The notes under the pieces were generated by a model. The model was not told where the DNA came from and ran no database searches. It saw only the letters and a program-made list of their open reading frames with translations. A DNA stretch of 64,000 nucleotides from Candidatus Nitrosopelagicus sp. (GTDB lineage: Archaea; Thermoproteota; Nitrososphaeria; Nitrososphaerales; Nitrosopumilaceae). Numbering within the stretch: the stretch's first letter is position 1; the number at the start of each line of letters is the position of its first letter. A program made the position numbers and the translations under genes. Below, one piece after another: positions 1 to 64,000 of this stretch. The stretch spans positions 62,001 through 126,000 of the forward strand of contig JAOMDR010000001.1 in the NCBI GenBank assembly GCA_028345575.1, given 5' to 3'.

Positions 1-39
1 CCTTTTTTTCTAATTTTTGTTCCTAGAATAGGCTATTTT

Positions 40-231
40 CTATCCAGAATTGATGAACACTTTCGAGTTTGACACTGATATCATCTCAATCATCTTAATT
101 GGAATACTTTCTCTTTCTGATGCCTCTTTCATCTCATCATGATGCATCTCGTTCAGATGCTTTAGAAACTCTTCTTCTTCGATATCGTTTTTCTTAAAAT
201 CACAAGATGGGTAAACACAATTGAAATTCAA
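40..231 (-). CDS. small C2H2-like zinc finger protein
   Basis: ORF; N-terminal C-x4-C...H-x4-H (CVYPSC...HLNEMHH). Confidence 0.6.
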   Translation of the reverse strand: MNFNCVYPSCDFKKNDIEEEEFLKHLNEMHHDEMKEASERESIPIKMIEMISVSNSKVFINSG

Positions 232-264
232 TAATTTTTTAGTAGATTATTTGTATAAAAATGA

Positions 265-690
265 CTAATATCTTCCGCGTCCACGGTCGTCTCTTGCTGG
301 TTTGTGGTCTTGGAAACAATCGTTACAATAAACTGGTTTATCTCCGCTTGGTTTGAATGGAACTTGACATTCTTTACCGCAATCTCCACATGTTGCGTCA
401 TGCATCTCTCTTGGTGGTCTGTCTCTTCCAAATCTTCCTCCACCACGGCTATTTCTACCATATCCGCCTGCTCCGCGTCCACGGTCGTCTCTACCTCTAC
501 CATATCCGCCACCGCCGCGTCCGCCAAATCGGCCTCCGCCACGGTCGTCTCTTGCTGGTTTGTGGTCTTGGAAACAATCGTTACAATAAACTGGTTTGTC
601 ATTACGAGGCTCAAATGGAACCTGGCAATCTTTACCGCAATCTCCACATGTTGCGTCGTGCATTTCTCGTGGTGGTCTATCGTAACCCAT
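265..690 (-). CDS. tandem CxxC-x17-CxxC zinc-binding protein with RGG/RG-rich linker (putative RNA-binding)
   Basis: Two near-identical domains MHDATCGDCGK..C.VPF.P..DKPVYCNDCFQDHKPARDDRG flank GRGGGGYGRGRDDRGRGAGGYGR. Confidence 0.8.
   Translation of the reverse strand: MGYDRPPREMHDATCGDCGKDCQVPFEPRNDKPVYCNDCFQDHKPARDDRGGGRFGGRGGGGYGRGRDDRGRGAGGYGRNSRGGGRFGRDRPPREMHDATCGDCGKECQVPFKPSGDKPVYCNDCFQDHKPARDDRGRGRY
283..683. repeat. intragenic direct duplication (~140 bp copies at about 283-425 and 541-683)
   Basis: acggtcgtctcttgctggtttgtggtcttggaaacaatcgttacaataaactggttt occurs at 283 and 541. Confidence 0.8.
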
Positions 691-767
691 AATCTTTCTG
701 AACTTCCACTACATTTCCCCTAATTATACTAAGGGATCAAATTTCAAATTAGACTTAAACATACAAA

Positions 768-1076
768 ATGCCTTCATTTGACATGCGATTTTTTGGTAAA
801 TCAAAAGAGGAGAAAATGGCTGAGGCACAGGCAAAGCAGGCGCTAAAAAATGGCAAGTCTCTAAAACAGGTTCTTACCGCTCTAAAAGAAAATCGTGACC
901 AGATTGAGAAAAGTACAGGCAGAAGACCTGACATCGATGATACAACAAAACTCTTCATGCAAAAAGTACTCAATGTCTGGATATCTGAAGGTCGAGATAT
1001 TGATGATGAAAAGTTCTGGGACGCAGTTGATTACAATAAACAGTTTGATTATCCGGTTGAATACTATGAAAGATAA
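768..1076 (+). CDS. conserved hypothetical protein
   Basis: ORF, charged helical protein. Confidence 0.6.
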   Translation: MPSFDMRFFGKSKEEKMAEAQAKQALKNGKSLKQVLTALKENRDQIEKSTGRRPDIDDTTKLFMQKVLNVWISEGRDIDDEKFWDAVDYNKQFDYPVEYYER

Positions 1077-1088
1077 TTTTCTAGAAAA

Positions 1089-1250
1089 TTAACAGTTTGG
1101 ACAACTAGGACCCGTGTCCTTTTTGGCCTTACCATGAGCCTTTACCATATGTCTCATCAATCTATCTGTGGCAGCAAAATTCATTCCACAAATTCGGCAT
1201 AATGTACCTGTTATGACTACTTCTTTTCCTTTATTTCCAAATAGACCCAT
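1089..1250 (-). CDS. 53-aa C2H2-type small protein (MGLFGNKGKEVVITGTLCRICGMNFAATDRLMRHMVKAHGKAKKDTGPSCPNC), not in the ORF track
   Basis: Read by hand on minus strand; CxxC...H-x4-H plus C-terminal CPNC. Confidence 0.65.
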   Translation of the reverse strand: MGLFGNKGKEVVITGTLCRICGMNFAATDRLMRHMVKAHGKAKKDTGPSCPNC

Positions 1251-1312
1251 GATGCAATTCTAAAAAAATTGATTAAAAAATGTTTTTTTGAAAACAAAAA
1301 GAGAGAGTGGGT

Positions 1313-1672
1313 CTATGGTTCCACTACTGCTAGCTTTTCATAGATTCTGTCGTAGTATCCATTTTTGTCGCTAGCTGGTGCGTAAAATTCTGCGGAAATT
1401 ACATCACCAACGCTTGCTGAACAATCACTTACTACGACTGAGTTACCCATCTGGGATTCACCAACACATCCGTAGTCGGTCACTGCAATCACAGTAATTT
1501 GTTCTGCGTATTCTGTTGGCATCCAGTTCCACGGAGCAAGCAATAGTGTTAGGATTACGGCTATTCCTGCTACAGCCAAGCCTACCATTGCTATCCGCGA
1601 TATACTTTCGCTTCTGAGTGATGTTTGTTGCATTTTCCTCACTGTACTTACGCGCTCAGAACATATAACCAA
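1313..1672 (-). CDS. single-TM hypothetical protein
   Basis: ORF with hydrophobic segment MVGLAVAGIAVILTLLLAPW. Confidence 0.5.
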   Translation of the reverse strand: MVICSERVSTVRKMQQTSLRSESISRIAMVGLAVAGIAVILTLLLAPWNWMPTEYAEQITVIAVTDYGCVGESQMGNSVVVSDCSASVGDVISAEFYAPASDKNGYYDRIYEKLAVVEP

Positions 1673-1699
1673 GTGCTAAAAATAACAACTAGTGGTAAT

Positions 1700-2347
1700 T
1701 TAATTAACTAATGCCATTGCTCTGACAGGTGAGCCTGTCGCATTTTTGAGTTTTAACGGTGCTACAATTAGATGAAATTTTTCTGAATGAATTTTATCAA
1801 GATTTGTTAAATTCTCTACAATCAAGATGTCACTTTTTGCTAAAACACGATGAACAGAAAACTTTTCATCTTTTCCTAAATCAATACTAGGTGAATCAAT
1901 CCCAACTAGATTGATTTTTTTTGATACTAGGTATTTTGCAGCAGATACTGCTAATCCTGGATTTTTCATAAAATATGATTTCTTGTTTAGATTTTTCTGC
2001 CAGCCTGTTTGAAATATGACAGTTGAACCATCATCTATCTTTCCATATTTTTTCTCAAATTTTTGTATGTCGGATTTTGTAATTGCTTGATCTGAACCTT
2101 TTTTGATTGTTATCAAAATGGCTTCTGTGACTAATCTTCTAGTCACGATCTGATCAATTTTCTGGCCTTTTTTGACAAAGTGATAGGGTGCATCAATATG
2201 AGTTCCTGTATGAGTGCTGAGAAATAGCAATTCAAGATTATATCCATCTTTTTCTATACTCTCCCAATTTATGAAACTGGGTTGGGGCGAGCCAGGAAAT
2301 GTTGGAATATTTTCTGAAATTGTTAGTGTTAAATCAATTACTTTCAT
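1700..2347 (-). CDS. cyclase family protein (kynurenine formamidase-like)
   Basis: IDLTLTISENIPTFPGSP...HTGTHIDAPYHF motif of the cyclase family. Confidence 0.85.
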   Translation of the reverse strand: MKVIDLTLTISENIPTFPGSPQPSFINWESIEKDGYNLELLFLSTHTGTHIDAPYHFVKKGQKIDQIVTRRLVTEAILITIKKGSDQAITKSDIQKFEKKYGKIDDGSTVIFQTGWQKNLNKKSYFMKNPGLAVSAAKYLVSKKINLVGIDSPSIDLGKDEKFSVHRVLAKSDILIVENLTNLDKIHSEKFHLIVAPLKLKNATGSPVRAMALVN

Positions 2348-2393
2348 ATCATTGGTACATCTATGAAAAGTTAAATATTGTATTTGAGGCTTT

Positions 2394-2660
2394 TTGGTAT
2401 TGCCTATTTCTTATGTATTGATTAACTCAAATCTAGGAACAGATGTTCAAATCATTAAAGAAGTTAAAGAATTGTTAGCAGACCAAAATGATGTTAAACT
2501 CGAAATTCAAGGTGTATATGGCGTTTATGACATAATCGTCAAACTATCCTCTGCTAATAGTGAAAAATTGAAATCAATTGTAACAAATGATATTAGAAAA
2601 ATTGAAAATGTTCAATCTACTTTAACAATGCTAGTAATTGAAAAACAAGAAAAATCATAA
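2394..2660 (+). CDS. Lrp/AsnC ligand-binding (RAM) domain protein
   Basis: Stand-alone RAM-like sequence VQIIKEVKELL..EIQGVYGVYDIIVKL. Confidence 0.75.
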   Translation: MVLPISYVLINSNLGTDVQIIKEVKELLADQNDVKLEIQGVYGVYDIIVKLSSANSEKLKSIVTNDIRKIENVQSTLTMLVIEKQEKS

Positions 2661-3800
2661 TTTCTTTAATTCTTCTACTAGGCTCAAAATCTCATCTTTT
2701 GTATTGTATATGTGAGGAGAAATTCTCAAAACCGGTTTTTCATAGATTTCTCTTTTTGCAATGATTATTCCTTTTTCAGCCATTGCTGATACAATTTTTT
2801 CAGAATCCTGTTTTTCAATCTCAAACGAAACTATGCTTGTTCGTTCAGATTCATTTTCTGGGCAAAAAACTTTTGATTCAGAAATTTTCCCAATTTCATC
2901 TATGAACAAATTTGATAAACTTATGATGTGATTTCTAATATTGTTCCATCCTAAATTTTGTAAAAATGTAACTGAGGATTCCATTCCTGCTAATCCTACA
3001 TAATTTCTAAATCCAGCCTGAAATCTATCAGGTAATTCTTTGTATGTTAATTCACCATTTTCATTCGTTTCTGCAGTTTCTCCTCCAATGTTGGATGGTT
3101 CTAGCAGATCACTTGATTCTCGTTTACAGTAGAAAACTCCTGTACCCATTGGGCCACACAGCCATTTCGAACCATTAAACGACATAAAATCGCATCCCGT
3201 ATCTGCAAAATCAAATTCACCAATACATCCTACAGTTTGAGCTGTATCCAAAAAGTATGGTATATTCTCTTTTTGCAATTCATTTCCAATTTCTTTTACT
3301 GGCAAAATTAAACCTGAATTGTATAAGCCGTGACTTAATGCCACTAATTTGGTTTTTTCATCTAATACTTTCTTCAAATCTGAATATTCAAACCCACCAT
3401 TTTCATCAACTGGCAAACTTCTTACATCAATCTTCTTCTGAAGTTTTAACCATGGAAAATAATTTGCATGGTGTTCATGTTCTCCTCCTCTAATTATGAT
3501 ATTGGAATCATTTTCAAACTTCATTCCATTGGCTACAATGTTTATTCCATCAGTTACACTTTGTGTAATTATGATTTCATCAGGATTGCACTTTACCACT
3601 TTTGCAATAGATTTTCGTGTCTTTTCCCATAACTCTTTTATGAAAATCTCGGATTCTGGAGAATCTGGTCCCATTTCTGAATAATCTATGAGAAATTGTT
3701 TCATTGCTTCTATGCTGACTTTAGGCATTACTGAAACAGATGCATTATTCAGATAGATCTTATCGGTTTGAAATTCTTTAGAAATTAAATCAAAATTCAT
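2655..3800 (-). CDS. class V aminotransferase (cysteine desulfurase-like)
   Basis: IYLNNASVS..., SHGLYNSG, DTAQTVG..DF..FNGSKWLCGPMGTG PLP-lysine region. Confidence 0.85.
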   Translation of the reverse strand: MNFDLISKEFQTDKIYLNNASVSVMPKVSIEAMKQFLIDYSEMGPDSPESEIFIKELWEKTRKSIAKVVKCNPDEIIITQSVTDGINIVANGMKFENDSNIIIRGGEHEHHANYFPWLKLQKKIDVRSLPVDENGGFEYSDLKKVLDEKTKLVALSHGLYNSGLILPVKEIGNELQKENIPYFLDTAQTVGCIGEFDFADTGCDFMSFNGSKWLCGPMGTGVFYCKRESSDLLEPSNIGGETAETNENGELTYKELPDRFQAGFRNYVGLAGMESSVTFLQNLGWNNIRNHIISLSNLFIDEIGKISESKVFCPENESERTSIVSFEIEKQDSEKIVSAMAEKGIIIAKREIYEKPVLRISPHIYNTKDEILSLVEELKKL

Positions 3801-3828
3801 TATATATCCGATTCAAAAATCATTACTG

Positions 3829-4377
3829 TTGGATAAAAACCATACAACATTTGAAAATTTTCAATTATTAGAAGAACGCCTAATCTCATCTAGCTCATAC
3901 TTGTTTTTTTATGAAAATGCATTTTCTAAAATTAAACTAATTCGAGAAATCATATCAAATCAACCTCTTCCAGTTCTATATGTTGATCTTGATTTTCTTT
4001 TTTCTGGATATATCAAATCAAATCTTCTTGAAATCTCTAATCTTACATTATTTTCCACATTAGAATCAAAAATAAATGAAATTCTTCCTAAAATTTTTAA
4101 AAAACTTGCATTAGAACCTCATCTGGTAATTTTTGATTCAATAAATGGATTATACAACACACTTTCTAACGATGCAGATTCTGGAAGGCTTGTAAATTCA
4201 ATTTTGATGTTACTTGTGAGAAACGTTTCATTTTCAAATTCAATTTTGATCATTTCGGCATTGGCTGGAAAAAAAGAAGATGATTGGATTCTTCCAAATG
4301 GTCGTCAGATTCTTGAAAATCAAGAAATAAAAAAATTTACAATTTCTGATCGATCCAAAATAATATTTGAAAAATAA
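3829..4377 (+). CDS. RecA/KaiC-fold-like protein apparently lacking a Walker A motif
   Basis: VLYVDLDFLFSGY... HLVIFDSINGLYN resembles RecA-like beta strands; no GxxGxGKT. Confidence 0.4.
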   Translation: MDKNHTTFENFQLLEERLISSSSYLFFYENAFSKIKLIREIISNQPLPVLYVDLDFLFSGYIKSNLLEISNLTLFSTLESKINEILPKIFKKLALEPHLVIFDSINGLYNTLSNDADSGRLVNSILMLLVRNVSFSNSILIISALAGKKEDDWILPNGRQILENQEIKKFTISDRSKIIFEK

Positions 4378-4469
4378 TTTTTTCAAACAGTGTTATAAAA
4401 AATCCAAACGGCGTTATAATTCGCATTTTTGAGGTAAGTTATATTAAGATCAATTTAGCATAATTTTTC

Positions 4470-4769
4470 ATGCCAGTAGCAATACTTCCAGACATTGGAG
4501 AGCAAATGTGCATTGGATGCGCTTTATGTGTTGAAATTTGTACCTCTTTAGGACCTGATGTATTAAGAGTAAAACCAGTCGAAGGCTGGAAAAGAGGAAA
4601 AGCATTTGTCTTTTATCCTGAAAGATGTATCACCGACGGTGCATGTATCGGAGTTTGCCCAACAAAAGCAATCTTTTGGATGAGACCAATGGACTTTACA
4701 GTAGGACAACCTGTCCCACTATACAGAAACTCTGTCTTCGTCAAAGGTTGGACTGAATTAGTAGATTAA
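4470..4769 (+). CDS. 4Fe-4S ferredoxin
   Basis: CIGCALCVEIC...CITDGACIGVCP. Confidence 0.85.
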   Translation: MPVAILPDIGEQMCIGCALCVEICTSLGPDVLRVKPVEGWKRGKAFVFYPERCITDGACIGVCPTKAIFWMRPMDFTVGQPVPLYRNSVFVKGWTELVD

Positions 4770-4832
4770 GTCCAACAAAAATTTCTTTTTATTATCTTTT
4801 ATCTTATATTATGATCTCATATTGCATATATT

Positions 4833-5327
4833 ATGACCAAAATTGGAGATGCTAAACGTAAATTACATGGAAAACTTACTGGACGACCAGATAATTTTTC
4901 CTGGTTAATTGATGGTAAACTTGCAGGAAGTGCAATTCCTACATCAAAAAAAGAAATTGAATGGATGCAAGAAGAAGGCGTTAAAACAATTGTAACAATT
5001 AGAGAAGAACCATTAGATGAAAATTGGGTAAATGAGATGAATTATCTACATGTCTTATCTGATGATATGGGTGTTCCAAGTTTTGATGATCTAAAAAATT
5101 CAGTAGATTATGTTCATCAAAAAATTGAAAATAAAGAACCCGTAATGGTTCACTGTTTAGCAGGTTTGGGGCGTACCGGAACAATTCTTGCTTGTTATTT
5201 AATAAAATATGAAAAAATGTCAGCTGAAGATGCCATTCAACACGTTAGAGAACAAAGACATGGTTCAATTCAGTCATTTGTACAAGAAGAAATGATTTTT
5301 CAGTATGCAAAAACTCTAAATGATTAA
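4833..5327 (+). CDS. dual-specificity protein phosphatase family protein
   Basis: VHCLAGLGRTGT = HCxxGxxR(S/T). Confidence 0.9.
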   Translation: MTKIGDAKRKLHGKLTGRPDNFSWLIDGKLAGSAIPTSKKEIEWMQEEGVKTIVTIREEPLDENWVNEMNYLHVLSDDMGVPSFDDLKNSVDYVHQKIENKEPVMVHCLAGLGRTGTILACYLIKYEKMSAEDAIQHVREQRHGSIQSFVQEEMIFQYAKTLND

Positions 5328-5328
5328 T

Positions 5329-5481
5329 TTACTCTGGAATTGATTCAGAAACTAATTTTCCATCAACAACTTTAATTTTTAATCGTATATCATCTTTGAA
5401 AACCAAAGTCAAACCGCCTTCTGGATCCGGATCTTGGACTTCAATGATATCTTGCATTCTTATTCCGTCAAATTTTGCCAT
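5329..5481 (-). CDS. 50-aa conserved small protein, paralogue 1
   Basis: Hand translation MAKFDGIRMQDIIEVQDPDPEGGLTLVFKDDIRLKIKVVDGKLVSESIPE. Confidence 0.75.
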   Translation of the reverse strand: MAKFDGIRMQDIIEVQDPDPEGGLTLVFKDDIRLKIKVVDGKLVSESIPE

Positions 5482-5487
5482 TTCAAA

Positions 5488-5640
5488 CTACTCCGGGATT
5501 GAGACAGTATCAATTTTACCGTCTACTACTTTAATGAACATGAATCTATTATCTTTAAGAATTATTGTAATTCCTCCTTCTTTGTCTGGTTCTTCAACTT
5601 CTAAAACTGGTTGTCCTAATAATCCGTCATATTTTGCCAT
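5488..5640 (-). CDS. 50-aa conserved small protein, paralogue 2
   Basis: Hand translation MAKYDGLLGQPVLEVEEPDKEGGITIILKDNRFMFIKVVDGKIDTVSIPE; tandem paralogue of 5329-5481. Confidence 0.75.
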   Translation of the reverse strand: MAKYDGLLGQPVLEVEEPDKEGGITIILKDNRFMFIKVVDGKIDTVSIPE

Positions 5641-5659
5641 ACAATAACACCAAATTCAA

Positions 5660-6205
5660 CTAATTAATACTTATTTCAATCTCATTAGATTGGTTCTTGG
5701 CATCTCCTTTTTTGATGTAAGGATGTGTTTCCCATGAAGCAAATGCTTCTGCAGAAATTTTATGATTACCAGTTCCTAACTCTGATGCGTTAAATGTGAA
5801 TTTTTCCTCAAAATCAAAAAACTCCTTTTGTACATCCTCTTCAGTCAATGCAATAAATGGCTCAAAATTCTTTGCTACTTGAACCCATATTCTTCTGTCT
5901 TTCATTGGGTTTACCAACTTTGGATTTCTAGTCCAAAAAATTGATGCCTTTCTGTACGTGTCTACAGGCTTGCCCAATTCGTGTTTTCGAATTCCGCCTT
6001 TTGCCAATTTTATACCATACTTTAGTTTGATAGTATTATCATTTTCATCATATGCTTGTGTCCAATTTTTTTCATTAAATGCATCTCTTAATCCCCCTGT
6101 TAGTGAAAATCTTGCAGTAATGGTAATTTTCTCATCACTTGCAAATTCATCTTTTTCTTTACCAAGACTTATTGCTGAAATCTGAGTTTCGGACATAATT
6201 GACAT
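5660..6205 (-). CDS. hypothetical protein
   Basis: ORF. Confidence 0.55.
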   Translation of the reverse strand: MSIMSETQISAISLGKEKDEFASDEKITITARFSLTGGLRDAFNEKNWTQAYDENDNTIKLKYGIKLAKGGIRKHELGKPVDTYRKASIFWTRNPKLVNPMKDRRIWVQVAKNFEPFIALTEEDVQKEFFDFEEKFTFNASELGTGNHKISAEAFASWETHPYIKKGDAKNQSNEIEISIN

Positions 6206-6513
6206 TGATTTATATCCACAATAAGTTCTTTTTTGATCAATTGAACATACAAGTAATTAATTCAGATACAAAGGAAGCCAGCTTGGCAATCAAAGATGCT
6301 GATATCGGTGCTCTCTATATTATTCAACACGAACTACTAAAAGACAAAAATACAGATTTTGCAGGTGTTATAATTAAACATCCATTAACCAATGAAATAT
6401 GGATGAGAGTTAACTCAAAATCAAAACCAATTAACCAAATCTCTGCAGCTGCAGATACTGCCATTGCTGAAGTTGCAAATTTACAGAAACTCATCAATTC
6501 AAAAATAAAGTGA
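6199..6513 (+). CDS. rpoL: DNA-directed RNA polymerase subunit L (Rpo11)
   Basis: ALYIIQHELLKDKNTDFAGVIIKHPLTNEIWMRV matches RpoL signature; next to TFS and PCNA. Confidence 0.8.
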   Translation: MTLIYIHNKFFFDQLNIQVINSDTKEASLAIKDADIGALYIIQHELLKDKNTDFAGVIIKHPLTNEIWMRVNSKSKPINQISAAADTAIAEVANLQKLINSKIK

Positions 6514-6522
6514 TTTTCACAG

Positions 6523-6846
6523 ATGAAATTCTGTCCTACCTGTGATGTCAGGCTCAAAAAAGACTCCAATACTTTAGTCCTGACATGTCCAAAATGTAAT
6601 TATACTGAAGGTGGCTCAAAAACAGAAAAACAATCTGCATCACAAGAAACAGAATCTGATTTTCTTGTATTAGAAGAAAATGAAGGAAAAGATGTTTTAC
6701 CAACAATGGAAATTGATTGTGAAAATAAAGAATGTGATAATAGAGAGGCTGTGTGGTGGATGCTTCAAACAAGAAGTGCTGATGAGCCAACAACACAATT
6801 CTTTAGGTGTACAAAATGTAAACACACTTGGCGAAATTACGCATAA
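6523..6846 (+). CDS. transcription factor S (TFIIS-like)
   Basis: CPTCDVRLK..CPKC... C-terminal RSADEPTTQFFRCTKCKHTWRNYA. Confidence 0.9.
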   Translation: MKFCPTCDVRLKKDSNTLVLTCPKCNYTEGGSKTEKQSASQETESDFLVLEENEGKDVLPTMEIDCENKECDNREAVWWMLQTRSADEPTTQFFRCTKCKHTWRNYA

Positions 6847-6880
6847 GGTTTAACTTTAGCATTCATGACAAAATAGTGAT

Positions 6881-7627
6881 TTGGTTTTTTCAGCTAAGAC
6901 AAATGGAGCAGAAGAATGGAAGGCAATCATTTCTGCAATTTCTACACTTGTAGAAGAGGCAACATTTGAAGCAACCGTAGAGGGAATATCCTTTAGAGGA
7001 ATGGATCCTTCTCATGTAGCATTAATTGATATTAATTGGCCAAACTCTGCATTTGAAAAGTACAATTGTGATAGTGACATAAAATTTGGAGTTCGTATTG
7101 ATGAATTTTCAAAACTAATTAAAAGATCTGATAAAAGCAATTCAATTGAAATTAACATATCTGATGATAATATGCTTCTAGTTACTATAGGTAAAAATAA
7201 AAAATACAAAATGCGATTAATTGAAAGTTCAGCATCTGATACACCACTTCCAAAAATCCCATATGATACAAAAATATCACTAACATCTTCCGCATTAGAT
7301 AAAATTCTTGGAGACGTTCAAGTGGTTTCTGATTATCTAACCATTGCCTCTAGTGAATCATCTACTACATTTTCTGGAAAGGGCGACTCTGGCGAAGTTG
7401 ATATCTCATTAGAAAATAGTCAAGATGAAATTCAGGAATTATCCGTAAAACAAGAAAGTATTGGAACATACAGCCTAGAATATCTAAATCCTATAATCAA
7501 GGCTGTTGGTAGTAGTGTTGATATTGTTACATGTGAATATTCTACGGCAAAACCTCTAAGAGTTGAATTCAAGGTTTCAAATTTAGGTCAAATTCATTTC
7601 TATTTAGCTCCTCGTGTTGAGAGTTAG
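6881..7627 (+). CDS. pcn: DNA polymerase sliding clamp (PCNA)
   Basis: GISFRGMDPSHVALIDINWP and C-terminal LRVEFKVSNLGQIHFYLAPRVES. Confidence 0.95.
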   Translation: MVFSAKTNGAEEWKAIISAISTLVEEATFEATVEGISFRGMDPSHVALIDINWPNSAFEKYNCDSDIKFGVRIDEFSKLIKRSDKSNSIEINISDDNMLLVTIGKNKKYKMRLIESSASDTPLPKIPYDTKISLTSSALDKILGDVQVVSDYLTIASSESSTTFSGKGDSGEVDISLENSQDEIQELSVKQESIGTYSLEYLNPIIKAVGSSVDIVTCEYSTAKPLRVEFKVSNLGQIHFYLAPRVES

Positions 7628-7660
7628 AATTTTAAGACCAATTGTTCAGGTAAAACAGAT

Positions 7661-9061
7661 TTGAAATTAGTAGTAAAATTCGGTGGAACATCATTGGCAA
7701 CTGTCAAGGATATCAAAAACGTAGCAAAAACTGTAGATAAAATAGCAAAAAAGAACAAAACTGTAGTTGTATGTTCTGCAGTAGATGGCGTCACTGATGA
7801 ATTAATTCACATATCATCGTTAATAGAAAAAGGAAATAAAAAAGATGCAAACAGAATGCTTGCAAAAATATCTCAAAAACATAAACAATTCGCTACACAT
7901 TTAGTTGTAAATCCTAAAATTCTAAAATCACTTTCAAACAAACTGAATTCTGATTTATCTGAATTAGAAGAATTAGTTCATGGATTAATTTTACTGGGAG
8001 AAGTGACACCACGTTCATATGATTATTTGATCTCTTTTGGTGAAAGATTATCGATTGATCTGGTATCTTTTTCGTTACAAGAATTAAAAAATAAATCTAT
8101 ACCATTGAGTGGTAAAGAGGCAGGAATAGTTACCGATTCTAATTTTGGTGATTCACGACCTCTTATGGATACTACAAGAATCCGTCTTTCAAAAATAATT
8201 AATGAACATTTAACAAAAAATACTATACCTGTTGTAGCTGGATTTGCAGGTGCAGATCAATATGATCATACCACCACTTTTGGTCGTGGAGGCTCTGACT
8301 ATACTGCAACAATAATTGCATCATGTATCGACGCAAACGAAATCTGGCTAATGAGTGATGTTGAAGGAATGATGACTGCAGATCCAAAGTTAATAAAGAA
8401 TGCAAAACTTCTCAAACAAGTTTCATATTCTGAAGCAATTGAGATGGCTAGATTTGGTGCAAAACAGATCCATCCAAGAACATTCGAACCATTATTATCT
8501 AAAAAAATTCCAATGCGGATTAGAAGTAGTTTTGATGTAAATAATCAGGGAACTCTCGTCACATTACCTCATTCTAAATCTCAAGATTCTGTAAAATGTG
8601 TATCTGCAATTAGAAAAGTAGGATTACTTGATTTAACCGGTGGGATATTATTTGCAGGACCTGGTGCTGCTGCAAAAATCTTCTCAGTTCTTGCAAAAAA
8701 CGACATTAATGCAATGATGGTATCATCAAATCCATCTGAATCAAGCATAACAATTGTTGTAAGAAAAGAGGATCTTCCAAAAGCAGAAAATGTATTAGAA
8801 ATTAATCTACTTGGGACAACTCTTAAAAAAATTGAAACAATTCCAAATGTTGCGATAATTGCAGTAATTGGTTCTGGAATGAGAGGTAAAGTTGGAATAG
8901 CATCTAGAGTGTTTTTAGCAGCACAAAAATCAAACTCAAATGTTATGATGATTGCACAAGGATCATCTGAGTTAAATTTAGCATTTGTTGTAAAAGATAA
9001 TGACTGTAAGGCAGTAGTTCAATCACTACATAATGAGTTCAAATTGAACACCATAAAGTAA
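7661..9061 (+). CDS. aspartate kinase
   Basis: KFGGTSLATV, GRGGSDYTAT, C-terminal ACT-type region. Confidence 0.95.
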   Translation: MKLVVKFGGTSLATVKDIKNVAKTVDKIAKKNKTVVVCSAVDGVTDELIHISSLIEKGNKKDANRMLAKISQKHKQFATHLVVNPKILKSLSNKLNSDLSELEELVHGLILLGEVTPRSYDYLISFGERLSIDLVSFSLQELKNKSIPLSGKEAGIVTDSNFGDSRPLMDTTRIRLSKIINEHLTKNTIPVVAGFAGADQYDHTTTFGRGGSDYTATIIASCIDANEIWLMSDVEGMMTADPKLIKNAKLLKQVSYSEAIEMARFGAKQIHPRTFEPLLSKKIPMRIRSSFDVNNQGTLVTLPHSKSQDSVKCVSAIRKVGLLDLTGGILFAGPGAAAKIFSVLAKNDINAMMVSSNPSESSITIVVRKEDLPKAENVLEINLLGTTLKKIETIPNVAIIAVIGSGMRGKVGIASRVFLAAQKSNSNVMMIAQGSSELNLAFVVKDNDCKAVVQSLHNEFKLNTIK

Positions 9062-9098
9062 GATAAGGGATAAATTATTCAAACAATCTTCATTTTCC

Positions 9099-9884
9099 AT
9101 GGAAGGTAAACTGTACATTGTTGGAGTTGGTCCAGGTAATAACGATCATATGACATTTCGAGCAAAACAGGTTATTGAAGAAAGTGATACTATAGTTGGT
9201 TACACAACTTATGTCGATTTAGTTCAAGATTTGATTCAAGGAAAAGAAATTCATAGTTATGCAATGACTCAAGAAGTAGAACGTGCACATCAATGTATTG
9301 ATTTAGCTAAAGAAGGAAAAATTGTATCACTTGTTTCAAGTGGTGATCCTGGAATTTATGGAATGGCTGGATTGATTTTTGAGGTACTTGCAGAATCTGG
9401 CTGGGATCCAAAAAGTGGTTTACATGTTGAATTAATTCCTGGAGTCTCTGCACTGAACTCTTGTGCAAGTATTATTGGTTCCCCATTAATGACAGACTTT
9501 GCGGTTTGTAGTATGAGTGATCTGATGGTCCCATGGGAAATTATAGTAAAAAGAGTAGAGGCTGCTGCACAAGGAGACTTTGTTTTAGTAATTTACAATC
9601 CTGCAAGTAAGAAAAGAATTCATCAGTTGCAAGATACTCGAAAGATATTACTAAAACATAGAAAACCAACAACACCTGTTGCAATAATTAAAGGAGCATA
9701 CAGAGAATCTGAAACTGTAATTATGACTGATTTAGAACACATGGAAAATTATGAAGAGCAATTAGGAATGACTAGTACTGTGATTGTTGGTAATTCTTCA
9801 ACATACAACTTTAAGGATTTAATGATTAACCCACGTGGTTACAAATCAAAGTATAATCTTGAAGAACCAGAAATTAAAAACTAG
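9099..9884 (+). CDS. cobJ: precorrin-3B C17-methyltransferase
   Basis: LYIVGVGPGNNDHMT.. SGDPGIYGMAG.. VYNPASKKR. Confidence 0.9.
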   Translation: MEGKLYIVGVGPGNNDHMTFRAKQVIEESDTIVGYTTYVDLVQDLIQGKEIHSYAMTQEVERAHQCIDLAKEGKIVSLVSSGDPGIYGMAGLIFEVLAESGWDPKSGLHVELIPGVSALNSCASIIGSPLMTDFAVCSMSDLMVPWEIIVKRVEAAAQGDFVLVIYNPASKKRIHQLQDTRKILLKHRKPTTPVAIIKGAYRESETVIMTDLEHMENYEEQLGMTSTVIVGNSSTYNFKDLMINPRGYKSKYNLEEPEIKN

Positions 9885-10927
9885 TGACTATTTTTAATTA
9901 ATTCAAACAATTCATTACTTAATGAAATTTTATCTCTAATAGGAGCAATAATTTTCACCATGTATTCTCCTACTGTATTTTTCAAATCACCTGGGTGTAA
10001 ATTCTTTTGAGCAAAATCTGCTTCTAACTCTTCATACGAATTGTATGTTATGTTTCCTCCAAATTTTTCGGGTCTTTCTATTGATATTGAATCATATTCG
10101 TGAAATACAATTTGTCTTGCAAGTTCCAAGACTGGATTATTCTCTGTTAATCCTTCTTCGCACCAGCCTTTTCTAATCTTCTTTGTAATCTCATCATCAG
10201 AATTGTGTATAAAAATTCCAGAATTTGGATCTGATTTACTCATTTTTCCAGGTTCTGCTGTAGCATCACCTTTTGGTTGTGTTAATCCTGGTAACAATGA
10301 ATGATGTACAGCAACAGGAACCTTCCATTTCATTTTTGGAAAAATTTCTCTTACTAGCATGTGAATTTTTCGTTGGTCCATTCCTGCGTGAACGATATCT
10401 AAATCTAAAGAGTGAATGTCTGCTGCCTGCATTGGTGGATATAGTAATTTTGCTAAATCAATTTTATCTTCATTTTCTGATCTCCCCATGATTGTTAGTG
10501 TACGCATTGTTCTTGCAAGAGTCATATGTTTTGTAAATTTCACAAGTTCTGCCCAATACTCTTTTTTTGAATCATAAAGTTCTGTACCCATTACAATGTT
10601 TACACCTGGACAAACTAATCTGAATGCATCTGCATAATATTTTGAAACCTTAGAAATTGTCTCTAAATTTCCACCAAGTTTATCATTAATCAAAGTGTGC
10701 CAGTCTGCTAAAAATACAGTACAATCAATTCCTGCTTTCATGAAATCATTAATTTTAAAACCTGTGCTGATTAAACTTCCAAGATGTAAAAATCCAGAGA
10801 TCTCTAATCCAATGTAGTGCTTTGGTTTTGAGTTTGTGTTTAAAAGTTCAATTAACTCTGCTTCATCTTTTACTATTTCTTTTGTAGGTGGTCTTTTGAT
10901 TAGTTCTACTTTTTCCGCAACATCCAT
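9881..10927 (-). CDS. tyrS: tyrosyl-tRNA synthetase
   Basis: HYIGLEISGFLHLGSL, KMSKSDPNSGI class I signature. Confidence 0.9.
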   Translation of the reverse strand: MDVAEKVELIKRPPTKEIVKDEAELIELLNTNSKPKHYIGLEISGFLHLGSLISTGFKINDFMKAGIDCTVFLADWHTLINDKLGGNLETISKVSKYYADAFRLVCPGVNIVMGTELYDSKKEYWAELVKFTKHMTLARTMRTLTIMGRSENEDKIDLAKLLYPPMQAADIHSLDLDIVHAGMDQRKIHMLVREIFPKMKWKVPVAVHHSLLPGLTQPKGDATAEPGKMSKSDPNSGIFIHNSDDEITKKIRKGWCEEGLTENNPVLELARQIVFHEYDSISIERPEKFGGNITYNSYEELEADFAQKNLHPGDLKNTVGEYMVKIIAPIRDKISLSNELFELIKNSH

Positions 10928-11021
10928 TTTAACAGATTTTTCTTTTGTTTATCTATAAAGTATTGTATTAATTTTTATAATTATATGATAAAATTTGTCG
11001 ATGTCTATTTTCTATTACACA

Positions 11022-11516
11022 CTAAAAATCTAACATTTCTATTGTATTGTTTGTAATTTCATCAATTGTTTCTGGATAATATTCATTCAATATTCCTTCT
11101 ATCTGTTCAGGATTTCTTAATGAATACTTGTTTGAGGGTATATCGTATTGTTTTTCAATAATCTTTTCTTTGAATAATTCATTTAGATTAACAGATACCA
11201 CTGAAGGTGATTTTTTGATAAAATCTCTAATTTCAAGTGATGTAGCGGTTCCTTTCTTAAGTAAAAATAAAATTAATTTTTTTTGGCTTGATTTTGTCAT
11301 ATATTTGCAAATTTTAGCTTCTTCAGCTGATATTCCTGCAGGATATAGGCGTGTAACTCTTGGTGTTCTTTCCAGTTCTATACTTTTTTCATCTTCTAAT
11401 TTTTTTACATAATGACTTAATGTACCATTTCTAATGTTTGAAACTTTCATTATTTCATTAAATCTAATTCCAGGATTCTTGTTTACAATTTCTAAAACAG
11501 TTTTTCTTCTATCCAA
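11022..11516 (-). CDS. winged-helix transcriptional regulator
   Basis: N-terminal wHTH VLEIVNKNPGIRFNEIMKVSNIRNGTLSHYVKKLE. Confidence 0.75.
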   Translation of the reverse strand: MDRRKTVLEIVNKNPGIRFNEIMKVSNIRNGTLSHYVKKLEDEKSIELERTPRVTRLYPAGISAEEAKICKYMTKSSQKKLILFLLKKGTATSLEIRDFIKKSPSVVSVNLNELFKEKIIEKQYDIPSNKYSLRNPEQIEGILNEYYPETIDEITNNTIEMLDF

Positions 11517-11615
11517 TTACTTCTCTAATCTACTTTCTATAATCTTAGAATATAAATCCATTTTTCTAATTTTTTTTATAAATTTCTAGAAAGTATTAAA
11601 TGCATATTATTAGAT

Positions 11616-12020
11616 TCATCGTTTGTAAAAAACACCGACCGCGAATAATGCTGTCATAATTAATATCGAAATATCTAAAATTTCCCCCCCGCCAAACATA
11701 TCTTCCTCAGGATGTGGTTGTAAAATTTCTGAATACATGTAAGCTGCTTGTCCAAATGCTAAAACTCCAAATGCAAATGCAGAAAATAACATTCTAGAAA
11801 TTTTGGTTTTCATGTATGCAATTCCTGCCATTATTGACAAAAATGCTGCTAGAACAAAACCAATCTCATGAATTGCAACATGAAGTAAATGTTCACCTTC
11901 TAAAACCTGATTCAAAATCAATGGTATTGATAAGATTGCAATTGAACCAACTATTGCAATAAGAAATATTGAATATTTTTTTTCATTGATAAAGTATGTC
12001 ATAAAAGAATACTCATTCAT
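11616..12020 (-). CDS. multi-pass membrane protein
   Basis: Four hydrophobic segments. Confidence 0.6.
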   Translation of the reverse strand: MNEYSFMTYFINEKKYSIFLIAIVGSIAILSIPLILNQVLEGEHLLHVAIHEIGFVLAAFLSIMAGIAYMKTKISRMLFSAFAFGVLAFGQAAYMYSEILQPHPEEDMFGGGEILDISILIMTALFAVGVFYKR

Positions 12021-12055
12021 GAATATTTAATCAAAATTAAATTTTTATTACTAAA

Positions 12056-12631
12056 TTACTCTTCAGGCAATAATTCTTCTTTTGATTTTCTAGGTCTTGT
12101 GCTCAAGTAAAATGCATGTGCACTAATCAAAAATCCTACAGACCAAATTTTTGTTGCAAATATTAAATTCCATGGTCTATCTGGATCTGGATAGTGTACT
12201 GCTAGTTTGTCTATGTCTGGAGTTGTTCCGTCAATTACCATTTGTGATGTAATTTCTGCATTTAGTACGGTGAAACTCCATAAAACTTCGTATAAACAAA
12301 TTACCGCAAAACCTAACAACATTAGTTGCAGTAAGGCCATTCTGTATGATTGTAATCCAACTGTTCTTTTCCAACCAATTCTTGAAACACAGTACCATGA
12401 AATTATACATGCAAATGATAACCATGTGGTAAGATTTGCAAAGTTTTCAAATGGAACATGTGTGTTTACTAAAACTTCGCCCATCACATAATATCCAGTT
12501 TCTTGCCATTCGCCAATCATCATGACCATACCGTATATCATGATAGTTACCATCATTGCAGAAGCAGTATAAAATATGTACAGAAAAACTCTGTACTGCT
12601 TATCGCTTTCTTGTAGATGACGAACTTTCAT
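12056..12631 (-). CDS. multi-pass membrane protein
   Basis: Four or more TM segments; family not recognised. Confidence 0.6.
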   Translation of the reverse strand: MKVRHLQESDKQYRVFLYIFYTASAMMVTIMIYGMVMMIGEWQETGYYVMGEVLVNTHVPFENFANLTTWLSFACIISWYCVSRIGWKRTVGLQSYRMALLQLMLLGFAVICLYEVLWSFTVLNAEITSQMVIDGTTPDIDKLAVHYPDPDRPWNLIFATKIWSVGFLISAHAFYLSTRPRKSKEELLPEE

Positions 12632-12689
12632 TTCATCGGTTTTTAATAGACCTACTATAAAATTATTTCAATCACATTATACGATGAAA

Positions 12690-13022
12690 CTAGTAACCAT
12701 CTTTCTGTCGTTGCCTGTTAATCTCATTTTTTCTCTCATATTCTTTCAAGATATCGTCAGGTGTTAGGTTTAGCTCAAGTGATGCTTGAACCACAAAGTG
12801 CCAAATATCTATAAGCTCTTCTCTGGCTTCTGCTTCATTAAATTCTGTTGGTGTCTTCCACCACTTCCAATTTGTGGTACGTTGTAGTTCTACTGCTTCA
12901 TGCATTATTGCAGTACACAATGCAGATACTTTACCTTCAGTATCTTTTGGATATCTATCGAGATTCATCATCTCTGACAAACCTTTTTGCATAGAAAAAA
13001 TTGAATCCAGTCTATCTTCCAT
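12690..13022 (-). CDS. dimeric dUTPase/MazG-like NTP pyrophosphatase
   Basis: EAVELQRTTNWKWWK..EEL.DIWHFVVQ. Confidence 0.85.
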   Translation of the reverse strand: MEDRLDSIFSMQKGLSEMMNLDRYPKDTEGKVSALCTAIMHEAVELQRTTNWKWWKTPTEFNEAEAREELIDIWHFVVQASLELNLTPDDILKEYERKNEINRQRQKDGY

Positions 13023-13054
13023 AATTTATAAAAAAAAATCTTATCTATAACTCT

Positions 13055-13987
13055 TCAAAAAGTAACCATTTTTTCATATTGTCTTATTCTTTTTGAAATA
13101 TCTAATTTCTTCAATGATGTTAATCCTGCTAATCCATATTTTCCAACAGCAAATGATCCCATTACATTTCCATAAATAATTGATTTTTTAATTTCAGAAA
13201 AACTGGTCTTATTTTTTGCAGCCAAGTGTCCAATCATTGCACCTGCGAAAGAATCTCCTGCACCTGTTGGGTCTACGACAGATTCTAATGAAAATCCAAC
13301 TGACGGAAAAATCACATCTTCATGAAATAGTAATGCACCGTGTTCTCCTTTTTTAATTACAACATAGTTGGCTCCCCAATTCATCATTTTTTTTGCACAT
13401 TTGATCAAATTGTCTTCTTTTGTGAGTAATTTTGCCTCTTCATCATTAATCACTACAGCATCAACTGATTTTATCATTTTAATTACAGCATTACGTTTTG
13501 TTGCAATCCAGTACTCTATTGTATCGCACATTGAAAATTTTACATTATCAAATTCTTTTATTATTTTTGCATTTTGTTCAGGATCATTATTTGCTAGATA
13601 AACAAATTCTGATTTTTTGTATGCATCAGGTACTTTTGGTTTAAAATCTGCTAGTACGTTTAATTCTGTTTTGAGCGTTTCTCGTACACTCATTGTTGCA
13701 TCATATTTACCATCATATCTGAATGTCTTTCCATTTAGAACTGTTAATCCTTTTAGATCAAGATGGTTTTTCAATACTGTGTGATATTTTTTAGGAAAAT
13801 CACTACCAACAACTGCAATTAATCCTGGTTTTGTGAAAAAACTTGCTGAAATTGCTGCAAATGTGGCTGCCCCTCCTAGTACGTTTTTGAGAGTTTTTTT
13901 TGGTGTTCTAATTGTATCTAGTGCAGTTGAACCAAAAACTGTTAACATGGATTTTTTAGAAGAAATTATGTATAAATCCCTTGTCAA
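13055..13987 (-). CDS. PfkB family carbohydrate/nucleoside kinase
   Basis: LGGAATFAA; DPTGAGDSFAGA. Confidence 0.9.
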   Translation of the reverse strand: MTRDLYIISSKKSMLTVFGSTALDTIRTPKKTLKNVLGGAATFAAISASFFTKPGLIAVVGSDFPKKYHTVLKNHLDLKGLTVLNGKTFRYDGKYDATMSVRETLKTELNVLADFKPKVPDAYKKSEFVYLANNDPEQNAKIIKEFDNVKFSMCDTIEYWIATKRNAVIKMIKSVDAVVINDEEAKLLTKEDNLIKCAKKMMNWGANYVVIKKGEHGALLFHEDVIFPSVGFSLESVVDPTGAGDSFAGAMIGHLAAKNKTSFSEIKKSIIYGNVMGSFAVGKYGLAGLTSLKKLDISKRIRQYEKMVTF

Positions 13988-14067
13988 AAAAATTACTTGT
14001 TAATGATTTGTGTATATCTTTTGATTATCTCTCTAAGCTACTTTGAGCTAGTAAAATAAATCAATAT

Positions 14068-14511
14068 TTGCGTAGATTACATATGGCAAAAATACGAATC
14101 AAACAAGGTCCTAATGAAATCGAGATCGATTCTAGAGACTTTTATGTTGACAATGATTCTGTAGCCGAAGTAGTTGAATCACTAAAACAATTACTTAATG
14201 AAAGATCGCAACCTGATGTAATGAGTTCATTAGATGATGCTGAATTTCATGAGCCTGAATTTTCATCACCATCTACAATTGCAGTTGATGATATTAGACA
14301 TAAGTTAAGAATTTTAGAAAAAGATTCCTTCTTTGATCAACCAAAGACCGTTGGAGAAACAGTTGCACAAATGTCTGAGTATGGTTGGACCGCAAGCCCA
14401 TTTGATGTGTCTGTTGCATTAACAAAGATGGCATTCAACAAAGAATTTCTAAAAAATACAGTTGATGACCGAAATCAGTATGTTTCAAAAGAAGCATTAC
14501 TAACTAACTAA
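14068..14511 (+). CDS. conserved hypothetical protein
   Basis: ORF. Confidence 0.6.
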   Translation: MRRLHMAKIRIKQGPNEIEIDSRDFYVDNDSVAEVVESLKQLLNERSQPDVMSSLDDAEFHEPEFSSPSTIAVDDIRHKLRILEKDSFFDQPKTVGETVAQMSEYGWTASPFDVSVALTKMAFNKEFLKNTVDDRNQYVSKEALLTN

Positions 14512-14566
14512 AAATAAAAACATAATTCTTGATAATCTATACATACTTTGAAAGCTTGATTATACC

Positions 14567-14722
14567 ATGGATGAAAAACAAGAAATTCCAAAAGAAATTG
14601 ATGATCATTTTAAATTATTTGGAAAAGAACCATGGGAAATAGAATATGGTGACAAATGTCCTTTGTGTAATTCTAGATTTGATGAGTTTGAAGGATGTGC
14701 TTGTGATTCAAATGGTGACTAA
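14567..14722 (+). CDS. 51-aa Cys-rich small protein (MDEKQEIPKEIDDHFKLFGKEPWEIEYGDKCPLCNSRFDEFEGCACDSNGD), not in ORF track
   Basis: Hand translation; CPLC..CAC. Confidence 0.65.
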   Translation: MDEKQEIPKEIDDHFKLFGKEPWEIEYGDKCPLCNSRFDEFEGCACDSNGD

Positions 14723-15960
14723 TTTTTCTTTAATTTAATAACAATTACAACAACTACTGCAACAATAATCCCTACAGCAATAATTCCGACAAATGTCATA
14801 TCATTTTCAGAATTATTTATTTGGCCTTTTTTTAATTCATCACTAAACGATAAATTATCCAATTTCTCATCTTCTGTTTGTTCAAATTGTGAAGCTAATT
14901 CTGAAGCTGCCTTAGTTCCTGGTATTGGAAGCGCAATTCCTTTCTTTTCTTCTACTTTTTGAGACTCTATCTCTCTTGCTTTCATATTTTCAATTTGTTG
15001 TAATCTTTTTTGATGTTCTTCTGGTGTTGCACCCATAATCGAAATAATTCCTTCACTAGATGTTCTAAATGATATACTTACATGAGTTTCGTTTTGAGAA
15101 AATTCTGTTTTTCTAATTTTATCTAATTGATCTAAACTAGTATCATCTTTTTCTGTGAAGTAAACATCATATGGATTTAAGAAATTATCTAAAGGAATTT
15201 TTAAAACATACAATTGATCTTTATCGATTACATTAAAATTTAGTAACTGTGTTCCACCTTCAATAAATTCTATTTCAAAAATTTTTCCATTTGATAATAA
15301 TTCTATGTTGAATTTACCTTCCACAGATGAAATCTCTTTTGTGGATACTTTTTCATCATGGAAATACTCTAACAATAAACCACATCCTATACAATTAACT
15401 CCATCTGCATCACTAACATCTATTGGTCTAGAGTTTGCAAAAATTAACTCCATATCATCTTCAACCATTATCATTACATCAAATGGAAATACAATATTTT
15501 TTTTCCATAAGCCGTCTTCTAATTCCATAAAATTATCTATATCATATTCTGCAATCAAATCATAATTGCCTAATTTTTGATTTAAAATAATAAATTTTGA
15601 TTCTCCAAATGTCTCTTTATCATATGAGAAACTTAGTTTATCACCATCTTCATCTGTAACTGACAAGTTTGAATGTGCACCTGGTAATATTTCAATTAGT
15701 CTTGGTCTGTCAGCATTCCATGCACCTGTTTCTATTACATGCTTAACATGAACATCTGAATGTTTTCCTACTTCGAAAATTATTTGTTGTTGTTCAACTA
15801 ATAGACCTAAATCTTCTTGTGCATACACTTGTGGTGAAACTGAAATTAATACAATTGAAAATATTATGAATAAAATTTTCTTTTCCAAGATTTTACTCTG
15901 ATATAGAAACTTTGAGCATCTTTGCATCTTCATGAGGACAGTCATTTCCATTCCTATCAA
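14719..15960 (-). CDS. secreted/membrane-anchored protein with C-terminal TM; true start probably nearer 15,890
   Basis: Signal-like LFIIFSIVLISVSPQVYAQ; C-terminal VGIIAVGIIVAVVVVIVIKLKKN. Confidence 0.65.
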   Translation of the reverse strand: MIGMEMTVLMKMQRCSKFLYQSKILEKKILFIIFSIVLISVSPQVYAQEDLGLLVEQQQIIFEVGKHSDVHVKHVIETGAWNADRPRLIEILPGAHSNLSVTDEDGDKLSFSYDKETFGESKFIILNQKLGNYDLIAEYDIDNFMELEDGLWKKNIVFPFDVMIMVEDDMELIFANSRPIDVSDADGVNCIGCGLLLEYFHDEKVSTKEISSVEGKFNIELLSNGKIFEIEFIEGGTQLLNFNVIDKDQLYVLKIPLDNFLNPYDVYFTEKDDTSLDQLDKIRKTEFSQNETHVSISFRTSSEGIISIMGATPEEHQKRLQQIENMKAREIESQKVEEKKGIALPIPGTKAASELASQFEQTEDEKLDNLSFSDELKKGQINNSENDMTFVGIIAVGIIVAVVVVIVIKLKKN

Positions 15961-16375
15961 GACTTTCTATTTTATGTGCAACATCCATTCCTTCTGTTAC
16001 CTCTCCAAATACAGTATATTCTCTATCTAGGAATGTACTATCTTTTGTTACTATGAAAAACTGTGAACCTGCACTATCAGGGTCTGTTGCTCTTGCCATT
16101 GAAACAATTCCTTCTAAATGTGATCTTGTACTAAACTCTGCTTTAACATTGAATCCAGGTCCGCCCATTCCCCATTGACTTTTCTTACCTGGATCTTTTG
16201 TATTTGGGTCTCCACCTTGAATCATAAATCCAGGGATGACTCTATGAAATAATGTACCATCATAAAACCCATCATTTGCTAGTTTGACAAAACTTCTTAC
16301 GGTTTCTGGTGCTAACTCAGGAAGTAAATTAAATGAAATATTTCCATGATTGGTTTCTATGTTTACACTAGTCAA
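15893..16375 (-). CDS. cyclophilin-type peptidyl-prolyl cis-trans isomerase
   Basis: FHRVIPGFMIQGGDP; GSQFFI. Confidence 0.95.
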   Translation of the reverse strand: MTSVNIETNHGNISFNLLPELAPETVRSFVKLANDGFYDGTLFHRVIPGFMIQGGDPNTKDPGKKSQWGMGGPGFNVKAEFSTRSHLEGIVSMARATDPDSAGSQFFIVTKDSTFLDREYTVFGEVTEGMDVAHKIESLDRNGNDCPHEDAKMLKVSISE

Positions 16376-16549
16376 TGTCGCAACGACATGCGATTATCAT
16401 AATAACCTTTTGATCACTAATTATTTCTACAATGAAAACCTTTTATCATTGTAATGTTTCCCTGATTTTTTTTTCTGATAAACTGCGAATGACGTTTCTC
16501 TATTTTTGTCAATTGAAATTTTATATAGATCAGTATTACACGATCCAGT

Positions 16550-16786
16550 GTGAATCGTACTAATCAAAGCACCGTTATCAAAGCAGCAATCAATTCTTTG
16601 CTCGATAAAGGTGTAACAGACAAACAAGACATCTATACTAAAGTCGTTGACGAATTAGGAGTTCCAAGACCAACTGTAAGAAGAGTTGCTCGTGATTTGA
16701 GAAATGAACTTTTAGAAAAAATCCAAATACTACAATCTGATACTAAAACATCAACTGCTACTGTAGAAGTTACTGCAGAGCAATAA
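16550..16786 (+). CDS. small HTH DNA-binding-like protein
   Basis: KQDIYTKVVDELGVPRPTVRRVARDLRNEL. Confidence 0.65.
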   Translation: MNRTNQSTVIKAAINSLLDKGVTDKQDIYTKVVDELGVPRPTVRRVARDLRNELLEKIQILQSDTKTSTATVEVTAEQ

Positions 16787-16860
16787 TTCCCCTTTTCTAT
16801 ATTGAACTAGTTCTAAATCTACCATTAACGTTATATTTTGGAGATTTTTCATGTTGAACA

Positions 16861-17274
16861 ATGGGTTATGTAAGAAACCATCTTGCCACGCTTGTTTCAG
16901 CCGTATGGGCGATCGTTTTGACTGGATTATACTTCCCATTAGTTGACTTTGCACCACAATTACAATTTATTTTCATAATGGCCGTCCCAATCATGTGGTT
17001 TATGGTGTTTGTTATCTGGATTGCTCAATTAGCAGCAGATCGCAATCATGGGGCAGATCATTCTCATGATGAAAAAAAAAACCATGAATTAACAGAAAAA
17101 GAGATTACTACATACAAACTAGGTTTGGAAAAAGATCTTTCTGATGTAACCGATGCAAAAGATGATGAAATTACACATCTAAAAAATGAAATTGAGAATC
17201 TTAAGACAAAAGTTGAGATTGAAACAATTCGTGCAGAAATTTATAATCTAAAGATGTTAGCACAACAAAAATAA
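16861..17274 (+). CDS. membrane protein with two TMs and cytoplasmic coiled coil
   Basis: Hydrophobic N-terminus, helical C-terminus. Confidence 0.6.
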   Translation: MGYVRNHLATLVSAVWAIVLTGLYFPLVDFAPQLQFIFIMAVPIMWFMVFVIWIAQLAADRNHGADHSHDEKKNHELTEKEITTYKLGLEKDLSDVTDAKDDEITHLKNEIENLKTKVEIETIRAEIYNLKMLAQQK

Positions 17275-17388
17275 TTATTCTTTACAGTGTTCACACTTTA
17301 ATTCAAAATTATGATTCTTTTTGCAGCCAGGACAACTTTCTGCTCCTCCAAAATGACATTCACATTCACACTTTTGGCTTTTTTCCAT
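17275..17388 (-). CDS. 37-aa Cys-rich small protein (MEKSQKCECECHFGGAESCPGCKKNHNFELKCEHCKE), not in ORF track
   Basis: Hand translation; CxCxC, CxxC, CxxC. Confidence 0.6.
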   Translation of the reverse strand: MEKSQKCECECHFGGAESCPGCKKNHNFELKCEHCKE

Positions 17389-17440
17389 TATGATGAATTA
17401 TCAGTCATGTTAATATATTATTGATGCAATATTTTTTTCA

Positions 17441-17848
17441 ATGAAGACAAAAATTGGAATTTTTGCTGGATTATTTGTACTAGTTGCAATGATTGGTATG
17501 TCGCCATCCTTTGCTGACTCTAACACAACTGTACTTTCTACAAATGATGGTGTACAACTAACAAAAACTGTCGTATCAATGTCCATTCCTTCTGACAACA
17601 CAATGCCATGGGGATTCATTGAGGGTTCAATAGAAAATCATGCAGACGGTTATCCTGTAATTCTTCAAATTTATCAAAATGATGAACCAGTTCATTTTGC
17701 ACAAACTAATGTGAATGAAGATGGTACATACGAATACAAATTTCGTGCAAGAAACCTAGATGGAAATAATGTAGTCAATGTATACGAAGGTAACTATGAA
17801 GTTAAAATCTTCAAATCAATACAAATTACAGGTACAAATTTAATCTAA
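17441..17848 (+). CDS. secreted protein
   Basis: Signal peptide MKTKIGIFAGLFVLVAMIGMSPSFA. Confidence 0.65.
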   Translation: MKTKIGIFAGLFVLVAMIGMSPSFADSNTTVLSTNDGVQLTKTVVSMSIPSDNTMPWGFIEGSIENHADGYPVILQIYQNDEPVHFAQTNVNEDGTYEYKFRARNLDGNNVVNVYEGNYEVKIFKSIQITGTNLI

Positions 17849-18372
17849 TTTCTTTTTGCTAAATCTAATGTTTTATCTACCATTTCGTTTAATCTAGATT
17901 TTACTTCATCATCTGTAATTTTTCCATTTACAATTTTTTCTCCTGTTGAATAGACCGCAGTAGGATTTGTAATTACTCTGAAATATGACATTAATTGTGT
18001 AAACAATGTTTGCACATCTCCAAAGCTAATCATTCCTCCTGCGACAATAGTTAATCCTGCAGTTTTTCCTTCAGTTTCTTTATAATTTACAAATTCAAAT
18101 ATATTTTTCAAGGCAGCACTGAACATGGAATTATAGACTGGAACTCCAACTAGCCAGATATTTGCTTCTGTTATATCTTTGGCAGCTTGTAATGTTTTTT
18201 CATTATAATTGACTTCATTAGCCGCACCTTTGAAAGATTCAAACCCATCATCTGCTAGATTGATAAATTTTACATCTACATCTTTTTGATTTACATATTC
18301 TAAAACATGTTTCATCATAATCTGTGTATTCCCATTTTTTCTTGGGCTTCCTGACAGAACTACAACTTTCAT
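17845..18372 (-). CDS. NADPH-dependent FMN reductase-like flavoprotein
   Basis: VVVLSGSPRKNGNTQIMMKHV; GVPVYNSMFSAALKN. Confidence 0.9.
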   Translation of the reverse strand: MKVVVLSGSPRKNGNTQIMMKHVLEYVNQKDVDVKFINLADDGFESFKGAANEVNYNEKTLQAAKDITEANIWLVGVPVYNSMFSAALKNIFEFVNYKETEGKTAGLTIVAGGMISFGDVQTLFTQLMSYFRVITNPTAVYSTGEKIVNGKITDDEVKSRLNEMVDKTLDLAKRN

Positions 18373-18412
18373 GTATCTTGTCGACTAGTACATAATTTAA
18401 GTAATAAAAAAG

Positions 18413-18487
18413 CGGGCTCGAAGGGCTTCGATCCCTCGACCTATAGCTTAGGAAGCTACTGCGCTATCCATGCTGCGCCACGAGCCC
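18413..18487 (-). tRNA. tRNA-Arg (CCT)
   Basis: Cloverleaf on minus strand: acceptor GGGCTCG/CGAGCCC, anticodon loop TTCCTAA. Confidence 0.93.
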
Positions 18488-18517
18488 AGCAGAAAAATAA
18501 CTTGAAATAATTTAAGC

Positions 18518-19222
18518 TTACTTGATATTAGATTTAATCATCTTTTGAATCATATTCCAAGATTCATCTTCTTTTTGTTCCCATTTTTCAAAATAAATCA
18601 CATCTTTCAGCTCTAATCTTGGAAGCCACCCTGAACGTTCTAAATCTGGTTTTGTTTCAAAATTTGTTACATGACCAAGACAAAGATACGCAACAGGTAC
18701 AATATGTTCAGGTAAATTCAATTCTTGTTTTAATACGTCATTAGATACTATGCTAACCCAACCTAACCCAATATTTTCTGCTCTAGCAGCCAACCATAAA
18801 TTCTGTATAGCACCACAAACACTGTAAATTCCTGCTTCTGGAATACTTGTTGTCCCTATAACGAATGGTCCAAATTTTGTAGGATCATATGTAACACAAA
18901 CATTGACATCTGATTCCATTATTCCTTCTAATTTCATCGAAAGATATTCCGATCTTTTTGGATCTTCAACTAATTTTGATGCTCGTTCATGTTCTTTTTG
19001 AAAAGACTCTTTGACTTTTTGTTTAGTTTTCATATCTTTAATCAAAATAAAGTTCCATGGCTGTGAAAACCCAACAGATGGTGCATGATGTGCAGCATGA
19101 AGAATTTTTGTTAGTGTTTCTTCATTAATTGATTCTTGTGTAAAATGTGATCTAACATCTCTTCTGGAGTATATTGCTTTGTAAAATCCAGCCTTTTCAT
19201 CATCTGTAAATTCGTCGCTCAA
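18518..19222 (-). CDS. bluB: 5,6-dimethylbenzimidazole synthase (BluB-like nitroreductase)
   Basis: SRRDVRSHF, AHHAPSVGFSQPWNFILI, TSIPEAGIYSVCGAIQNLWLAARAENIGLGWVSI. Confidence 0.85.
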   Translation of the reverse strand: MSDEFTDDEKAGFYKAIYSRRDVRSHFTQESINEETLTKILHAAHHAPSVGFSQPWNFILIKDMKTKQKVKESFQKEHERASKLVEDPKRSEYLSMKLEGIMESDVNVCVTYDPTKFGPFVIGTTSIPEAGIYSVCGAIQNLWLAARAENIGLGWVSIVSNDVLKQELNLPEHIVPVAYLCLGHVTNFETKPDLERSGWLPRLELKDVIYFEKWEQKEDESWNMIQKMIKSNIK

Positions 19223-19287
19223 TTTTCTAGCCTCATTTTCAACATGTCTTAAACGTTAATAATGTTCTTTCAGAATTTTTAATTCGT

Positions 19288-19362
19288 GGGCTTGTGGTCT
19301 AGTTTGGTTATGATGCTGCCTCGACATGGCAGTGATCGAGTGTTCAAATCACTCCAGGCCCA
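19288..19362 (+). tRNA. tRNA-Val (GAC)
   Basis: Acceptor GGGCTTG/CAGGCCC, anticodon stem CTGCC-TCGACAT-GGCAG, T-arm GAGTG-TTCAAAT-CACTC. Confidence 0.93.
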
Positions 19363-19377
19363 CTCTAATTTTTAAAA

Positions 19378-19872
19378 TTAAGACCTAGTATCAAAATCTA
19401 ATTCTACAATACTCCATGCTGATTCTACAGTCATTTGTCCTGTTGCAGCATATTGTATAACTTGTCCACTAACTATTTTCTTATAGACTGTTTCATTCAT
19501 TTCTGACATTACAATAGTTAATTTATTTTTTAATGGAATCTCTGCATCAGGGTAAAATGCTGCACGACCTGGCATTGCCACATCTTCTGTTGAGTAGGTT
19601 CCGCTTCCAATTTCACTTCCATCAGCATACAATCGATATGTAATTACTGGTACAGTAACTGTAACTTCACCTGGATTTGCAACTAGAAATGTTACTTTTA
19701 GTGTTGCACGACTTTCAACACTATTCACATCAGTTAGTTCAACAGATTCTAATTCAATTGTAGCCATAGAAAGATCGTCATTATCCAAACTTGCATAATA
19801 AACAATTCCTCCCATCATTCCTAACAATGCAAGAATTGCAACAACAAGTATCGAACGACCTGGTGGATTCAT
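19378..19872 (-). CDS. single-TM secreted/membrane hypothetical
   Basis: N-terminal TM; beta-rich remainder. Confidence 0.6.
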   Translation of the reverse strand: MNPPGRSILVVAILALLGMMGGIVYYASLDNDDLSMATIELESVELTDVNSVESRATLKVTFLVANPGEVTVTVPVITYRLYADGSEIGSGTYSTEDVAMPGRAAFYPDAEIPLKNKLTIVMSEMNETVYKKIVSGQVIQYAATGQMTVESAWSIVELDFDTRS

Positions 19873-19942
19873 TATAATTTTTTTAGGTTTTATACTAAAA
19901 AACCTTGTTAAGAGTCAAATAGAGTTCTAATCATTAATTGTC

Positions 19943-20443
19943 ATGGCACTAGAGCAAGCATTACTAACATGGATTCACATTACAAGTGCAGCAATTTGGG
20001 TTGGTGGCTCATTATTCATAGGCGTTGTATTTGCACCAATTTTAAAAAAAATGTCAATGCCTGTTGAAGAAAGAATACAATTAATGGTACAAGTTGGAAG
20101 ACGTTTTAATAAATTAGCTTTACCGGCTTTGTTTATCTTAATTGCAACAGGAATGTATCAAGCACATCTTGTACTACAAAAATCTGATATTTTGTATGAA
20201 ACTAGTTATGGTCATGTATTAATTATTAAAATAATTCTAGTTGCAGCATTAGTAATTTTGTATGCTGTTCATGTGAGAATAATTAGAAAAGATGTTGAGG
20301 ACAAAATTATTGCTAAAGAAATGCCACAAGAAGAATTGCAAAAATTAAGAAAAAAAATTATCATATTGGGAGAGGTAACTGTTGTTTTATCTGTCATAAT
20401 TCTATTCTTAGCATCAGTACTCAATGCTGGTGGGCAATTATGA
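19943..20443 (+). CDS. CopD-like membrane protein
   Basis: WIHITSAAIWVGGSLFIGVVFAP. Confidence 0.75.
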   Translation: MALEQALLTWIHITSAAIWVGGSLFIGVVFAPILKKMSMPVEERIQLMVQVGRRFNKLALPALFILIATGMYQAHLVLQKSDILYETSYGHVLIIKIILVAALVILYAVHVRIIRKDVEDKIIAKEMPQEELQKLRKKIIILGEVTVVLSVIILFLASVLNAGGQL

Positions 20444-20934
20444 TTGGATTTCTAATAGGTAGATTCCAACCATTTCATTTAGGCCACTTAGAAGCAATAA
20501 AATTTGCATTAGTACAAGTTGAGCATCTTCATGTTGGAATAGGCAGCTCAAACAAGAGTCATGAAAAAAGAAATCCTTTCACTGCTGATGAAAGAAAAAA
20601 GATGATTTTATCATCTATAGATAGTGAATTACAAAAAAAATTGTCATTACACTATATCCCTGATGTTGATGATCATTCAAAATGGACGCATCTTGTAGAT
20701 GAAATAATCCCTGAGTATGATGTTGTTTTTTCCAATGATGATTTTACTCATGAGCTTTATGGTAAAAGAGGAAAATCAATTATTTCTGTAGAATTAAAAT
20801 CTCGTAGCAATTTATCGGGAACAAATATTCGAAATCTCATCTTAACCGATCAAAACTGGAAACAATTTCTTCCTTCAGGAACAATAGACGTTTTATCAGA
20901 AATTGATCCAAAAAAACGATTGTCAGATCTTTAA
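20440..20934 (+). CDS. nadM: nicotinamide-nucleotide adenylyltransferase
   Basis: IGRFQPFHLGHLEAI; ISVELKSRSNLSGTNIRN. Confidence 0.9.
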   Translation: MIGFLIGRFQPFHLGHLEAIKFALVQVEHLHVGIGSSNKSHEKRNPFTADERKKMILSSIDSELQKKLSLHYIPDVDDHSKWTHLVDEIIPEYDVVFSNDDFTHELYGKRGKSIISVELKSRSNLSGTNIRNLILTDQNWKQFLPSGTIDVLSEIDPKKRLSDL

Positions 20935-20978
20935 TTATAAATAACCTTCAAACATCTCAAGCTTAGGCGATATAGAAT

Positions 20979-22133
20979 TTGGAATATTTAGTAATGTTAC
21001 CCGGACCAACAAATGTACCAGAACGTGTTACACGTGCAATGGTTACTCCATCTATTAATCATAGAAGTGATGATTTCGTTGAACTATACGAAGAATGTGT
21101 TAATAACACAAAAAAAATATTTGAAACAGAAGGTGATGCAGTTTGTCTTTCTGCTTCTGGAACCGGTGCAACTGAATGTTCTGTTGTAAATTTAATTAAA
21201 AAAGATGATAAAGTAATAATTCCAGTTAATGGAGAATTTAGTACTCGTTTAGCACAACAAATTGAATGGGCAGGTGGTCAAACAATTAGAATCGAAACTG
21301 AACCTGGAATAAATGCAACTTATGATCAAGTAAAAGAAGCATTTGATAACAATAAAGATGTTAAAGCATTCTACTGTGTTTGGAATGAGACCTCAACTGG
21401 AACTATGATTAATTATCTTGATAGAATCAAAGACTTGACATCCAGAAATGATTCTTACTATGTACTTGACGGTGTATCAATTGTCGGTGGAGAAGAACTT
21501 CACATGGATAAATGGGGAATTGATATTGCAATGACTGGTGCACAAAAAGCATTTGCATGTCCACCTGGAATATCACCAATTTGTATTAATGGTAGAACCA
21601 GAAAATACATGGAAGCAAACCCACCTAACACAATGTATTTCAATTTACCAAGATACTTCAAATATTATGAAGAGGCAAAACATACGCCATTCACTCCTGC
21701 ATTACCAGTTCTTTATGCATACAGGGAAGCAATGAGAATAATCTTGGAAGAAGGAATGGAAAAAAGAATTCAAAGACATAGAACATGTTCTGACGCACTT
21801 TATTCTGGTCTATCTGCAATAGGACTATCTCCATTTGCAGATGAAAATTCTCGTTCTACAGTTGTAATTGCATTAAATTATCTAGATGGATTAGAAGATA
21901 AAATATTCAGAGATACATTAGCAAAAAAATTCAGAATCCTAGTAGCAGGTGGATTTGGAAATCTAAAAGGTAAAGTTTTCAGAGTTGGTTGTATGGGTGA
22001 AGTTGATCGTTATCATGTTATGAGATGTATATCTGGAATTGCATCAACATTAGCAATGATGGGTTATGATACTGACGCTCAAGCAGGTCTTAAGGTAGCT
22101 GAGGAAAAACTAAAGCCTCTTGATTCCCTTTAG
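20979..22133 (+). CDS. alanine-glyoxylate/serine-pyruvate aminotransferase family
   Basis: LPGPTNVPERV; GAQKAFACPPG. Confidence 0.9.
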   Translation: MEYLVMLPGPTNVPERVTRAMVTPSINHRSDDFVELYEECVNNTKKIFETEGDAVCLSASGTGATECSVVNLIKKDDKVIIPVNGEFSTRLAQQIEWAGGQTIRIETEPGINATYDQVKEAFDNNKDVKAFYCVWNETSTGTMINYLDRIKDLTSRNDSYYVLDGVSIVGGEELHMDKWGIDIAMTGAQKAFACPPGISPICINGRTRKYMEANPPNTMYFNLPRYFKYYEEAKHTPFTPALPVLYAYREAMRIILEEGMEKRIQRHRTCSDALYSGLSAIGLSPFADENSRSTVVIALNYLDGLEDKIFRDTLAKKFRILVAGGFGNLKGKVFRVGCMGEVDRYHVMRCISGIASTLAMMGYDTDAQAGLKVAEEKLKPLDSL

Positions 22134-22164
22134 CTTAATATAAGGAAATTCAAAATCGACAACG

Positions 22165-22920
22165 TTGACATTCAAAAAAGGACAATTAATTTTACTTGAT
22201 TATACTGCTAAGATCAAAGATAGTGGTGAAGTTTTTGAAAGCACAAATGAAGAAGAAGCAAAAAAACACTCCATTCATGATCCTAATCTAAAGTATATGC
22301 CAAAACTTGTTTCTGTTGGAGAAGCATGGGTTCTAAAAGGACTAGATGATGCTTTACCTGAAACAAAAGAAGGTGAAAAAAAGACAATCGAAGTTTCTGC
22401 TGAAAAAGGATTTGGTGCAAGAGACAAAGGTAAGGTTAGAATGATTCCTCTAAGAAAACTTGGAGAAGATCAAGAAAAAGTATCCGTAGGTGATACAGTA
22501 GAAATTGATAACAAAAAAGGAATTATCCGTTTTATCGGTTCAGGTAGAGTTCAAATTGATTACAATCATAGATTTGCAGGAAAAACAATCATCTATGATG
22601 TTAACGTAAAAAAATCTCTTGATACAGACGATGATAAAATATCTGAAATTTTAAAATCAAGATTACCTGTAGAAAATGATCAAATCAATTTCAAAAAAAC
22701 TGGTAATGCAGTAGAAATCACAATTCCTGAAGAAATTTTCAGAGCAGATGGATTAGCAATTATCAAACACTTCACTCAGATGGATTTGTTCAAATTTGTT
22801 CCGTCACTCGGAAAAGTAAATTTTGTAGAGTCATACGAAAATAAAACAACCAAAAAAGAAGACAAACCAGCCAAAAAAGAAGAAAAACCAGCAAAATCTG
22901 CTGAAAAAAAATCTAAGTAA
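22165..22920 (+). CDS. FKBP-type peptidyl-prolyl isomerase (SlyD-like) with Lys/Glu-rich tail
   Basis: GQLILLDYTAKIKDSGEVFEST; DYNHRFAGKTIIYDV. Confidence 0.9.
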   Translation: MTFKKGQLILLDYTAKIKDSGEVFESTNEEEAKKHSIHDPNLKYMPKLVSVGEAWVLKGLDDALPETKEGEKKTIEVSAEKGFGARDKGKVRMIPLRKLGEDQEKVSVGDTVEIDNKKGIIRFIGSGRVQIDYNHRFAGKTIIYDVNVKKSLDTDDDKISEILKSRLPVENDQINFKKTGNAVEITIPEEIFRADGLAIIKHFTQMDLFKFVPSLGKVNFVESYENKTTKKEDKPAKKEEKPAKSAEKKSK

Positions 22921-23979
22921 TTACAAAACGCCTGTACTTCTTGCAAGCTTTAATGCATCTTTTTGAGTCATTTTAACTTCTTTTAGTATTGTATATCTCT
23001 CAGGTCGTAATGATTGTGCGATAACTAATGCCTTAGCTAATATCTTTGGTTTTAATCCAATCTCTTTTGCTGTAGTTGGTGCACCTGAGTTCTTCAAAGT
23101 TTTTATAATTTTTTTCCAGTTTTGTCCTTGTAACTTTGCAATCATTATAGAACCTATGCCACATTTTTCACCATGTAATCCAATTCCAAATTCTAAATGA
23201 TCAATTGCATGTGAAAATAGATGTTCTGCACCTGAACAAGGTCTACTACTTCCTGCAATGCATGATGCAACTCCTGCACTGATTAATGCTTCGACAATTA
23301 TTCTAACATCAATTTTATTTTTTGAAAAATTTTCTGCACTTTCAATTAATATCTCTGCACTCATTGAAGCAAGGTTTGCTGAATATCTTCCATAATATTC
23401 CCCTACCTTATCACGACCTAATTCCCAATCATGAACTGCAGTTACCTTTGCCATCAAATCTCCACATCCACTTGCCAGTAATTTTTTAGGGGCTTTTTTG
23501 ATTATATCTAAATCCACAAACACACCTAGAGGTGCAGTTGCGACCAGTGAATGTGGTTTTTCACCTCTAACTGAAACAAATGGACTTGCAATACCGTCAT
23601 GTGATGCAGAGGTAGGTATACTAACAAATGGTTTTTTCAGATTAAATGCACATAATTTTGCAACATCTACTGAGCGTCCGCCTCCTAAACCTATGATTAT
23701 ATCACTTTTTGTTAATTTGACTTTTTTTTGTATCATGTCAGTTTCTTTTACTTGATTTGATTTTGCTAAATGCCAAACAGCTGAAATTTTTGCATTTTTT
23801 AATGACTTGTCGATCTCTTTTCCAATTATTTTCTTTACATTTTTCCCAGAAATTATTGAAACTTTTTTTGGATTGGAAAGTGATCGTAAAAATTCTCCAA
23901 CTTGTCCTATGTTCTTTTCACCAACAACAATCTGTCTTGGAAGCTCCATTGTATGGGACTTAGCCTTCTTGTTCAACAC
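22921..23979 (-). CDS. egsA: sn-glycerol-1-phosphate dehydrogenase
   Basis: GLGGGRSVDVAKLCA; SIPTSASHDGIASPF; GEKCGIG. Confidence 0.93.
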   Translation of the reverse strand: MLNKKAKSHTMELPRQIVVGEKNIGQVGEFLRSLSNPKKVSIISGKNVKKIIGKEIDKSLKNAKISAVWHLAKSNQVKETDMIQKKVKLTKSDIIIGLGGGRSVDVAKLCAFNLKKPFVSIPTSASHDGIASPFVSVRGEKPHSLVATAPLGVFVDLDIIKKAPKKLLASGCGDLMAKVTAVHDWELGRDKVGEYYGRYSANLASMSAEILIESAENFSKNKIDVRIIVEALISAGVASCIAGSSRPCSGAEHLFSHAIDHLEFGIGLHGEKCGIGSIMIAKLQGQNWKKIIKTLKNSGAPTTAKEIGLKPKILAKALVIAQSLRPERYTILKEVKMTQKDALKLARSTGVL

Positions 23980-24020
23980 TTCGATCCTATGACAAAGTTA
24001 TTTAAAAGGGTCTAATATCA

Positions 24021-24683
24021 TTGATATTATCTCAAAACGAGGTTAATCTTATGTCAAACAATGTTGAAGAAAAAATATTACACGGAACAACCACTGTAGG
24101 TATCAAGGCTACAGACGGTGTAGTCTTATGTGCAGACATGAGAGCAAGTGCAGGATATTTCATTGCAAATAACAATACAATGAAAATTCAAAAAATCGAA
24201 CAACATGTTGGTCTTACTTTAGCAGGTGGTGTAGCAGATGCACAAAACATTGTAGATGTATTACGTTATCATGCAAATTTACATAGAATTCAAAATCAAG
24301 AACCTATTCCAGTTAACTCATTAGCAAGACTAACCTCTTTAATGTTCCATCAAAACAGAGGTTATCCATTCATTGCAGATATTTTAGTAGGTGGTGTTGA
24401 TGCAAAAGGTCCTGCTTTATTTAATATCGACATGTTTGGCTCTGTAGAAAATAAAAATTATGTAACAACTGGTAGTGGTTCTCCAGTTGCATATGGTCTG
24501 TTAGAAGAAGAATACCACAAAGATTTGACACTTGAAGATGCAAAAAATGTTGCATTACGTGCAGTCAAAGCAGCCATAACGCGAAATATTGGAACTGGTG
24601 ATGGAATCAATATAGCATTGGTTGATAAAAATGGATTCCGTCTTTTAACAGAAGAACAAAAGAAAGCAGTACTTCCTCTTTAA
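24021..24683 (+). CDS. psmB: proteasome beta subunit
   Basis: HGTTTVGIKATDGVVLCADMRAS. Confidence 0.95.
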   Translation: MILSQNEVNLMSNNVEEKILHGTTTVGIKATDGVVLCADMRASAGYFIANNNTMKIQKIEQHVGLTLAGGVADAQNIVDVLRYHANLHRIQNQEPIPVNSLARLTSLMFHQNRGYPFIADILVGGVDAKGPALFNIDMFGSVENKNYVTTGSGSPVAYGLLEEEYHKDLTLEDAKNVALRAVKAAITRNIGTGDGINIALVDKNGFRLLTEEQKKAVLPL

Positions 24684-24688
24684 AATAA

Positions 24689-26626
24689 TTGCAAAAAAAA
24701 CAACAGCAGCAAGCAGATCAATCTAGCCAGAATATAATGGCGACCATACTGACAAGTATACCTAAAGATGCAAATGTCACAAAAATTGATTATGAGGGTC
24801 CTCGTATTGCTCTCTATACTGATACGCCGCGCTTTTTGATGGAAAATAATGAAATCATATCTAATCTAGTAAACCAAATCAAAAAACGAATTGTAATAAG
24901 AACTGATGAAAAGATTAGAAAGTCTGAAGAAGAAGCAAGAAAAATTTTAGATTCACTGGTTCCAGATGATGCTGGATTAGAAGCTACATTTTTTGATACT
25001 GCAACAGGTGAAGTTTCAATTGAACTAAAAAGACCGTGGCTTTGTCAAAGAAATGCAGAAGAATTCAATCATACAGAAGTTACTGAACAAACTGGTTGGA
25101 GATTAAGAATAAGAAAATCAACTACTAAACCATCTAACACAATCAAATCAATCAATTATCAATTAAAAATTTCATCTACAGATAGAGCAAAACAACTAAA
25201 ATCTGTTGGAGAAGAAATCTTTAGACCTAGACTTGTACAAAAATCTGAGGTATCATTACTAACATTAGGTGGATTTGGACAGGTCGGACGTTCCTGCATG
25301 CTTTTGACTACTCCAGACAGTAAGGTGCTAATTGATTGTGGCATCAACCCTGGCGCACGAACTCCTTCTGAAGCATTTCCTCGTTTAGATTGGGCAAATA
25401 TTTCATTAGATGAGTTAGATGCTATTGTAATTGGACATGCTCATTTAGATCATACAGGATTTCTCCCTGTATTAACAAAATATGGGTATAAAGGACCAAT
25501 CTATTGTACTGAACCAACCCTTCCTATGATGAATTTAATTCAATTAGATGCAATCAAGGTTGCAGGTGCACAAGGCCGAACGCCAATGTATGCAGAAAGA
25601 GACGTTCATCAAATTATGAGACAAACAATTGGTCTTTCATACGGAACTGTTACAGATATTTCACCTGATATCAAACTTGTACTAGCAAACGCAGGTCATA
25701 TTTTAGGTTCTGCATCATGTCATTTCCATATTGGTAATGGTGATCACAATTTTGTTTACTCTGGTGATATTAAATATGGAAAAAGTATGCTTTTAGAAAG
25801 TGCTGATACAAGATTCCCACGTGTTGAAACATTACTAGTTGAAAGTACATACGGTGCAAAAGAGGACATTCAACCAACAAGAGAAGAAGTTGAAGGGGCA
25901 TTTATCAAATCTGTAAATGAAATTCTAAAAGGCGGCGGTAAAGTTCTAATTCCAATTCCAGCTGTAGGACGTGCACAAGAACTGATGATGGTTATTGACA
26001 AGTATATGAAATCCGGTCAATTAACAGAATCACCTGTTTTCATGGAAGGAATGATTCAAGAAGCAACTGCAATTCATGAAGCACATCCTGAATATCTTGA
26101 GAGATCATTGAAACAGAAAATTCTAGAAACAGATGATAATCCATTTGATTCAGAATATTTCACAAATATTGAGCATGCAGATGGAAGAGATGAACCATTG
26201 AGAGAAGATTCACCATGTATTGTAATTGCTACATCTGGAATGCTTGAAGGTGGTCCAGTTTTAGAATACTTTAGGAACTTTGCACCAAATCCAAAAAATA
26301 AGATTCTCTTTGTTTCTTATCAAGTGAATGGAACTTTAGGACGTAGAGTAATGGATGGTGCAAGACAGGTAACAATTATGGGAAGAGACGGAAAAGTTGA
26401 AGTTGTTTCAATTAACTGTGGTACAGAAAAACTAGAAGGATTCAGTGGCCATAGTGATTATAATCAATTAATGTCATATGTGCAAAGATTGAGACCAAAA
26501 CTTCGTAGAGTTCTTGTTAATCATGGAGAACGAAGAAAATCCCAAAATCTTTCATCAGCAATTAATAGAATGTATAGAGTCACAACTCATTATCCACAAG
26601 TTCAAGAAGCTATAAAATTATTTTAA
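24689..26626 (+). CDS. KH/beta-CASP ribonuclease aCPSF1
   Basis: VIGHAHLDHTGFLP, VESTYG, C-terminal beta-CASP motifs. Confidence 0.95.
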   Translation: MQKKQQQQADQSSQNIMATILTSIPKDANVTKIDYEGPRIALYTDTPRFLMENNEIISNLVNQIKKRIVIRTDEKIRKSEEEARKILDSLVPDDAGLEATFFDTATGEVSIELKRPWLCQRNAEEFNHTEVTEQTGWRLRIRKSTTKPSNTIKSINYQLKISSTDRAKQLKSVGEEIFRPRLVQKSEVSLLTLGGFGQVGRSCMLLTTPDSKVLIDCGINPGARTPSEAFPRLDWANISLDELDAIVIGHAHLDHTGFLPVLTKYGYKGPIYCTEPTLPMMNLIQLDAIKVAGAQGRTPMYAERDVHQIMRQTIGLSYGTVTDISPDIKLVLANAGHILGSASCHFHIGNGDHNFVYSGDIKYGKSMLLESADTRFPRVETLLVESTYGAKEDIQPTREEVEGAFIKSVNEILKGGGKVLIPIPAVGRAQELMMVIDKYMKSGQLTESPVFMEGMIQEATAIHEAHPEYLERSLKQKILETDDNPFDSEYFTNIEHADGRDEPLREDSPCIVIATSGMLEGGPVLEYFRNFAPNPKNKILFVSYQVNGTLGRRVMDGARQVTIMGRDGKVEVVSINCGTEKLEGFSGHSDYNQLMSYVQRLRPKLRRVLVNHGERRKSQNLSSAINRMYRVTTHYPQVQEAIKLF

Positions 26627-26896
26627 ATCATAATCTGGTTTCCAAATTTTTACATTTGGTGGAGTTACAATGATTCTTTCTTCTCCTAATCTTGCAATGT
26701 CTGCTTCTGCATTGCGTGCAATTACGTAAAGTTCTTCAACAACCTTACGTAATTTCTCAACATCTGACTGTGCTAATGGTGTAACTCTTAAAATTAGCAC
26801 CATTCCTTTTTTGATATCTTCTTTTATTGAATGTAAATCACTAGGATCACGTATAGTGATTGCTTTCAAGTACGTTGTGTTTTCTTGTTTCTGCAC
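26618..26896 (-). CDS. SepF-like protein
   Basis: KAITIRDPSDLHSIKEDIKKGMVLILRVTPLAQ...AEADIARLGEERIIVTPPNVKIW. Confidence 0.75.
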   Translation of the reverse strand: MQKQENTTYLKAITIRDPSDLHSIKEDIKKGMVLILRVTPLAQSDVEKLRKVVEELYVIARNAEADIARLGEERIIVTPPNVKIWKPDYDLK

Positions 26897-26952
26897 AGCT
26901 TACTGGCGATCTACACCTTCATAAACTCTTTTGATCTATTTAGCCTCAAAAA

Positions 26953-28020
26953 TTATACGACACACAAGTCTTTTGTAAATTTGTGCAAAAGAACTGAATT
27001 TTTTTGTGTTACAACTAATGAATCTTCAATTCTTACACCAAATTTTTTTGGAATGTAAATGCCCGGTTCTACAGTGATTGCCATATTTTTTTCTAACTTT
27101 GTAGAACTTCGTGGTCCAATTGTTGGTAATTCATGTACATCTAATCCAATACCATGTCCTGTTGAATGTATGAAATATTTTCCATAACCTGATTCATCAA
27201 TAATTTTTCTACATGCATCATCAATTTTTTTACAATCTATTTTCGGTTTGACAGCTTTTAATCCAGCTTTTTGTGATTGTTTAACAATTTCATAAATGTT
27301 TTTTTCTTCATTAGATATTTTTCCTATTGCAAATGTTCTAGTTGCATCTGAAACATAACCTTTGTAACGTAATGTTAAATCAACAACAATTAATTCATTT
27401 TTTTTAAATTTTCTATTAGTTACTTGTGCATGTGGTAATGCACCATTTGGTCCACCTGCAATAATTAACGGATTTAATGTAGAACGATAACCTGTATCAA
27501 ACATTTCATTTTCTACTGCATATGACATTAAAATTGCTTGAAGTTCTGATTCTTTCTGTCCAGCTTTAATTTTTTTCTGACAAATTCCAAACATTTCATC
27601 AATTATTTTAGATGCCTTTTTTAGAATTTTAATTTCTGCATCATCTTTTATCTCTCTTGATTTATTGAATGGTTCAATTGAGCTTTTTATTTTTGGAAAT
27701 GATTTTTTTAATGATTGCATTACAGAATAATTCTGACAATCTGTACAGACTTTACCTTTTACAAATTTCTTTAATGTTAACAAAGAACTCATTCCACGAT
27801 CAGATTGAATTACTTTGCAATCAATTCCTTCTTCTTTTGCTCGTCCAACCTCTAATTCTGGTGCAATGATTGTAGTCTTTCCATTCTTTTCTAAAATCCC
27901 AATTGCTTCTCCCCAAAACCCAGTCATGTAAAATAGATTTTCAGGCTCTAATGCAACTATCATGTCACAACCTGTAATTTCTTTACAGTGTTTCAAAAGT
28001 CGTTTTCTTCTAACTTTCAC
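26953..28020 (-). CDS. M24 family Xaa-Pro peptidase
   Basis: VVDLTLRYKGYVSDATRTF; HSTGHGIGLDVHE; VEPGIYIP. Confidence 0.95.
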   Translation of the reverse strand: MKVRRKRLLKHCKEITGCDMIVALEPENLFYMTGFWGEAIGILEKNGKTTIIAPELEVGRAKEEGIDCKVIQSDRGMSSLLTLKKFVKGKVCTDCQNYSVMQSLKKSFPKIKSSIEPFNKSREIKDDAEIKILKKASKIIDEMFGICQKKIKAGQKESELQAILMSYAVENEMFDTGYRSTLNPLIIAGGPNGALPHAQVTNRKFKKNELIVVDLTLRYKGYVSDATRTFAIGKISNEEKNIYEIVKQSQKAGLKAVKPKIDCKKIDDACRKIIDESGYGKYFIHSTGHGIGLDVHELPTIGPRSSTKLEKNMAITVEPGIYIPKKFGVRIEDSLVVTQKNSVLLHKFTKDLCVV

Positions 28021-28059
28021 AATCTAAATGCATTCTTAATCTGAATTTATGTCTGATGT

Positions 28060-28905
28060 CTATTGATTTTTTGCTCTCAAGACTAAAACTTCCCATGGAA
28101 ATACAATTTTCCCATCTTTTTTTGTATACTCTAATGTTTTATCTTTCACCATTTCTCTAAGATTGGCTTTCTGAAATTTTGTTAAAGAATCAAATTTTTC
28201 TTTTAGAGGTTTTGATAGATGTTTTTTATAATTATTCCAATACTCTGAAAATGTACCTGGACTATATTTGAAAACAAATTTTTTCACAATAATTTTACTA
28301 AATCCTGCTTTTTTAATTGCAGCAGAAAAAGTTTCTTTTGTTCCAAATCTATCCATCTCTGGATATTTTGGCAAGTAATCCGGAATGAACTTCTTTACTG
28401 GTTCTAAAATGCAATCAAAGTATGGAACATTATACTTTCCATGAACAGCAAGTGTTATTGTTCCATTTCTCTTCATCATTTTCTTCATATTTTTTAATAC
28501 TTTTTGTTCATTAGGAAAAAAGAATAATGCGTACTGACATGTAATAGAATCAAATTTTGTATTAAGCTGAACTTTTTCAGCATCTGCTCTAACAAAATGT
28601 AGATTTTTTGAATGACCGGTCCATTTTTTTGCTATTTTAATTGCTGATTCTGATGAATCTATTGCATATATGTGACCTTTACTTCCAACTTTTCTAATTA
28701 GTTTTTTTGTAACAAGCCCTGTACCACATGCAAGATCTAAAACCGTATCATTTTTTTTAATTTTTGACATGTCTAATAATTTCTTTGTAACACCAAATGG
28801 ACCAACTTCATTTTTTGCCCATCTCTTATGATAAAATGGTGCTACCTCATTCCAAACTGAAATAGTTCGTTGTTTGTATTTTGTGCCTTTAGATTCTTTT
28901 TTCAA
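28060..28905 (-). CDS. class I SAM-dependent methyltransferase
   Basis: VLDLACGTGLVTKKL. Confidence 0.9.
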   Translation of the reverse strand: MKKESKGTKYKQRTISVWNEVAPFYHKRWAKNEVGPFGVTKKLLDMSKIKKNDTVLDLACGTGLVTKKLIRKVGSKGHIYAIDSSESAIKIAKKWTGHSKNLHFVRADAEKVQLNTKFDSITCQYALFFFPNEQKVLKNMKKMMKRNGTITLAVHGKYNVPYFDCILEPVKKFIPDYLPKYPEMDRFGTKETFSAAIKKAGFSKIIVKKFVFKYSPGTFSEYWNNYKKHLSKPLKEKFDSLTKFQKANLREMVKDKTLEYTKKDGKIVFPWEVLVLRAKNQ

Positions 28906-30124
28906 TGTTTTTACAAATTATTTTAGAAAGTCTTTCTTTTTTAGTTCTTGGAACACTTGTTGTTCCTTTAGAATCTATAATTACTATTTCATTATAACTC
29001 GAGTCTTTGTTATATTTACGACCAATATCATTTGCAATTATCATATCTGCTTTAGATTCTTTGAGTTTCTTTTTTGCACGATTAACAAGTTCTTTTTTAG
29101 AAATATCAGTTTCAGCTTTGAAGCCAATAAGAAAAATCTCTTTTTGTTTATTCTTTATAATATCAATAATCTTTGGTGCTTTCACAAGTTTTACATTAAG
29201 TTCTTTTTTGTTACTCTTTATCTTACTTGTAGTTCCATTTTTTACTACATAATCTGATGCAGCTGCAGTCATTATTGCAATATCAAATTTTTTCTTTAGG
29301 CATTCTTTGATTGCTTTATTCATTTCCTCTACAGAATTAACTCTGATTACTTTTGCACCTTTTGGTGGTTCACTTGTTCCTGGGCCATACACCAAGGTAA
29401 CTTTTGCTCCTGCTGAAACCAATTCTGAAGCTAATAATGTTCCTGTTTTTCCAGTACTTTGATTTGTTATTACACGAACCGAATCTATTTTTTCTATAGT
29501 TGGACCTGCAGTCATCAAAACTTTCTTTCCACGTAATTTCTCTGAACCTCCAAATTTTTTCAAAACAAATGATAGCATATCTTCTGGTTCTGGTGCTTTT
29601 GCCTTTCCTTCAATCATTTGTGGTGATACAAAATCTATCTTTTTTCTTAGAAAGTCCATATTTTTCTTAACTGCAGCGTTTTCATACATTGAACGATGCA
29701 TTGCAAGACCCATAATAATTGGAATTTTTGAACCAAATGCAACGGTAAGAACTGTTGAAATTGGTGTATCATCAATACCTGTTGCTAATTTTCCTAGGGT
29801 ATTTGCAGTTGAAGGGTATACGATTAGTAAATCAGACCTTTTGTAATCTGCTAATCCAATATGTTCCATATCTCCAGTTAATTTTGTAATTACATTATTT
29901 CCTGTAGCCCATTTCATATAGTCCGGTTTGATTAATTTTGTACTGGCATTTGACATAACACATTTGACATTTGCTCCATGTCGCATTAGTAATCTTGCAA
30001 GTTCAATTGACTTGTATGCAGCAACTGAACCTGCAACACAAAGAACAATATTTTTTCCAGTAAGTTCAGTGCCATTACTTTCTACAATGTCAAGTGACGG
30101 GTGTGGTAATCCTTTCTTAGACAT
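28889..30124 (-). CDS. coaBC: bifunctional phosphopantothenoylcysteine decarboxylase/phosphopantothenate-cysteine ligase
   Basis: VAGSVAAYKSIELAR; TAGPTIEKIDSVRVITNQSTG. Confidence 0.93.
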   Translation of the reverse strand: MSKKGLPHPSLDIVESNGTELTGKNIVLCVAGSVAAYKSIELARLLMRHGANVKCVMSNASTKLIKPDYMKWATGNNVITKLTGDMEHIGLADYKRSDLLIVYPSTANTLGKLATGIDDTPISTVLTVAFGSKIPIIMGLAMHRSMYENAAVKKNMDFLRKKIDFVSPQMIEGKAKAPEPEDMLSFVLKKFGGSEKLRGKKVLMTAGPTIEKIDSVRVITNQSTGKTGTLLASELVSAGAKVTLVYGPGTSEPPKGAKVIRVNSVEEMNKAIKECLKKKFDIAIMTAAASDYVVKNGTTSKIKSNKKELNVKLVKAPKIIDIIKNKQKEIFLIGFKAETDISKKELVNRAKKKLKESKADMIIANDIGRKYNKDSSYNEIVIIDSKGTTSVPRTKKERLSKIICKNIEKRI

Positions 30125-30932
30125 TTTCTTTCTCCAACTTTTCTAACTCGTCTTTTTCCATAGAAAATGTATGTTCTTCTTCAGGAAATTGCTCTTCTTT
30201 TACATCTTTTACGTATGAACTAACTGCATTCCTAATCTCCTCTGATAAATTCAGATATCTCTTAGCAAATTTTGGCTTTATTTTCTCAAACATTCCTAGC
30301 ATATCGTGAATAACTAATACTTGACCGTCACAATCCTTACCTGAACCAATTCCTATAGTTGGAACTGTGACATCTCTTGTAATGATTTTTGTAACATCAC
30401 TTGTAACCATCTCTAAAACAATACTGAATACTCCTGATTGTTCTAAAATTTTGGCATCTTCTATCAATCTAACTGCATCTTCACTTTTTTTTGCTTGAAC
30501 AGAATATTTTTCTGCAGTTTGTGGAAGTAATCCAAGATGTCCCATTACCGGAATACCTGAATCTTTTACCGCTTTGATAATATCTGCAACCTCTTTTCCA
30601 CCTTCTAATTTTACTGCATGTGCTCCTGCTAGTACCAATCTTTTTGAATTAGTTATAGCTGAATCTTCATTTTCATAGGAGTTAATTGGAAGATCTGTAA
30701 CAATTAATGAATTAGTTTTTGCGTTTTTTACAGCAGTTGTAAAACGCACCATATCATCCATTGTCACATCTTTTGTGCTATCGTATCCTAACATCACCAT
30801 TCCCGCACTGTCTCCGACTAGAATTACATCTGCTTTATCACACAGCGTAGTCATAGTTGAGTCATATCCAGTTAATACTGTGATTTTTTCTTTTGACTTC
30901 ATCTGTATTATGTCATTTACAGTCTTAGACAT
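30117..30932 (-). CDS. panB: 3-methyl-2-oxobutanoate hydroxymethyltransferase
   Basis: ILVGDSAGMVMLGYDST; HLGLLPQT; IGIGSGKDCDGQVLV. Confidence 0.93.
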   Translation of the reverse strand: MSKTVNDIIQMKSKEKITVLTGYDSTMTTLCDKADVILVGDSAGMVMLGYDSTKDVTMDDMVRFTTAVKNAKTNSLIVTDLPINSYENEDSAITNSKRLVLAGAHAVKLEGGKEVADIIKAVKDSGIPVMGHLGLLPQTAEKYSVQAKKSEDAVRLIEDAKILEQSGVFSIVLEMVTSDVTKIITRDVTVPTIGIGSGKDCDGQVLVIHDMLGMFEKIKPKFAKRYLNLSEEIRNAVSSYVKDVKEEQFPEEEHTFSMEKDELEKLEKENV

Positions 30933-31662
30933 TTTTTGCTCTCCGTTTCAGATTTTTTTGAATTTCTAAAATTGTAATTTTCAGATTTTTCTTGTTATCA
31001 AATGAACTTTGTTTTTTTGATTGTTTTCTTGATTCAGAAATAAGTAATTTCATTGCACGCGTTACATTATCTACAATTGTCACATCTGCAGTTTGTGCAG
31101 TTCTTGAAAGTGGATTTAGATCAAATGTGATAATCTTCTTTTTGGCCTTTTTTAGAGCAATAGTCCTATCTCCATCTTCTAATGGAACTAAGACCACATC
31201 TGCAGAAAATATCCCATTTTTGTCAACAATTCTCCTAGCACTATCTATTCCCTTTAGTTTGGTAGATTGTTTTTTATCTATTCCTAGAATTTCTTTTGCT
31301 CCAGATTTTTTCAAAATATTTGAAATTGCTTTTTTTCGTTTTTCACTTGAATAAAACAAATTTACTTCTATCTTTGAGTTTGTTATTTTTGCTAACTGAA
31401 TAATTTCTTTTGGACAAAGTGCAGCAAAATTTCCATTAACTGAAATTACTGAATTTTCTGCCTGATTTAACATAATTGATGCAGCTTTAATTGCATCTTT
31501 TGCAGATTTTGTTGTTTTCTCACCTATCAAATAATCAAAAGCTTCTCCTCTACCATGAGCTAACAGTCCTTCTTTTGCAACCAAGTTATCATTAAAACCA
31601 TTAACTAATTTTTCTCTAATTTGAAGAGACAAATATCGAGGATGAGACTTTGGAATGTTCAT
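30925..31662 (-). CDS. 4-phosphopantoate--beta-alanine ligase (archaeal PPS)
   Basis: IPKSHPRYLSLQIREKLV...GLLAHGRGEAFDYLIGE; operon with PanB/CoaBC/PoK. Confidence 0.9.
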   Translation of the reverse strand: MNIPKSHPRYLSLQIREKLVNGFNDNLVAKEGLLAHGRGEAFDYLIGEKTTKSAKDAIKAASIMLNQAENSVISVNGNFAALCPKEIIQLAKITNSKIEVNLFYSSEKRKKAISNILKKSGAKEILGIDKKQSTKLKGIDSARRIVDKNGIFSADVVLVPLEDGDRTIALKKAKKKIITFDLNPLSRTAQTADVTIVDNVTRAMKLLISESRKQSKKQSSFDNKKNLKITILEIQKNLKRRAKNV

Positions 31663-31676
31663 ATATATCAAAAAAT

Positions 31677-32585
31677 TTATTGTAATCTAGCACCAGAATT
31701 GTCAATCTTTGATGTAATTATTAATCCATCATCAAATTGCTTTAAAATTTCTTTTACTTTATTTCTTTCATCTTTTGTTACTAGTGAAAATACTGTCTCA
31801 CCAAATAATGCTACACCACATTTTATCCCATTTTTATGTAAAAGATTGATAACTTGATTCATTTTTGGTGTTACTACGTTAACATATTTTGCAAACTTCA
31901 ATGACATATCTTGAAATTCTTCAGTATCATTACTTTCAATAAGCTTTTTCACCATTTTTCCACCTAATCCATTAATTGATGAAATTTTTTCTTTGAGAAA
32001 TTTTTTTGTTGAAATTGGATTAAAACAAATTATAATTACATCTCGTTTTTCTTTTGAATTAATCTTTTTCACTTGACCTATTCCAGGTGCACCTGGTTTT
32101 ACTCTGACCTCAAATCCCCCGTGGTATGAGGCTAAGACATCTCCTAATCCTGTTCTACATTCTATTTCGATGTCATGTGCTATTTGTGCTACCTGGATTT
32201 TTGTTAATCTACAATTTAATGCATCATTTAATGCAATAGATAATGATAGTGCAACTGCTGCACTACAACCAAATCCATAACCAACTGGAACATCAATATC
32301 GTGTGTAACATCGATGAATTTCCCTTTTACACTAAATCTATTTAGAACTAATTCTGATACTCGCATATCTCCTGATTCAAAACCATTTACCTTTATTGCA
32401 AAATCCGAAATGTCATGTTTTGTTCTCTCTCTTACAATGACTGTTGTTTTAACGCCTTTTTGTATAGAAAACCCTGCACCTAAAGATCCAAGTTGTTTAG
32501 AATCTTCTTTATCTAATTCTGCCTTGAAAAAACCCGTGATATGTGCAGGACAAAACGCTGTTGCCATCATGATCAAACTTGACAT
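31677..32585 (-). CDS. pantoate kinase (GHMP family)
   Basis: PVGYGFGCSAAVALSLSIALN; CoA operon context. Confidence 0.88.
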   Translation of the reverse strand: MSSLIMMATAFCPAHITGFFKAELDKEDSKQLGSLGAGFSIQKGVKTTVIVRERTKHDISDFAIKVNGFESGDMRVSELVLNRFSVKGKFIDVTHDIDVPVGYGFGCSAAVALSLSIALNDALNCRLTKIQVAQIAHDIEIECRTGLGDVLASYHGGFEVRVKPGAPGIGQVKKINSKEKRDVIIICFNPISTKKFLKEKISSINGLGGKMVKKLIESNDTEEFQDMSLKFAKYVNVVTPKMNQVINLLHKNGIKCGVALFGETVFSLVTKDERNKVKEILKQFDDGLIITSKIDNSGARLQ

Positions 32586-32633
32586 ATTTGGAAAATATTA
32601 ATACTTGGCTTAAATAATATAAATTAGTATAAA

Positions 32634-33611
32634 TTGACTACGTTCACACGACGCCTGCAAAAGATTGGAAGTAGTATTCTGGTATCTCTTCCAAAAGAAT
32701 GGATTGATGAAAATAATCTAGATAAAACTAATCAAGTTGAAATTGAAACAAACAAAAACAATCTTTCTATTAGAACACAGCTAAGTAAAAGACCATCAAA
32801 GGATATTGAAATTACTTATCCTCTTCCAAAAGGTGAAAGCATTGTACCAACAATTACTGGTGCATATCTTTTAGGATTTGATATGATTAAAATTGTAAGT
32901 AAATCTCCAATTTCAATTACTGATAGGGAAAGTGTTCGTGGTTCAACGAGACGATTAGTTGGAATGGAGATAATTGATGAAGATGCAACAAATATCTCGG
33001 TCCAATTTTTACTTGATGAGACTTCAATTAATCCACAAAATATTCTAAAACGAATGAGCTCCATTGCACTAGGAATGTTTAGTGATGTTGTATCATCATT
33101 AGAAAGTGGTGATAAAACAAATCTAGAAACTATAGTAAATCGTGATGCCGAAATTAATAGACAATATTTTCTTCTTGTTAGATTAATTAGAAGTACTATA
33201 ATGGATGCTAGATTAGCCAATATTTTTAATTTAGAAAATATTGATATTCTTGATTATAGAATTGCAGCAAATACACTTGAAATTGCAGGTGATACTGTTG
33301 TTGAATTATCTCAATCGTTAATTAAATCAAATCTTTCTAAAGTTGAGCTAAAGAAACTTCATGATTTTGCAAAAGATATGGAAGAAATACAAATTAAATC
33401 TATTGATTCTTTTATTTCTAATAATAGAACACTTGCAATCGATGCAATTAGATTACAAAGAAATAATGCCACAAAAATTTCTAAAATTAGATCTTCACTA
33501 GAAAGTAAAAAACAAATTTCTCTTGCATTTTTTGATCTTATCTATATGTTTGAAAAAGTATTACAATCTTGGTCTGATATAGCAGATTTAGTTAAACCAA
33601 GTTACAAGTAA
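32634..33611 (+). CDS. AbrB/PhoU-domain phosphate-uptake-regulator-like protein
   Basis: N-terminal RRLQKIGSSILVSLPKEWI; PhoU-like helices. Confidence 0.85.
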   Translation: MTTFTRRLQKIGSSILVSLPKEWIDENNLDKTNQVEIETNKNNLSIRTQLSKRPSKDIEITYPLPKGESIVPTITGAYLLGFDMIKIVSKSPISITDRESVRGSTRRLVGMEIIDEDATNISVQFLLDETSINPQNILKRMSSIALGMFSDVVSSLESGDKTNLETIVNRDAEINRQYFLLVRLIRSTIMDARLANIFNLENIDILDYRIAANTLEIAGDTVVELSQSLIKSNLSKVELKKLHDFAKDMEEIQIKSIDSFISNNRTLAIDAIRLQRNNATKISKIRSSLESKKQISLAFFDLIYMFEKVLQSWSDIADLVKPSYK

Positions 33612-34127
33612 TCATAATAATTTCTTTTTTGCTGCATAAATCATTACCGCACAAATTGTTTTTGAATCAATAATTTTTCCAGCTTTAATCATCCCAATTA
33701 TTTTTTTAATATCCATCTTAACAACGGTGATAAATTCATCATTATCTAATTTTAGTTCAAATTCTTTTTTTGTTCCTGATGCTACAAAAACATGAATTTC
33801 TTCTTTGTTATAGCCTACTGAAGGAAAATATGAGACTAATTTAGTCATCTTTTTGGCCTTGTAGCCAGTTTCTTCAATAATTTCTCTATATGCACAATCA
33901 ATTGGTTTTTCTCCTTTTTCCAAAGTGCCGGCTGGAATTTCTAGAATGTATCCGTGAGGGAATCTATGTTGTTTAACTAAAAGCACTTTTCCCTTTTCAT
34001 CAAATGCAAGCATAGCTGCTGCACCTGGATGTTCTATTATTTCTCTTCTAACTTTTCTATGTTCTACTTGCATATTATATGCATTTATTTCAAACAATCT
34101 TCCTTTGTATAATTTTTCTTTTCTCAT
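33612..34127 (-). CDS. NUDIX hydrolase (ADP-ribose pyrophosphatase-like)
   Basis: [23 protein letters not shown] Nudix box; start trimmed to MRKEKLYKG. Confidence 0.92.
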
Positions 34128-34129
34128 TT

Positions 34130-35029
34130 TTAATTTGTCTGTGAAATATGTAATGTTTGTGACTTTGTTAATGTTTCCAATCTTTTTTCTAACCATTTTT
34201 CTGGCATATCAATTTTTTTTGGAATAAATAACTCAGTTGTTATGGTCCCTTCAACTTTTGCCACTCTTTCTGTCATTTCATCCATCTTGAAAATACTTTC
34301 ACTATACAAGAATAAAACAATCTGATTTTTTGCTAAAAATGGTGTCATTAGATAATCTTCAGAAAATTCTTTTTCAAATTTCTTTAACATTTGTGGAATA
34401 TCTTCTTGTGTAATTGCTACAACTGCATAACATAAGAAACCTTCAATTTTACTAGGATCATATACAAGTGTAAATTGTATTGATTCGTTATTTTGTAATT
34501 TTTCTAATCCCCTGTTAATTGTTTTTGTTGATAGTTTTGTATCCTTTGATAATTGTTCAATCTTTTTTCTAGGATCTTCTATCAATTGATTTAAAATTTC
34601 TAAATCAGTCCTAGTTAAATTATGTGTAATCTTGGTATTGTCAGCTTCAAAAACTGACATTACACGTACATTTTGCATTAATTTTTCTAATAATTTGATT
34701 TTTTGTTTCATATCTTCTTTGACTATGACTCCGATGACGGTATTTCCTCCTACACATGGAACAATTGCAAATGGCATTCCAGCTAACTTGACATTCTTGA
34801 TGATCTCTTTTTGATTTTGGGTGTTTACTACAATGTAAAACATATTCAATCCTAAAAGTGGAGGTTCAACTTTAAGACAGAATTTTTCTATAATTCCTAA
34901 CTTTTCAATTTTACTAATTCTTGAACCAACTGCTCCGCCAGAAATTCCTAATTCCCTTCCAATTTGTCTATCTGGTTTTCTACAATTATTCAGTAATCTA
35001 CTGAGAATTTTCATATCTAAAATGTCCAA
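34130..35029 (-). CDS. Lrp/AsnC-type wHTH transcriptional regulator
   Basis: [44 protein letters not shown]. Confidence 0.85.
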
Positions 35030-35144
35030 TATGTAAAGTAAATTGTATATTTATCTAATTAATCTTACCATTCTACTCAATTATGTCCAAAATGTTAGCA
35101 CTATACTTGATCAGTATTATATATTCGACATTTCTATACATGTT

Positions 35145-36341
35145 ATGGATTATCGAGTAAATCTGGCAGCTAGAATGCTTGCAAACAAGAGAGGTAGTTT
35201 GATTGGCGCGGTACTTGCTGTATCAATTGGAATTTTGGTAATTCATGTTAACTTTGTAATTTTTCAGGGAATTTATGATGCAATTATTCGTGATATGACT
35301 GATTATAGATTTGGAGATATTTTTGTAAGCCATGAAGAAGAAGCAACTATTGAAAGATCTCATGTAGTTTACACAAACTGGTTTGAAAGAGTACCACTTG
35401 TGCAGTCCGCGACGCCCCGGCTTTCGGGCAGTGCCGATATAGAATTTAGAAGCATGGGAGAATTTCACGAAGAATACGATGTTCCCGTAGTTGGTGTAGA
35501 ACCTGTATCTGATATACAAGCATCAAAAATTCATACAACAATTAGTGATGGTCAGTATGTCTATGCTAGAAATTCAATTGTAGTTGGTGAAACAGTTGCA
35601 GAAGATTTAGGTGGCGTAAGAGTCGGTGATAATCTCAAATTAATTATGACAAATCAAGGTGGAGAAGAAAATTCAAAAAGATTTGTTGTTACTGGAATTT
35701 CAAAAACTGCTGGAGGTCAAGGATTTGATACAAGTGTGATTGTTCATATTGATACTCTACGAAGTTTAGTTGATAGACCTAATGAATCAAACTCAATCTT
35801 TGTAAAACTAAATGAAAAAAATCCAGCGGCTGCACTAGAAATTCGAAAACAGTTCTTAGCTGCATATGCAAATGATGATCTAAAGGCACAAACAATTGAA
35901 GAGGCAGCTGAGGCAACACTCAAAGGATTTCGTTCTGGAATTGCAATGATTAATTTAATTGGATATTTTGGAATGGGGTCTTCTGCGTTTGCAATTGTTA
36001 CTATACAAATGATGCTTGTAAACAGTAAGACTAGAGAAATTGGTGTTATGCGAGCAATTGGTGCAAAACGAAAGGATATCTTAATGGTATTTATTTTACA
36101 AGGAATGATTATTGGTGCAATTGGTGCAGGTGCTGGAACTGGAATTGGTTTAGCATATACAACATACGCAAAAGAAACCAATATGCAATTCCAAGGAAGT
36201 TTAGCATTGGAAGTAAACTATAACTGGTCAAAAATTGCAGAAACCGCACTCTTGGCTTTCTTCTTAGCAATTCTTGCAGCAATATATCCCTCTTATAGAG
36301 CGACTAAACTACAACCAGTGGAGGCGATGAGAAATGTCTGA
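35145..36341 (+). CDS. MacB/FtsX-type ABC transporter permease
   Basis: LAARMLANKRGSLIGAVLAVSIGI; C-terminal REIGVMRAIGAKRKDI. Confidence 0.88.
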   Translation: MDYRVNLAARMLANKRGSLIGAVLAVSIGILVIHVNFVIFQGIYDAIIRDMTDYRFGDIFVSHEEEATIERSHVVYTNWFERVPLVQSATPRLSGSADIEFRSMGEFHEEYDVPVVGVEPVSDIQASKIHTTISDGQYVYARNSIVVGETVAEDLGGVRVGDNLKLIMTNQGGEENSKRFVVTGISKTAGGQGFDTSVIVHIDTLRSLVDRPNESNSIFVKLNEKNPAAALEIRKQFLAAYANDDLKAQTIEEAAEATLKGFRSGIAMINLIGYFGMGSSAFAIVTIQMMLVNSKTREIGVMRAIGAKRKDILMVFILQGMIIGAIGAGAGTGIGLAYTTYAKETNMQFQGSLALEVNYNWSKIAETALLAFFLAILAAIYPSYRATKLQPVEAMRNV

Positions 36342-37035
36342 TATTGTTTTAGAGCTACAAAATGTTTCAAGAATTTTTGGAGAAGGTGATACACAAGTAA
36401 AGGCATTAGATGATGTTTCATTTAAAATCAAACGTGGTGAATTTGTGCTAATTGTTGGAAGTTCAGGTTCTGGAAAATCTACACTACTAAACATGATTGG
36501 ATTATTAGATAAACCGACATTCGGAAAAGTAATCTTAGATGGAAAAGAAACGACTACTCTAAAAGATGGACAAGTCTCACAATACAGAAATGAAAAACTA
36601 GGATTTGTATTTCAATTCGCAAATTTGTTACCAGATTTAACAGTCTTAGAAAATGTAATGTTGCCACAGCAAATTCAAGGAAGCTCTGAGGATATTCGCC
36701 AAAATGCAACTGATTTATTGATTAAAGTCGGATTAGAAGATCAAATTAACAAACGTTCAAACAAAATTTCTGGTGGTCAAGCACAAAGAGCCGCAATTGC
36801 CAGAGGATTGGTTAATCGTCCAACTGTGGTTTTAGCTGACGAACCAACAGGAAATTTAGATTCAGTTACTGCAGGAAAAGTTGTAAAACTAGCAAAAACA
36901 ATGGCTAAGGAATTAAATCAAACATTCATTATTGTTACACACGATAAACATCAATTCCCAGATGTTGATAGGATAATTACAATTAAAGATGGTAAATCGT
37001 ATGAAGAAGAAACTACAATGGAGATTACAGCATGA
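36334..37035 (+). CDS. LolD-like ABC transporter ATP-binding protein
   Basis: VGSSGSGKSTLLNMIG; SGGQAQRAAIARGLV. Confidence 0.95.
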   Translation: MSDIVLELQNVSRIFGEGDTQVKALDDVSFKIKRGEFVLIVGSSGSGKSTLLNMIGLLDKPTFGKVILDGKETTTLKDGQVSQYRNEKLGFVFQFANLLPDLTVLENVMLPQQIQGSSEDIRQNATDLLIKVGLEDQINKRSNKISGGQAQRAAIARGLVNRPTVVLADEPTGNLDSVTAGKVVKLAKTMAKELNQTFIIVTHDKHQFPDVDRIITIKDGKSYEEETTMEITA

Positions 37036-38345
37036 ACAAATTCGTTATAATATTTTTAGGATTTTTGATGGTTAGTTCACTTACTCCTTTATCATCTGGA
37101 GAAAGACTCGGACCAGCTGATGCACCTCTAGGTGTGTTACGAGACTTTGTAATTAGTGTAAAATTCTTAGATGCATATTTTGGAACTGAAGGGAATAAAA
37201 TTGAAGTTGCACCAGGCGACAAAAATGTTCCATTTACTGTAGTAATGAGTAATGTAGGAACACAAGATATTACCGGAATTAAAGGAAAACTTTCTCTTCC
37301 TGCAGCATATCAATCTCCAAGTGGAAGAGGTGTAGCTATGATGGCTGATAATGATCAAAAAGCATCTGCAGGTAATACATTTGCTCTAACATTCTTTGTT
37401 GATGTTTCTGAACTAGCACCTATCAAAGATTATTCTGGAACCGTTGACCTTACATTTTCAAGATTAAGAGAATCTGGTGAAAGAAGTGAGAACTTCCCCT
37501 TTACATTCAAACTAACCGGTGATAGTATAGTTAACTTAAGACCAATCTCTGGCCCTCTCACTTCTATCATAAACAATAATGTGGTAATTGAGATTTCAAA
37601 TGCTGGTAGTGCACCATTAAACAATGTGGATATTGTATTACAAAATGATCAAACTTCTGTTGCCTCTACTTCATCTTCTGTTACTAATCTAGAAAATGTA
37701 ATTTTTGATCAAACGCATTGGGATGTAGGAACAATTGATCCGCAATCTTCTGTGACATTTTCATTGAAAGTATTTGTTCCTGAAACAATCAAAAATGAAC
37801 CATTACATCTTCCTATGACAATTTCATATTATGATGCTCATGGTGAATTAGAAACTGTTACTCGAGTAACTGACTTTTACATTAATGGACTAGTTGATCC
37901 ATCAATTTATGGTGTTAAAGTAATTGATTTGTCTGGAAAACAAACAGTAATTGGTGAAATTCTAAATGAAGGAAATAGTGATGGATTATTTGGATTTGTT
38001 ACTCTAAAACCAAGAGGTGACTCTAACATTAAAGAATCAACACAATACATTGATGAAATAGAACCTGACAGTCCTGTTCCGTTTAACATTCCAATTGATT
38101 TTGACGGTGTATCATTAGATGGTAAACATGACATTACCATTGAAGTCAGATACAAAGATTCCATGAGAGAAGAGCATATCTTATCTTATGATACTACAAT
38201 TGATGTTTCTGCATTATCTATGTTAGATACTGAAGAAGGAGATTCACCAATGGGTGCAATTGCTGCAATAATCATTATTATTGCAATTATTGCAATTTTA
38301 TACAAGAAAGGCAAACTTCCAATGATTAGTAAAAAATCTGCATAA
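37032..38345 (+). CDS. secreted COG1361/S-layer-domain-like protein with C-terminal TM
   Basis: Signal peptide, repeated beta domains, C-terminal TM. Confidence 0.75.
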   Translation: MNKFVIIFLGFLMVSSLTPLSSGERLGPADAPLGVLRDFVISVKFLDAYFGTEGNKIEVAPGDKNVPFTVVMSNVGTQDITGIKGKLSLPAAYQSPSGRGVAMMADNDQKASAGNTFALTFFVDVSELAPIKDYSGTVDLTFSRLRESGERSENFPFTFKLTGDSIVNLRPISGPLTSIINNNVVIEISNAGSAPLNNVDIVLQNDQTSVASTSSSVTNLENVIFDQTHWDVGTIDPQSSVTFSLKVFVPETIKNEPLHLPMTISYYDAHGELETVTRVTDFYINGLVDPSIYGVKVIDLSGKQTVIGEILNEGNSDGLFGFVTLKPRGDSNIKESTQYIDEIEPDSPVPFNIPIDFDGVSLDGKHDITIEVRYKDSMREEHILSYDTTIDVSALSMLDTEEGDSPMGAIAAIIIIIAIIAILYKKGKLPMISKKSA

Positions 38346-38394
38346 CTCAAAATTTAATGCATAAATTAACATACTCTCGATTTGTAATTTTATT

Positions 38395-39657
38395 ATGCAT
38401 TGGAAAGATTCACTTCCTGACTCGTATGTAAAAAAATATGGCAATCAACCATGTGTAAACATTGGTACTGCAGGTCACGTAGATCATGGAAAAACCACTT
38501 TGATTCAGGCATTAACAGGGAAATGGACAAGTGTTCATAGTCAAGAATTAAAAAGAGGAATTACCATTAGAGTCGGTTATTCTGATGCAGCATTCTACAA
38601 ATGCCCTGATTGTGAACCTCCAACAAATTATTCTACATCACCTAAATGTCCAAATTGTAAACAGGAGGGAGAACTAAGTAGAGTAGTAAGTTTTGTTGAC
38701 AGTCCTGGACATGAAAGTTTGATGGCAAACATGTTGTCAGGTTCTGCATTAATGGATGGAGCTATTTTATTGGTTGCTGCAAATGAAAAAGTCCCACAAA
38801 TGCAAAGTAAAGAACATCTCTTAGCACTTCAAACATTAGGAATTAAACAAATTGTTGTAGTTCAAAATAAAGTTGATTTAATTACATACAAAGAAGCAAT
38901 GGGTAATTATTCTGATATTTCAAAATTCATTAAAGGTACAAATGCTGCAAAGTCACCTGTAATTCCTGTATCTGCACAATCCAATCTAAATTTAGATGCC
39001 CTCATTTATTCAATTGAAACTGAAATCAAAACACCAGAACATGATGTCAAAAAGTCACCTGTAATGCATGTTTTACGTTCATTTGATATTAACAAACCTG
39101 GTTCAAAAATTGCAAATATCAAAGGTGGAGTTATTGGAGGAAGTCTAACTGAAGGTCAGTTTAACATTGGAGATGAAATTGAAATTAAACCTGGATTGTT
39201 AAATGAAAAGAAAAAAACTTATGAACCATTAATTACTGAAATTGTCTCATTAGGAACTGGTGCCGGAACTGTTGATAATGTAAAGCCTGGTGGGTTAGTT
39301 GCAATTGGAACTAAACTTGATCCAAATTTAACACGTGGTGATTCATTCATTGGCTCTGTGATTGGTAAACCAGATTCATTACCTGAAAATTCTGATATTG
39401 CAAAATTAAAAGTTAGTTTGTTTGATTCAGCAGTTGGTTCTACAGGTAATGAAAAAATTGCTCCAATCAACATGGGTGAAATGTTGAGATTAAACATTGG
39501 TACCGCTCCAATTCCTGGAAAAGTTACAAAAGTTAAGGGAACTGATATTGAAGTGACATTAAGACGTCCTGCGTGTTTATTTGAAAAAAGTAATGTTGCA
39601 ATTAGTAGAAGAATCTCTGATAGATGGAGATTAATCGGTGCTGGAATAATTGGTTAA
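38395..39657 (+). CDS. translation initiation factor aIF2 gamma
   Basis: NIGTAGHVDHGKTTLIQALTGKW; zinc knuckle; FVDSPGHESLMANMLSGSALMDGAILL. Confidence 0.95.
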   Translation: MHWKDSLPDSYVKKYGNQPCVNIGTAGHVDHGKTTLIQALTGKWTSVHSQELKRGITIRVGYSDAAFYKCPDCEPPTNYSTSPKCPNCKQEGELSRVVSFVDSPGHESLMANMLSGSALMDGAILLVAANEKVPQMQSKEHLLALQTLGIKQIVVVQNKVDLITYKEAMGNYSDISKFIKGTNAAKSPVIPVSAQSNLNLDALIYSIETEIKTPEHDVKKSPVMHVLRSFDINKPGSKIANIKGGVIGGSLTEGQFNIGDEIEIKPGLLNEKKKTYEPLITEIVSLGTGAGTVDNVKPGGLVAIGTKLDPNLTRGDSFIGSVIGKPDSLPENSDIAKLKVSLFDSAVGSTGNEKIAPINMGEMLRLNIGTAPIPGKVTKVKGTDIEVTLRRPACLFEKSNVAISRRISDRWRLIGAGIIG

Positions 39658-40018
39658 AGTAATATCTGACACTAGTTTTTTAATTCATTTAGCCACTCAT
39701 AGAATAAAAAATATTAATTCTATAGAGACTGAAATTGGTACTCTATCATTTATTGTTCCTAAAATTGTTAAAAAAGAACTAGAGCATCTTGCTCGAGATC
39801 CAGACAAAAAAATTATTTCAGAACAAACCTTAGACTTTATTAAAAATTTTAAAACGAATGATATTGATGGTAGTAATGCTGATGTAGCAATTCTTGATTT
39901 TATCAAAGAAAATAGAAGTATTGTTGCTACATTGGATAAGGAATTGAAAAATAGGATAAAACAATCAGGAAGTTCAATTTTATCTATTCATAATGATAAG
40001 ATTATTCTTGAAAACTAG
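39650..40018 (+). CDS. PIN-domain (Fcf1-like) protein
   Basis: VISDTSFLIHLA; ATLDKELKNRIK; overlaps aIF2 gamma. Confidence 0.85.
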   Translation: MVKVISDTSFLIHLATHRIKNINSIETEIGTLSFIVPKIVKKELEHLARDPDKKIISEQTLDFIKNFKTNDIDGSNADVAILDFIKENRSIVATLDKELKNRIKQSGSSILSIHNDKIILEN

Positions 40019-40052
40019 AAAACTTTATTTTAAAAATAATATTTGATGAGAT

Positions 40053-40478
40053 ATGTCTGAGTTCTCTATCATCTGTTCTGATTTTGATGATGGAGATGAA
40101 ATACCTGAAAAATTTGGTTATAAATTTGAAAATGAAGAACCAAATATATCATTTAATCGTCCACCACCTAGCACCACCACTTTAGCGTTAATCATGGATG
40201 ATCCTGACGCAATGGGTGCTGTAGGAAAAGTTTGGTTACATTGGTTACAATATCATAATTTAACTCAAGTATCTCCAATAGAAGGCAAAACAGATTTTGG
40301 TGAAATTGGTTACGGTGGACCTGCTCCTCCAGATGGAAAACATACTTACATTTTCAAAGCATATGCCTTAGATACGGAACTAGAACTCAAAGAAGGTTTT
40401 TCAAAACAGGAATTAGAAGATGCAATGAAAGGTCATATTCTTGCTGAAGCCAAACTAACCGGAACTTTTGCACCATAG
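40053..40478 (+). CDS. YbhB/YbcL (PEBP) family protein
   Basis: TLALIMDDPDAMGAVGKVWLHWL; GGPAPPDGKHTYIFKAYAL. Confidence 0.92.
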   Translation: MSEFSIICSDFDDGDEIPEKFGYKFENEEPNISFNRPPPSTTTLALIMDDPDAMGAVGKVWLHWLQYHNLTQVSPIEGKTDFGEIGYGGPAPPDGKHTYIFKAYALDTELELKEGFSKQELEDAMKGHILAEAKLTGTFAP

Positions 40479-40518
40479 TGCAATAAACTGTAAATAAGTA
40501 TCAAAATTGAATTGAATC

Positions 40519-42804
40519 ATGGTATCTAATCAGAAATTATTTTCAGTAGGTAATTTCGATTTTAGATTACAACATTTACTCGTAATTGGTGTATTGGCAT
40601 TGTCTGTATCAATTTCAATGATGATTCGTTCTACTCCTGCATCGTATGGTCTTGAATTATTTGAGTTTGATCCTTTTTTTAATTTTCGAGCAACAGAATA
40701 CGTCTTAGAAAATGGTACTGATGCGTATTTTAATTGGATTGATGAAAAAAGTTGGCACCCATTTGGAAGAAATGTTTCTGAAACATCTCAAGTAACATTA
40801 CATCTCACTGCTGCTTCACTCTATCCAATCTTCAATTTTGGTACATCCCTTTATGATTTTACAATATTTTTACCATTAGTATTTGGTTCTTTGACTGCAA
40901 TTGTGGTATTTGCCTTTGTTCGTGTTTTAGGTGGAACAACTGCTGGATTATTTGCAGCGTTAATTTTTTCAATTTCCCTACCAATATTCACTAGAGGATT
41001 AATTGGTTGGTTTAAATCAGAACCTTTAGGACTTTTCTTTGCATTTTTAGCGATGTATCTTTTTGTTTCGGGATTAAAATTCAACAAAGGTAAAATTTCT
41101 TTAATTAAATTAATTATTGCAGGATTCTTTTTATCGCTTGGTTTATCTGCATGGGGTGGAATTCTGTTCTTTTTAATACCAATTGTTTTATTTTATTTTG
41201 CATTACCATTTTTTAAAAATAAAGATAATTTCATAATTTGGGCAGCTCCTACATTTTCAATATCGTTGATAGTATTTTCTTTAATATTTGAAAGAACTTC
41301 TACATTCATAATTGGATATGCTGGATTAGCAATTCTTCTACCCACAATTTTTGTAATAATCTCTGGTATTATTATGAAATTTAGTAGTGAACGTGCAAAG
41401 ATTCGTAACTGCATAATTATCCTGATTTCTTTTGTTGTATCTGGTGTAGGAATTTTAAATTCCGGCATAATTGGATTACCTTCTTTTAGATATCTTAATG
41501 CTGTAAATCCTTTCTTAACTACTCAAGACAACTTAACTGATTCTGTAGCGGAACATATGACAACTAGCATAACATTATCGTTCACATTTTTATCAGTTTT
41601 TCTTATATTTGCAGTAATTGGTATGTGGTTTCTTTTCTCTAGAAAAACTATTAATTTAAAAACTGATATGAGAATTTTTGCTATTTTTATTGGAATTGTT
41701 GCTATTTACGTTAGTTCGGCATTTATTAGATTAGAACTATTTGCATCAGTTGGAATTATAATTCTAGGTTCAATTGGACTAACAATTTTAACACAAAAAA
41801 TATTTGAACAAAATAAACAAAACCTTACTAAATTAATTTTTCCAGTCATAATTATAATTTTATTTATTATTCCTGTAACTTTAACTGAAAATAATAGTTG
41901 GTTAACTTGGGCTGATTTTCCGCCATCGATACTAAGTGGTGGATCGTCGTTTTCTAAATTTGCATCTGATGATTGGAAAGACGCTACACTTTGGATAAAA
42001 GAAAATACTCCTAAAGATTCAGTTATTGCATCTTGGTGGGATTACGGATATTGGATTACTACATTAAGTGAACGTACAACTTTAGCCGATAATGCAACAT
42101 TGATTGATTGGCAGATCAAAAAAATGGGTTATGCATTAATCACTACTCCTGATAACTCATGGAATATTCTTAGTGCTGATTACACTAAGGACATTTCACC
42201 ATATCTTGGAAATGAAAACGTAGTAAAGTTTGGAGGACAATTGGAATCTGAATTTAATAAAAATTACTTAGAGAAAAATGGCATATCTTGTGAACAAATT
42301 TTCAAACATGAAGCTCAAAAATTAAACGTAGGAGAGGAAAGTTGTAATCCTATTACCAAAGGTATGGATGCTGATTACTTGTTGATTTATCTAGCAGGTG
42401 AAAGATTTTATGCCGAGAACTCTAACATACCTCTTTACACTCTTGAAGGTGGTGGTGATGAAAGTAAAAAAACATGGTTCGCAAAAATTTCTAATCATCA
42501 AGTTTCTAAAATGGTACAAAATGATAACATCACTCCAACTAAATTTTACATGGAGAATACTACATTAGGACTGTTAACTCCATTTTCAATTTACAAATAT
42601 GTTGAACTTAATACAGGCAGAACTTTTGATGAGTATCAAAATGGATTTATTCCTGTTTATATTAATGATTTAAAATTTAAAGACCCTGAAAATGATCCAT
42701 TTTATTTAGTATATGCATCTCCAAGCTTTTACAATCAACAATCAGGACCTATGTCTACAGTTTTAATTTATAAAATTAATCATGATTATAATTCTCAAAA
42801 CTAA
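40519..42804 (+). CDS. aglB: oligosaccharyltransferase STT3/AglB
   Basis: Multi-TM; DPFFNFRATEYVLENG; WWDYGYWITTLSERTTLADNAT. Confidence 0.93.
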   Translation: MVSNQKLFSVGNFDFRLQHLLVIGVLALSVSISMMIRSTPASYGLELFEFDPFFNFRATEYVLENGTDAYFNWIDEKSWHPFGRNVSETSQVTLHLTAASLYPIFNFGTSLYDFTIFLPLVFGSLTAIVVFAFVRVLGGTTAGLFAALIFSISLPIFTRGLIGWFKSEPLGLFFAFLAMYLFVSGLKFNKGKISLIKLIIAGFFLSLGLSAWGGILFFLIPIVLFYFALPFFKNKDNFIIWAAPTFSISLIVFSLIFERTSTFIIGYAGLAILLPTIFVIISGIIMKFSSERAKIRNCIIILISFVVSGVGILNSGIIGLPSFRYLNAVNPFLTTQDNLTDSVAEHMTTSITLSFTFLSVFLIFAVIGMWFLFSRKTINLKTDMRIFAIFIGIVAIYVSSAFIRLELFASVGIIILGSIGLTILTQKIFEQNKQNLTKLIFPVIIIILFIIPVTLTENNSWLTWADFPPSILSGGSSFSKFASDDWKDATLWIKENTPKDSVIASWWDYGYWITTLSERTTLADNATLIDWQIKKMGYALITTPDNSWNILSADYTKDISPYLGNENVVKFGGQLESEFNKNYLEKNGISCEQIFKHEAQKLNVGEESCNPITKGMDADYLLIYLAGERFYAENSNIPLYTLEGGGDESKKTWFAKISNHQVSKMVQNDNITPTKFYMENTTLGLLTPFSIYKYVELNTGRTFDEYQNGFIPVYINDLKFKDPENDPFYLVYASPSFYNQQSGPMSTVLIYKINHDYNSQN

Positions 42805-43058
42805 TGAAATTTTGTCCCAAATGTAATGATAGAATGAATGGAGAGTTTTGCACCACATGTGATAAAGATAAACTTCCTAAAAGAATAAAATTTTCAGATT
42901 ATTCAAATCAAAAAATCAACAGTTGTGATAAGGGGTGTGGAGGAAAAATCTACTTTGATGAGGATTTTAAAACAGAAGATGGAAAATTTATTCCAATTGA
43001 TAAAAATACTGGACGACCTCATAACTGTAAAAAAATCAAATACAAAAAGAAAATTTAG
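42804..43058 (+). CDS. zinc-ribbon protein
   Basis: CPKCNDRMNGEFCTTC. Confidence 0.65.
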   Translation: MKFCPKCNDRMNGEFCTTCDKDKLPKRIKFSDYSNQKINSCDKGCGGKIYFDEDFKTEDGKFIPIDKNTGRPHNCKKIKYKKKI

Positions 43059-43092
43059 AAATGCTTATGTAAAATTACGATAATCTATCGTC

Positions 43093-43518
43093 ATGGGATT
43101 AACAGAGGCAGATGCAAAAGCTCTAGTAAATGAAGGAATTCTTTCAGCAGATTATGATGAACATAAAGAAGCTATAGAATTTTACGACAAGGCTCTAAAA
43201 ATTATTGAAACTTCAGAAACTTATCTAAACAAAGGAATTTCACTAGTAGAGTTAGAAAAGTATGAAGATTCTGTAACATGCTATGATAAGGCAGCAACAA
43301 TTGATGCTAATGATTCTCTCATCTGGTACAATCGTGGTGTAGCACTAACACAATTAGAAAAATATGATGATGCAATATCCAGTTATCAAAAGGCAATTGA
43401 GGTATCACCTGGTTATGCAGATGCATGGTATAACAAAGCAGAACTTCTAAAGCACAAGGGTCAAGATGCAGAAGCTGAAACCTGTTTTGCTAAAGTCAAA
43501 GAATTAGAAGGAGAATAA
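43093..43518 (+). CDS. TPR protein
   Basis: Three TPR units (EAIEFYDKALKI, DSVTCYDKAATID, DAISSYQKAIEVSP). Confidence 0.85.
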   Translation: MGLTEADAKALVNEGILSADYDEHKEAIEFYDKALKIIETSETYLNKGISLVELEKYEDSVTCYDKAATIDANDSLIWYNRGVALTQLEKYDDAISSYQKAIEVSPGYADAWYNKAELLKHKGQDAEAETCFAKVKELEGE

Positions 43519-44706
43519 TCATCTTCTTCGTTTTATTACAATAGCAGCTATTATTCCTACAATAACAATTCCAACTATCGCATATACTATAGTTAGATTA
43601 TCTCCTGATTCGTTAGACGTAAATTTTGTAACCTCTTCAAGTGGTGCTTCAGAGATACGAATTATCTTATCATTGTCTCCATTTGCTGTCAGTAAATACA
43701 AAACTCCATCAGGGCTAATCTGTGCGGTACGAATTCTACCAAAATCACCTTCAAACATTTTTTCTGCACTGATTAACAAACCATCATCTGCAACATCTAA
43801 CACCATCAAATGCTCTCCTCTTAACGCTCCAACCAAAAACTTTCCTTCTAAACTAGAAATTTTATCTGAATTGTAAAACACCATTCCGCTTGGAGCCCAT
43901 GTTTGTTCACCGCTATGAATAATTGGATTTACATAACTATCATCAGATGAATCACCTACAACTTTTGGCCAACCATAATTTTTGCCCTTTACAATTACGT
44001 TAATCTCATCATGTCCATACCCCATCTCTCCAGATGGTCCATGTTCTGATGATACAAGTAAACCATCATCATTCCATGCAATTCCTTGTGGATTACGATG
44101 ACCATAAGAAAAAATTGCACTTGAATCAAATGGATTATCATCAGGTATGGTTCCATCAGAATTAATTCTTAAAATTTTTCCTGCAAGAGATGATAAATCT
44201 TGTGACCATCCAGGATTAACTGCATCACCTGTTGTTATGTATAATTTTTCATCGGGACCAAACGCAATTCTTCCACCGTCATGCCATGGTGCACCTGGTA
44301 TGTCATCTATCACTGTCTGCACATCTATTAGTTCATCTCCGTCAACTGTAAAGCTAAAAACTTTGTTTTGAAAAAATTCCAGTTCTAAATTTGTTTGATA
44401 AATGAAAATTTTCTTATTCTCTTCAAAATTTGGGTGTAAGGCAAGACCAAGCGTTCCTCCCTCATATGATCCGCTCTTTGGGAATGTTTGGATTACTTTG
44501 GCCTCACCAAAATTTTGAATTTTCCATACACGTCCGTCTCTTTCTGAAAAGTAAATGTCTCCGTTTGGTGCAAAAACCATTTCCCATGGGTTGTTCAACC
44601 CGTCAACTACAACATCTATGTTAATCTCAGCAAATGCTGGGGTAATCAAAGAAACAAAAGCAATGGCAATTAATGGTGCAAAACGTTTCATGATTGAAAT
44701 ATGCAT
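43519..44706 (-). CDS. PQQ-type sugar dehydrogenase-like beta propeller, C-terminal TM
   Basis: GLNNPWEMVFAPNGDIYFSERDGRVW; YGHRNPQGIAW; HGPSGEMGYGHDEINVI. Confidence 0.9.
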   Translation of the reverse strand: MHISIMKRFAPLIAIAFVSLITPAFAEINIDVVVDGLNNPWEMVFAPNGDIYFSERDGRVWKIQNFGEAKVIQTFPKSGSYEGGTLGLALHPNFEENKKIFIYQTNLELEFFQNKVFSFTVDGDELIDVQTVIDDIPGAPWHDGGRIAFGPDEKLYITTGDAVNPGWSQDLSSLAGKILRINSDGTIPDDNPFDSSAIFSYGHRNPQGIAWNDDGLLVSSEHGPSGEMGYGHDEINVIVKGKNYGWPKVVGDSSDDSYVNPIIHSGEQTWAPSGMVFYNSDKISSLEGKFLVGALRGEHLMVLDVADDGLLISAEKMFEGDFGRIRTAQISPDGVLYLLTANGDNDKIIRISEAPLEEVTKFTSNESGDNLTIVYAIVGIVIVGIIAAIVIKRRR

Positions 44707-45039
44707 TTTTTGCTTAAAATGCTATGCAAATTCACCCTCAAAAATTTTTCGTGCTTCATAATTCGGCGTTCAAATGAACTTTGTCTCATCACTGTTTGAG
44801 GAAGTCAGAGAGAACCTCGTCTAATCTATAATCATCAGCAAATAATACAACACACATTGCCTATTTAGAATCATTCATTTGAAATAGAAGAAATCCTGAA
44901 AAGACAACGTTTGTCGTCTCTTCAGGCAGAGAAATTAATCTCCTGTTGGCGTGCAAACCAATAGAAATTATCAATTTTGATTCAAACTAAAACCTTTCTA
45001 ACGGATAACAATGAAATACTCTTTTGACTAACCATAATC

Positions 45040-45333
45040 ATGGTGTATGCTTGGATAATTCCAATCTCAATAGTCGCAATTTTAGGAATATCTGGCTATC
45101 TGGTATACAGATATGTGATTTTTGATATCTTGGCAAATGGTTCAATCAATAGAACCTTGAGAAGGTATAACATCAAAAAAACACAGTTTGAGATAATCAA
45201 AGAGTTTAACGAAAACAAAGGTGAAACATTATCTGACGCAGAAATTAATCGCTTAGCAAAACATTATCGTAGAAACGAACCTGACCAATTTTTGTCAATG
45301 TACGATAACTTGAGAGATAAACCTAAGAACTAA
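45040..45333 (+). CDS. single-TM hypothetical protein
   Basis: ORF, N-terminal TM. Confidence 0.6.
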   Translation: MVYAWIIPISIVAILGISGYLVYRYVIFDILANGSINRTLRRYNIKKTQFEIIKEFNENKGETLSDAEINRLAKHYRRNEPDQFLSMYDNLRDKPKN

Positions 45334-46205
45334 GGTCTTTGGTTATTTGTTGGAATTTCAATAAATGGAGTTGCTCCATCACCGCCGGTAACTAGCGGTA
45401 GTATTCCATCCCATTTCTGAATCTTGAGCCATTCTAGATAGTATGGGTTGTTTGCAAGTGCTTGGTTGATAATGTTAATTGCTTCTGCTTCACCTTTTGC
45501 TTCTGCAATATTTGCTTCTGCAATACCAAATGATTGTGCTTCAAACTGTCTTGCTTCTACCTCAATTCTCACCAAATCATTTTCTGCTTTTAGTGCGCGT
45601 TGTTCTGCCTCTACTTTAGATTCAATTGCTTGTGCAAATAATACTGAGAACTGGAAATCTGTAATTGATACAATTTCAGTTGTAATGTTAAAGTCAGCGA
45701 GACGTTCAGAAATCTCATTTTGAATGTCTTGTTTTACTAGAGGTCTTTTTGTGATTAACTCTTCAGCGTTATAGTTGGCTGTTACCTGTTTTACAACCTC
45801 TTCTACTGTTGGTTGAATGATACGATTCTCATAGTCTAAACCAACTTCTTTGTACAGATAGTTGACACGAGTTGGGTCTGGATGATAGTTTACTGTAATC
45901 TCAGTTGACACTGTCTGCAAGTCCTGTGATGCCGACGTTGTCGCCTTTGTATACTTTAGGGTACGAACCTCAAGTGGAATAACTGAATCTTGGAATGGAA
46001 CTATAAAATGCAGTCCTTCTTCTAGTGGTGGGTCAACTAAATCTACAGCGTTCCAGTGAAGTAGTACGCCTCTATATCCTGCATCTACAATTGATACTGC
46101 AGAACCAACCATAACTCCAATTATAATTAAAATAATTAATCCTAAAACTACTCCTCTAGCCTTTCCAAAGTTTACGTTAATTGGCTGATTTTGGTATTTA
46201 GACAA
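45330..46205 (-). CDS. prohibitin-like SPFH protein
   Basis: IVDAGYRGVLLHWNAV; VKQVTANYNAEELITKR; KAENDLVRIEVEAR. Confidence 0.92.
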   Translation of the reverse strand: MSKYQNQPINVNFGKARGVVLGLIILIIIGVMVGSAVSIVDAGYRGVLLHWNAVDLVDPPLEEGLHFIVPFQDSVIPLEVRTLKYTKATTSASQDLQTVSTEITVNYHPDPTRVNYLYKEVGLDYENRIIQPTVEEVVKQVTANYNAEELITKRPLVKQDIQNEISERLADFNITTEIVSITDFQFSVLFAQAIESKVEAEQRALKAENDLVRIEVEARQFEAQSFGIAEANIAEAKGEAEAINIINQALANNPYYLEWLKIQKWDGILPLVTGGDGATPFIEIPTNNQRP

Positions 46206-46288
46206 TGTATTCGATCTGCATTTACTCTAAATATAGTATGCGAAAAAAATAGGCACATCCTCGAAATTCTTAATTTAAGTATGGAATA

Positions 46289-46513
46289 ATGTATTTTATG
46301 TTCTGTCAAAAATGTGGCATAAAAATAGCCGAACATGGTGATTATTGCTCATCGTGTAATACACCATCAAAAAAGACTCTTTCCTGGTGGAATAGGATAT
46401 CATTACCAAAAAAAATTGTACTGTGTTTTGGTATAGGATTTGTCGCATTTCAGGCACTAAATTTTGTCATTGCCTATTTCATGGAATTAACAGACAGCAT
46501 TAGTGGCGCCTGA
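46289..46513 (+). CDS. zinc-ribbon membrane protein
   Basis: CQKCGIKIAEHGDYCSSC plus TM. Confidence 0.65.
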   Translation: MYFMFCQKCGIKIAEHGDYCSSCNTPSKKTLSWWNRISLPKKIVLCFGIGFVAFQALNFVIAYFMELTDSISGA

Positions 46514-46544
46514 TTCAAAACTAAAATATGGTAATTGACCTATT

Positions 46545-46641
46545 CTGATCACTGTCTTCGTCAGTCAGCGGTCTATGATTAGGCCGTTGTGGTTACGGAG
46601 ATGGTGAGTAGCTTTGAAAAAGGTGAAAGCCGTTTCCATCT
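46545..46641. ncRNA. candidate structured RNA (three consecutive hairpins)
   Basis: CTG(ATC)ACTG/CAGTCAG; CAGCGGTC-tatgatta-GGCCGTTG; AGATGG..GCTTT-gaaaaaggtg-AAAGC..CCATCT. Confidence 0.35.
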
Positions 46642-46669
46642 TTAAATTATTTGGTTTACAGAGTAAATT

Positions 46670-47209
46670 ATGATGAAAGTTTTTGTCTTATTCATAATTG
46701 CAGCAATTACAATAGTTGGTGTTGAAAATGCATATTCAACTCACATTTCGCAACCAATCTTAACCATTGATGAGAACTTTGTTTATTCAGTTGGTGATGA
46801 TTTAGCGATAACCGGCTGGGTTGAGTATGATGATGCAGCAACTTCGGATGTCTTGTTAAGTGTAAAGATATCAAATCCAAACGGAACGGTTATCTCTGAT
46901 TTCTTTCTTACCAGTGATTCAGATGGAATGTTTGAGTTTCCATTTGAGTTGTCTAATGATGATACATCTGGTGATTATCTAGTAAACATAATGAGCATGT
47001 GCAGAGAGATACATCGAGATATTTGCACACACAAAACTGCAGAAACTACTATCAGTGTAATAGGAGAAGAAAGTAAAATTCCTGACTGGGTTAGAAACAT
47101 CTTTGTTTGGTATGCCGAAGATAGCATTTCAGAAAATGAGCTGTTACAGGCATTACAATACCTGATAAAGGAAAAGATTATCCAAGTTGATGACGTAACT
47201 AACACATGA
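46670..47209 (+). CDS. secreted protein
   Basis: Signal peptide KVFVLFIIAAITIVGVENAYS; Ig-like segment. Confidence 0.65.
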   Translation: MMKVFVLFIIAAITIVGVENAYSTHISQPILTIDENFVYSVGDDLAITGWVEYDDAATSDVLLSVKISNPNGTVISDFFLTSDSDGMFEFPFELSNDDTSGDYLVNIMSMCREIHRDICTHKTAETTISVIGEESKIPDWVRNIFVWYAEDSISENELLQALQYLIKEKIIQVDDVTNT

Positions 47210-47217
47210 GTAAATAC

Positions 47218-47322
47218 ATGAAGATGGAGTGTCCAAAATGTGGACGCAAACTAAAAGATCATTCTAGAAGTGAATTAGCAAAATGCTCATTGAAAAACTG
47301 GACCTCGGGCTGGAAAAAATAA
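47218..47322 (+). CDS. 34-aa zinc-ribbon-like small protein (MKMECPKCGRKLKDHSRSELAKCSLKNWTSGWKK)
   Basis: Hand translation; stop overlaps next ATG. Confidence 0.5.
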   Translation: MKMECPKCGRKLKDHSRSELAKCSLKNWTSGWKK

Positions 47323-47423
47323 TGTCTGAAGATGAAGAAAACAAAATTGTTAATCTTCGTGGAATTGCAATAATCTCAATGTTTGTTACTATTTGCGTAA
47401 TTTTGTACATTCAAACTAGTTAG
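47322..47423 (+). CDS. 33-aa single-TM small protein (MSEDEENKIVNLRGIAIISMFVTICVILYIQTS)
   Basis: Hand translation; TAATG overlap with upstream ORF. Confidence 0.5.
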   Translation: MSEDEENKIVNLRGIAIISMFVTICVILYIQTS

Positions 47424-47433
47424 TAAAATAATA

Positions 47434-47487
47434 GTGTGGAAGAGAAACTGAAAATTTCTCTCCCACCCATGAACTGCGTGTTCATGG
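47434..47487. other. two adjacent strong hairpins (candidate terminator/ncRNA)
   Basis: GTGG-a-AGAGAAA-ctgaaaa-TTTCTCT-c-CCAC then CCATGAAC-tgcgt-GTTCATGG. Confidence 0.45.
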
Positions 47488-47553
47488 AATCAACGATTGT
47501 GCTAGTATGGCCAGTGATAAAAACCTAAATCTCACGATGACCTATACGATCCC

Positions 47554-47946
47554 ATGAAATATGATGCAACCATGAAACGAATAATGGACTCTGATCCAAA
47601 CATAAGAAACTGCATTGTAGCTGATAGTGAAGGAGAAATCAAGGCAGTAATGCATAGAGCTGGAATCCGTAACTATCTTAGTGATGAAGAAACATCTGAA
47701 TCACTAAAACGTGCAGCAACTTCATGGAAGGCACGAAAACAACTATCCCCAAAGATTGGTCAAGGACAATATGCTGTTGCAGCATTTGAAAAACTAACAA
47801 GAATGACTTTTCCTGCAGGAAAAAATCATTTGGTATTTGTTAGCATGGCCTCAAATCCGGTAAGGGATGACTACCATCAAGGTGGAAGAGAAGACGTTGT
47901 TGAACATGTCTTGAATATCCTTAGCGGTGATCCTACAAAAAACTAA
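47554..47946 (+). CDS. conserved hypothetical (roadblock-like size and fold possible)
   Basis: ORF. Confidence 0.6.
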   Translation: MKYDATMKRIMDSDPNIRNCIVADSEGEIKAVMHRAGIRNYLSDEETSESLKRAATSWKARKQLSPKIGQGQYAVAAFEKLTRMTFPAGKNHLVFVSMASNPVRDDYHQGGREDVVEHVLNILSGDPTKN

Positions 47947-47986
47947 ACATCAGAGATTACAATATTGGATATTTCTCTAGACTTCT

Positions 47987-48172
47987 CTATGCCCATTTTT
48001 CCAAGTTACTATCAAAGATAGTTCTCTTGTGAACTTTACGTAGATTCATTTTTGTTTTGTATTTTAGAATACAGGATGCACAAATTTTGTGTGGCTTTAG
48101 ACAATGGTTACAGTGAAAGGATTTTGATGCATGTTTCTTTTTACAAAACTCACAAATTGACGAATCAATCAT
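47987..48172 (-). CDS. small zinc-finger protein
   Basis: CEFCKKKHASKSFHCNHCLKPHKICASC. Confidence 0.6.
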   Translation of the reverse strand: MIDSSICEFCKKKHASKSFHCNHCLKPHKICASCILKYKTKMNLRKVHKRTIFDSNLEKWA

Positions 48173-48390
48173 TTGCTATTTTACATTTAGATTTTATTAA
48201 AAAACAGATGATGATTATTCAAACTTATTCTATATATGAAAAATAGAGAAAAAGACAGGATATTTCCTTGAAATGAATGACTTTTGGATGCTCATATATA
48301 ACAAAACTTGAGAATTGTTAAAAAATTAAAGCTCTAAGATAACTTTCTCTCATAAATTTATTTCAAATACTCTGGATGGTGCTGTATATC

Positions 48391-48561
48391 ATGGTAGAAG
48401 CATATGATGTGAAGGCCAGAAAGAAAGTAGAGATCAAGGATCCTAAAGTCGTTCAACTAAAGAACGGACGTTATGCGATTAAAGGAACATCTCCTGATAC
48501 AGGTATCACAGTTATGAGAATATGTGGTTCAGATAAAGCTAAAGCAGAAGCCCTAATCTAG
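48391..48561 (+). CDS. DUF5679-like small protein lacking most zinc ligands
   Basis: MVEAYDVKARKKVEIKDPKVVQLKNGRYAIKGTSPDTG. Confidence 0.65.
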   Translation: MVEAYDVKARKKVEIKDPKVVQLKNGRYAIKGTSPDTGITVMRICGSDKAKAEALI

Positions 48562-48752
48562 AACTTTAACAAAAATGCGGCCCCTTTTGTTTTTCTAAAT
48601 TTTTAACAAGCTTTTGCTATAAACTATTTTTAAAAAATGTGAGCAGAGACAGTAGTTTCAGTTCTTTTACAAGAAAATTACTAAAGCTCTTCCATCATTG
48701 TGTATGAACAGTTTGGTTATAGGTATTTCAAATGAAGATTATTTAGCTAGGA

Positions 48753-48977
48753 GTGAAATGTACATTCATGCAAGAAGATTCTGCTAATGACTTGAAGGTT
48801 TTACAAGAATGGTTTGAGACTAATCGTGTACGGGAGACAGGAATAGTTGAGAATGTGCAAAAACAGCCAGCCTCACCTGAGAGAGACGAGATGTTGGAAA
48901 TCTGTAAGGGAAACATTGAGGAGTTTTCTATGATGATTCAGTTAGTTGCGTCAATAATTGAAAGAGAAAAAGAGTAA
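48753..48977 (+). CDS. hypothetical protein
   Basis: ORF. Confidence 0.45.
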   Translation: MKCTFMQEDSANDLKVLQEWFETNRVRETGIVENVQKQPASPERDEMLEICKGNIEEFSMMIQLVASIIEREKE

Positions 48978-48981
48978 TCTT

Positions 48982-49824
48982 CTATTCTTTTAACATCACT
49001 GCATTTCTTGCCTGTCTTTTACCTGCAGGTGTAATCTTCCATTTTACCTTACTTTCATTAATTTTAATCACAAATTTTTCTTTAGTATATCCATCTGATC
49101 CAATTATAGTCTTTTTTACACATTCTTCTACTCCATCAATTTTTTCTACATAACCTTTTTTTCTCAATTCTGAAATTACATATGTCAATTTGGTTGCACC
49201 TTGCTGCCTCTTTCTTGTTCCATATTTGATTTCTTTTTTCAACTTTAGTTTTTGCAATAATTCTTGATTTGTTATGACTCCTTCCTCTTCAATCATTTTT
49301 TTCTTATTTTTGAGATTTTTTACTATAAATCTACTTTTTGAGATAATATTCAAAACCTTTTGTTGAGTATCATTCATTTTTACAATTCCAATACTTGGTA
49401 TTGGTAATTCTCTAACATAGCTCTTTTGACCAGGATTCTTATCACGATTCAAAACATAGTATGCTTTTGTTCCAAGCAACATTGCTGATAAAATTGCACC
49501 TGATGCCATAACGTTAGTTCCACCAGTTACATTAATGGCAAATTCCTGTCTTAACACGTCTTCTTCAATTGAAACAATATCGGTAATTGCATCCATTGTA
49601 TCATCCATCCCAAACGGATTATCTATCAAATATTGTTCAACCTCAATTGCAGCATAGTCTTTTTTTAATTTCTTTGCCAAGTCTCTAGCATTTTTTACAA
49701 AATCTATTGTACCCTCTTTTTTCTTACTGTGAATTAACCAAATCTTTGTTACAGGTGTTATTTCTCTAAGCCACTCTTCCACATGTTTTGTCTCTTTACC
49801 AATTGGTGCTATATGTACAACCAT
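48982..49824 (-). CDS. CARF-like N-terminus plus wHTH transcriptional regulator (DUF6293/HFX_2341-like), regulator 1
   Basis: VVHIAPIGKE..; FAINVTGGTNVMASGAILSAMLLG; C-terminal wHTH (TKLTYVISELRKKGYVEKI). Confidence 0.75.
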   Translation of the reverse strand: MVVHIAPIGKETKHVEEWLREITPVTKIWLIHSKKKEGTIDFVKNARDLAKKLKKDYAAIEVEQYLIDNPFGMDDTMDAITDIVSIEEDVLRQEFAINVTGGTNVMASGAILSAMLLGTKAYYVLNRDKNPGQKSYVRELPIPSIGIVKMNDTQQKVLNIISKSRFIVKNLKNKKKMIEEEGVITNQELLQKLKLKKEIKYGTRKRQQGATKLTYVISELRKKGYVEKIDGVEECVKKTIIGSDGYTKEKFVIKINESKVKWKITPAGKRQARNAVMLKE

Positions 49825-49827
49825 TTA

Positions 49828-49846
49828 CTACAAAATAATTTTGTAG
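49828..49846. promoter_or_regulatory. operator-like palindrome, motif 1 copy 1 (CTACAAAATAATTTTGTAG)
   Basis: Perfect 8-bp inverted repeat 3 bp from the regulator ATG; TTAAA 7 bp downstream on plus strand. Confidence 0.75.
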
Positions 49847-49890
49847 TCTTCAATTAAAAGCATTACTTTCATGACCAGGCTATATTCTAT

Positions 49891-50697
49891 ATGGAAAATA
49901 AGAAAATTACAGAATTCGTTCACGTTGATGAAAGTAACGAAGAAAAAATCTCAACAAAAATCACAATCCAGTCATTTGAAAATGAAATTCAAGAAATTGA
50001 TGTTCCAAAGGGAATTGTCACTTTCTTAGGTTCAAAAAATGGTAAAAAAATTCCATATTTGACAAAGAATCGATACTCCGTTTCAGATTTAGTACATTGC
50101 CAAAGAAAATCTCTATACAAACAATTAGGATTAAAACAAGAACAGCTAGTTCAAGATCTTTCAATTGAACAAATGTGGTCAACTGTTAGAGGAAATTTCT
50201 TGCATCAAATGACCAATGCATATGATTGGAATGAACTTGAGATGCAGTATAAGGTTAATCTGAAAGATGGCAAACAAGCCACACTCCATGGTAGACTTGA
50301 CATGTATGATTGGAAGACAAAAACAATCATGGATTTGAAAAGTGTTCCAAATCTACGACATCAAGTCAAGCATGGATTTATACCAAAACTCCAGCATATT
50401 TTGCAAGTCCAATGTTATGGAACAATGTTTGAATCATACATACCAATTGAGAATCTAAATCTCATTTATGTTGATAATAATGACATTGTCACTTACAAAA
50501 TTCAAAAAAGAGACATGGCAGATTGGATAAAAACACGAATTCAAGAAATTGAAGATGCTTGTGTCTCAAAACAAATCATAACAGGTGAACCAACCGGATT
50601 ATGTCAATTTTGTAAATATCAAACAAAATGTTATGCTGATGAAAATGGAATTACACATACACCACTATCTGTTCCAAAAGGAGGACGATACAATTGA
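49891..50697 (+). CDS. Cas4-like PD-(D/E)XK nuclease with Fe-S cysteines
   Basis: GNFLH; HGRLDMYD; IMDLKS; QVQCYGTMFE; one N-terminal Cys (VHCQRKS) plus C-terminal CQFCKYQTKC. Confidence 0.8.
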   Translation: MENKKITEFVHVDESNEEKISTKITIQSFENEIQEIDVPKGIVTFLGSKNGKKIPYLTKNRYSVSDLVHCQRKSLYKQLGLKQEQLVQDLSIEQMWSTVRGNFLHQMTNAYDWNELEMQYKVNLKDGKQATLHGRLDMYDWKTKTIMDLKSVPNLRHQVKHGFIPKLQHILQVQCYGTMFESYIPIENLNLIYVDNNDIVTYKIQKRDMADWIKTRIQEIEDACVSKQIITGEPTGLCQFCKYQTKCYADENGITHTPLSVPKGGRYN

Positions 50698-50786
50698 TCT
50701 TTTTGATTATTGCATTATCTGCATTTCTGATCTGTTCAGGAATTGTAAAACCAAAAAAAATTATGGAGGCATACTTTGGAAAGTAA
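50694..50786 (+). CDS. 30-aa TM micro-ORF (TTG start; MIFLIIALSAFLICSGIVKPKKIMEAYFGK)
   Basis: Overlaps upstream stop and downstream start in an operon. Confidence 0.45.
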   Translation: MIFLIIALSAFLICSGIVKPKKIMEAYFGK

Positions 50787-51795
50787 ACAAATCACCTCAT
50801 TAAATGAGACCACAATTCCAACTGCTGTCATAAATTTTGATGAATATGATCCTCGAACAATTGATGTTTGGGAAAACTATATCTCAATAAATGAAGAAAA
50901 AGAACGAGCCACACAAATTATTTTGGATGCTACTAGTCCATTTCTAATTGAATCTGAAAAAGGTCAAGGAAAAACACTATTGATACATACAATTTGTAAA
51001 GAAAACAACATTGCTCTAATAGAAGAGCAAGTTGGACCTGGCACAAGAAAAACAGATCTTTTTGGTTCAAAGGAAATCAATAATGATGGAACCCTGTTTA
51101 ATCTTGGAATTTTCCCAAGAGCAATAGAGGTTGCCAATCATTTTGGTCATGCGTGCCTATATTGTGATGAGGGAAATACACAGGATCCTGAAACACAAAA
51201 ACTTTGGAATAGAATTTGTGATGATCGAAAATCAGTCTTTATCAATGGTAAAAATTACAAATTAAACCCAAACTGCAAATTGTCTGTAGTTTGGACTACA
51301 AATCCTGCCTCATATGTAGGAATTAATTCAATGCCTGAAGATTTAAGATCAAGATTCATTGGTGAAATCTGGAAATATCCTTCTCCTTTACAAATTAAAA
51401 AAGTAATTGACTGGCAAAAAATCTATAATGATTGTATAAATCAAAATGTAAATCCATCTGATGGAATTTCACATTCATCACAAAATCAAGTAACAGTTGC
51501 AATTCCAAATGAAATTAATGAATTAGTAGAGGAAATGCTATTTCCTGGATTAATTATTTTCATTCAAGATATTCATGCACTTAGAATGAAGGGTGATGTT
51601 GAATATTCATTATCAATAAGAGACATTAATCAATTTTTCAATCAATTTTTTAAAAACACATTTAAAAATCCAAATTCTAAAAATATACTTCAACAAACAT
51701 TTGCTCAAGTAATATTATTCAAATTTGAAGATCCGGCTGAAAGAGAACTCATCAAAGTAAGAATTCAAGACACATTTGGAGTAAAATTAAAATGA
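50776..51795 (+). CDS. MoxR/CobS-like AAA+ ATPase
   Basis: Walker A SEKGQGKT, Walker B CLYCDEGN, sensor-1 VVWTTNP, LRSRF Arg finger. Confidence 0.8.
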   Translation: MESKQITSLNETTIPTAVINFDEYDPRTIDVWENYISINEEKERATQIILDATSPFLIESEKGQGKTLLIHTICKENNIALIEEQVGPGTRKTDLFGSKEINNDGTLFNLGIFPRAIEVANHFGHACLYCDEGNTQDPETQKLWNRICDDRKSVFINGKNYKLNPNCKLSVVWTTNPASYVGINSMPEDLRSRFIGEIWKYPSPLQIKKVIDWQKIYNDCINQNVNPSDGISHSSQNQVTVAIPNEINELVEEMLFPGLIIFIQDIHALRMKGDVEYSLSIRDINQFFNQFFKNTFKNPNSKNILQQTFAQVILFKFEDPAERELIKVRIQDTFGVKLK

Positions 51796-53582
51796 AAATT
51801 GATCGAAATTTAATTTCTGAAATTGACTTGTTTGAAAAATCAATAGATATTGTTGAATTTGCATCAAATTCAAAAATTGATTTACAAATTGTCAAAGGTG
51901 AAAACTGGTGCACCTTTCAGGGAATTGATAAAAAAGATTCAAAAAAGCTATATACAATCAGTTTATCTTCGTCACGTAAAACTGCAATTCCAATTTATAC
52001 TGCACTAATCCATGAATTGGGACACATACTTTACGAAACACCATTTACACCAATAAAAAAATTATTGAAGAGTAAAAAATCACAATTACCAAAAACAATT
52101 ACAAGTTCACCAATATCTGCAGAACAAAAACCAAAAATTTCTTCAGAGCAACTATATCACAAAGTTTTCAATGTATTAGAAGATCAAAGAATTGAATCAC
52201 AAATTAGTAAATCATACTTGGGACACAAAAAAAGATTTGAAAAAACAAGATATAATCTTGGAAAGGCTGGATTTGGAGAATTTGCTGATTTTGAAAATCC
52301 AGTATTTGCATTATTAGCAATACGATTTATGCGTGATGATATTGTAAAAAACACAAAATATTACCAGATTTACAAAAAGGCATTAGAGGATGTAGAGGAA
52401 ACTGATCGTTTTGGAGCATTAAGAGTTCTAATTTCAATTAAAAAATACATTGACGAGTACTTGTCAAACCTAGAATCATCTCAAAAACCAAATTCTACTG
52501 GCTTTCCAGATTCACCTAGTACACTCGATGATAAACATCTGAAAGATATGGTGCAACTATCCCAAGAACTCGAAGAAAAACGTGAACAATTACTTCATGG
52601 CAATCTTCCCCCAACAATTAGGCACAAATCACCAGATTTTCCAATACCTCCTGAATTACAAAAATCTAATTTTTCTGAGGATGAAATTAAAGAAATCATT
52701 CAAGATGGAAAAAAACAGGGTGAAGAACAATTTCAAAATATACAGAATAAGCTAACCAGCAGACCTAGACTTGACAACACCCTTTCAAATGTTAAAAAAA
52801 TTTTACGTCCATCTTGTAATTATGAAATTGACAGAAAAATAGCAAAAGGAATGAATAAAGTTTTCAAATTATTAAAATTACGATCTAAATCATTCATTGA
52901 TATTTCTGGAACTCAAATTAATGTAGATGAATATATTGAGAATATTTCTAAAGGAACAAATCTTAATCGATGTTATGAGAACAGTAAATCTGCACATGGT
53001 GCATCAATAGTTATTTCAATTGACGCATCACTTTCTATGCACGATGAAAAAATTATAACTGCAAGAAATTTAGTTGCAACACTTTTTGAATCAATAAAAG
53101 GAATACCAAATATGGAACTTCGTGGAAACATATGGAGTAGTCATGGTTCTGGGTTAATTGGTATTACAGAAATTAATAATATCAAAGATGTTAAACAAAT
53201 ATCTGTCAGAAGAAACTATAACTTGACACCTCTTCATATGGGATTAGAGTATTCAATGAAAATGCTCAAAGAAATGCGAGGTACAAACAAATTATTAATT
53301 TTAATTACTGATGGCCAACCAAACTATTACAAAAATTATAATTTAGTACCAGATAACATATACAACAATCAATGTAAAAGATCTCTACAAAAAGTATTAA
53401 AGATAACACCCAATGTAATCTGTTTCTTGGTTGGCAAAGAAGATAATAATATAAAAAAAATAATGACAGACATTTTTACCTCTAAAAGATTTATTATAGT
53501 TCCAACTATGAAAAAGGCCTCTCAAAACACTATTGAAAAATTTAGACATTTTGTAATAAAAAATGTCCAGAATGGAGTATGA
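51792..53582 (+). CDS. CobT-like protein: N-terminal HEXXH metallopeptidase-like domain plus C-terminal VWA domain
   Basis: ALIHELGHILYETPF, NVLEDQRIE; MIDAS IDASLSM, LTPLHMG, LITDGQP. Confidence 0.8.
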   Translation: MKIDRNLISEIDLFEKSIDIVEFASNSKIDLQIVKGENWCTFQGIDKKDSKKLYTISLSSSRKTAIPIYTALIHELGHILYETPFTPIKKLLKSKKSQLPKTITSSPISAEQKPKISSEQLYHKVFNVLEDQRIESQISKSYLGHKKRFEKTRYNLGKAGFGEFADFENPVFALLAIRFMRDDIVKNTKYYQIYKKALEDVEETDRFGALRVLISIKKYIDEYLSNLESSQKPNSTGFPDSPSTLDDKHLKDMVQLSQELEEKREQLLHGNLPPTIRHKSPDFPIPPELQKSNFSEDEIKEIIQDGKKQGEEQFQNIQNKLTSRPRLDNTLSNVKKILRPSCNYEIDRKIAKGMNKVFKLLKLRSKSFIDISGTQINVDEYIENISKGTNLNRCYENSKSAHGASIVISIDASLSMHDEKIITARNLVATLFESIKGIPNMELRGNIWSSHGSGLIGITEINNIKDVKQISVRRNYNLTPLHMGLEYSMKMLKEMRGTNKLLILITDGQPNYYKNYNLVPDNIYNNQCKRSLQKVLKITPNVICFLVGKEDNNIKKIMTDIFTSKRFIIVPTMKKASQNTIEKFRHFVIKNVQNGV

Positions 53583-53588
53583 AAGAAA

Positions 53589-54236
53589 TTGGTATTACCA
53601 CTTTTAATAGGACTTGGTTTACTTGCAATTCTATATGTTGTATACATTGCAGTACTTCATTGGTACATTACAATTCCGATAGTTGTTATCATCCTTGTAT
53701 ACTGGAATAGAGGCAATATTGCACAATGGTCTGAACAAAGAAGATTACGGAAGCAAGATATTGCTGAACGAAAGGAGCGTGAAGAACGTGCAAAAATCAT
53801 TCTTGAAGAAAAAAGACTAGAACGCATTGAATGGCAAAAACGTCAGGCACAAAAAGAGAGGAAATTTTGGGATGATATCAAGAAGAAATTAGAAGATCAA
53901 AAAATTGTACAGTCGGCCTTACCTGATTATACAATCAAGCACAATCTAAAACCTCGACAAACAAAGAGGAAATCCCAAAAAACGCTTCAAGATGCTATGA
54001 GAGATGCATTTCAACCGCAATTTGAGAGAAAATCGACTCTTGGTATCAAAAAATGCTATAAAATTTTAGGACTAAAACCTGAAGCTTCTGTTTTACAGGT
54101 TCAGTTTAGATTTAAGGAATTGGCGCTCAAATATCATCCAGACAGAAATCTCCACAGTAAATTAGCTGTAAAAAAGTTTACAGAGATTTGTGAGGCACGA
54201 AAAATAATTTTAGAATTAATTCAGGTGGCTGTATGA
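53589..54236 (+). CDS. membrane-anchored J-domain protein
   Basis: N-terminal TM; C-terminal CYKILGLKPEAS..FKELALKYHPDRN. Confidence 0.8.
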   Translation: MVLPLLIGLGLLAILYVVYIAVLHWYITIPIVVIILVYWNRGNIAQWSEQRRLRKQDIAERKEREERAKIILEEKRLERIEWQKRQAQKERKFWDDIKKKLEDQKIVQSALPDYTIKHNLKPRQTKRKSQKTLQDAMRDAFQPQFERKSTLGIKKCYKILGLKPEASVLQVQFRFKELALKYHPDRNLHSKLAVKKFTEICEARKIILELIQVAV

Positions 54237-54264
54237 TTCTCATCATTTACGGAGATTACTTGCA

Positions 54265-54369
54265 ATGAGATGTATTCAATGTGAAAAAGTAGTTAGACAT
54301 CCACGTGGATTATCAAGGATATTACAGATGTGTGGCTTTTGTAGAAAACAAAACATAAAGATAGATTAA
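54265..54369 (+). CDS. 34-aa zinc-finger small protein (MRCIQCEKVVRHPRGLSRILQMCGFCRKQNIKID)
   Basis: Hand translation; two CxxC motifs. Confidence 0.5.
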   Translation: MRCIQCEKVVRHPRGLSRILQMCGFCRKQNIKID

Positions 54370-56930
54370 TCTTTTTCTTTTAATTCGTTTAGTCTTTTTT
54401 CATATTCTTCTTTCTTTTCTTTATCTCCTATTTGATCATAACAAGAAATTAAATCTCTTAATGCTTGGATTTTTCCATGTTCTGTAAAATCTACTAAATG
54501 TTCTTCAAGTATTGTTATTGCATCTTCATAATATCCATTTTCTGTTAAATATGCGCCCTGAAGCTGATAACCGTCTGCAGATTCTTCTATATCTAAATCA
54601 ATTAGTTTTTTAGCATATTCATCAGCATCTGTCTTTAAACCAAGACTATTTGCATCAAGACTTGCACAATAATAACAATATCCTATAAACCATTTTTCAT
54701 CTGGAAACTCTTTAATTCCCATTTCCCACATATCTATTGCTTCTGAATATTTTTTCAAAACTCCAAAACTAAGTGCAGTGTATCTAAGAGGACCCCAATC
54801 ATTTCTATCCTTTGATATTACAAATATTTTATCTGCTTCTAATATCACATCATCATATTTTTTTTCTTCATACAAACATTTTATTAATCCGTTTTGTGCA
54901 TCGACCCAATCATAATCTCTTTTTGTTAGATTTTTTTCCAAATCATTTTTTTCTTTAATTTTTTTATTTGAAATTGAGATTGCTTTTTGATAATAATATT
55001 TTGCTTCACTTGTTGAATTATTAATTAGACGGGCTGTATCTCCTAAGCAACACCAAATACCAATATTCTTTTGATTAAGTCTTAGAGATTGTACATAATT
55101 CTCAAATGCATCATTATACCTTTCCAATCCCCAAAAACAATTTCCATTTTCAAACCATGCCTCCCATGAATCTGCATTGTACTTTATTGCTAAATCAATA
55201 TGTGAAAGCGCTTTATCTAATAGTCCTTTTTTATCTATTCCATCTCTCTCAAATTCTTTCTCGAGATCATCTTTGCTTATTCCCTTATCAGGTAGTCCAT
55301 TTTGCTTCCCCACTAAATTTGCCATTTCTTTAATTACACGACTAATTCCCAGATGTACATCTGATAAATCACGTTCAACATCGTCTTTCTTTTCCTTCTT
55401 TTCTAAAAGTTCTCTGGCTTTTTGATAATTATGCAACTCATCAAATAATCTGTTTGGAATTTTATGTAGCAAATCTCCTTTTTCACAGTATATTACCCAC
55501 TCCTCAGGCCATTTTTCAATCATTTCATCATAAAATTTTTCTGCTTCATCAAATTTCCCGTTAGCTTCTAATGCCCATGCTTTCCACAAATGTGCACTCA
55601 CATCATTATGAAGTTCTGCTAATTTGTTAGAATTTTCTAAAAACTTTATGCTATATCCTTCACCAAGTCTATCATAGATTCTCACCTTCTCTCGTAAAAT
55701 TTCTCTATTTTTAATCTGGTTCCCGGTCATTTTTACAAAATCATCAATGCACTCAATTGCTTCTTCTAATCGATTTAATTCTCTTAATGTGGTCATTTTT
55801 ACGTAAATTGCTCTTTCATAATTATCCTGTTCATCTAATGCTTCATCGCACAATCTGAGTGCTTTTTCCATGTCAGGATTATCTTTTTTCTTGTAACAAG
55901 CAGCTAAATTAACTAATGTGTTTGGTGCTTCCTCTCTACTTATTTCCAGTGATTTTTCATAAAATAAAATTGCAAAAATAAATTTATCTTGTGTGGCATA
56001 ACATCTTCCTAAAGCAAATACCGATTTTCTTGTTTCTTTTATCCTAATTGATTCTTTATAGTGTTCAGTTGCCTCGGCATATGATTTCTTATTTACTAAA
56101 ATCTCTCCTTTCATGTAATGGATATACCAGTCTTTGTGTGAAGGTTTCTTCTTTATTACCAAATCTAGATATTTTTCGCATTCATCATCCTTATCTTGTA
56201 TAAAATAACATCTAGCTAAATTACGTTCTGCATATACATCATCATCATCTCTTTCTAATAAAATACCTTTTTCAAAACAATCTATTGCTTGATCATATTT
56301 TTTTATATTATAATACACATAACCTAAATTGTCTAATGCATCAAGATCTTTTTTATCGATTTCTAAAACTTTCAAATAATATTCCCTTGCTGAATCCCAA
56401 TCTTTCAAGCTTATTGAAATGAAAGCATAGTCACGTAATGCATCAACATCTTTATCATCTTTATCAAGAATTTTTTTAGCACAATCTCGGGCATCAGAAT
56501 ATCTACCCAATTTATCATAACACCATCCTAACGCCTTGGTGGCAGTTGTATTGCCTGGGTCACGCAATAATGCTGCTTTTAATGCTTCAACTGCTTCCTC
56601 TTCTTTTCGTATATAGTAAAGTTTCTCACCAAGCTTTATCCATAAATCAATTTCATGTTTTTTATCATTGACATTTGCTAATTCTTTCTGAATCTTTTTT
56701 ATGACTTTTTCAGCTTCTAAATCTTTAATCTCATCCCAAAATTGATCCTTTTCATCCCAATCGACCGATGGTTTTGAAATATCTTTAGTGACCGATGGTT
56801 TTGAAATTTTTTCCTTTTGAGCCCTTTTTCCACTTCTATTACGCTTGGCATCCTCACTTGTGAATCTAATATTCTTAGTTCTATCTAGTATTCTCTTTGT
56901 GGCTTCATCAAGTTCCTCATCTTCTACCAT
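54366..56930 (-). CDS. large multi-TPR protein
   Basis: At least 15 TPR-like units; start trimmed to MVEDEELDEATKRIL. Confidence 0.85.
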   Translation of the reverse strand: MVEDEELDEATKRILDRTKNIRFTSEDAKRNRSGKRAQKEKISKPSVTKDISKPSVDWDEKDQFWDEIKDLEAEKVIKKIQKELANVNDKKHEIDLWIKLGEKLYYIRKEEEAVEALKAALLRDPGNTTATKALGWCYDKLGRYSDARDCAKKILDKDDKDVDALRDYAFISISLKDWDSAREYYLKVLEIDKKDLDALDNLGYVYYNIKKYDQAIDCFEKGILLERDDDDVYAERNLARCYFIQDKDDECEKYLDLVIKKKPSHKDWYIHYMKGEILVNKKSYAEATEHYKESIRIKETRKSVFALGRCYATQDKFIFAILFYEKSLEISREEAPNTLVNLAACYKKKDNPDMEKALRLCDEALDEQDNYERAIYVKMTTLRELNRLEEAIECIDDFVKMTGNQIKNREILREKVRIYDRLGEGYSIKFLENSNKLAELHNDVSAHLWKAWALEANGKFDEAEKFYDEMIEKWPEEWVIYCEKGDLLHKIPNRLFDELHNYQKARELLEKKEKKDDVERDLSDVHLGISRVIKEMANLVGKQNGLPDKGISKDDLEKEFERDGIDKKGLLDKALSHIDLAIKYNADSWEAWFENGNCFWGLERYNDAFENYVQSLRLNQKNIGIWCCLGDTARLINNSTSEAKYYYQKAISISNKKIKEKNDLEKNLTKRDYDWVDAQNGLIKCLYEEKKYDDVILEADKIFVISKDRNDWGPLRYTALSFGVLKKYSEAIDMWEMGIKEFPDEKWFIGYCYYCASLDANSLGLKTDADEYAKKLIDLDIEESADGYQLQGAYLTENGYYEDAITILEEHLVDFTEHGKIQALRDLISCYDQIGDKEKKEEYEKRLNELKEKD

Positions 56931-56956
56931 GGATCCGGATGTATTGTAACTGTTAA

Positions 56957-56979
56957 AAGAATTTCTTTTAAAAATTCTT
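56957..56979. promoter_or_regulatory. 23-bp inverted repeat AAGAATTT-ctttta(a)-AAATTCTT between divergent TPR and HEPN-like genes
   Basis: 8-bp arms, 7-bp spacer, in the only intergenic gap. Confidence 0.4.
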
Positions 56980-57005
56980 ATTAATTTTCCATTGCTAATA
57001 TTCAC

Positions 57006-57761
57006 ATGCAAAACAAAGGGAAACGAAAATCTTTTGGTACAAACCGAAGAAAAATAGAAGAAATTCCTGGCTTAGATCCAGACAACTTTGCTCATGTATG
57101 TGATGATTTAATTAATCTCTGTAAGATCATCGACGAGCAAAATGAAACTAATCAACAACTTTTAAAAAATTTTATAAAAATCAGATTAGTTAGTATTGTT
57201 GAATTTCATCTAAAGGGATTTATTTCTGACTTGATTGATTACCATAATTTAAATCCAAAAAATGTTCTTGAAGAAGATACAATTACCATTGAACTTGATG
57301 TACTACAATACTTCAAAAAAGATGCAATTACAAAAGGAAAAATTTTAGTGGCACATCTTGATAAAGTCAATCCAGGAACTGTTTATACAATAATGAGTAA
57401 AATTAACCAATTAGATTCTTTCAAATGGATTGATAAGTTCTTGAATTATAATCCTGGTGATTCGTGGAACTTTTTCAAAAAATTGTATATGGAAAGAAAT
57501 TTACTAATTCATAGTCTTACAGATGTAACTGAATCAACAGAAACACTTAGTGGAAAAATTCATTCAATGGAAACAATAATTTTTACACTGTTTATTTGTA
57601 CAAATTGTAATATTGATATGTTTAGTAAATCTAAACCTGAATCTTTTATAGAACGAGAATATAGTTCACGTCTAAAAAAGCTTGGATTAAACCAAAAGCA
57701 ATTCAAAGATATAACTCTGAAATTCAAAAAAGATTGGAAATCTTCTTACAAAAAATACTAA
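57006..57761 (+). CDS. HEPN-like protein (putative RNase)
   Basis: All-alpha sequence with KKLYMERNLLIHSL = R-N-x3-H HEPN signature. Confidence 0.5.
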   Translation: MQNKGKRKSFGTNRRKIEEIPGLDPDNFAHVCDDLINLCKIIDEQNETNQQLLKNFIKIRLVSIVEFHLKGFISDLIDYHNLNPKNVLEEDTITIELDVLQYFKKDAITKGKILVAHLDKVNPGTVYTIMSKINQLDSFKWIDKFLNYNPGDSWNFFKKLYMERNLLIHSLTDVTESTETLSGKIHSMETIIFTLFICTNCNIDMFSKSKPESFIEREYSSRLKKLGLNQKQFKDITLKFKKDWKSSYKKY

Positions 57762-57777
57762 TTTACCTCATAAATTA

Positions 57778-57796
57778 CTACAAAATTTCTTTGTAG
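57778..57796. promoter_or_regulatory. operator-like palindrome, motif 1 copy 2 (CTACAAAATTTCTTTGTAG)
   Basis: Matches 49828-49846 and flanks; TTAAA 7 bp downstream. Confidence 0.75.
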
Positions 57797-57839
57797 TCTA
57801 CAATTAAACTTCCAATTGTTTCTTCTACCCATCTATAGT

Positions 57840-57989
57840 ATGAATTCTACAATTAGAACTCAAAAGGATGGCGACCTAAACGCTAGTCTCAACTTGCGAC
57901 TCGCAATTGCAGCGGATTTGTCCGTATTTATTTTGCAAAGCGAAGGAATCGAAGTTGCGACAATCATCAAAGGAGGTAGCAAGAAATGA
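57840..57989 (+). CDS. 49-aa protein (MNSTIRTQKDGDLNASLNLRLAIAADLSVFILQSEGIEVATIIKGGSKK)
   Basis: Hand translation; ATGA overlap with next ORF; promoter with motif 1. Confidence 0.6.
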   Translation: MNSTIRTQKDGDLNASLNLRLAIAADLSVFILQSEGIEVATIIKGGSKK

Positions 57990-58213
57990 GTAACGCTCAT
58001 GATGCAACCTCAGAAGATTTGGTGATTCTTGGAATGGTTCATGCCTTTAAAGTCATGAACGAGGTAAAACATTCCAAAACCAATAACGACTTGAATAACG
58101 TCAACTTTGAATTTCTAATCGAAGTTCAAAAGAGAAATCTTTCAAATCCACAATTGATTGATTTAGAAAAAGACATGTTTGACGATGCACTCAAACTGGA
58201 GGCTTTCAAATGA
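57986..58213 (+). CDS. hypothetical protein
   Basis: ORF, ATGA-coupled both sides. Confidence 0.6.
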   Translation: MSNAHDATSEDLVILGMVHAFKVMNEVKHSKTNNDLNNVNFEFLIEVQKRNLSNPQLIDLEKDMFDDALKLEAFK

Positions 58214-58611
58214 GTCAAAAACTCTCATCTGAAAGAAAGCAAAAAAGCCGCTGTGCCTTTTGTGGAAAAGGCGACAATGTTCACAGTGCTGAACTGTGGG
58301 ATCTTCATCACAAGGCTATGCCTATAGGTGAAAAGATTGGCTCTATGCAAGCAGGTTTTGGACCTCGTATTCCAGCCAAAATCATACTGTGGAATGCAGC
58401 ACCTCCGTATGATAAAGAATACGTGCCAATTCACATGCATTGTAGTGATTGCGACTCTGCAATGTCATCTAGTGAAACGGATTTGGCTGACGTCCTATCT
58501 GGACTATGTCTCAAGTGTTTCTGTGAATTGACAGACCAGGAGTATTCGTGGCACAGTGTTCCATGGTGGGCTGTTAATGGTGGTAAATATCAAGGAGGTG
58601 AAATAAACTGA
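58210..58611 (+). CDS. Cys/His-rich zinc-finger protein
   Basis: CAFCGKGDNVHSAELWDLHHK..HMHCSDC..CLKCFCE. Confidence 0.65.
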   Translation: MSQKLSSERKQKSRCAFCGKGDNVHSAELWDLHHKAMPIGEKIGSMQAGFGPRIPAKIILWNAAPPYDKEYVPIHMHCSDCDSAMSSSETDLADVLSGLCLKCFCELTDQEYSWHSVPWWAVNGGKYQGGEIN

Positions 58612-58701
58612 AATTCATTAAATCATATCGTCGTAAAAAACGGTGCGGCGGAATAATTAATGTAAAAAGTCATACCAGAAGTTGTTAGAAACAATCTTTT
58701 G

Positions 58702-58797
58702 TTATGTCTCAGGATAAACTGTAGTGATACATTTATCACATTCTTGCCAATCTGAATCGTTTGGCATAGAACCCCCACACCTTTTACAATTTTCCAA
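58702..58797 (-). CDS. 31-aa zinc-ribbon protein (TTG start; MENCKRCGGSMPNDSDWQECDKCITTVYPET)
   Basis: Hand translation; two CxxC; directly follows 58799-58984. Confidence 0.45.
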   Translation of the reverse strand: MENCKRCGGSMPNDSDWQECDKCITTVYPET

Positions 58798-58798
58798 A

Positions 58799-58984
58799 CT
58801 AAAATTCCTCTCCACAGTCATTACAATAAAATTCTGGATCGTCACCAGAAACGATACAGCCTCTTAACTGATATTTGTCTTTGTTTTTCTCTTCATCCAT
58901 TTCTTCTAAAAATTTATGATTTGGTAATCCCCAGATTAGTTGTGCAATGTTTTTTCCCTCACAGTTTGGGCAGATTTTATTCAT
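58799..58984 (-). CDS. zinc-ribbon small protein
   Basis: CPNCEGK...FYCNDCGEEF. Confidence 0.65.
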   Translation of the reverse strand: MNKICPNCEGKNIAQLIWGLPNHKFLEEMDEEKNKDKYQLRGCIVSGDDPEFYCNDCGEEF

Positions 58985-59238
58985 CTCATCTCCTCTTTAA
59001 CATCTTTAGACATGTGGTCAATTGGAGTATCAACATCATCTTCTTCAAAATTTTTGGGATCTGCTGTGATGTTTAGATTGTTGATGTTGAATGTATTTTC
59101 ATTATATTGTTTAGTTGGTTTAAAATTTTTTATTTCACTTAAGAAAAATAATACTAGTAAGAGTATTCCAATTGGTGCACCAAATCCTGTAAACAAGAAA
59201 AATATTCCAATGAATAAAAACCACATACTCATTGCCAT
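58981..59238 (-). CDS. small membrane protein
   Basis: Two hydrophobic N-terminal segments. Confidence 0.6.
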   Translation of the reverse strand: MAMSMWFLFIGIFFLFTGFGAPIGILLLVLFFLSEIKNFKPTKQYNENTFNINNLNITADPKNFEEDDVDTPIDHMSKDVKEEMR

Positions 59239-59663
59239 ATCTCCTTTTCAAGTTCTTCCTCTACCCATTTCTGGTACGTATTTCTGACACGTGTTTCTAA
59301 ATCAGGATCAATTTGTAGCATATGATCATATAGGTTCCAAAACCCAAATCCCAAATTAGCTAGTGCCGCTACAATGTATTGTCTTGGTAATGTTGCAATC
59401 TGAACTGCAATTTTTTTTGATTCTTCTATATCTTCAAACAAAAAAGCATAGAAGAATTTTTGTGGGAGCGTAACGGCACATTTTCCTGCAAAATATGTTT
59501 GTGCAAAACAATTTTTTGTTTCACACTTGCAGTTTTCGTTACAGAATTCTTTGACTAGTTCTATAGTCAATTTTTTTTCTATTTTATTCAGATCTTCAAA
59601 TTCTATTGCAGACCCAATATGGGATGAGGGGGCTTCCTCATTTTGTTGGATTGTGCCGGTCAT
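59229..59663 (-). CDS. Cys-containing hypothetical protein
   Basis: FCNENCKCETKNCFAQTYFAGKC. Confidence 0.6.
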   Translation of the reverse strand: MTGTIQQNEEAPSSHIGSAIEFEDLNKIEKKLTIELVKEFCNENCKCETKNCFAQTYFAGKCAVTLPQKFFYAFLFEDIEESKKIAVQIATLPRQYIVAALANLGFGFWNLYDHMLQIDPDLETRVRNTYQKWVEEELEKEIWQ

Positions 59664-60004
59664 CTTCTCCCCTTTTCGAACCTTCCTAGCGCTATTACCA
59701 ATCCACTGGCTGTTTGATAGTCTCTAACGAACTGAAATCCCTTATTCAGATAGTCATTTACCTCATCTTCACCATTCTTGTAGGTTTCAGGATCAAACTC
59801 TACACCAATGAACTTTACAGCCTTTAGTTCATCTTTTTTCGAGGTTTTCTCTCTGATTTTTTGACGTAGGCTTTTGATCAGTCTCTCACTTTTCTCGATT
59901 CTATCAATCATTGCTTCTTCTTTTGCTGACACTTTTTCTCCGCTAGTTTCATCAGCTTCAACGGATTCTGCAGTTTTTTCTACCATATACATCGCCAATA
60001 CCAT
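59660..60004 (-). CDS. coiled-coil hypothetical; first gene of minus-strand operon
   Basis: ORF; ATGA overlap with 59663; true start may be a downstream Met. Confidence 0.6.
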   Translation of the reverse strand: MVLAMYMVEKTAESVEADETSGEKVSAKEEAMIDRIEKSERLIKSLRQKIREKTSKKDELKAVKFIGVEFDPETYKNGEDEVNDYLNKGFQFVRDYQTASGLVIALGRFEKGRR

Positions 60005-60035
60005 TATGTGACAAAACCAATTAAATCACATGTGC

Positions 60036-60061
60036 ATAGTATGCATACTTTAGATACTATT
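60036..60061. promoter_or_regulatory. operator-like element, motif 2 copy A (ATAGTATGCATACTTTAGATACTATT)
   Basis: 22/26 identical to 61251-61276; exactly 10 bp from TTAAA (60021-60025). Confidence 0.75.
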
Positions 60062-60076
60062 AAAATAAAAAAGGGA

Positions 60077-61210
60077 TTAGAATAATCCAAGAATTTCTGC
60101 CATAACTCGTAGTTGCTCTAATGCAACTGCCTTCCAGTTTGAGGCATCTTTTTTGTATTTTTCTAACTCTGTTGTATCAACTACTTGAGATTCAAGTGTT
60201 GACATTTTTTCTCGAAGTTCTTTGTTAATTTTTGATTCTTCAAGATATTTTGTTTCACTTATGGTAGCGTTTGTTTTTAGAAGATTGATCTCTTTGACAA
60301 AATCAGTATTTACTGAAGTTACAAAGTCAACCTGTTTTTTTAGATCAATTATCTCTGTCTCTAATGGTTTGATCTTTGCATTAATTTTTTCTTCTATCTG
60401 AGTTTTGTAGCTTTTTGTTTTATCAAGTATGTCTTGTTGTTCAGTAGTTACAGTTGAGTTTGTCTGAATTGTTGGTTCAGGTTTGTTTAAAACAACTACA
60501 ACATTTTCTTGAATTCCTACCTGCTCATTTACAGTATTTGGATTAGGTAGTATAGTTATCGTACCTGTTACTCCAGATACAGAATCCATCCAGGAATAAA
60601 CACCTGCTGGATAACAACTACTACAATTTTCTACTGGGAAGTTTGCTGTGGCTGTTCCACCATTTGAACTTGCCCACATTGAAAATGTTCCACCTGTCTC
60701 GGTTCCTGTTGTTCCAGTATGTTCCAAATTATGGTATGTGACTGGATCAAGGTTATGATAAACAATTTTTCCACCCTCAAGAATTGTCACATCAAATGGA
60801 ATCTCATACACATGAACCTCCATTGTACCATTACCTGTTGTTACAGGTTTTGGTTCTGGCTCAGGTGCTGCAACTATTTGTAATTCTGAATAGTTACCCT
60901 GATTCAAATCTTTGATGTAGTAAATTCCTTCAACAAAACATGTTGTTCCACAATCTTTTGTAGGAAGTTCAATTGTCAAACTTTCGCCGATTCGGACTGT
61001 ACCATCAAACCAACCATATGCAACAAAATTCATGGTTGATGTACCATTTGTATTATTGAATGTAATTTTTCCATTTTCCATTACAGATTCATTAAATGGA
61101 AAACTGGTTACTTCAACACTAGTTGGCATCTCTTGTGCATTTACTAATGCAGTAGTTGATACTCCTAAAACAAGCATCGCTGTCATAAGAAATAGTATTT
61201 GTCTCGTCAT
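60077..61210 (-). CDS. secreted cupredoxin-like tandem-domain protein with C-terminal coiled coil
   Basis: Signal peptide; two beta domains with CGTTCFVEGIYY and CSSCYPAGVYSW; long coiled coil. Confidence 0.6.
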   Translation of the reverse strand: MTRQILFLMTAMLVLGVSTTALVNAQEMPTSVEVTSFPFNESVMENGKITFNNTNGTSTMNFVAYGWFDGTVRIGESLTIELPTKDCGTTCFVEGIYYIKDLNQGNYSELQIVAAPEPEPKPVTTGNGTMEVHVYEIPFDVTILEGGKIVYHNLDPVTYHNLEHTGTTGTETGGTFSMWASSNGGTATANFPVENCSSCYPAGVYSWMDSVSGVTGTITILPNPNTVNEQVGIQENVVVVLNKPEPTIQTNSTVTTEQQDILDKTKSYKTQIEEKINAKIKPLETEIIDLKKQVDFVTSVNTDFVKEINLLKTNATISETKYLEESKINKELREKMSTLESQVVDTTELEKYKKDASNWKAVALEQLRVMAEILGLF

Positions 61211-61250
61211 TAGTCATACTACAGGCATAAAATTCTTAAATATCATGTTA

Positions 61251-61276
61251 ATAGTATGGATACTATGAATACTATT
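61251..61276. promoter_or_regulatory. operator-like element, motif 2 copy B (ATAGTATGGATACTATGAATACTATT)
   Basis: Contains ATAGTAT-gg-ATACTAT palindrome; 10 bp from TTAAA (61236-61240); overlaps regulator 2 start. Confidence 0.75.
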
Positions 61277-62020
61277 GCTAATACTGTCAAATTACGAGTA
61301 CATATTGCACCTGTAGGCTTTGAGATTGACCGAATTATTGTTCCTGCAATAAACATGCGAGCAGACAAGGTTTGGCTAATTGGACATGCAAATTTATCAG
61401 AAGATAAGGCAAGACCTTTCTTAGACAAAATTAGAAAAACACTAGCTAAAAAAAACATTCAGGTCAAAGAGGTAACTGCTGATAGGTTTCGACTATTTGA
61501 TATTGTAAAGGTAGTAAAAGAGATAATTTTTGAAGAACAAAATAATGATGTTTATCTTAATGTTGCAAGTGGTTCCAAAATTCATGCAGTAGGAATGATG
61601 ATGGCAACAATGATTTTTGATGATCGTTCTAATTTGCATCCATTTTATGCACAAGCAAAAGAATATCATCATACAAAAATATCTGAACCACAAACCTCTG
61701 GAATTGAGGCAATTCATGATTTACCTACATATAGGATTCAAACACCTGCAAAAAAACATCTTGAAGCATTAAAAGTTCTAGTTGATAATGGTGGCAAACT
61801 AAAGAAAAAAGAGATGGCAGAAATTGCTGAAAAAGAAAAAATCATTATAATTAATGCAGAACCTGGAAATCATTCTCAAGCAAGGTTTGCTAGTCTTGAT
61901 AAAAATATTATATCCCCACTTGAAAATGAATGGAAATATATCAAAACAGAAAAGGTTGGTAGAAATAGATGGATTCATTTAACTGAAGAGGGAAAATGGG
62001 CATCAGAGTTTTTGATTTAA
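61256..62020 (+). CDS. CARF-like plus wHTH transcriptional regulator (DUF6293/HFX_2341-like), regulator 2
   Basis: LRVHIAPVGFEIDRIIVPA; DVYLNVASGSKIHAVGMMMAT; C-terminal wHTH. Confidence 0.75.
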   Translation: MDTMNTIANTVKLRVHIAPVGFEIDRIIVPAINMRADKVWLIGHANLSEDKARPFLDKIRKTLAKKNIQVKEVTADRFRLFDIVKVVKEIIFEEQNNDVYLNVASGSKIHAVGMMMATMIFDDRSNLHPFYAQAKEYHHTKISEPQTSGIEAIHDLPTYRIQTPAKKHLEALKVLVDNGGKLKKKEMAEIAEKEKIIIINAEPGNHSQARFASLDKNIISPLENEWKYIKTEKVGRNRWIHLTEEGKWASEFLI

Positions 62021-62027
62021 TATAACG

Positions 62028-62813
62028 ATGACAAAAATAATTACTATAATTACAGACTGTGACAATACCTTACTTCCAGATGCTCCAAGTTTGTTGTTAA
62101 AAGACAATGGAATTAATCCACAAGAGTTTTGGGATAAAATTTCTGACATGGTAAAAGACAAATGGGATCCACCAATTGCATGGATGACTGAACTTGTTAA
62201 TCTTATGAAGGATGGAAAGATAAAACAAAACACAAATGAAAAATTAAAAGAGTTTGGTACATCAATTGATGTTTATCCAGGAGCTGCTACCTTTATTGAT
62301 GAGATGAATGAAACTATAGGAAAAGAACTGGATGTAAAAATTGAAGGATATGTTGTATCCTCCGGAATAGAATCTATAATGAAAGGGGCAAAAATTTCCC
62401 AATCTTTTACTGACATTTTTGGAGGTTCACTTTATGAGCAAAATGGAGTAATTTCAGGCATAAAATCAAGTGTCACATTTACTGAAAAGACCAAATTCAT
62501 CTTTGCAATAAACAAGGGAATTTCCTTACAAATTAGGGAAAAACCATACGATGTGAATAATTTTATTGATTATTCTGAAAGAAGAGTTCCATTTGAGAAT
62601 ATGATTTACCTGGGAGATGGACCTAGTGACATTCCATGTTTTTCAATGATTCAACAGAAAGGTGGTCATTCTATTGCAATTGATTCAGCAGATGATTGGT
62701 CAAAGGAATGGGAATATGAGTTACGAAATAGAGAGATGAAGGCATTCAAGCCAGATTATAGACAAAACAGTGAGTTGAGAAAAGAATTAGAATCACTAAT
62801 CAGTGCTGATTAG
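62028..62813 (+). CDS. HAD superfamily phosphatase
   Basis: TDCDNTLLP (DxDxT); YLGDGPSDIPCF. Confidence 0.85.
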   Translation: MTKIITIITDCDNTLLPDAPSLLLKDNGINPQEFWDKISDMVKDKWDPPIAWMTELVNLMKDGKIKQNTNEKLKEFGTSIDVYPGAATFIDEMNETIGKELDVKIEGYVVSSGIESIMKGAKISQSFTDIFGGSLYEQNGVISGIKSSVTFTEKTKFIFAINKGISLQIREKPYDVNNFIDYSERRVPFENMIYLGDGPSDIPCFSMIQQKGGHSIAIDSADDWSKEWEYELRNREMKAFKPDYRQNSELRKELESLISAD

Positions 62814-63992
62814 ATTACTTACCATTGTTTGCAGTTCTGTCACATTGTTTTCTTTAATCAACTCTAGACAGTTATTGACATCGAGAATTTTTTGATGAAC
62901 CGTTTTTTCCTTTCTTGTTGATGTATACGTTTTGTCTGAAAGACTGTTTGATTTTGGCAAAATTGCATACGCATCATCTAATTCTTTACCCTCCATTTCT
63001 TTTCCATACTCATGCATGTAAAATCCAAGTTGATACAAATCTCCTGTTGTAAGTCCTTTATCTTTATACTTGACATCAATAATATTTTTCACATCTCCAT
63101 TTTCATCTTGTATTACTATATCTGGTCTCATACTTCTCGTTCCTTCCCCTTTTGAACTCCAAGCATCTTCACTATTTTGTATTTTCACCCAGTTTGGTTT
63201 TTCATAATATTTTAAGAAAAGATTTCCAACAAATTTTTCGAATTCTCTATTCATATCATAAAATATTGGGACAACAGAATGTTCACCGCTGTATATGTCT
63301 CCTATACCTTCATGTTCAATAAGACGCTCACATGTTTGATGAATCATTTTGTATCGATCATTTTGTCTGTTGTAACTGCGCATCATGTTCTGTCTTCTTC
63401 CTTTTGATACATTGATTTTACTTACTACACCTGAAAGTTTTTGTGCATGATCTAAGGCTTTCATCTTCCATTTTTCTATTTTCGAAGTTCTCTCAACAAT
63501 TGTCATTGCTTGTAAAAGTACTCTATTTTCCGTACTATCATATTCCAGCTCATCATATTCACAGAAAAATTTTGGTTTTCTCATTAAATCATTGACCATC
63601 TGTTGCTGAAACAATAGTTTTCCGCGAACTGCAGAAATATTTTCGGTGTTTAACACATATGACTTCAATAGTCCTTTATTCATGAGATCCTCATATCTTG
63701 TTATCAAGGTTATGTGTAATGGATGGACCAATTGGTCCGAACCTGTCTCAAAGAAATTTTTTTGTTCTTTTAAGAATTCTTTTGTTTTAATATTATTTGC
63801 AAAAAACAAAAAAACCGAAGTATCAAACCAGATTTCTGATTTATCTTTAAACATTTTAGGAACAATGTTTATTCTGCGATTAAGATTCTCAAGCTGAACC
63901 GAACCAATATTCTGGTTTGATTCAATTACTAGTGCGTCGTTATTATCAAACGAATGTTTTATTCCATATTTTTCTTTTAATTTATCAAGCAC
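62796..63992 (-). CDS. McrC-like restriction component, N-terminus possibly cut by window edge
   Basis: INIVPKMF; RGKLLFQQQ; MRPDIVIQDENGDVKNIIDVKYKDK (PD-(D/E)XK). Confidence 0.8.
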   Translation of the reverse strand: MLDKLKEKYGIKHSFDNNDALVIESNQNIGSVQLENLNRRINIVPKMFKDKSEIWFDTSVFLFFANNIKTKEFLKEQKNFFETGSDQLVHPLHITLITRYEDLMNKGLLKSYVLNTENISAVRGKLLFQQQMVNDLMRKPKFFCEYDELEYDSTENRVLLQAMTIVERTSKIEKWKMKALDHAQKLSGVVSKINVSKGRRQNMMRSYNRQNDRYKMIHQTCERLIEHEGIGDIYSGEHSVVPIFYDMNREFEKFVGNLFLKYYEKPNWVKIQNSEDAWSSKGEGTRSMRPDIVIQDENGDVKNIIDVKYKDKGLTTGDLYQLGFYMHEYGKEMEGKELDDAYAILPKSNSLSDKTYTSTRKEKTVHQKILDVNNCLELIKENNVTELQTMVSNLISTD

Positions 63993-64000
63993 ATCAAGAT

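What the first reader, a model, noticed from the sequence alone, without database searches (positions are those of the whole stretch)
60036..61276. Second, distinct operator pair tied to the second CARF-wHTH regulator (motif 2)
ATAGTATGCATACTTTAGATACTATT (60036-60061) and ATAGTATGGATACTATGAATACTATT (61251-61276) are 22/26 identical and contain three ATACTAT/ATAGTAT-like half-sites. On the minus strand each lies exactly 10 bp upstream of a TTTAA box, at 60021-60025 for the 60004 operon and 61236-61240 for the 61210 gene. Copy B overlaps the start of regulator 61256-62020. The layout mirrors motif 1: operator at the regulator start plus TATA for the divergent gene, with a second copy nearby.
Basis: partly seen in the sequence, partly recalled or inferred. 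Interest (0 to 1): 0.85.

Follow-up and report, generated by a model that had tools for sequence, protein, structure and literature searches.

The report
CARF regulator's three-half-site promoter operator
In ammonia-oxidising archaea, a relative of the CRISPR regulator Csa3 sits beside a repeated 25-bp DNA switch that is placed at almost exactly the same distance in front of many genes, including nucleases and a tiny conserved protein; this points to a co-regulated gene set, probably a defence or DNA-damage response, that works without CRISPR.

Summary
Both 26-bp sites exist at the stated places, are 22/26 identical and lie exactly 10 bp upstream of a TTTAA box. Each has three ATAGTAT/ATACTAT half-sites at a 9-bp period.

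The same operator recurs in 90 of 252 Nitrosopumilaceae genomes and co-occurs with orthologues of the 61256 regulator (79 both, 11 motif only, 35 regulator only, 127 neither; Fisher p=1.5e-25). 136 distinct copies were collected, with 0 hits on reversed sequence: 88 sit at regulator starts and 48 elsewhere. On the strand opposite the regulator, 116 of 136 have an ATG exactly 39 or 40 nt from the operator edge, behind a TATA box. This is one fixed leaderless-promoter module reused by unrelated genes: a conserved 24-44-aa microprotein, PIN nuclease, secreted protein and zinc-ribbon proteins; NurA-HerA-Mre11-Rad50 more loosely.

Best reading: a CARF-wHTH (Csa3/HFX_2341-like) autoregulator that probably activates a local regulon from -40. 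Regulator binding, the sign of regulation and the ligand are inferred. Caveat: at NurA the operator does not track the regulator. Rated a new variant of a known kind.

The parts
61251..61276 (+). Operator copy B: three half-sites (61251-61257 ATAGTAT, 61260-61266 ATACTAT, 61269-61275 ATACTAT) at a 9-bp period; overlaps the start of the regulator gene and lies 10 bp upstream of the TATA box of the 61210 gene
   Evidence: same position in nearly all orthologues
60036..60061 (+). Operator copy A: half-sites 60036-60042, 60045-60051 (degenerate), 60054-60060; 10 bp upstream of the TATA box of the 60004 operon
   Evidence: orthologous operator between the c13 gene and the regulator in G008 (L004, L032)
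61236..61240 (-). TTTAA core of the TATA box of the 61210 gene; the reverse reading (TTAAATAT) may serve the regulator
   Evidence: conserved TATA column in 136 copies
60021..60025 (-). TTTAA core of the TATA box of the 60004 operon
61256..62020 (+). CARF-wHTH regulator (PF19810 HFX_2341_N + PF22665 DUF6293_C; PADLOC CARF3 group); probable true start ATG at 61265
   Evidence: AlphaFold2 mean pLDDT 89.7, Foldseek matches CARF proteins including Csa3
60077..61210 (-). Predicted target 1 (family c21): secreted protein with signal peptide, 377 aa; ATG 40 nt from operator B
   Evidence: same arrangement in G217, G138 and G141
59660..60004 (-). Predicted target 2 (family c13), 114 aa; likely start 59992, 43 nt from operator A; first gene of an operon
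59229..59663 (-). Second gene of the 60004 operon, 144 aa, unknown; homologues in other operator loci
58981..59238 (-). Third gene of the operon, small predicted membrane protein, 85 aa; homologues in other operator loci
58799..58984 (-). Fourth gene of the operon, zinc-ribbon-like protein, 61 aa; homologues in 29 of 130 related loci

Best explanation
The two sites are operators of the adjacent CARF-wHTH regulator (61256-62020). They belong to a family-wide promoter module: three half-sites (ATAGTAT-N2-ATAGTAT-N2-ATACTAT on the target strand), 10 bp, TATA box, about 22 bp, ATG of a leaderless gene. Shown: the module, its conservation, its co-occurrence with the regulator, and its reuse in front of unrelated genes. 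Inferred: the regulator, as a dimer or higher oligomer, binds the operator; from the -40 position it acts on TBP/TFB and most likely activates the gene on that side; at its own gene the same operator covers the expected start of transcription, giving negative autoregulation; and a nucleotide-type ligand in the CARF pocket switches it. The outputs (nucleases, a conserved microprotein, small zinc-ribbon and membrane proteins, a secreted protein, sometimes a type IV restriction enzyme close by) suggest a defence or DNA-damage response independent of type III CRISPR. In the window the regulon is small: itself, the secreted protein 61210 and the 60004 operon.
For: Operator at the regulator start in nearly all orthologues and 88 of 136 copies at a regulator start. 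Co-occurrence over 252 genomes, OR 26, p=1.5e-25. 136 copies against 0 in the reversed control. ATG at offset 39 (92 copies) or 40 (24), and in 39 of the 48 copies not at a regulator; strict spacing to TATA and ATG in unrelated genes fits contact with the transcription machinery better than simple blocking. Not a coding by-product: in-frame stop inside the operator in L014 and L107. Modular reuse: c13-op-regulator in G008 against c13-op-c21-op-regulator in the window, and c35-op-regulator (L120) against c35-op-c21-op-regulator (L112) in another genus. Targets or close neighbours include PIN, RNase_H_2 exonuclease, metallo-beta-lactamase nuclease and NurA, with EVE-GmrSD nearby. Fold and family. 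Precedents: the Csa3a palindrome lies 12 bp upstream of BRE/TATA (PMC8699464); Csa3b overexpression raises nurA-rad50-mre11-herA (PMC7480081).
Against: No binding or expression data exist. 11 genomes have the motif but no detected regulator; some are incomplete or broken at the operator, but G111, G121, G157 and G201 (92-99% complete) have the operator before nurA and no PF19810 protein. At nurA the operator is in 8 of 20 genomes with the regulator and 7 of 10 without, so it does not track the regulator there. The only studied PF19810 protein found, HFX_2341, acts as a repressor (PMC11434293). The CARF cOA motif (D/N)-X-(S/T)-X3-(R/K) is met only in part: N-V-A-S-G-S-K. No Cas10 of the Csm1 family above cut-off in 252 genomes, so no cOA source is known.
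Confidence: 0.77

Rival explanations
1. Same operator and regulator, but pure repression: the regulator blocks TBP/TFB loading on the target side and the start site on its own side, and ligand binding releases it, as a defence system is kept off until needed.
For: HFX_2341 overexpression represses cas genes (PMC11434293); the operator covers the regulator's expected start of transcription; nuclease targets are plausibly harmful if always on.
Against: A simple steric repressor does not need the same distance to TATA and ATG in 116 of 136 copies, and the operator lies upstream of TATA, not on it, at every target.
Confidence: 0.3
2. The motif is read by another transcription factor, and the CARF gene is merely one of its targets that often travels in the same island.
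For: Operator before nurA in several nearly complete genomes with no PF19810 protein; some regulator-bearing genomes have no recognisable copy.
Against: Operator overlapping the regulator's own start in 88 copies, the usual sign of autoregulation; strong co-occurrence; additional copies cluster within about 10 kb of the regulator; related operators at the start of divergent paralogues (L027-L029).
Confidence: 0.13
3. The copies are mainly recombination or insertion boundaries of mobile gene cassettes, and their regulatory role is secondary.
For: A and B are direct repeats that bracket exactly one gene, absent in G008; the same c21 insertion occurs beside c35 in another genus.
Against: Fixed register with TATA and ATG, information concentrated in half-sites and TATA, and single copies at most regulators.
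Confidence: 0.05
4. Chance similarity or a constraint from the regulator's N-terminal codons.
For: Two 22/26 matches within 1.3 kb are only moderately unusual; copy B overlaps MDTMNT codons.
Against: Conserved where it is outside the reading frame or contains a stop; 48 copies are not at a regulator; 0 hits in the reversed control.
Confidence: 0.01

Closest known systems
Csa3a / Csa3b (CARF-wHTH regulators of Sulfolobales CRISPR-Cas)
   Same: CARF + wHTH architecture and fold (6wxq, 2wte, 6w11); pseudo-palindromic site just upstream of BRE/TATA (PMC8699464); [quoted passage not shown]
   Different: Different operator (three ATAGTAT half-sites, not TCCC-N8-GGGA); no cas genes seen among the targets examined; below the TIGR01884 Csa3 cut-off (32.6 against 60.2 bits); targets include a microprotein, PIN, zinc-ribbon and secreted proteins; no Csm1-type Cas10 in the family
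HFX_2341 (haloarchaeal CARF-wHTH regulator)
   Same: Same Pfam families PF19810 and PF22665, above cut-off; outside a CRISPR locus
   Different: Below the HFX_2341 equivalog cut-off (26 against 500 bits); a search of the HFX_2341 paper for motif and promoter terms found no operator; reported as a global repressor
PADLOC CARF3 group
   Same: Best model PDLC01847, E 1.9e-72, full length
   Different: A sequence group only; it describes no operator or regulon

Membership tests
HFX_2341 / DUF6293 CARF-wHTH regulators (PF19810 + PF22665) | N-terminal PF19810 above gathering score | tested here: met
   119.5 bits against 30
HFX_2341 / DUF6293 CARF-wHTH regulators (PF19810 + PF22665) | C-terminal PF22665 winged helix above gathering score | tested here: met
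   82.4 bits against 27
HFX_2341 equivalog (NF051475) | Curated equivalog score | tested here: not met
   26 bits against 500
Csa3 (TIGR01884) | Curated subfamily score | tested here: not met
   32.6 bits against 60.2
Csa3 | CARF fold joined to wHTH | tested here: met
   AlphaFold2 model, Foldseek prob 1.00 to 6wxq, 2wte, 6w11; whole-chain TM only 0.38-0.53, so the two domains may be oriented differently
Csa3 | Association with cas genes or CRISPR | tested here: inconclusive
   No cas genes seen in the loci examined, but cas families were not searched as such apart from Csm1
cOA-binding CARF proteins | (D/N)-X-(S/T)-X3-(R/K) motif | tested here: inconclusive
   N102-V-A-S-G-S-K108 with N, G, S107, K invariant, third position mostly Ala; motif definition from PMC8844856
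cOA-binding CARF proteins | Binds a cyclic oligoadenylate | not testable with these tools
   needs purified protein
Autoregulated DNA-binding regulator | Operator at its own promoter, conserved across orthologues | tested here: met
Autoregulated DNA-binding regulator | Protein binds that operator | not testable with these tools
   needs EMSA or footprinting

The most novel reading that the evidence does not exclude
A CRISPR-independent immune or DNA-damage regulon of ammonia-oxidising archaea: a CARF second-messenger sensor switches on, through one fixed operator-promoter module, a swappable set of cassettes (nucleases, restriction, zinc-ribbon proteins, sometimes HerA-NurA-Mre11-Rad50) whose commonest output is an undescribed 24-44-aa microprotein.
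Probability: 0.4. Interest if true: 0.85.

Novelty: new variant of a known kind. Interest (0 to 1): 0.68.

Why it matters
No operator was found described for this branch of CARF-wHTH proteins in the papers searched, and what they control outside CRISPR is open. A precise 25-bp operator with a fixed promoter geometry makes the regulon of any Nitrosopumilaceae genome readable from sequence. It gives testable targets, including a conserved microprotein that standard annotation is likely to miss, and suggests that archaea can link CARF signalling to nucleases and repair genes without type III CRISPR.

Tried and rejected
Coding constraint as the cause of copy B: rejected (stops and out-of-frame copies). 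Chance: rejected. Viral origin: a scan of IMG/VR with alignment A1 gave no relative. Sequence search of PDB with A1: no hit; only the fold comparison worked. A CATG element next to the TATA box as part of the operator: the 4-mer is rare in other window promoters (3 of 73), but exact CATG is present in only 35 of 136 copies in the stretch counted, although ATG at offset 4 is in 81 of 136; left open. Co-variation of the operator at nurA with the regulator: tested and not found. Type III CRISPR as ligand source: no Csm1 above cut-off in 252 genomes; the weak matches lie in the first ~190 of 753 model positions; Cmr2-type Cas10 was not searched.

Full report
Check of the observation. Both sites are exact at 60036-60061 and 61251-61276, 22/26 identical. 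On the minus strand each lies 10 bp upstream of TTTAA (60021-60025 and 61236-61240). They are the only copies in the window and in the 1.10-Mb assembly. The pair alone is only moderately unusual: 7 such pairs within 1.3 kb in the window against 0-1 in simulations.

Neighbourhood. The window comes from a Nitrosopumilaceae archaeon; relatives of the same genus are named Ca. Nitrosopelagicus. The 61256-62020 protein has PF19810 (HFX_2341_N, CARF) and PF22665 (winged helix), both above cut-off, best PADLOC group CARF3. The AlphaFold2 model (mean pLDDT 89.7) matches CARF proteins including Csa3-cA4. Divergent from it is a secreted protein (61210-60077); beyond that runs an operon of four small genes (60004-58799), and McrC lies downstream on the opposite strand (62796-63992).

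Conservation. In nearly all of the closer regulator orthologues, down to about 45% identity, a copy of the operator sits at the regulator start. In several it ends just before the ATG, and in L014 and L107 an in-frame TAG lies inside it, so the element is not a by-product of coding. More divergent homologues (L025, L026, L031) show no clear copy. Over 252 genomes: 79 with operator and regulator, 11 operator only, 35 regulator only, 127 neither. The backwards-read pattern control gave single hits in only a few genomes.

Architecture. 136 distinct copies were collected with a 25-bp matrix and none on reversed sequence; most of the 20 training operators are among the scanned sequences. On the strand opposite the regulator the consensus is ATAGTAT-GT-A[TC]AGTAT-GC-ATACTAT, then about 10 bp, TATA (TATAATAA), and ATG. 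ATG falls at offset 39 in 92 copies and 40 in 24. Of the 48 copies not at a regulator, 39 have ATG at 39 or 40 and nearly all the rest within 37-44. The RNase_H_2 exonuclease, on the other side of some copies, starts at offset 39 or 48, one half-site period apart.

Targets. Reading from that ATG: 60 copies drive a 24-44-aa microprotein with a conserved end (FFPRIIREFDD..DEPM.YGG, or YPRVRSVFE in other lineages). Its codon-position diversity, 0.08/0.03/0.44 and 0.09/0.11/0.31, indicates that it is translated. 16 copies drive a PIN nuclease. Others drive c13 (the 60004 family), secreted proteins (including the 61210 family), tiny zinc ribbons, c35, DUF7220 and a short reading frame before NurA. 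A metallo-beta-lactamase nuclease, RNase_H_2 exonuclease, EVE-GmrSD and UvrD-PDDEXK lie in the same islands. In L114 nurA, herA, mre11 and rad50 follow one operator and the regulator lies just beyond (herA, mre11 and rad50 named by eye from sequence).

Modularity. G008 has c13-operator-regulator (L004, L032). The window has c13-operator-c21-operator-regulator. A second lineage shows the same difference with c35 in place of c13 (L120 against L112). Gene cassettes appear to enter with their own operator-promoter.

Mechanism. A strict distance from operator to TATA and ATG in unrelated genes suggests contact with TBP/TFB, hence activation, while the same operator covers the regulator's own predicted start, hence autorepression. 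The sign is inferred. The CARF motif is N-V-A-S-G-S-K with N102, G106, S107 and K108 invariant; a ligand is likely but unknown. No genome has a Csm1 Cas10 above cut-off.

Contrary evidence. At the accessory nurA, 8 of 20 regulator-bearing genomes and 7 of 10 regulator-less ones have the operator, and PF19810 is undetected in G111, G117, G121, G157 and G201. Either a second reader exists, or the regulator was lost recently, or was missed. HFX_2341 is reported as a repressor.

Comparison. Csa3a's palindrome lies 12 bp upstream of BRE/TATA (PMC8699464) and Csa3b overexpression raises nurA-rad50-mre11-herA (PMC7480081). The system here works like Csa3 but fails the Csa3 family cut-off and has another operator and other targets. 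It is filed as a new variant of the CARF-wHTH kind.

Noticed in passing
L126:9310-9441, L112, L114, L075 and others: Conserved 24-44-aa microprotein divergent from the regulator (FFPRIIREFDDxDEPMxYGG or YPRVRSVFE), with third-position codon diversity; function unknown.
   Followed up: partly
window 48982-54236: A second PF19810 CARF regulator (PF22665 not detected) beside a PD-(D/E)XK/Cas4-like protein, an AAA ATPase, a VWA protein and a DnaJ protein; looks like a separate defence-type operon.
   Followed up: no
window 49827-49847 and 57777-57797: ACTACAAAATAATTTTGTAGT, a 21-bp palindrome next to the first CARF regulator, with a second copy at 2 mismatches; unrelated to motif 2.
   Followed up: partly
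L114:5682-12174; L122, L123, L129: Operator about 150 bp before an accessory nurA-herA-mre11-rad50 cluster, with a conserved 27-30-aa reading frame in between; kept in some genomes that lack the regulator.
   Followed up: partly
L086, L087, L088: More distant regulator paralogues carry a degenerate version of the operator (GATACTAT half-sites) at their start.
   Followed up: no
window 62796-63992: McrC (PF10117) of a type IV restriction system at the window end; its partner would lie beyond the window.
   Followed up: no
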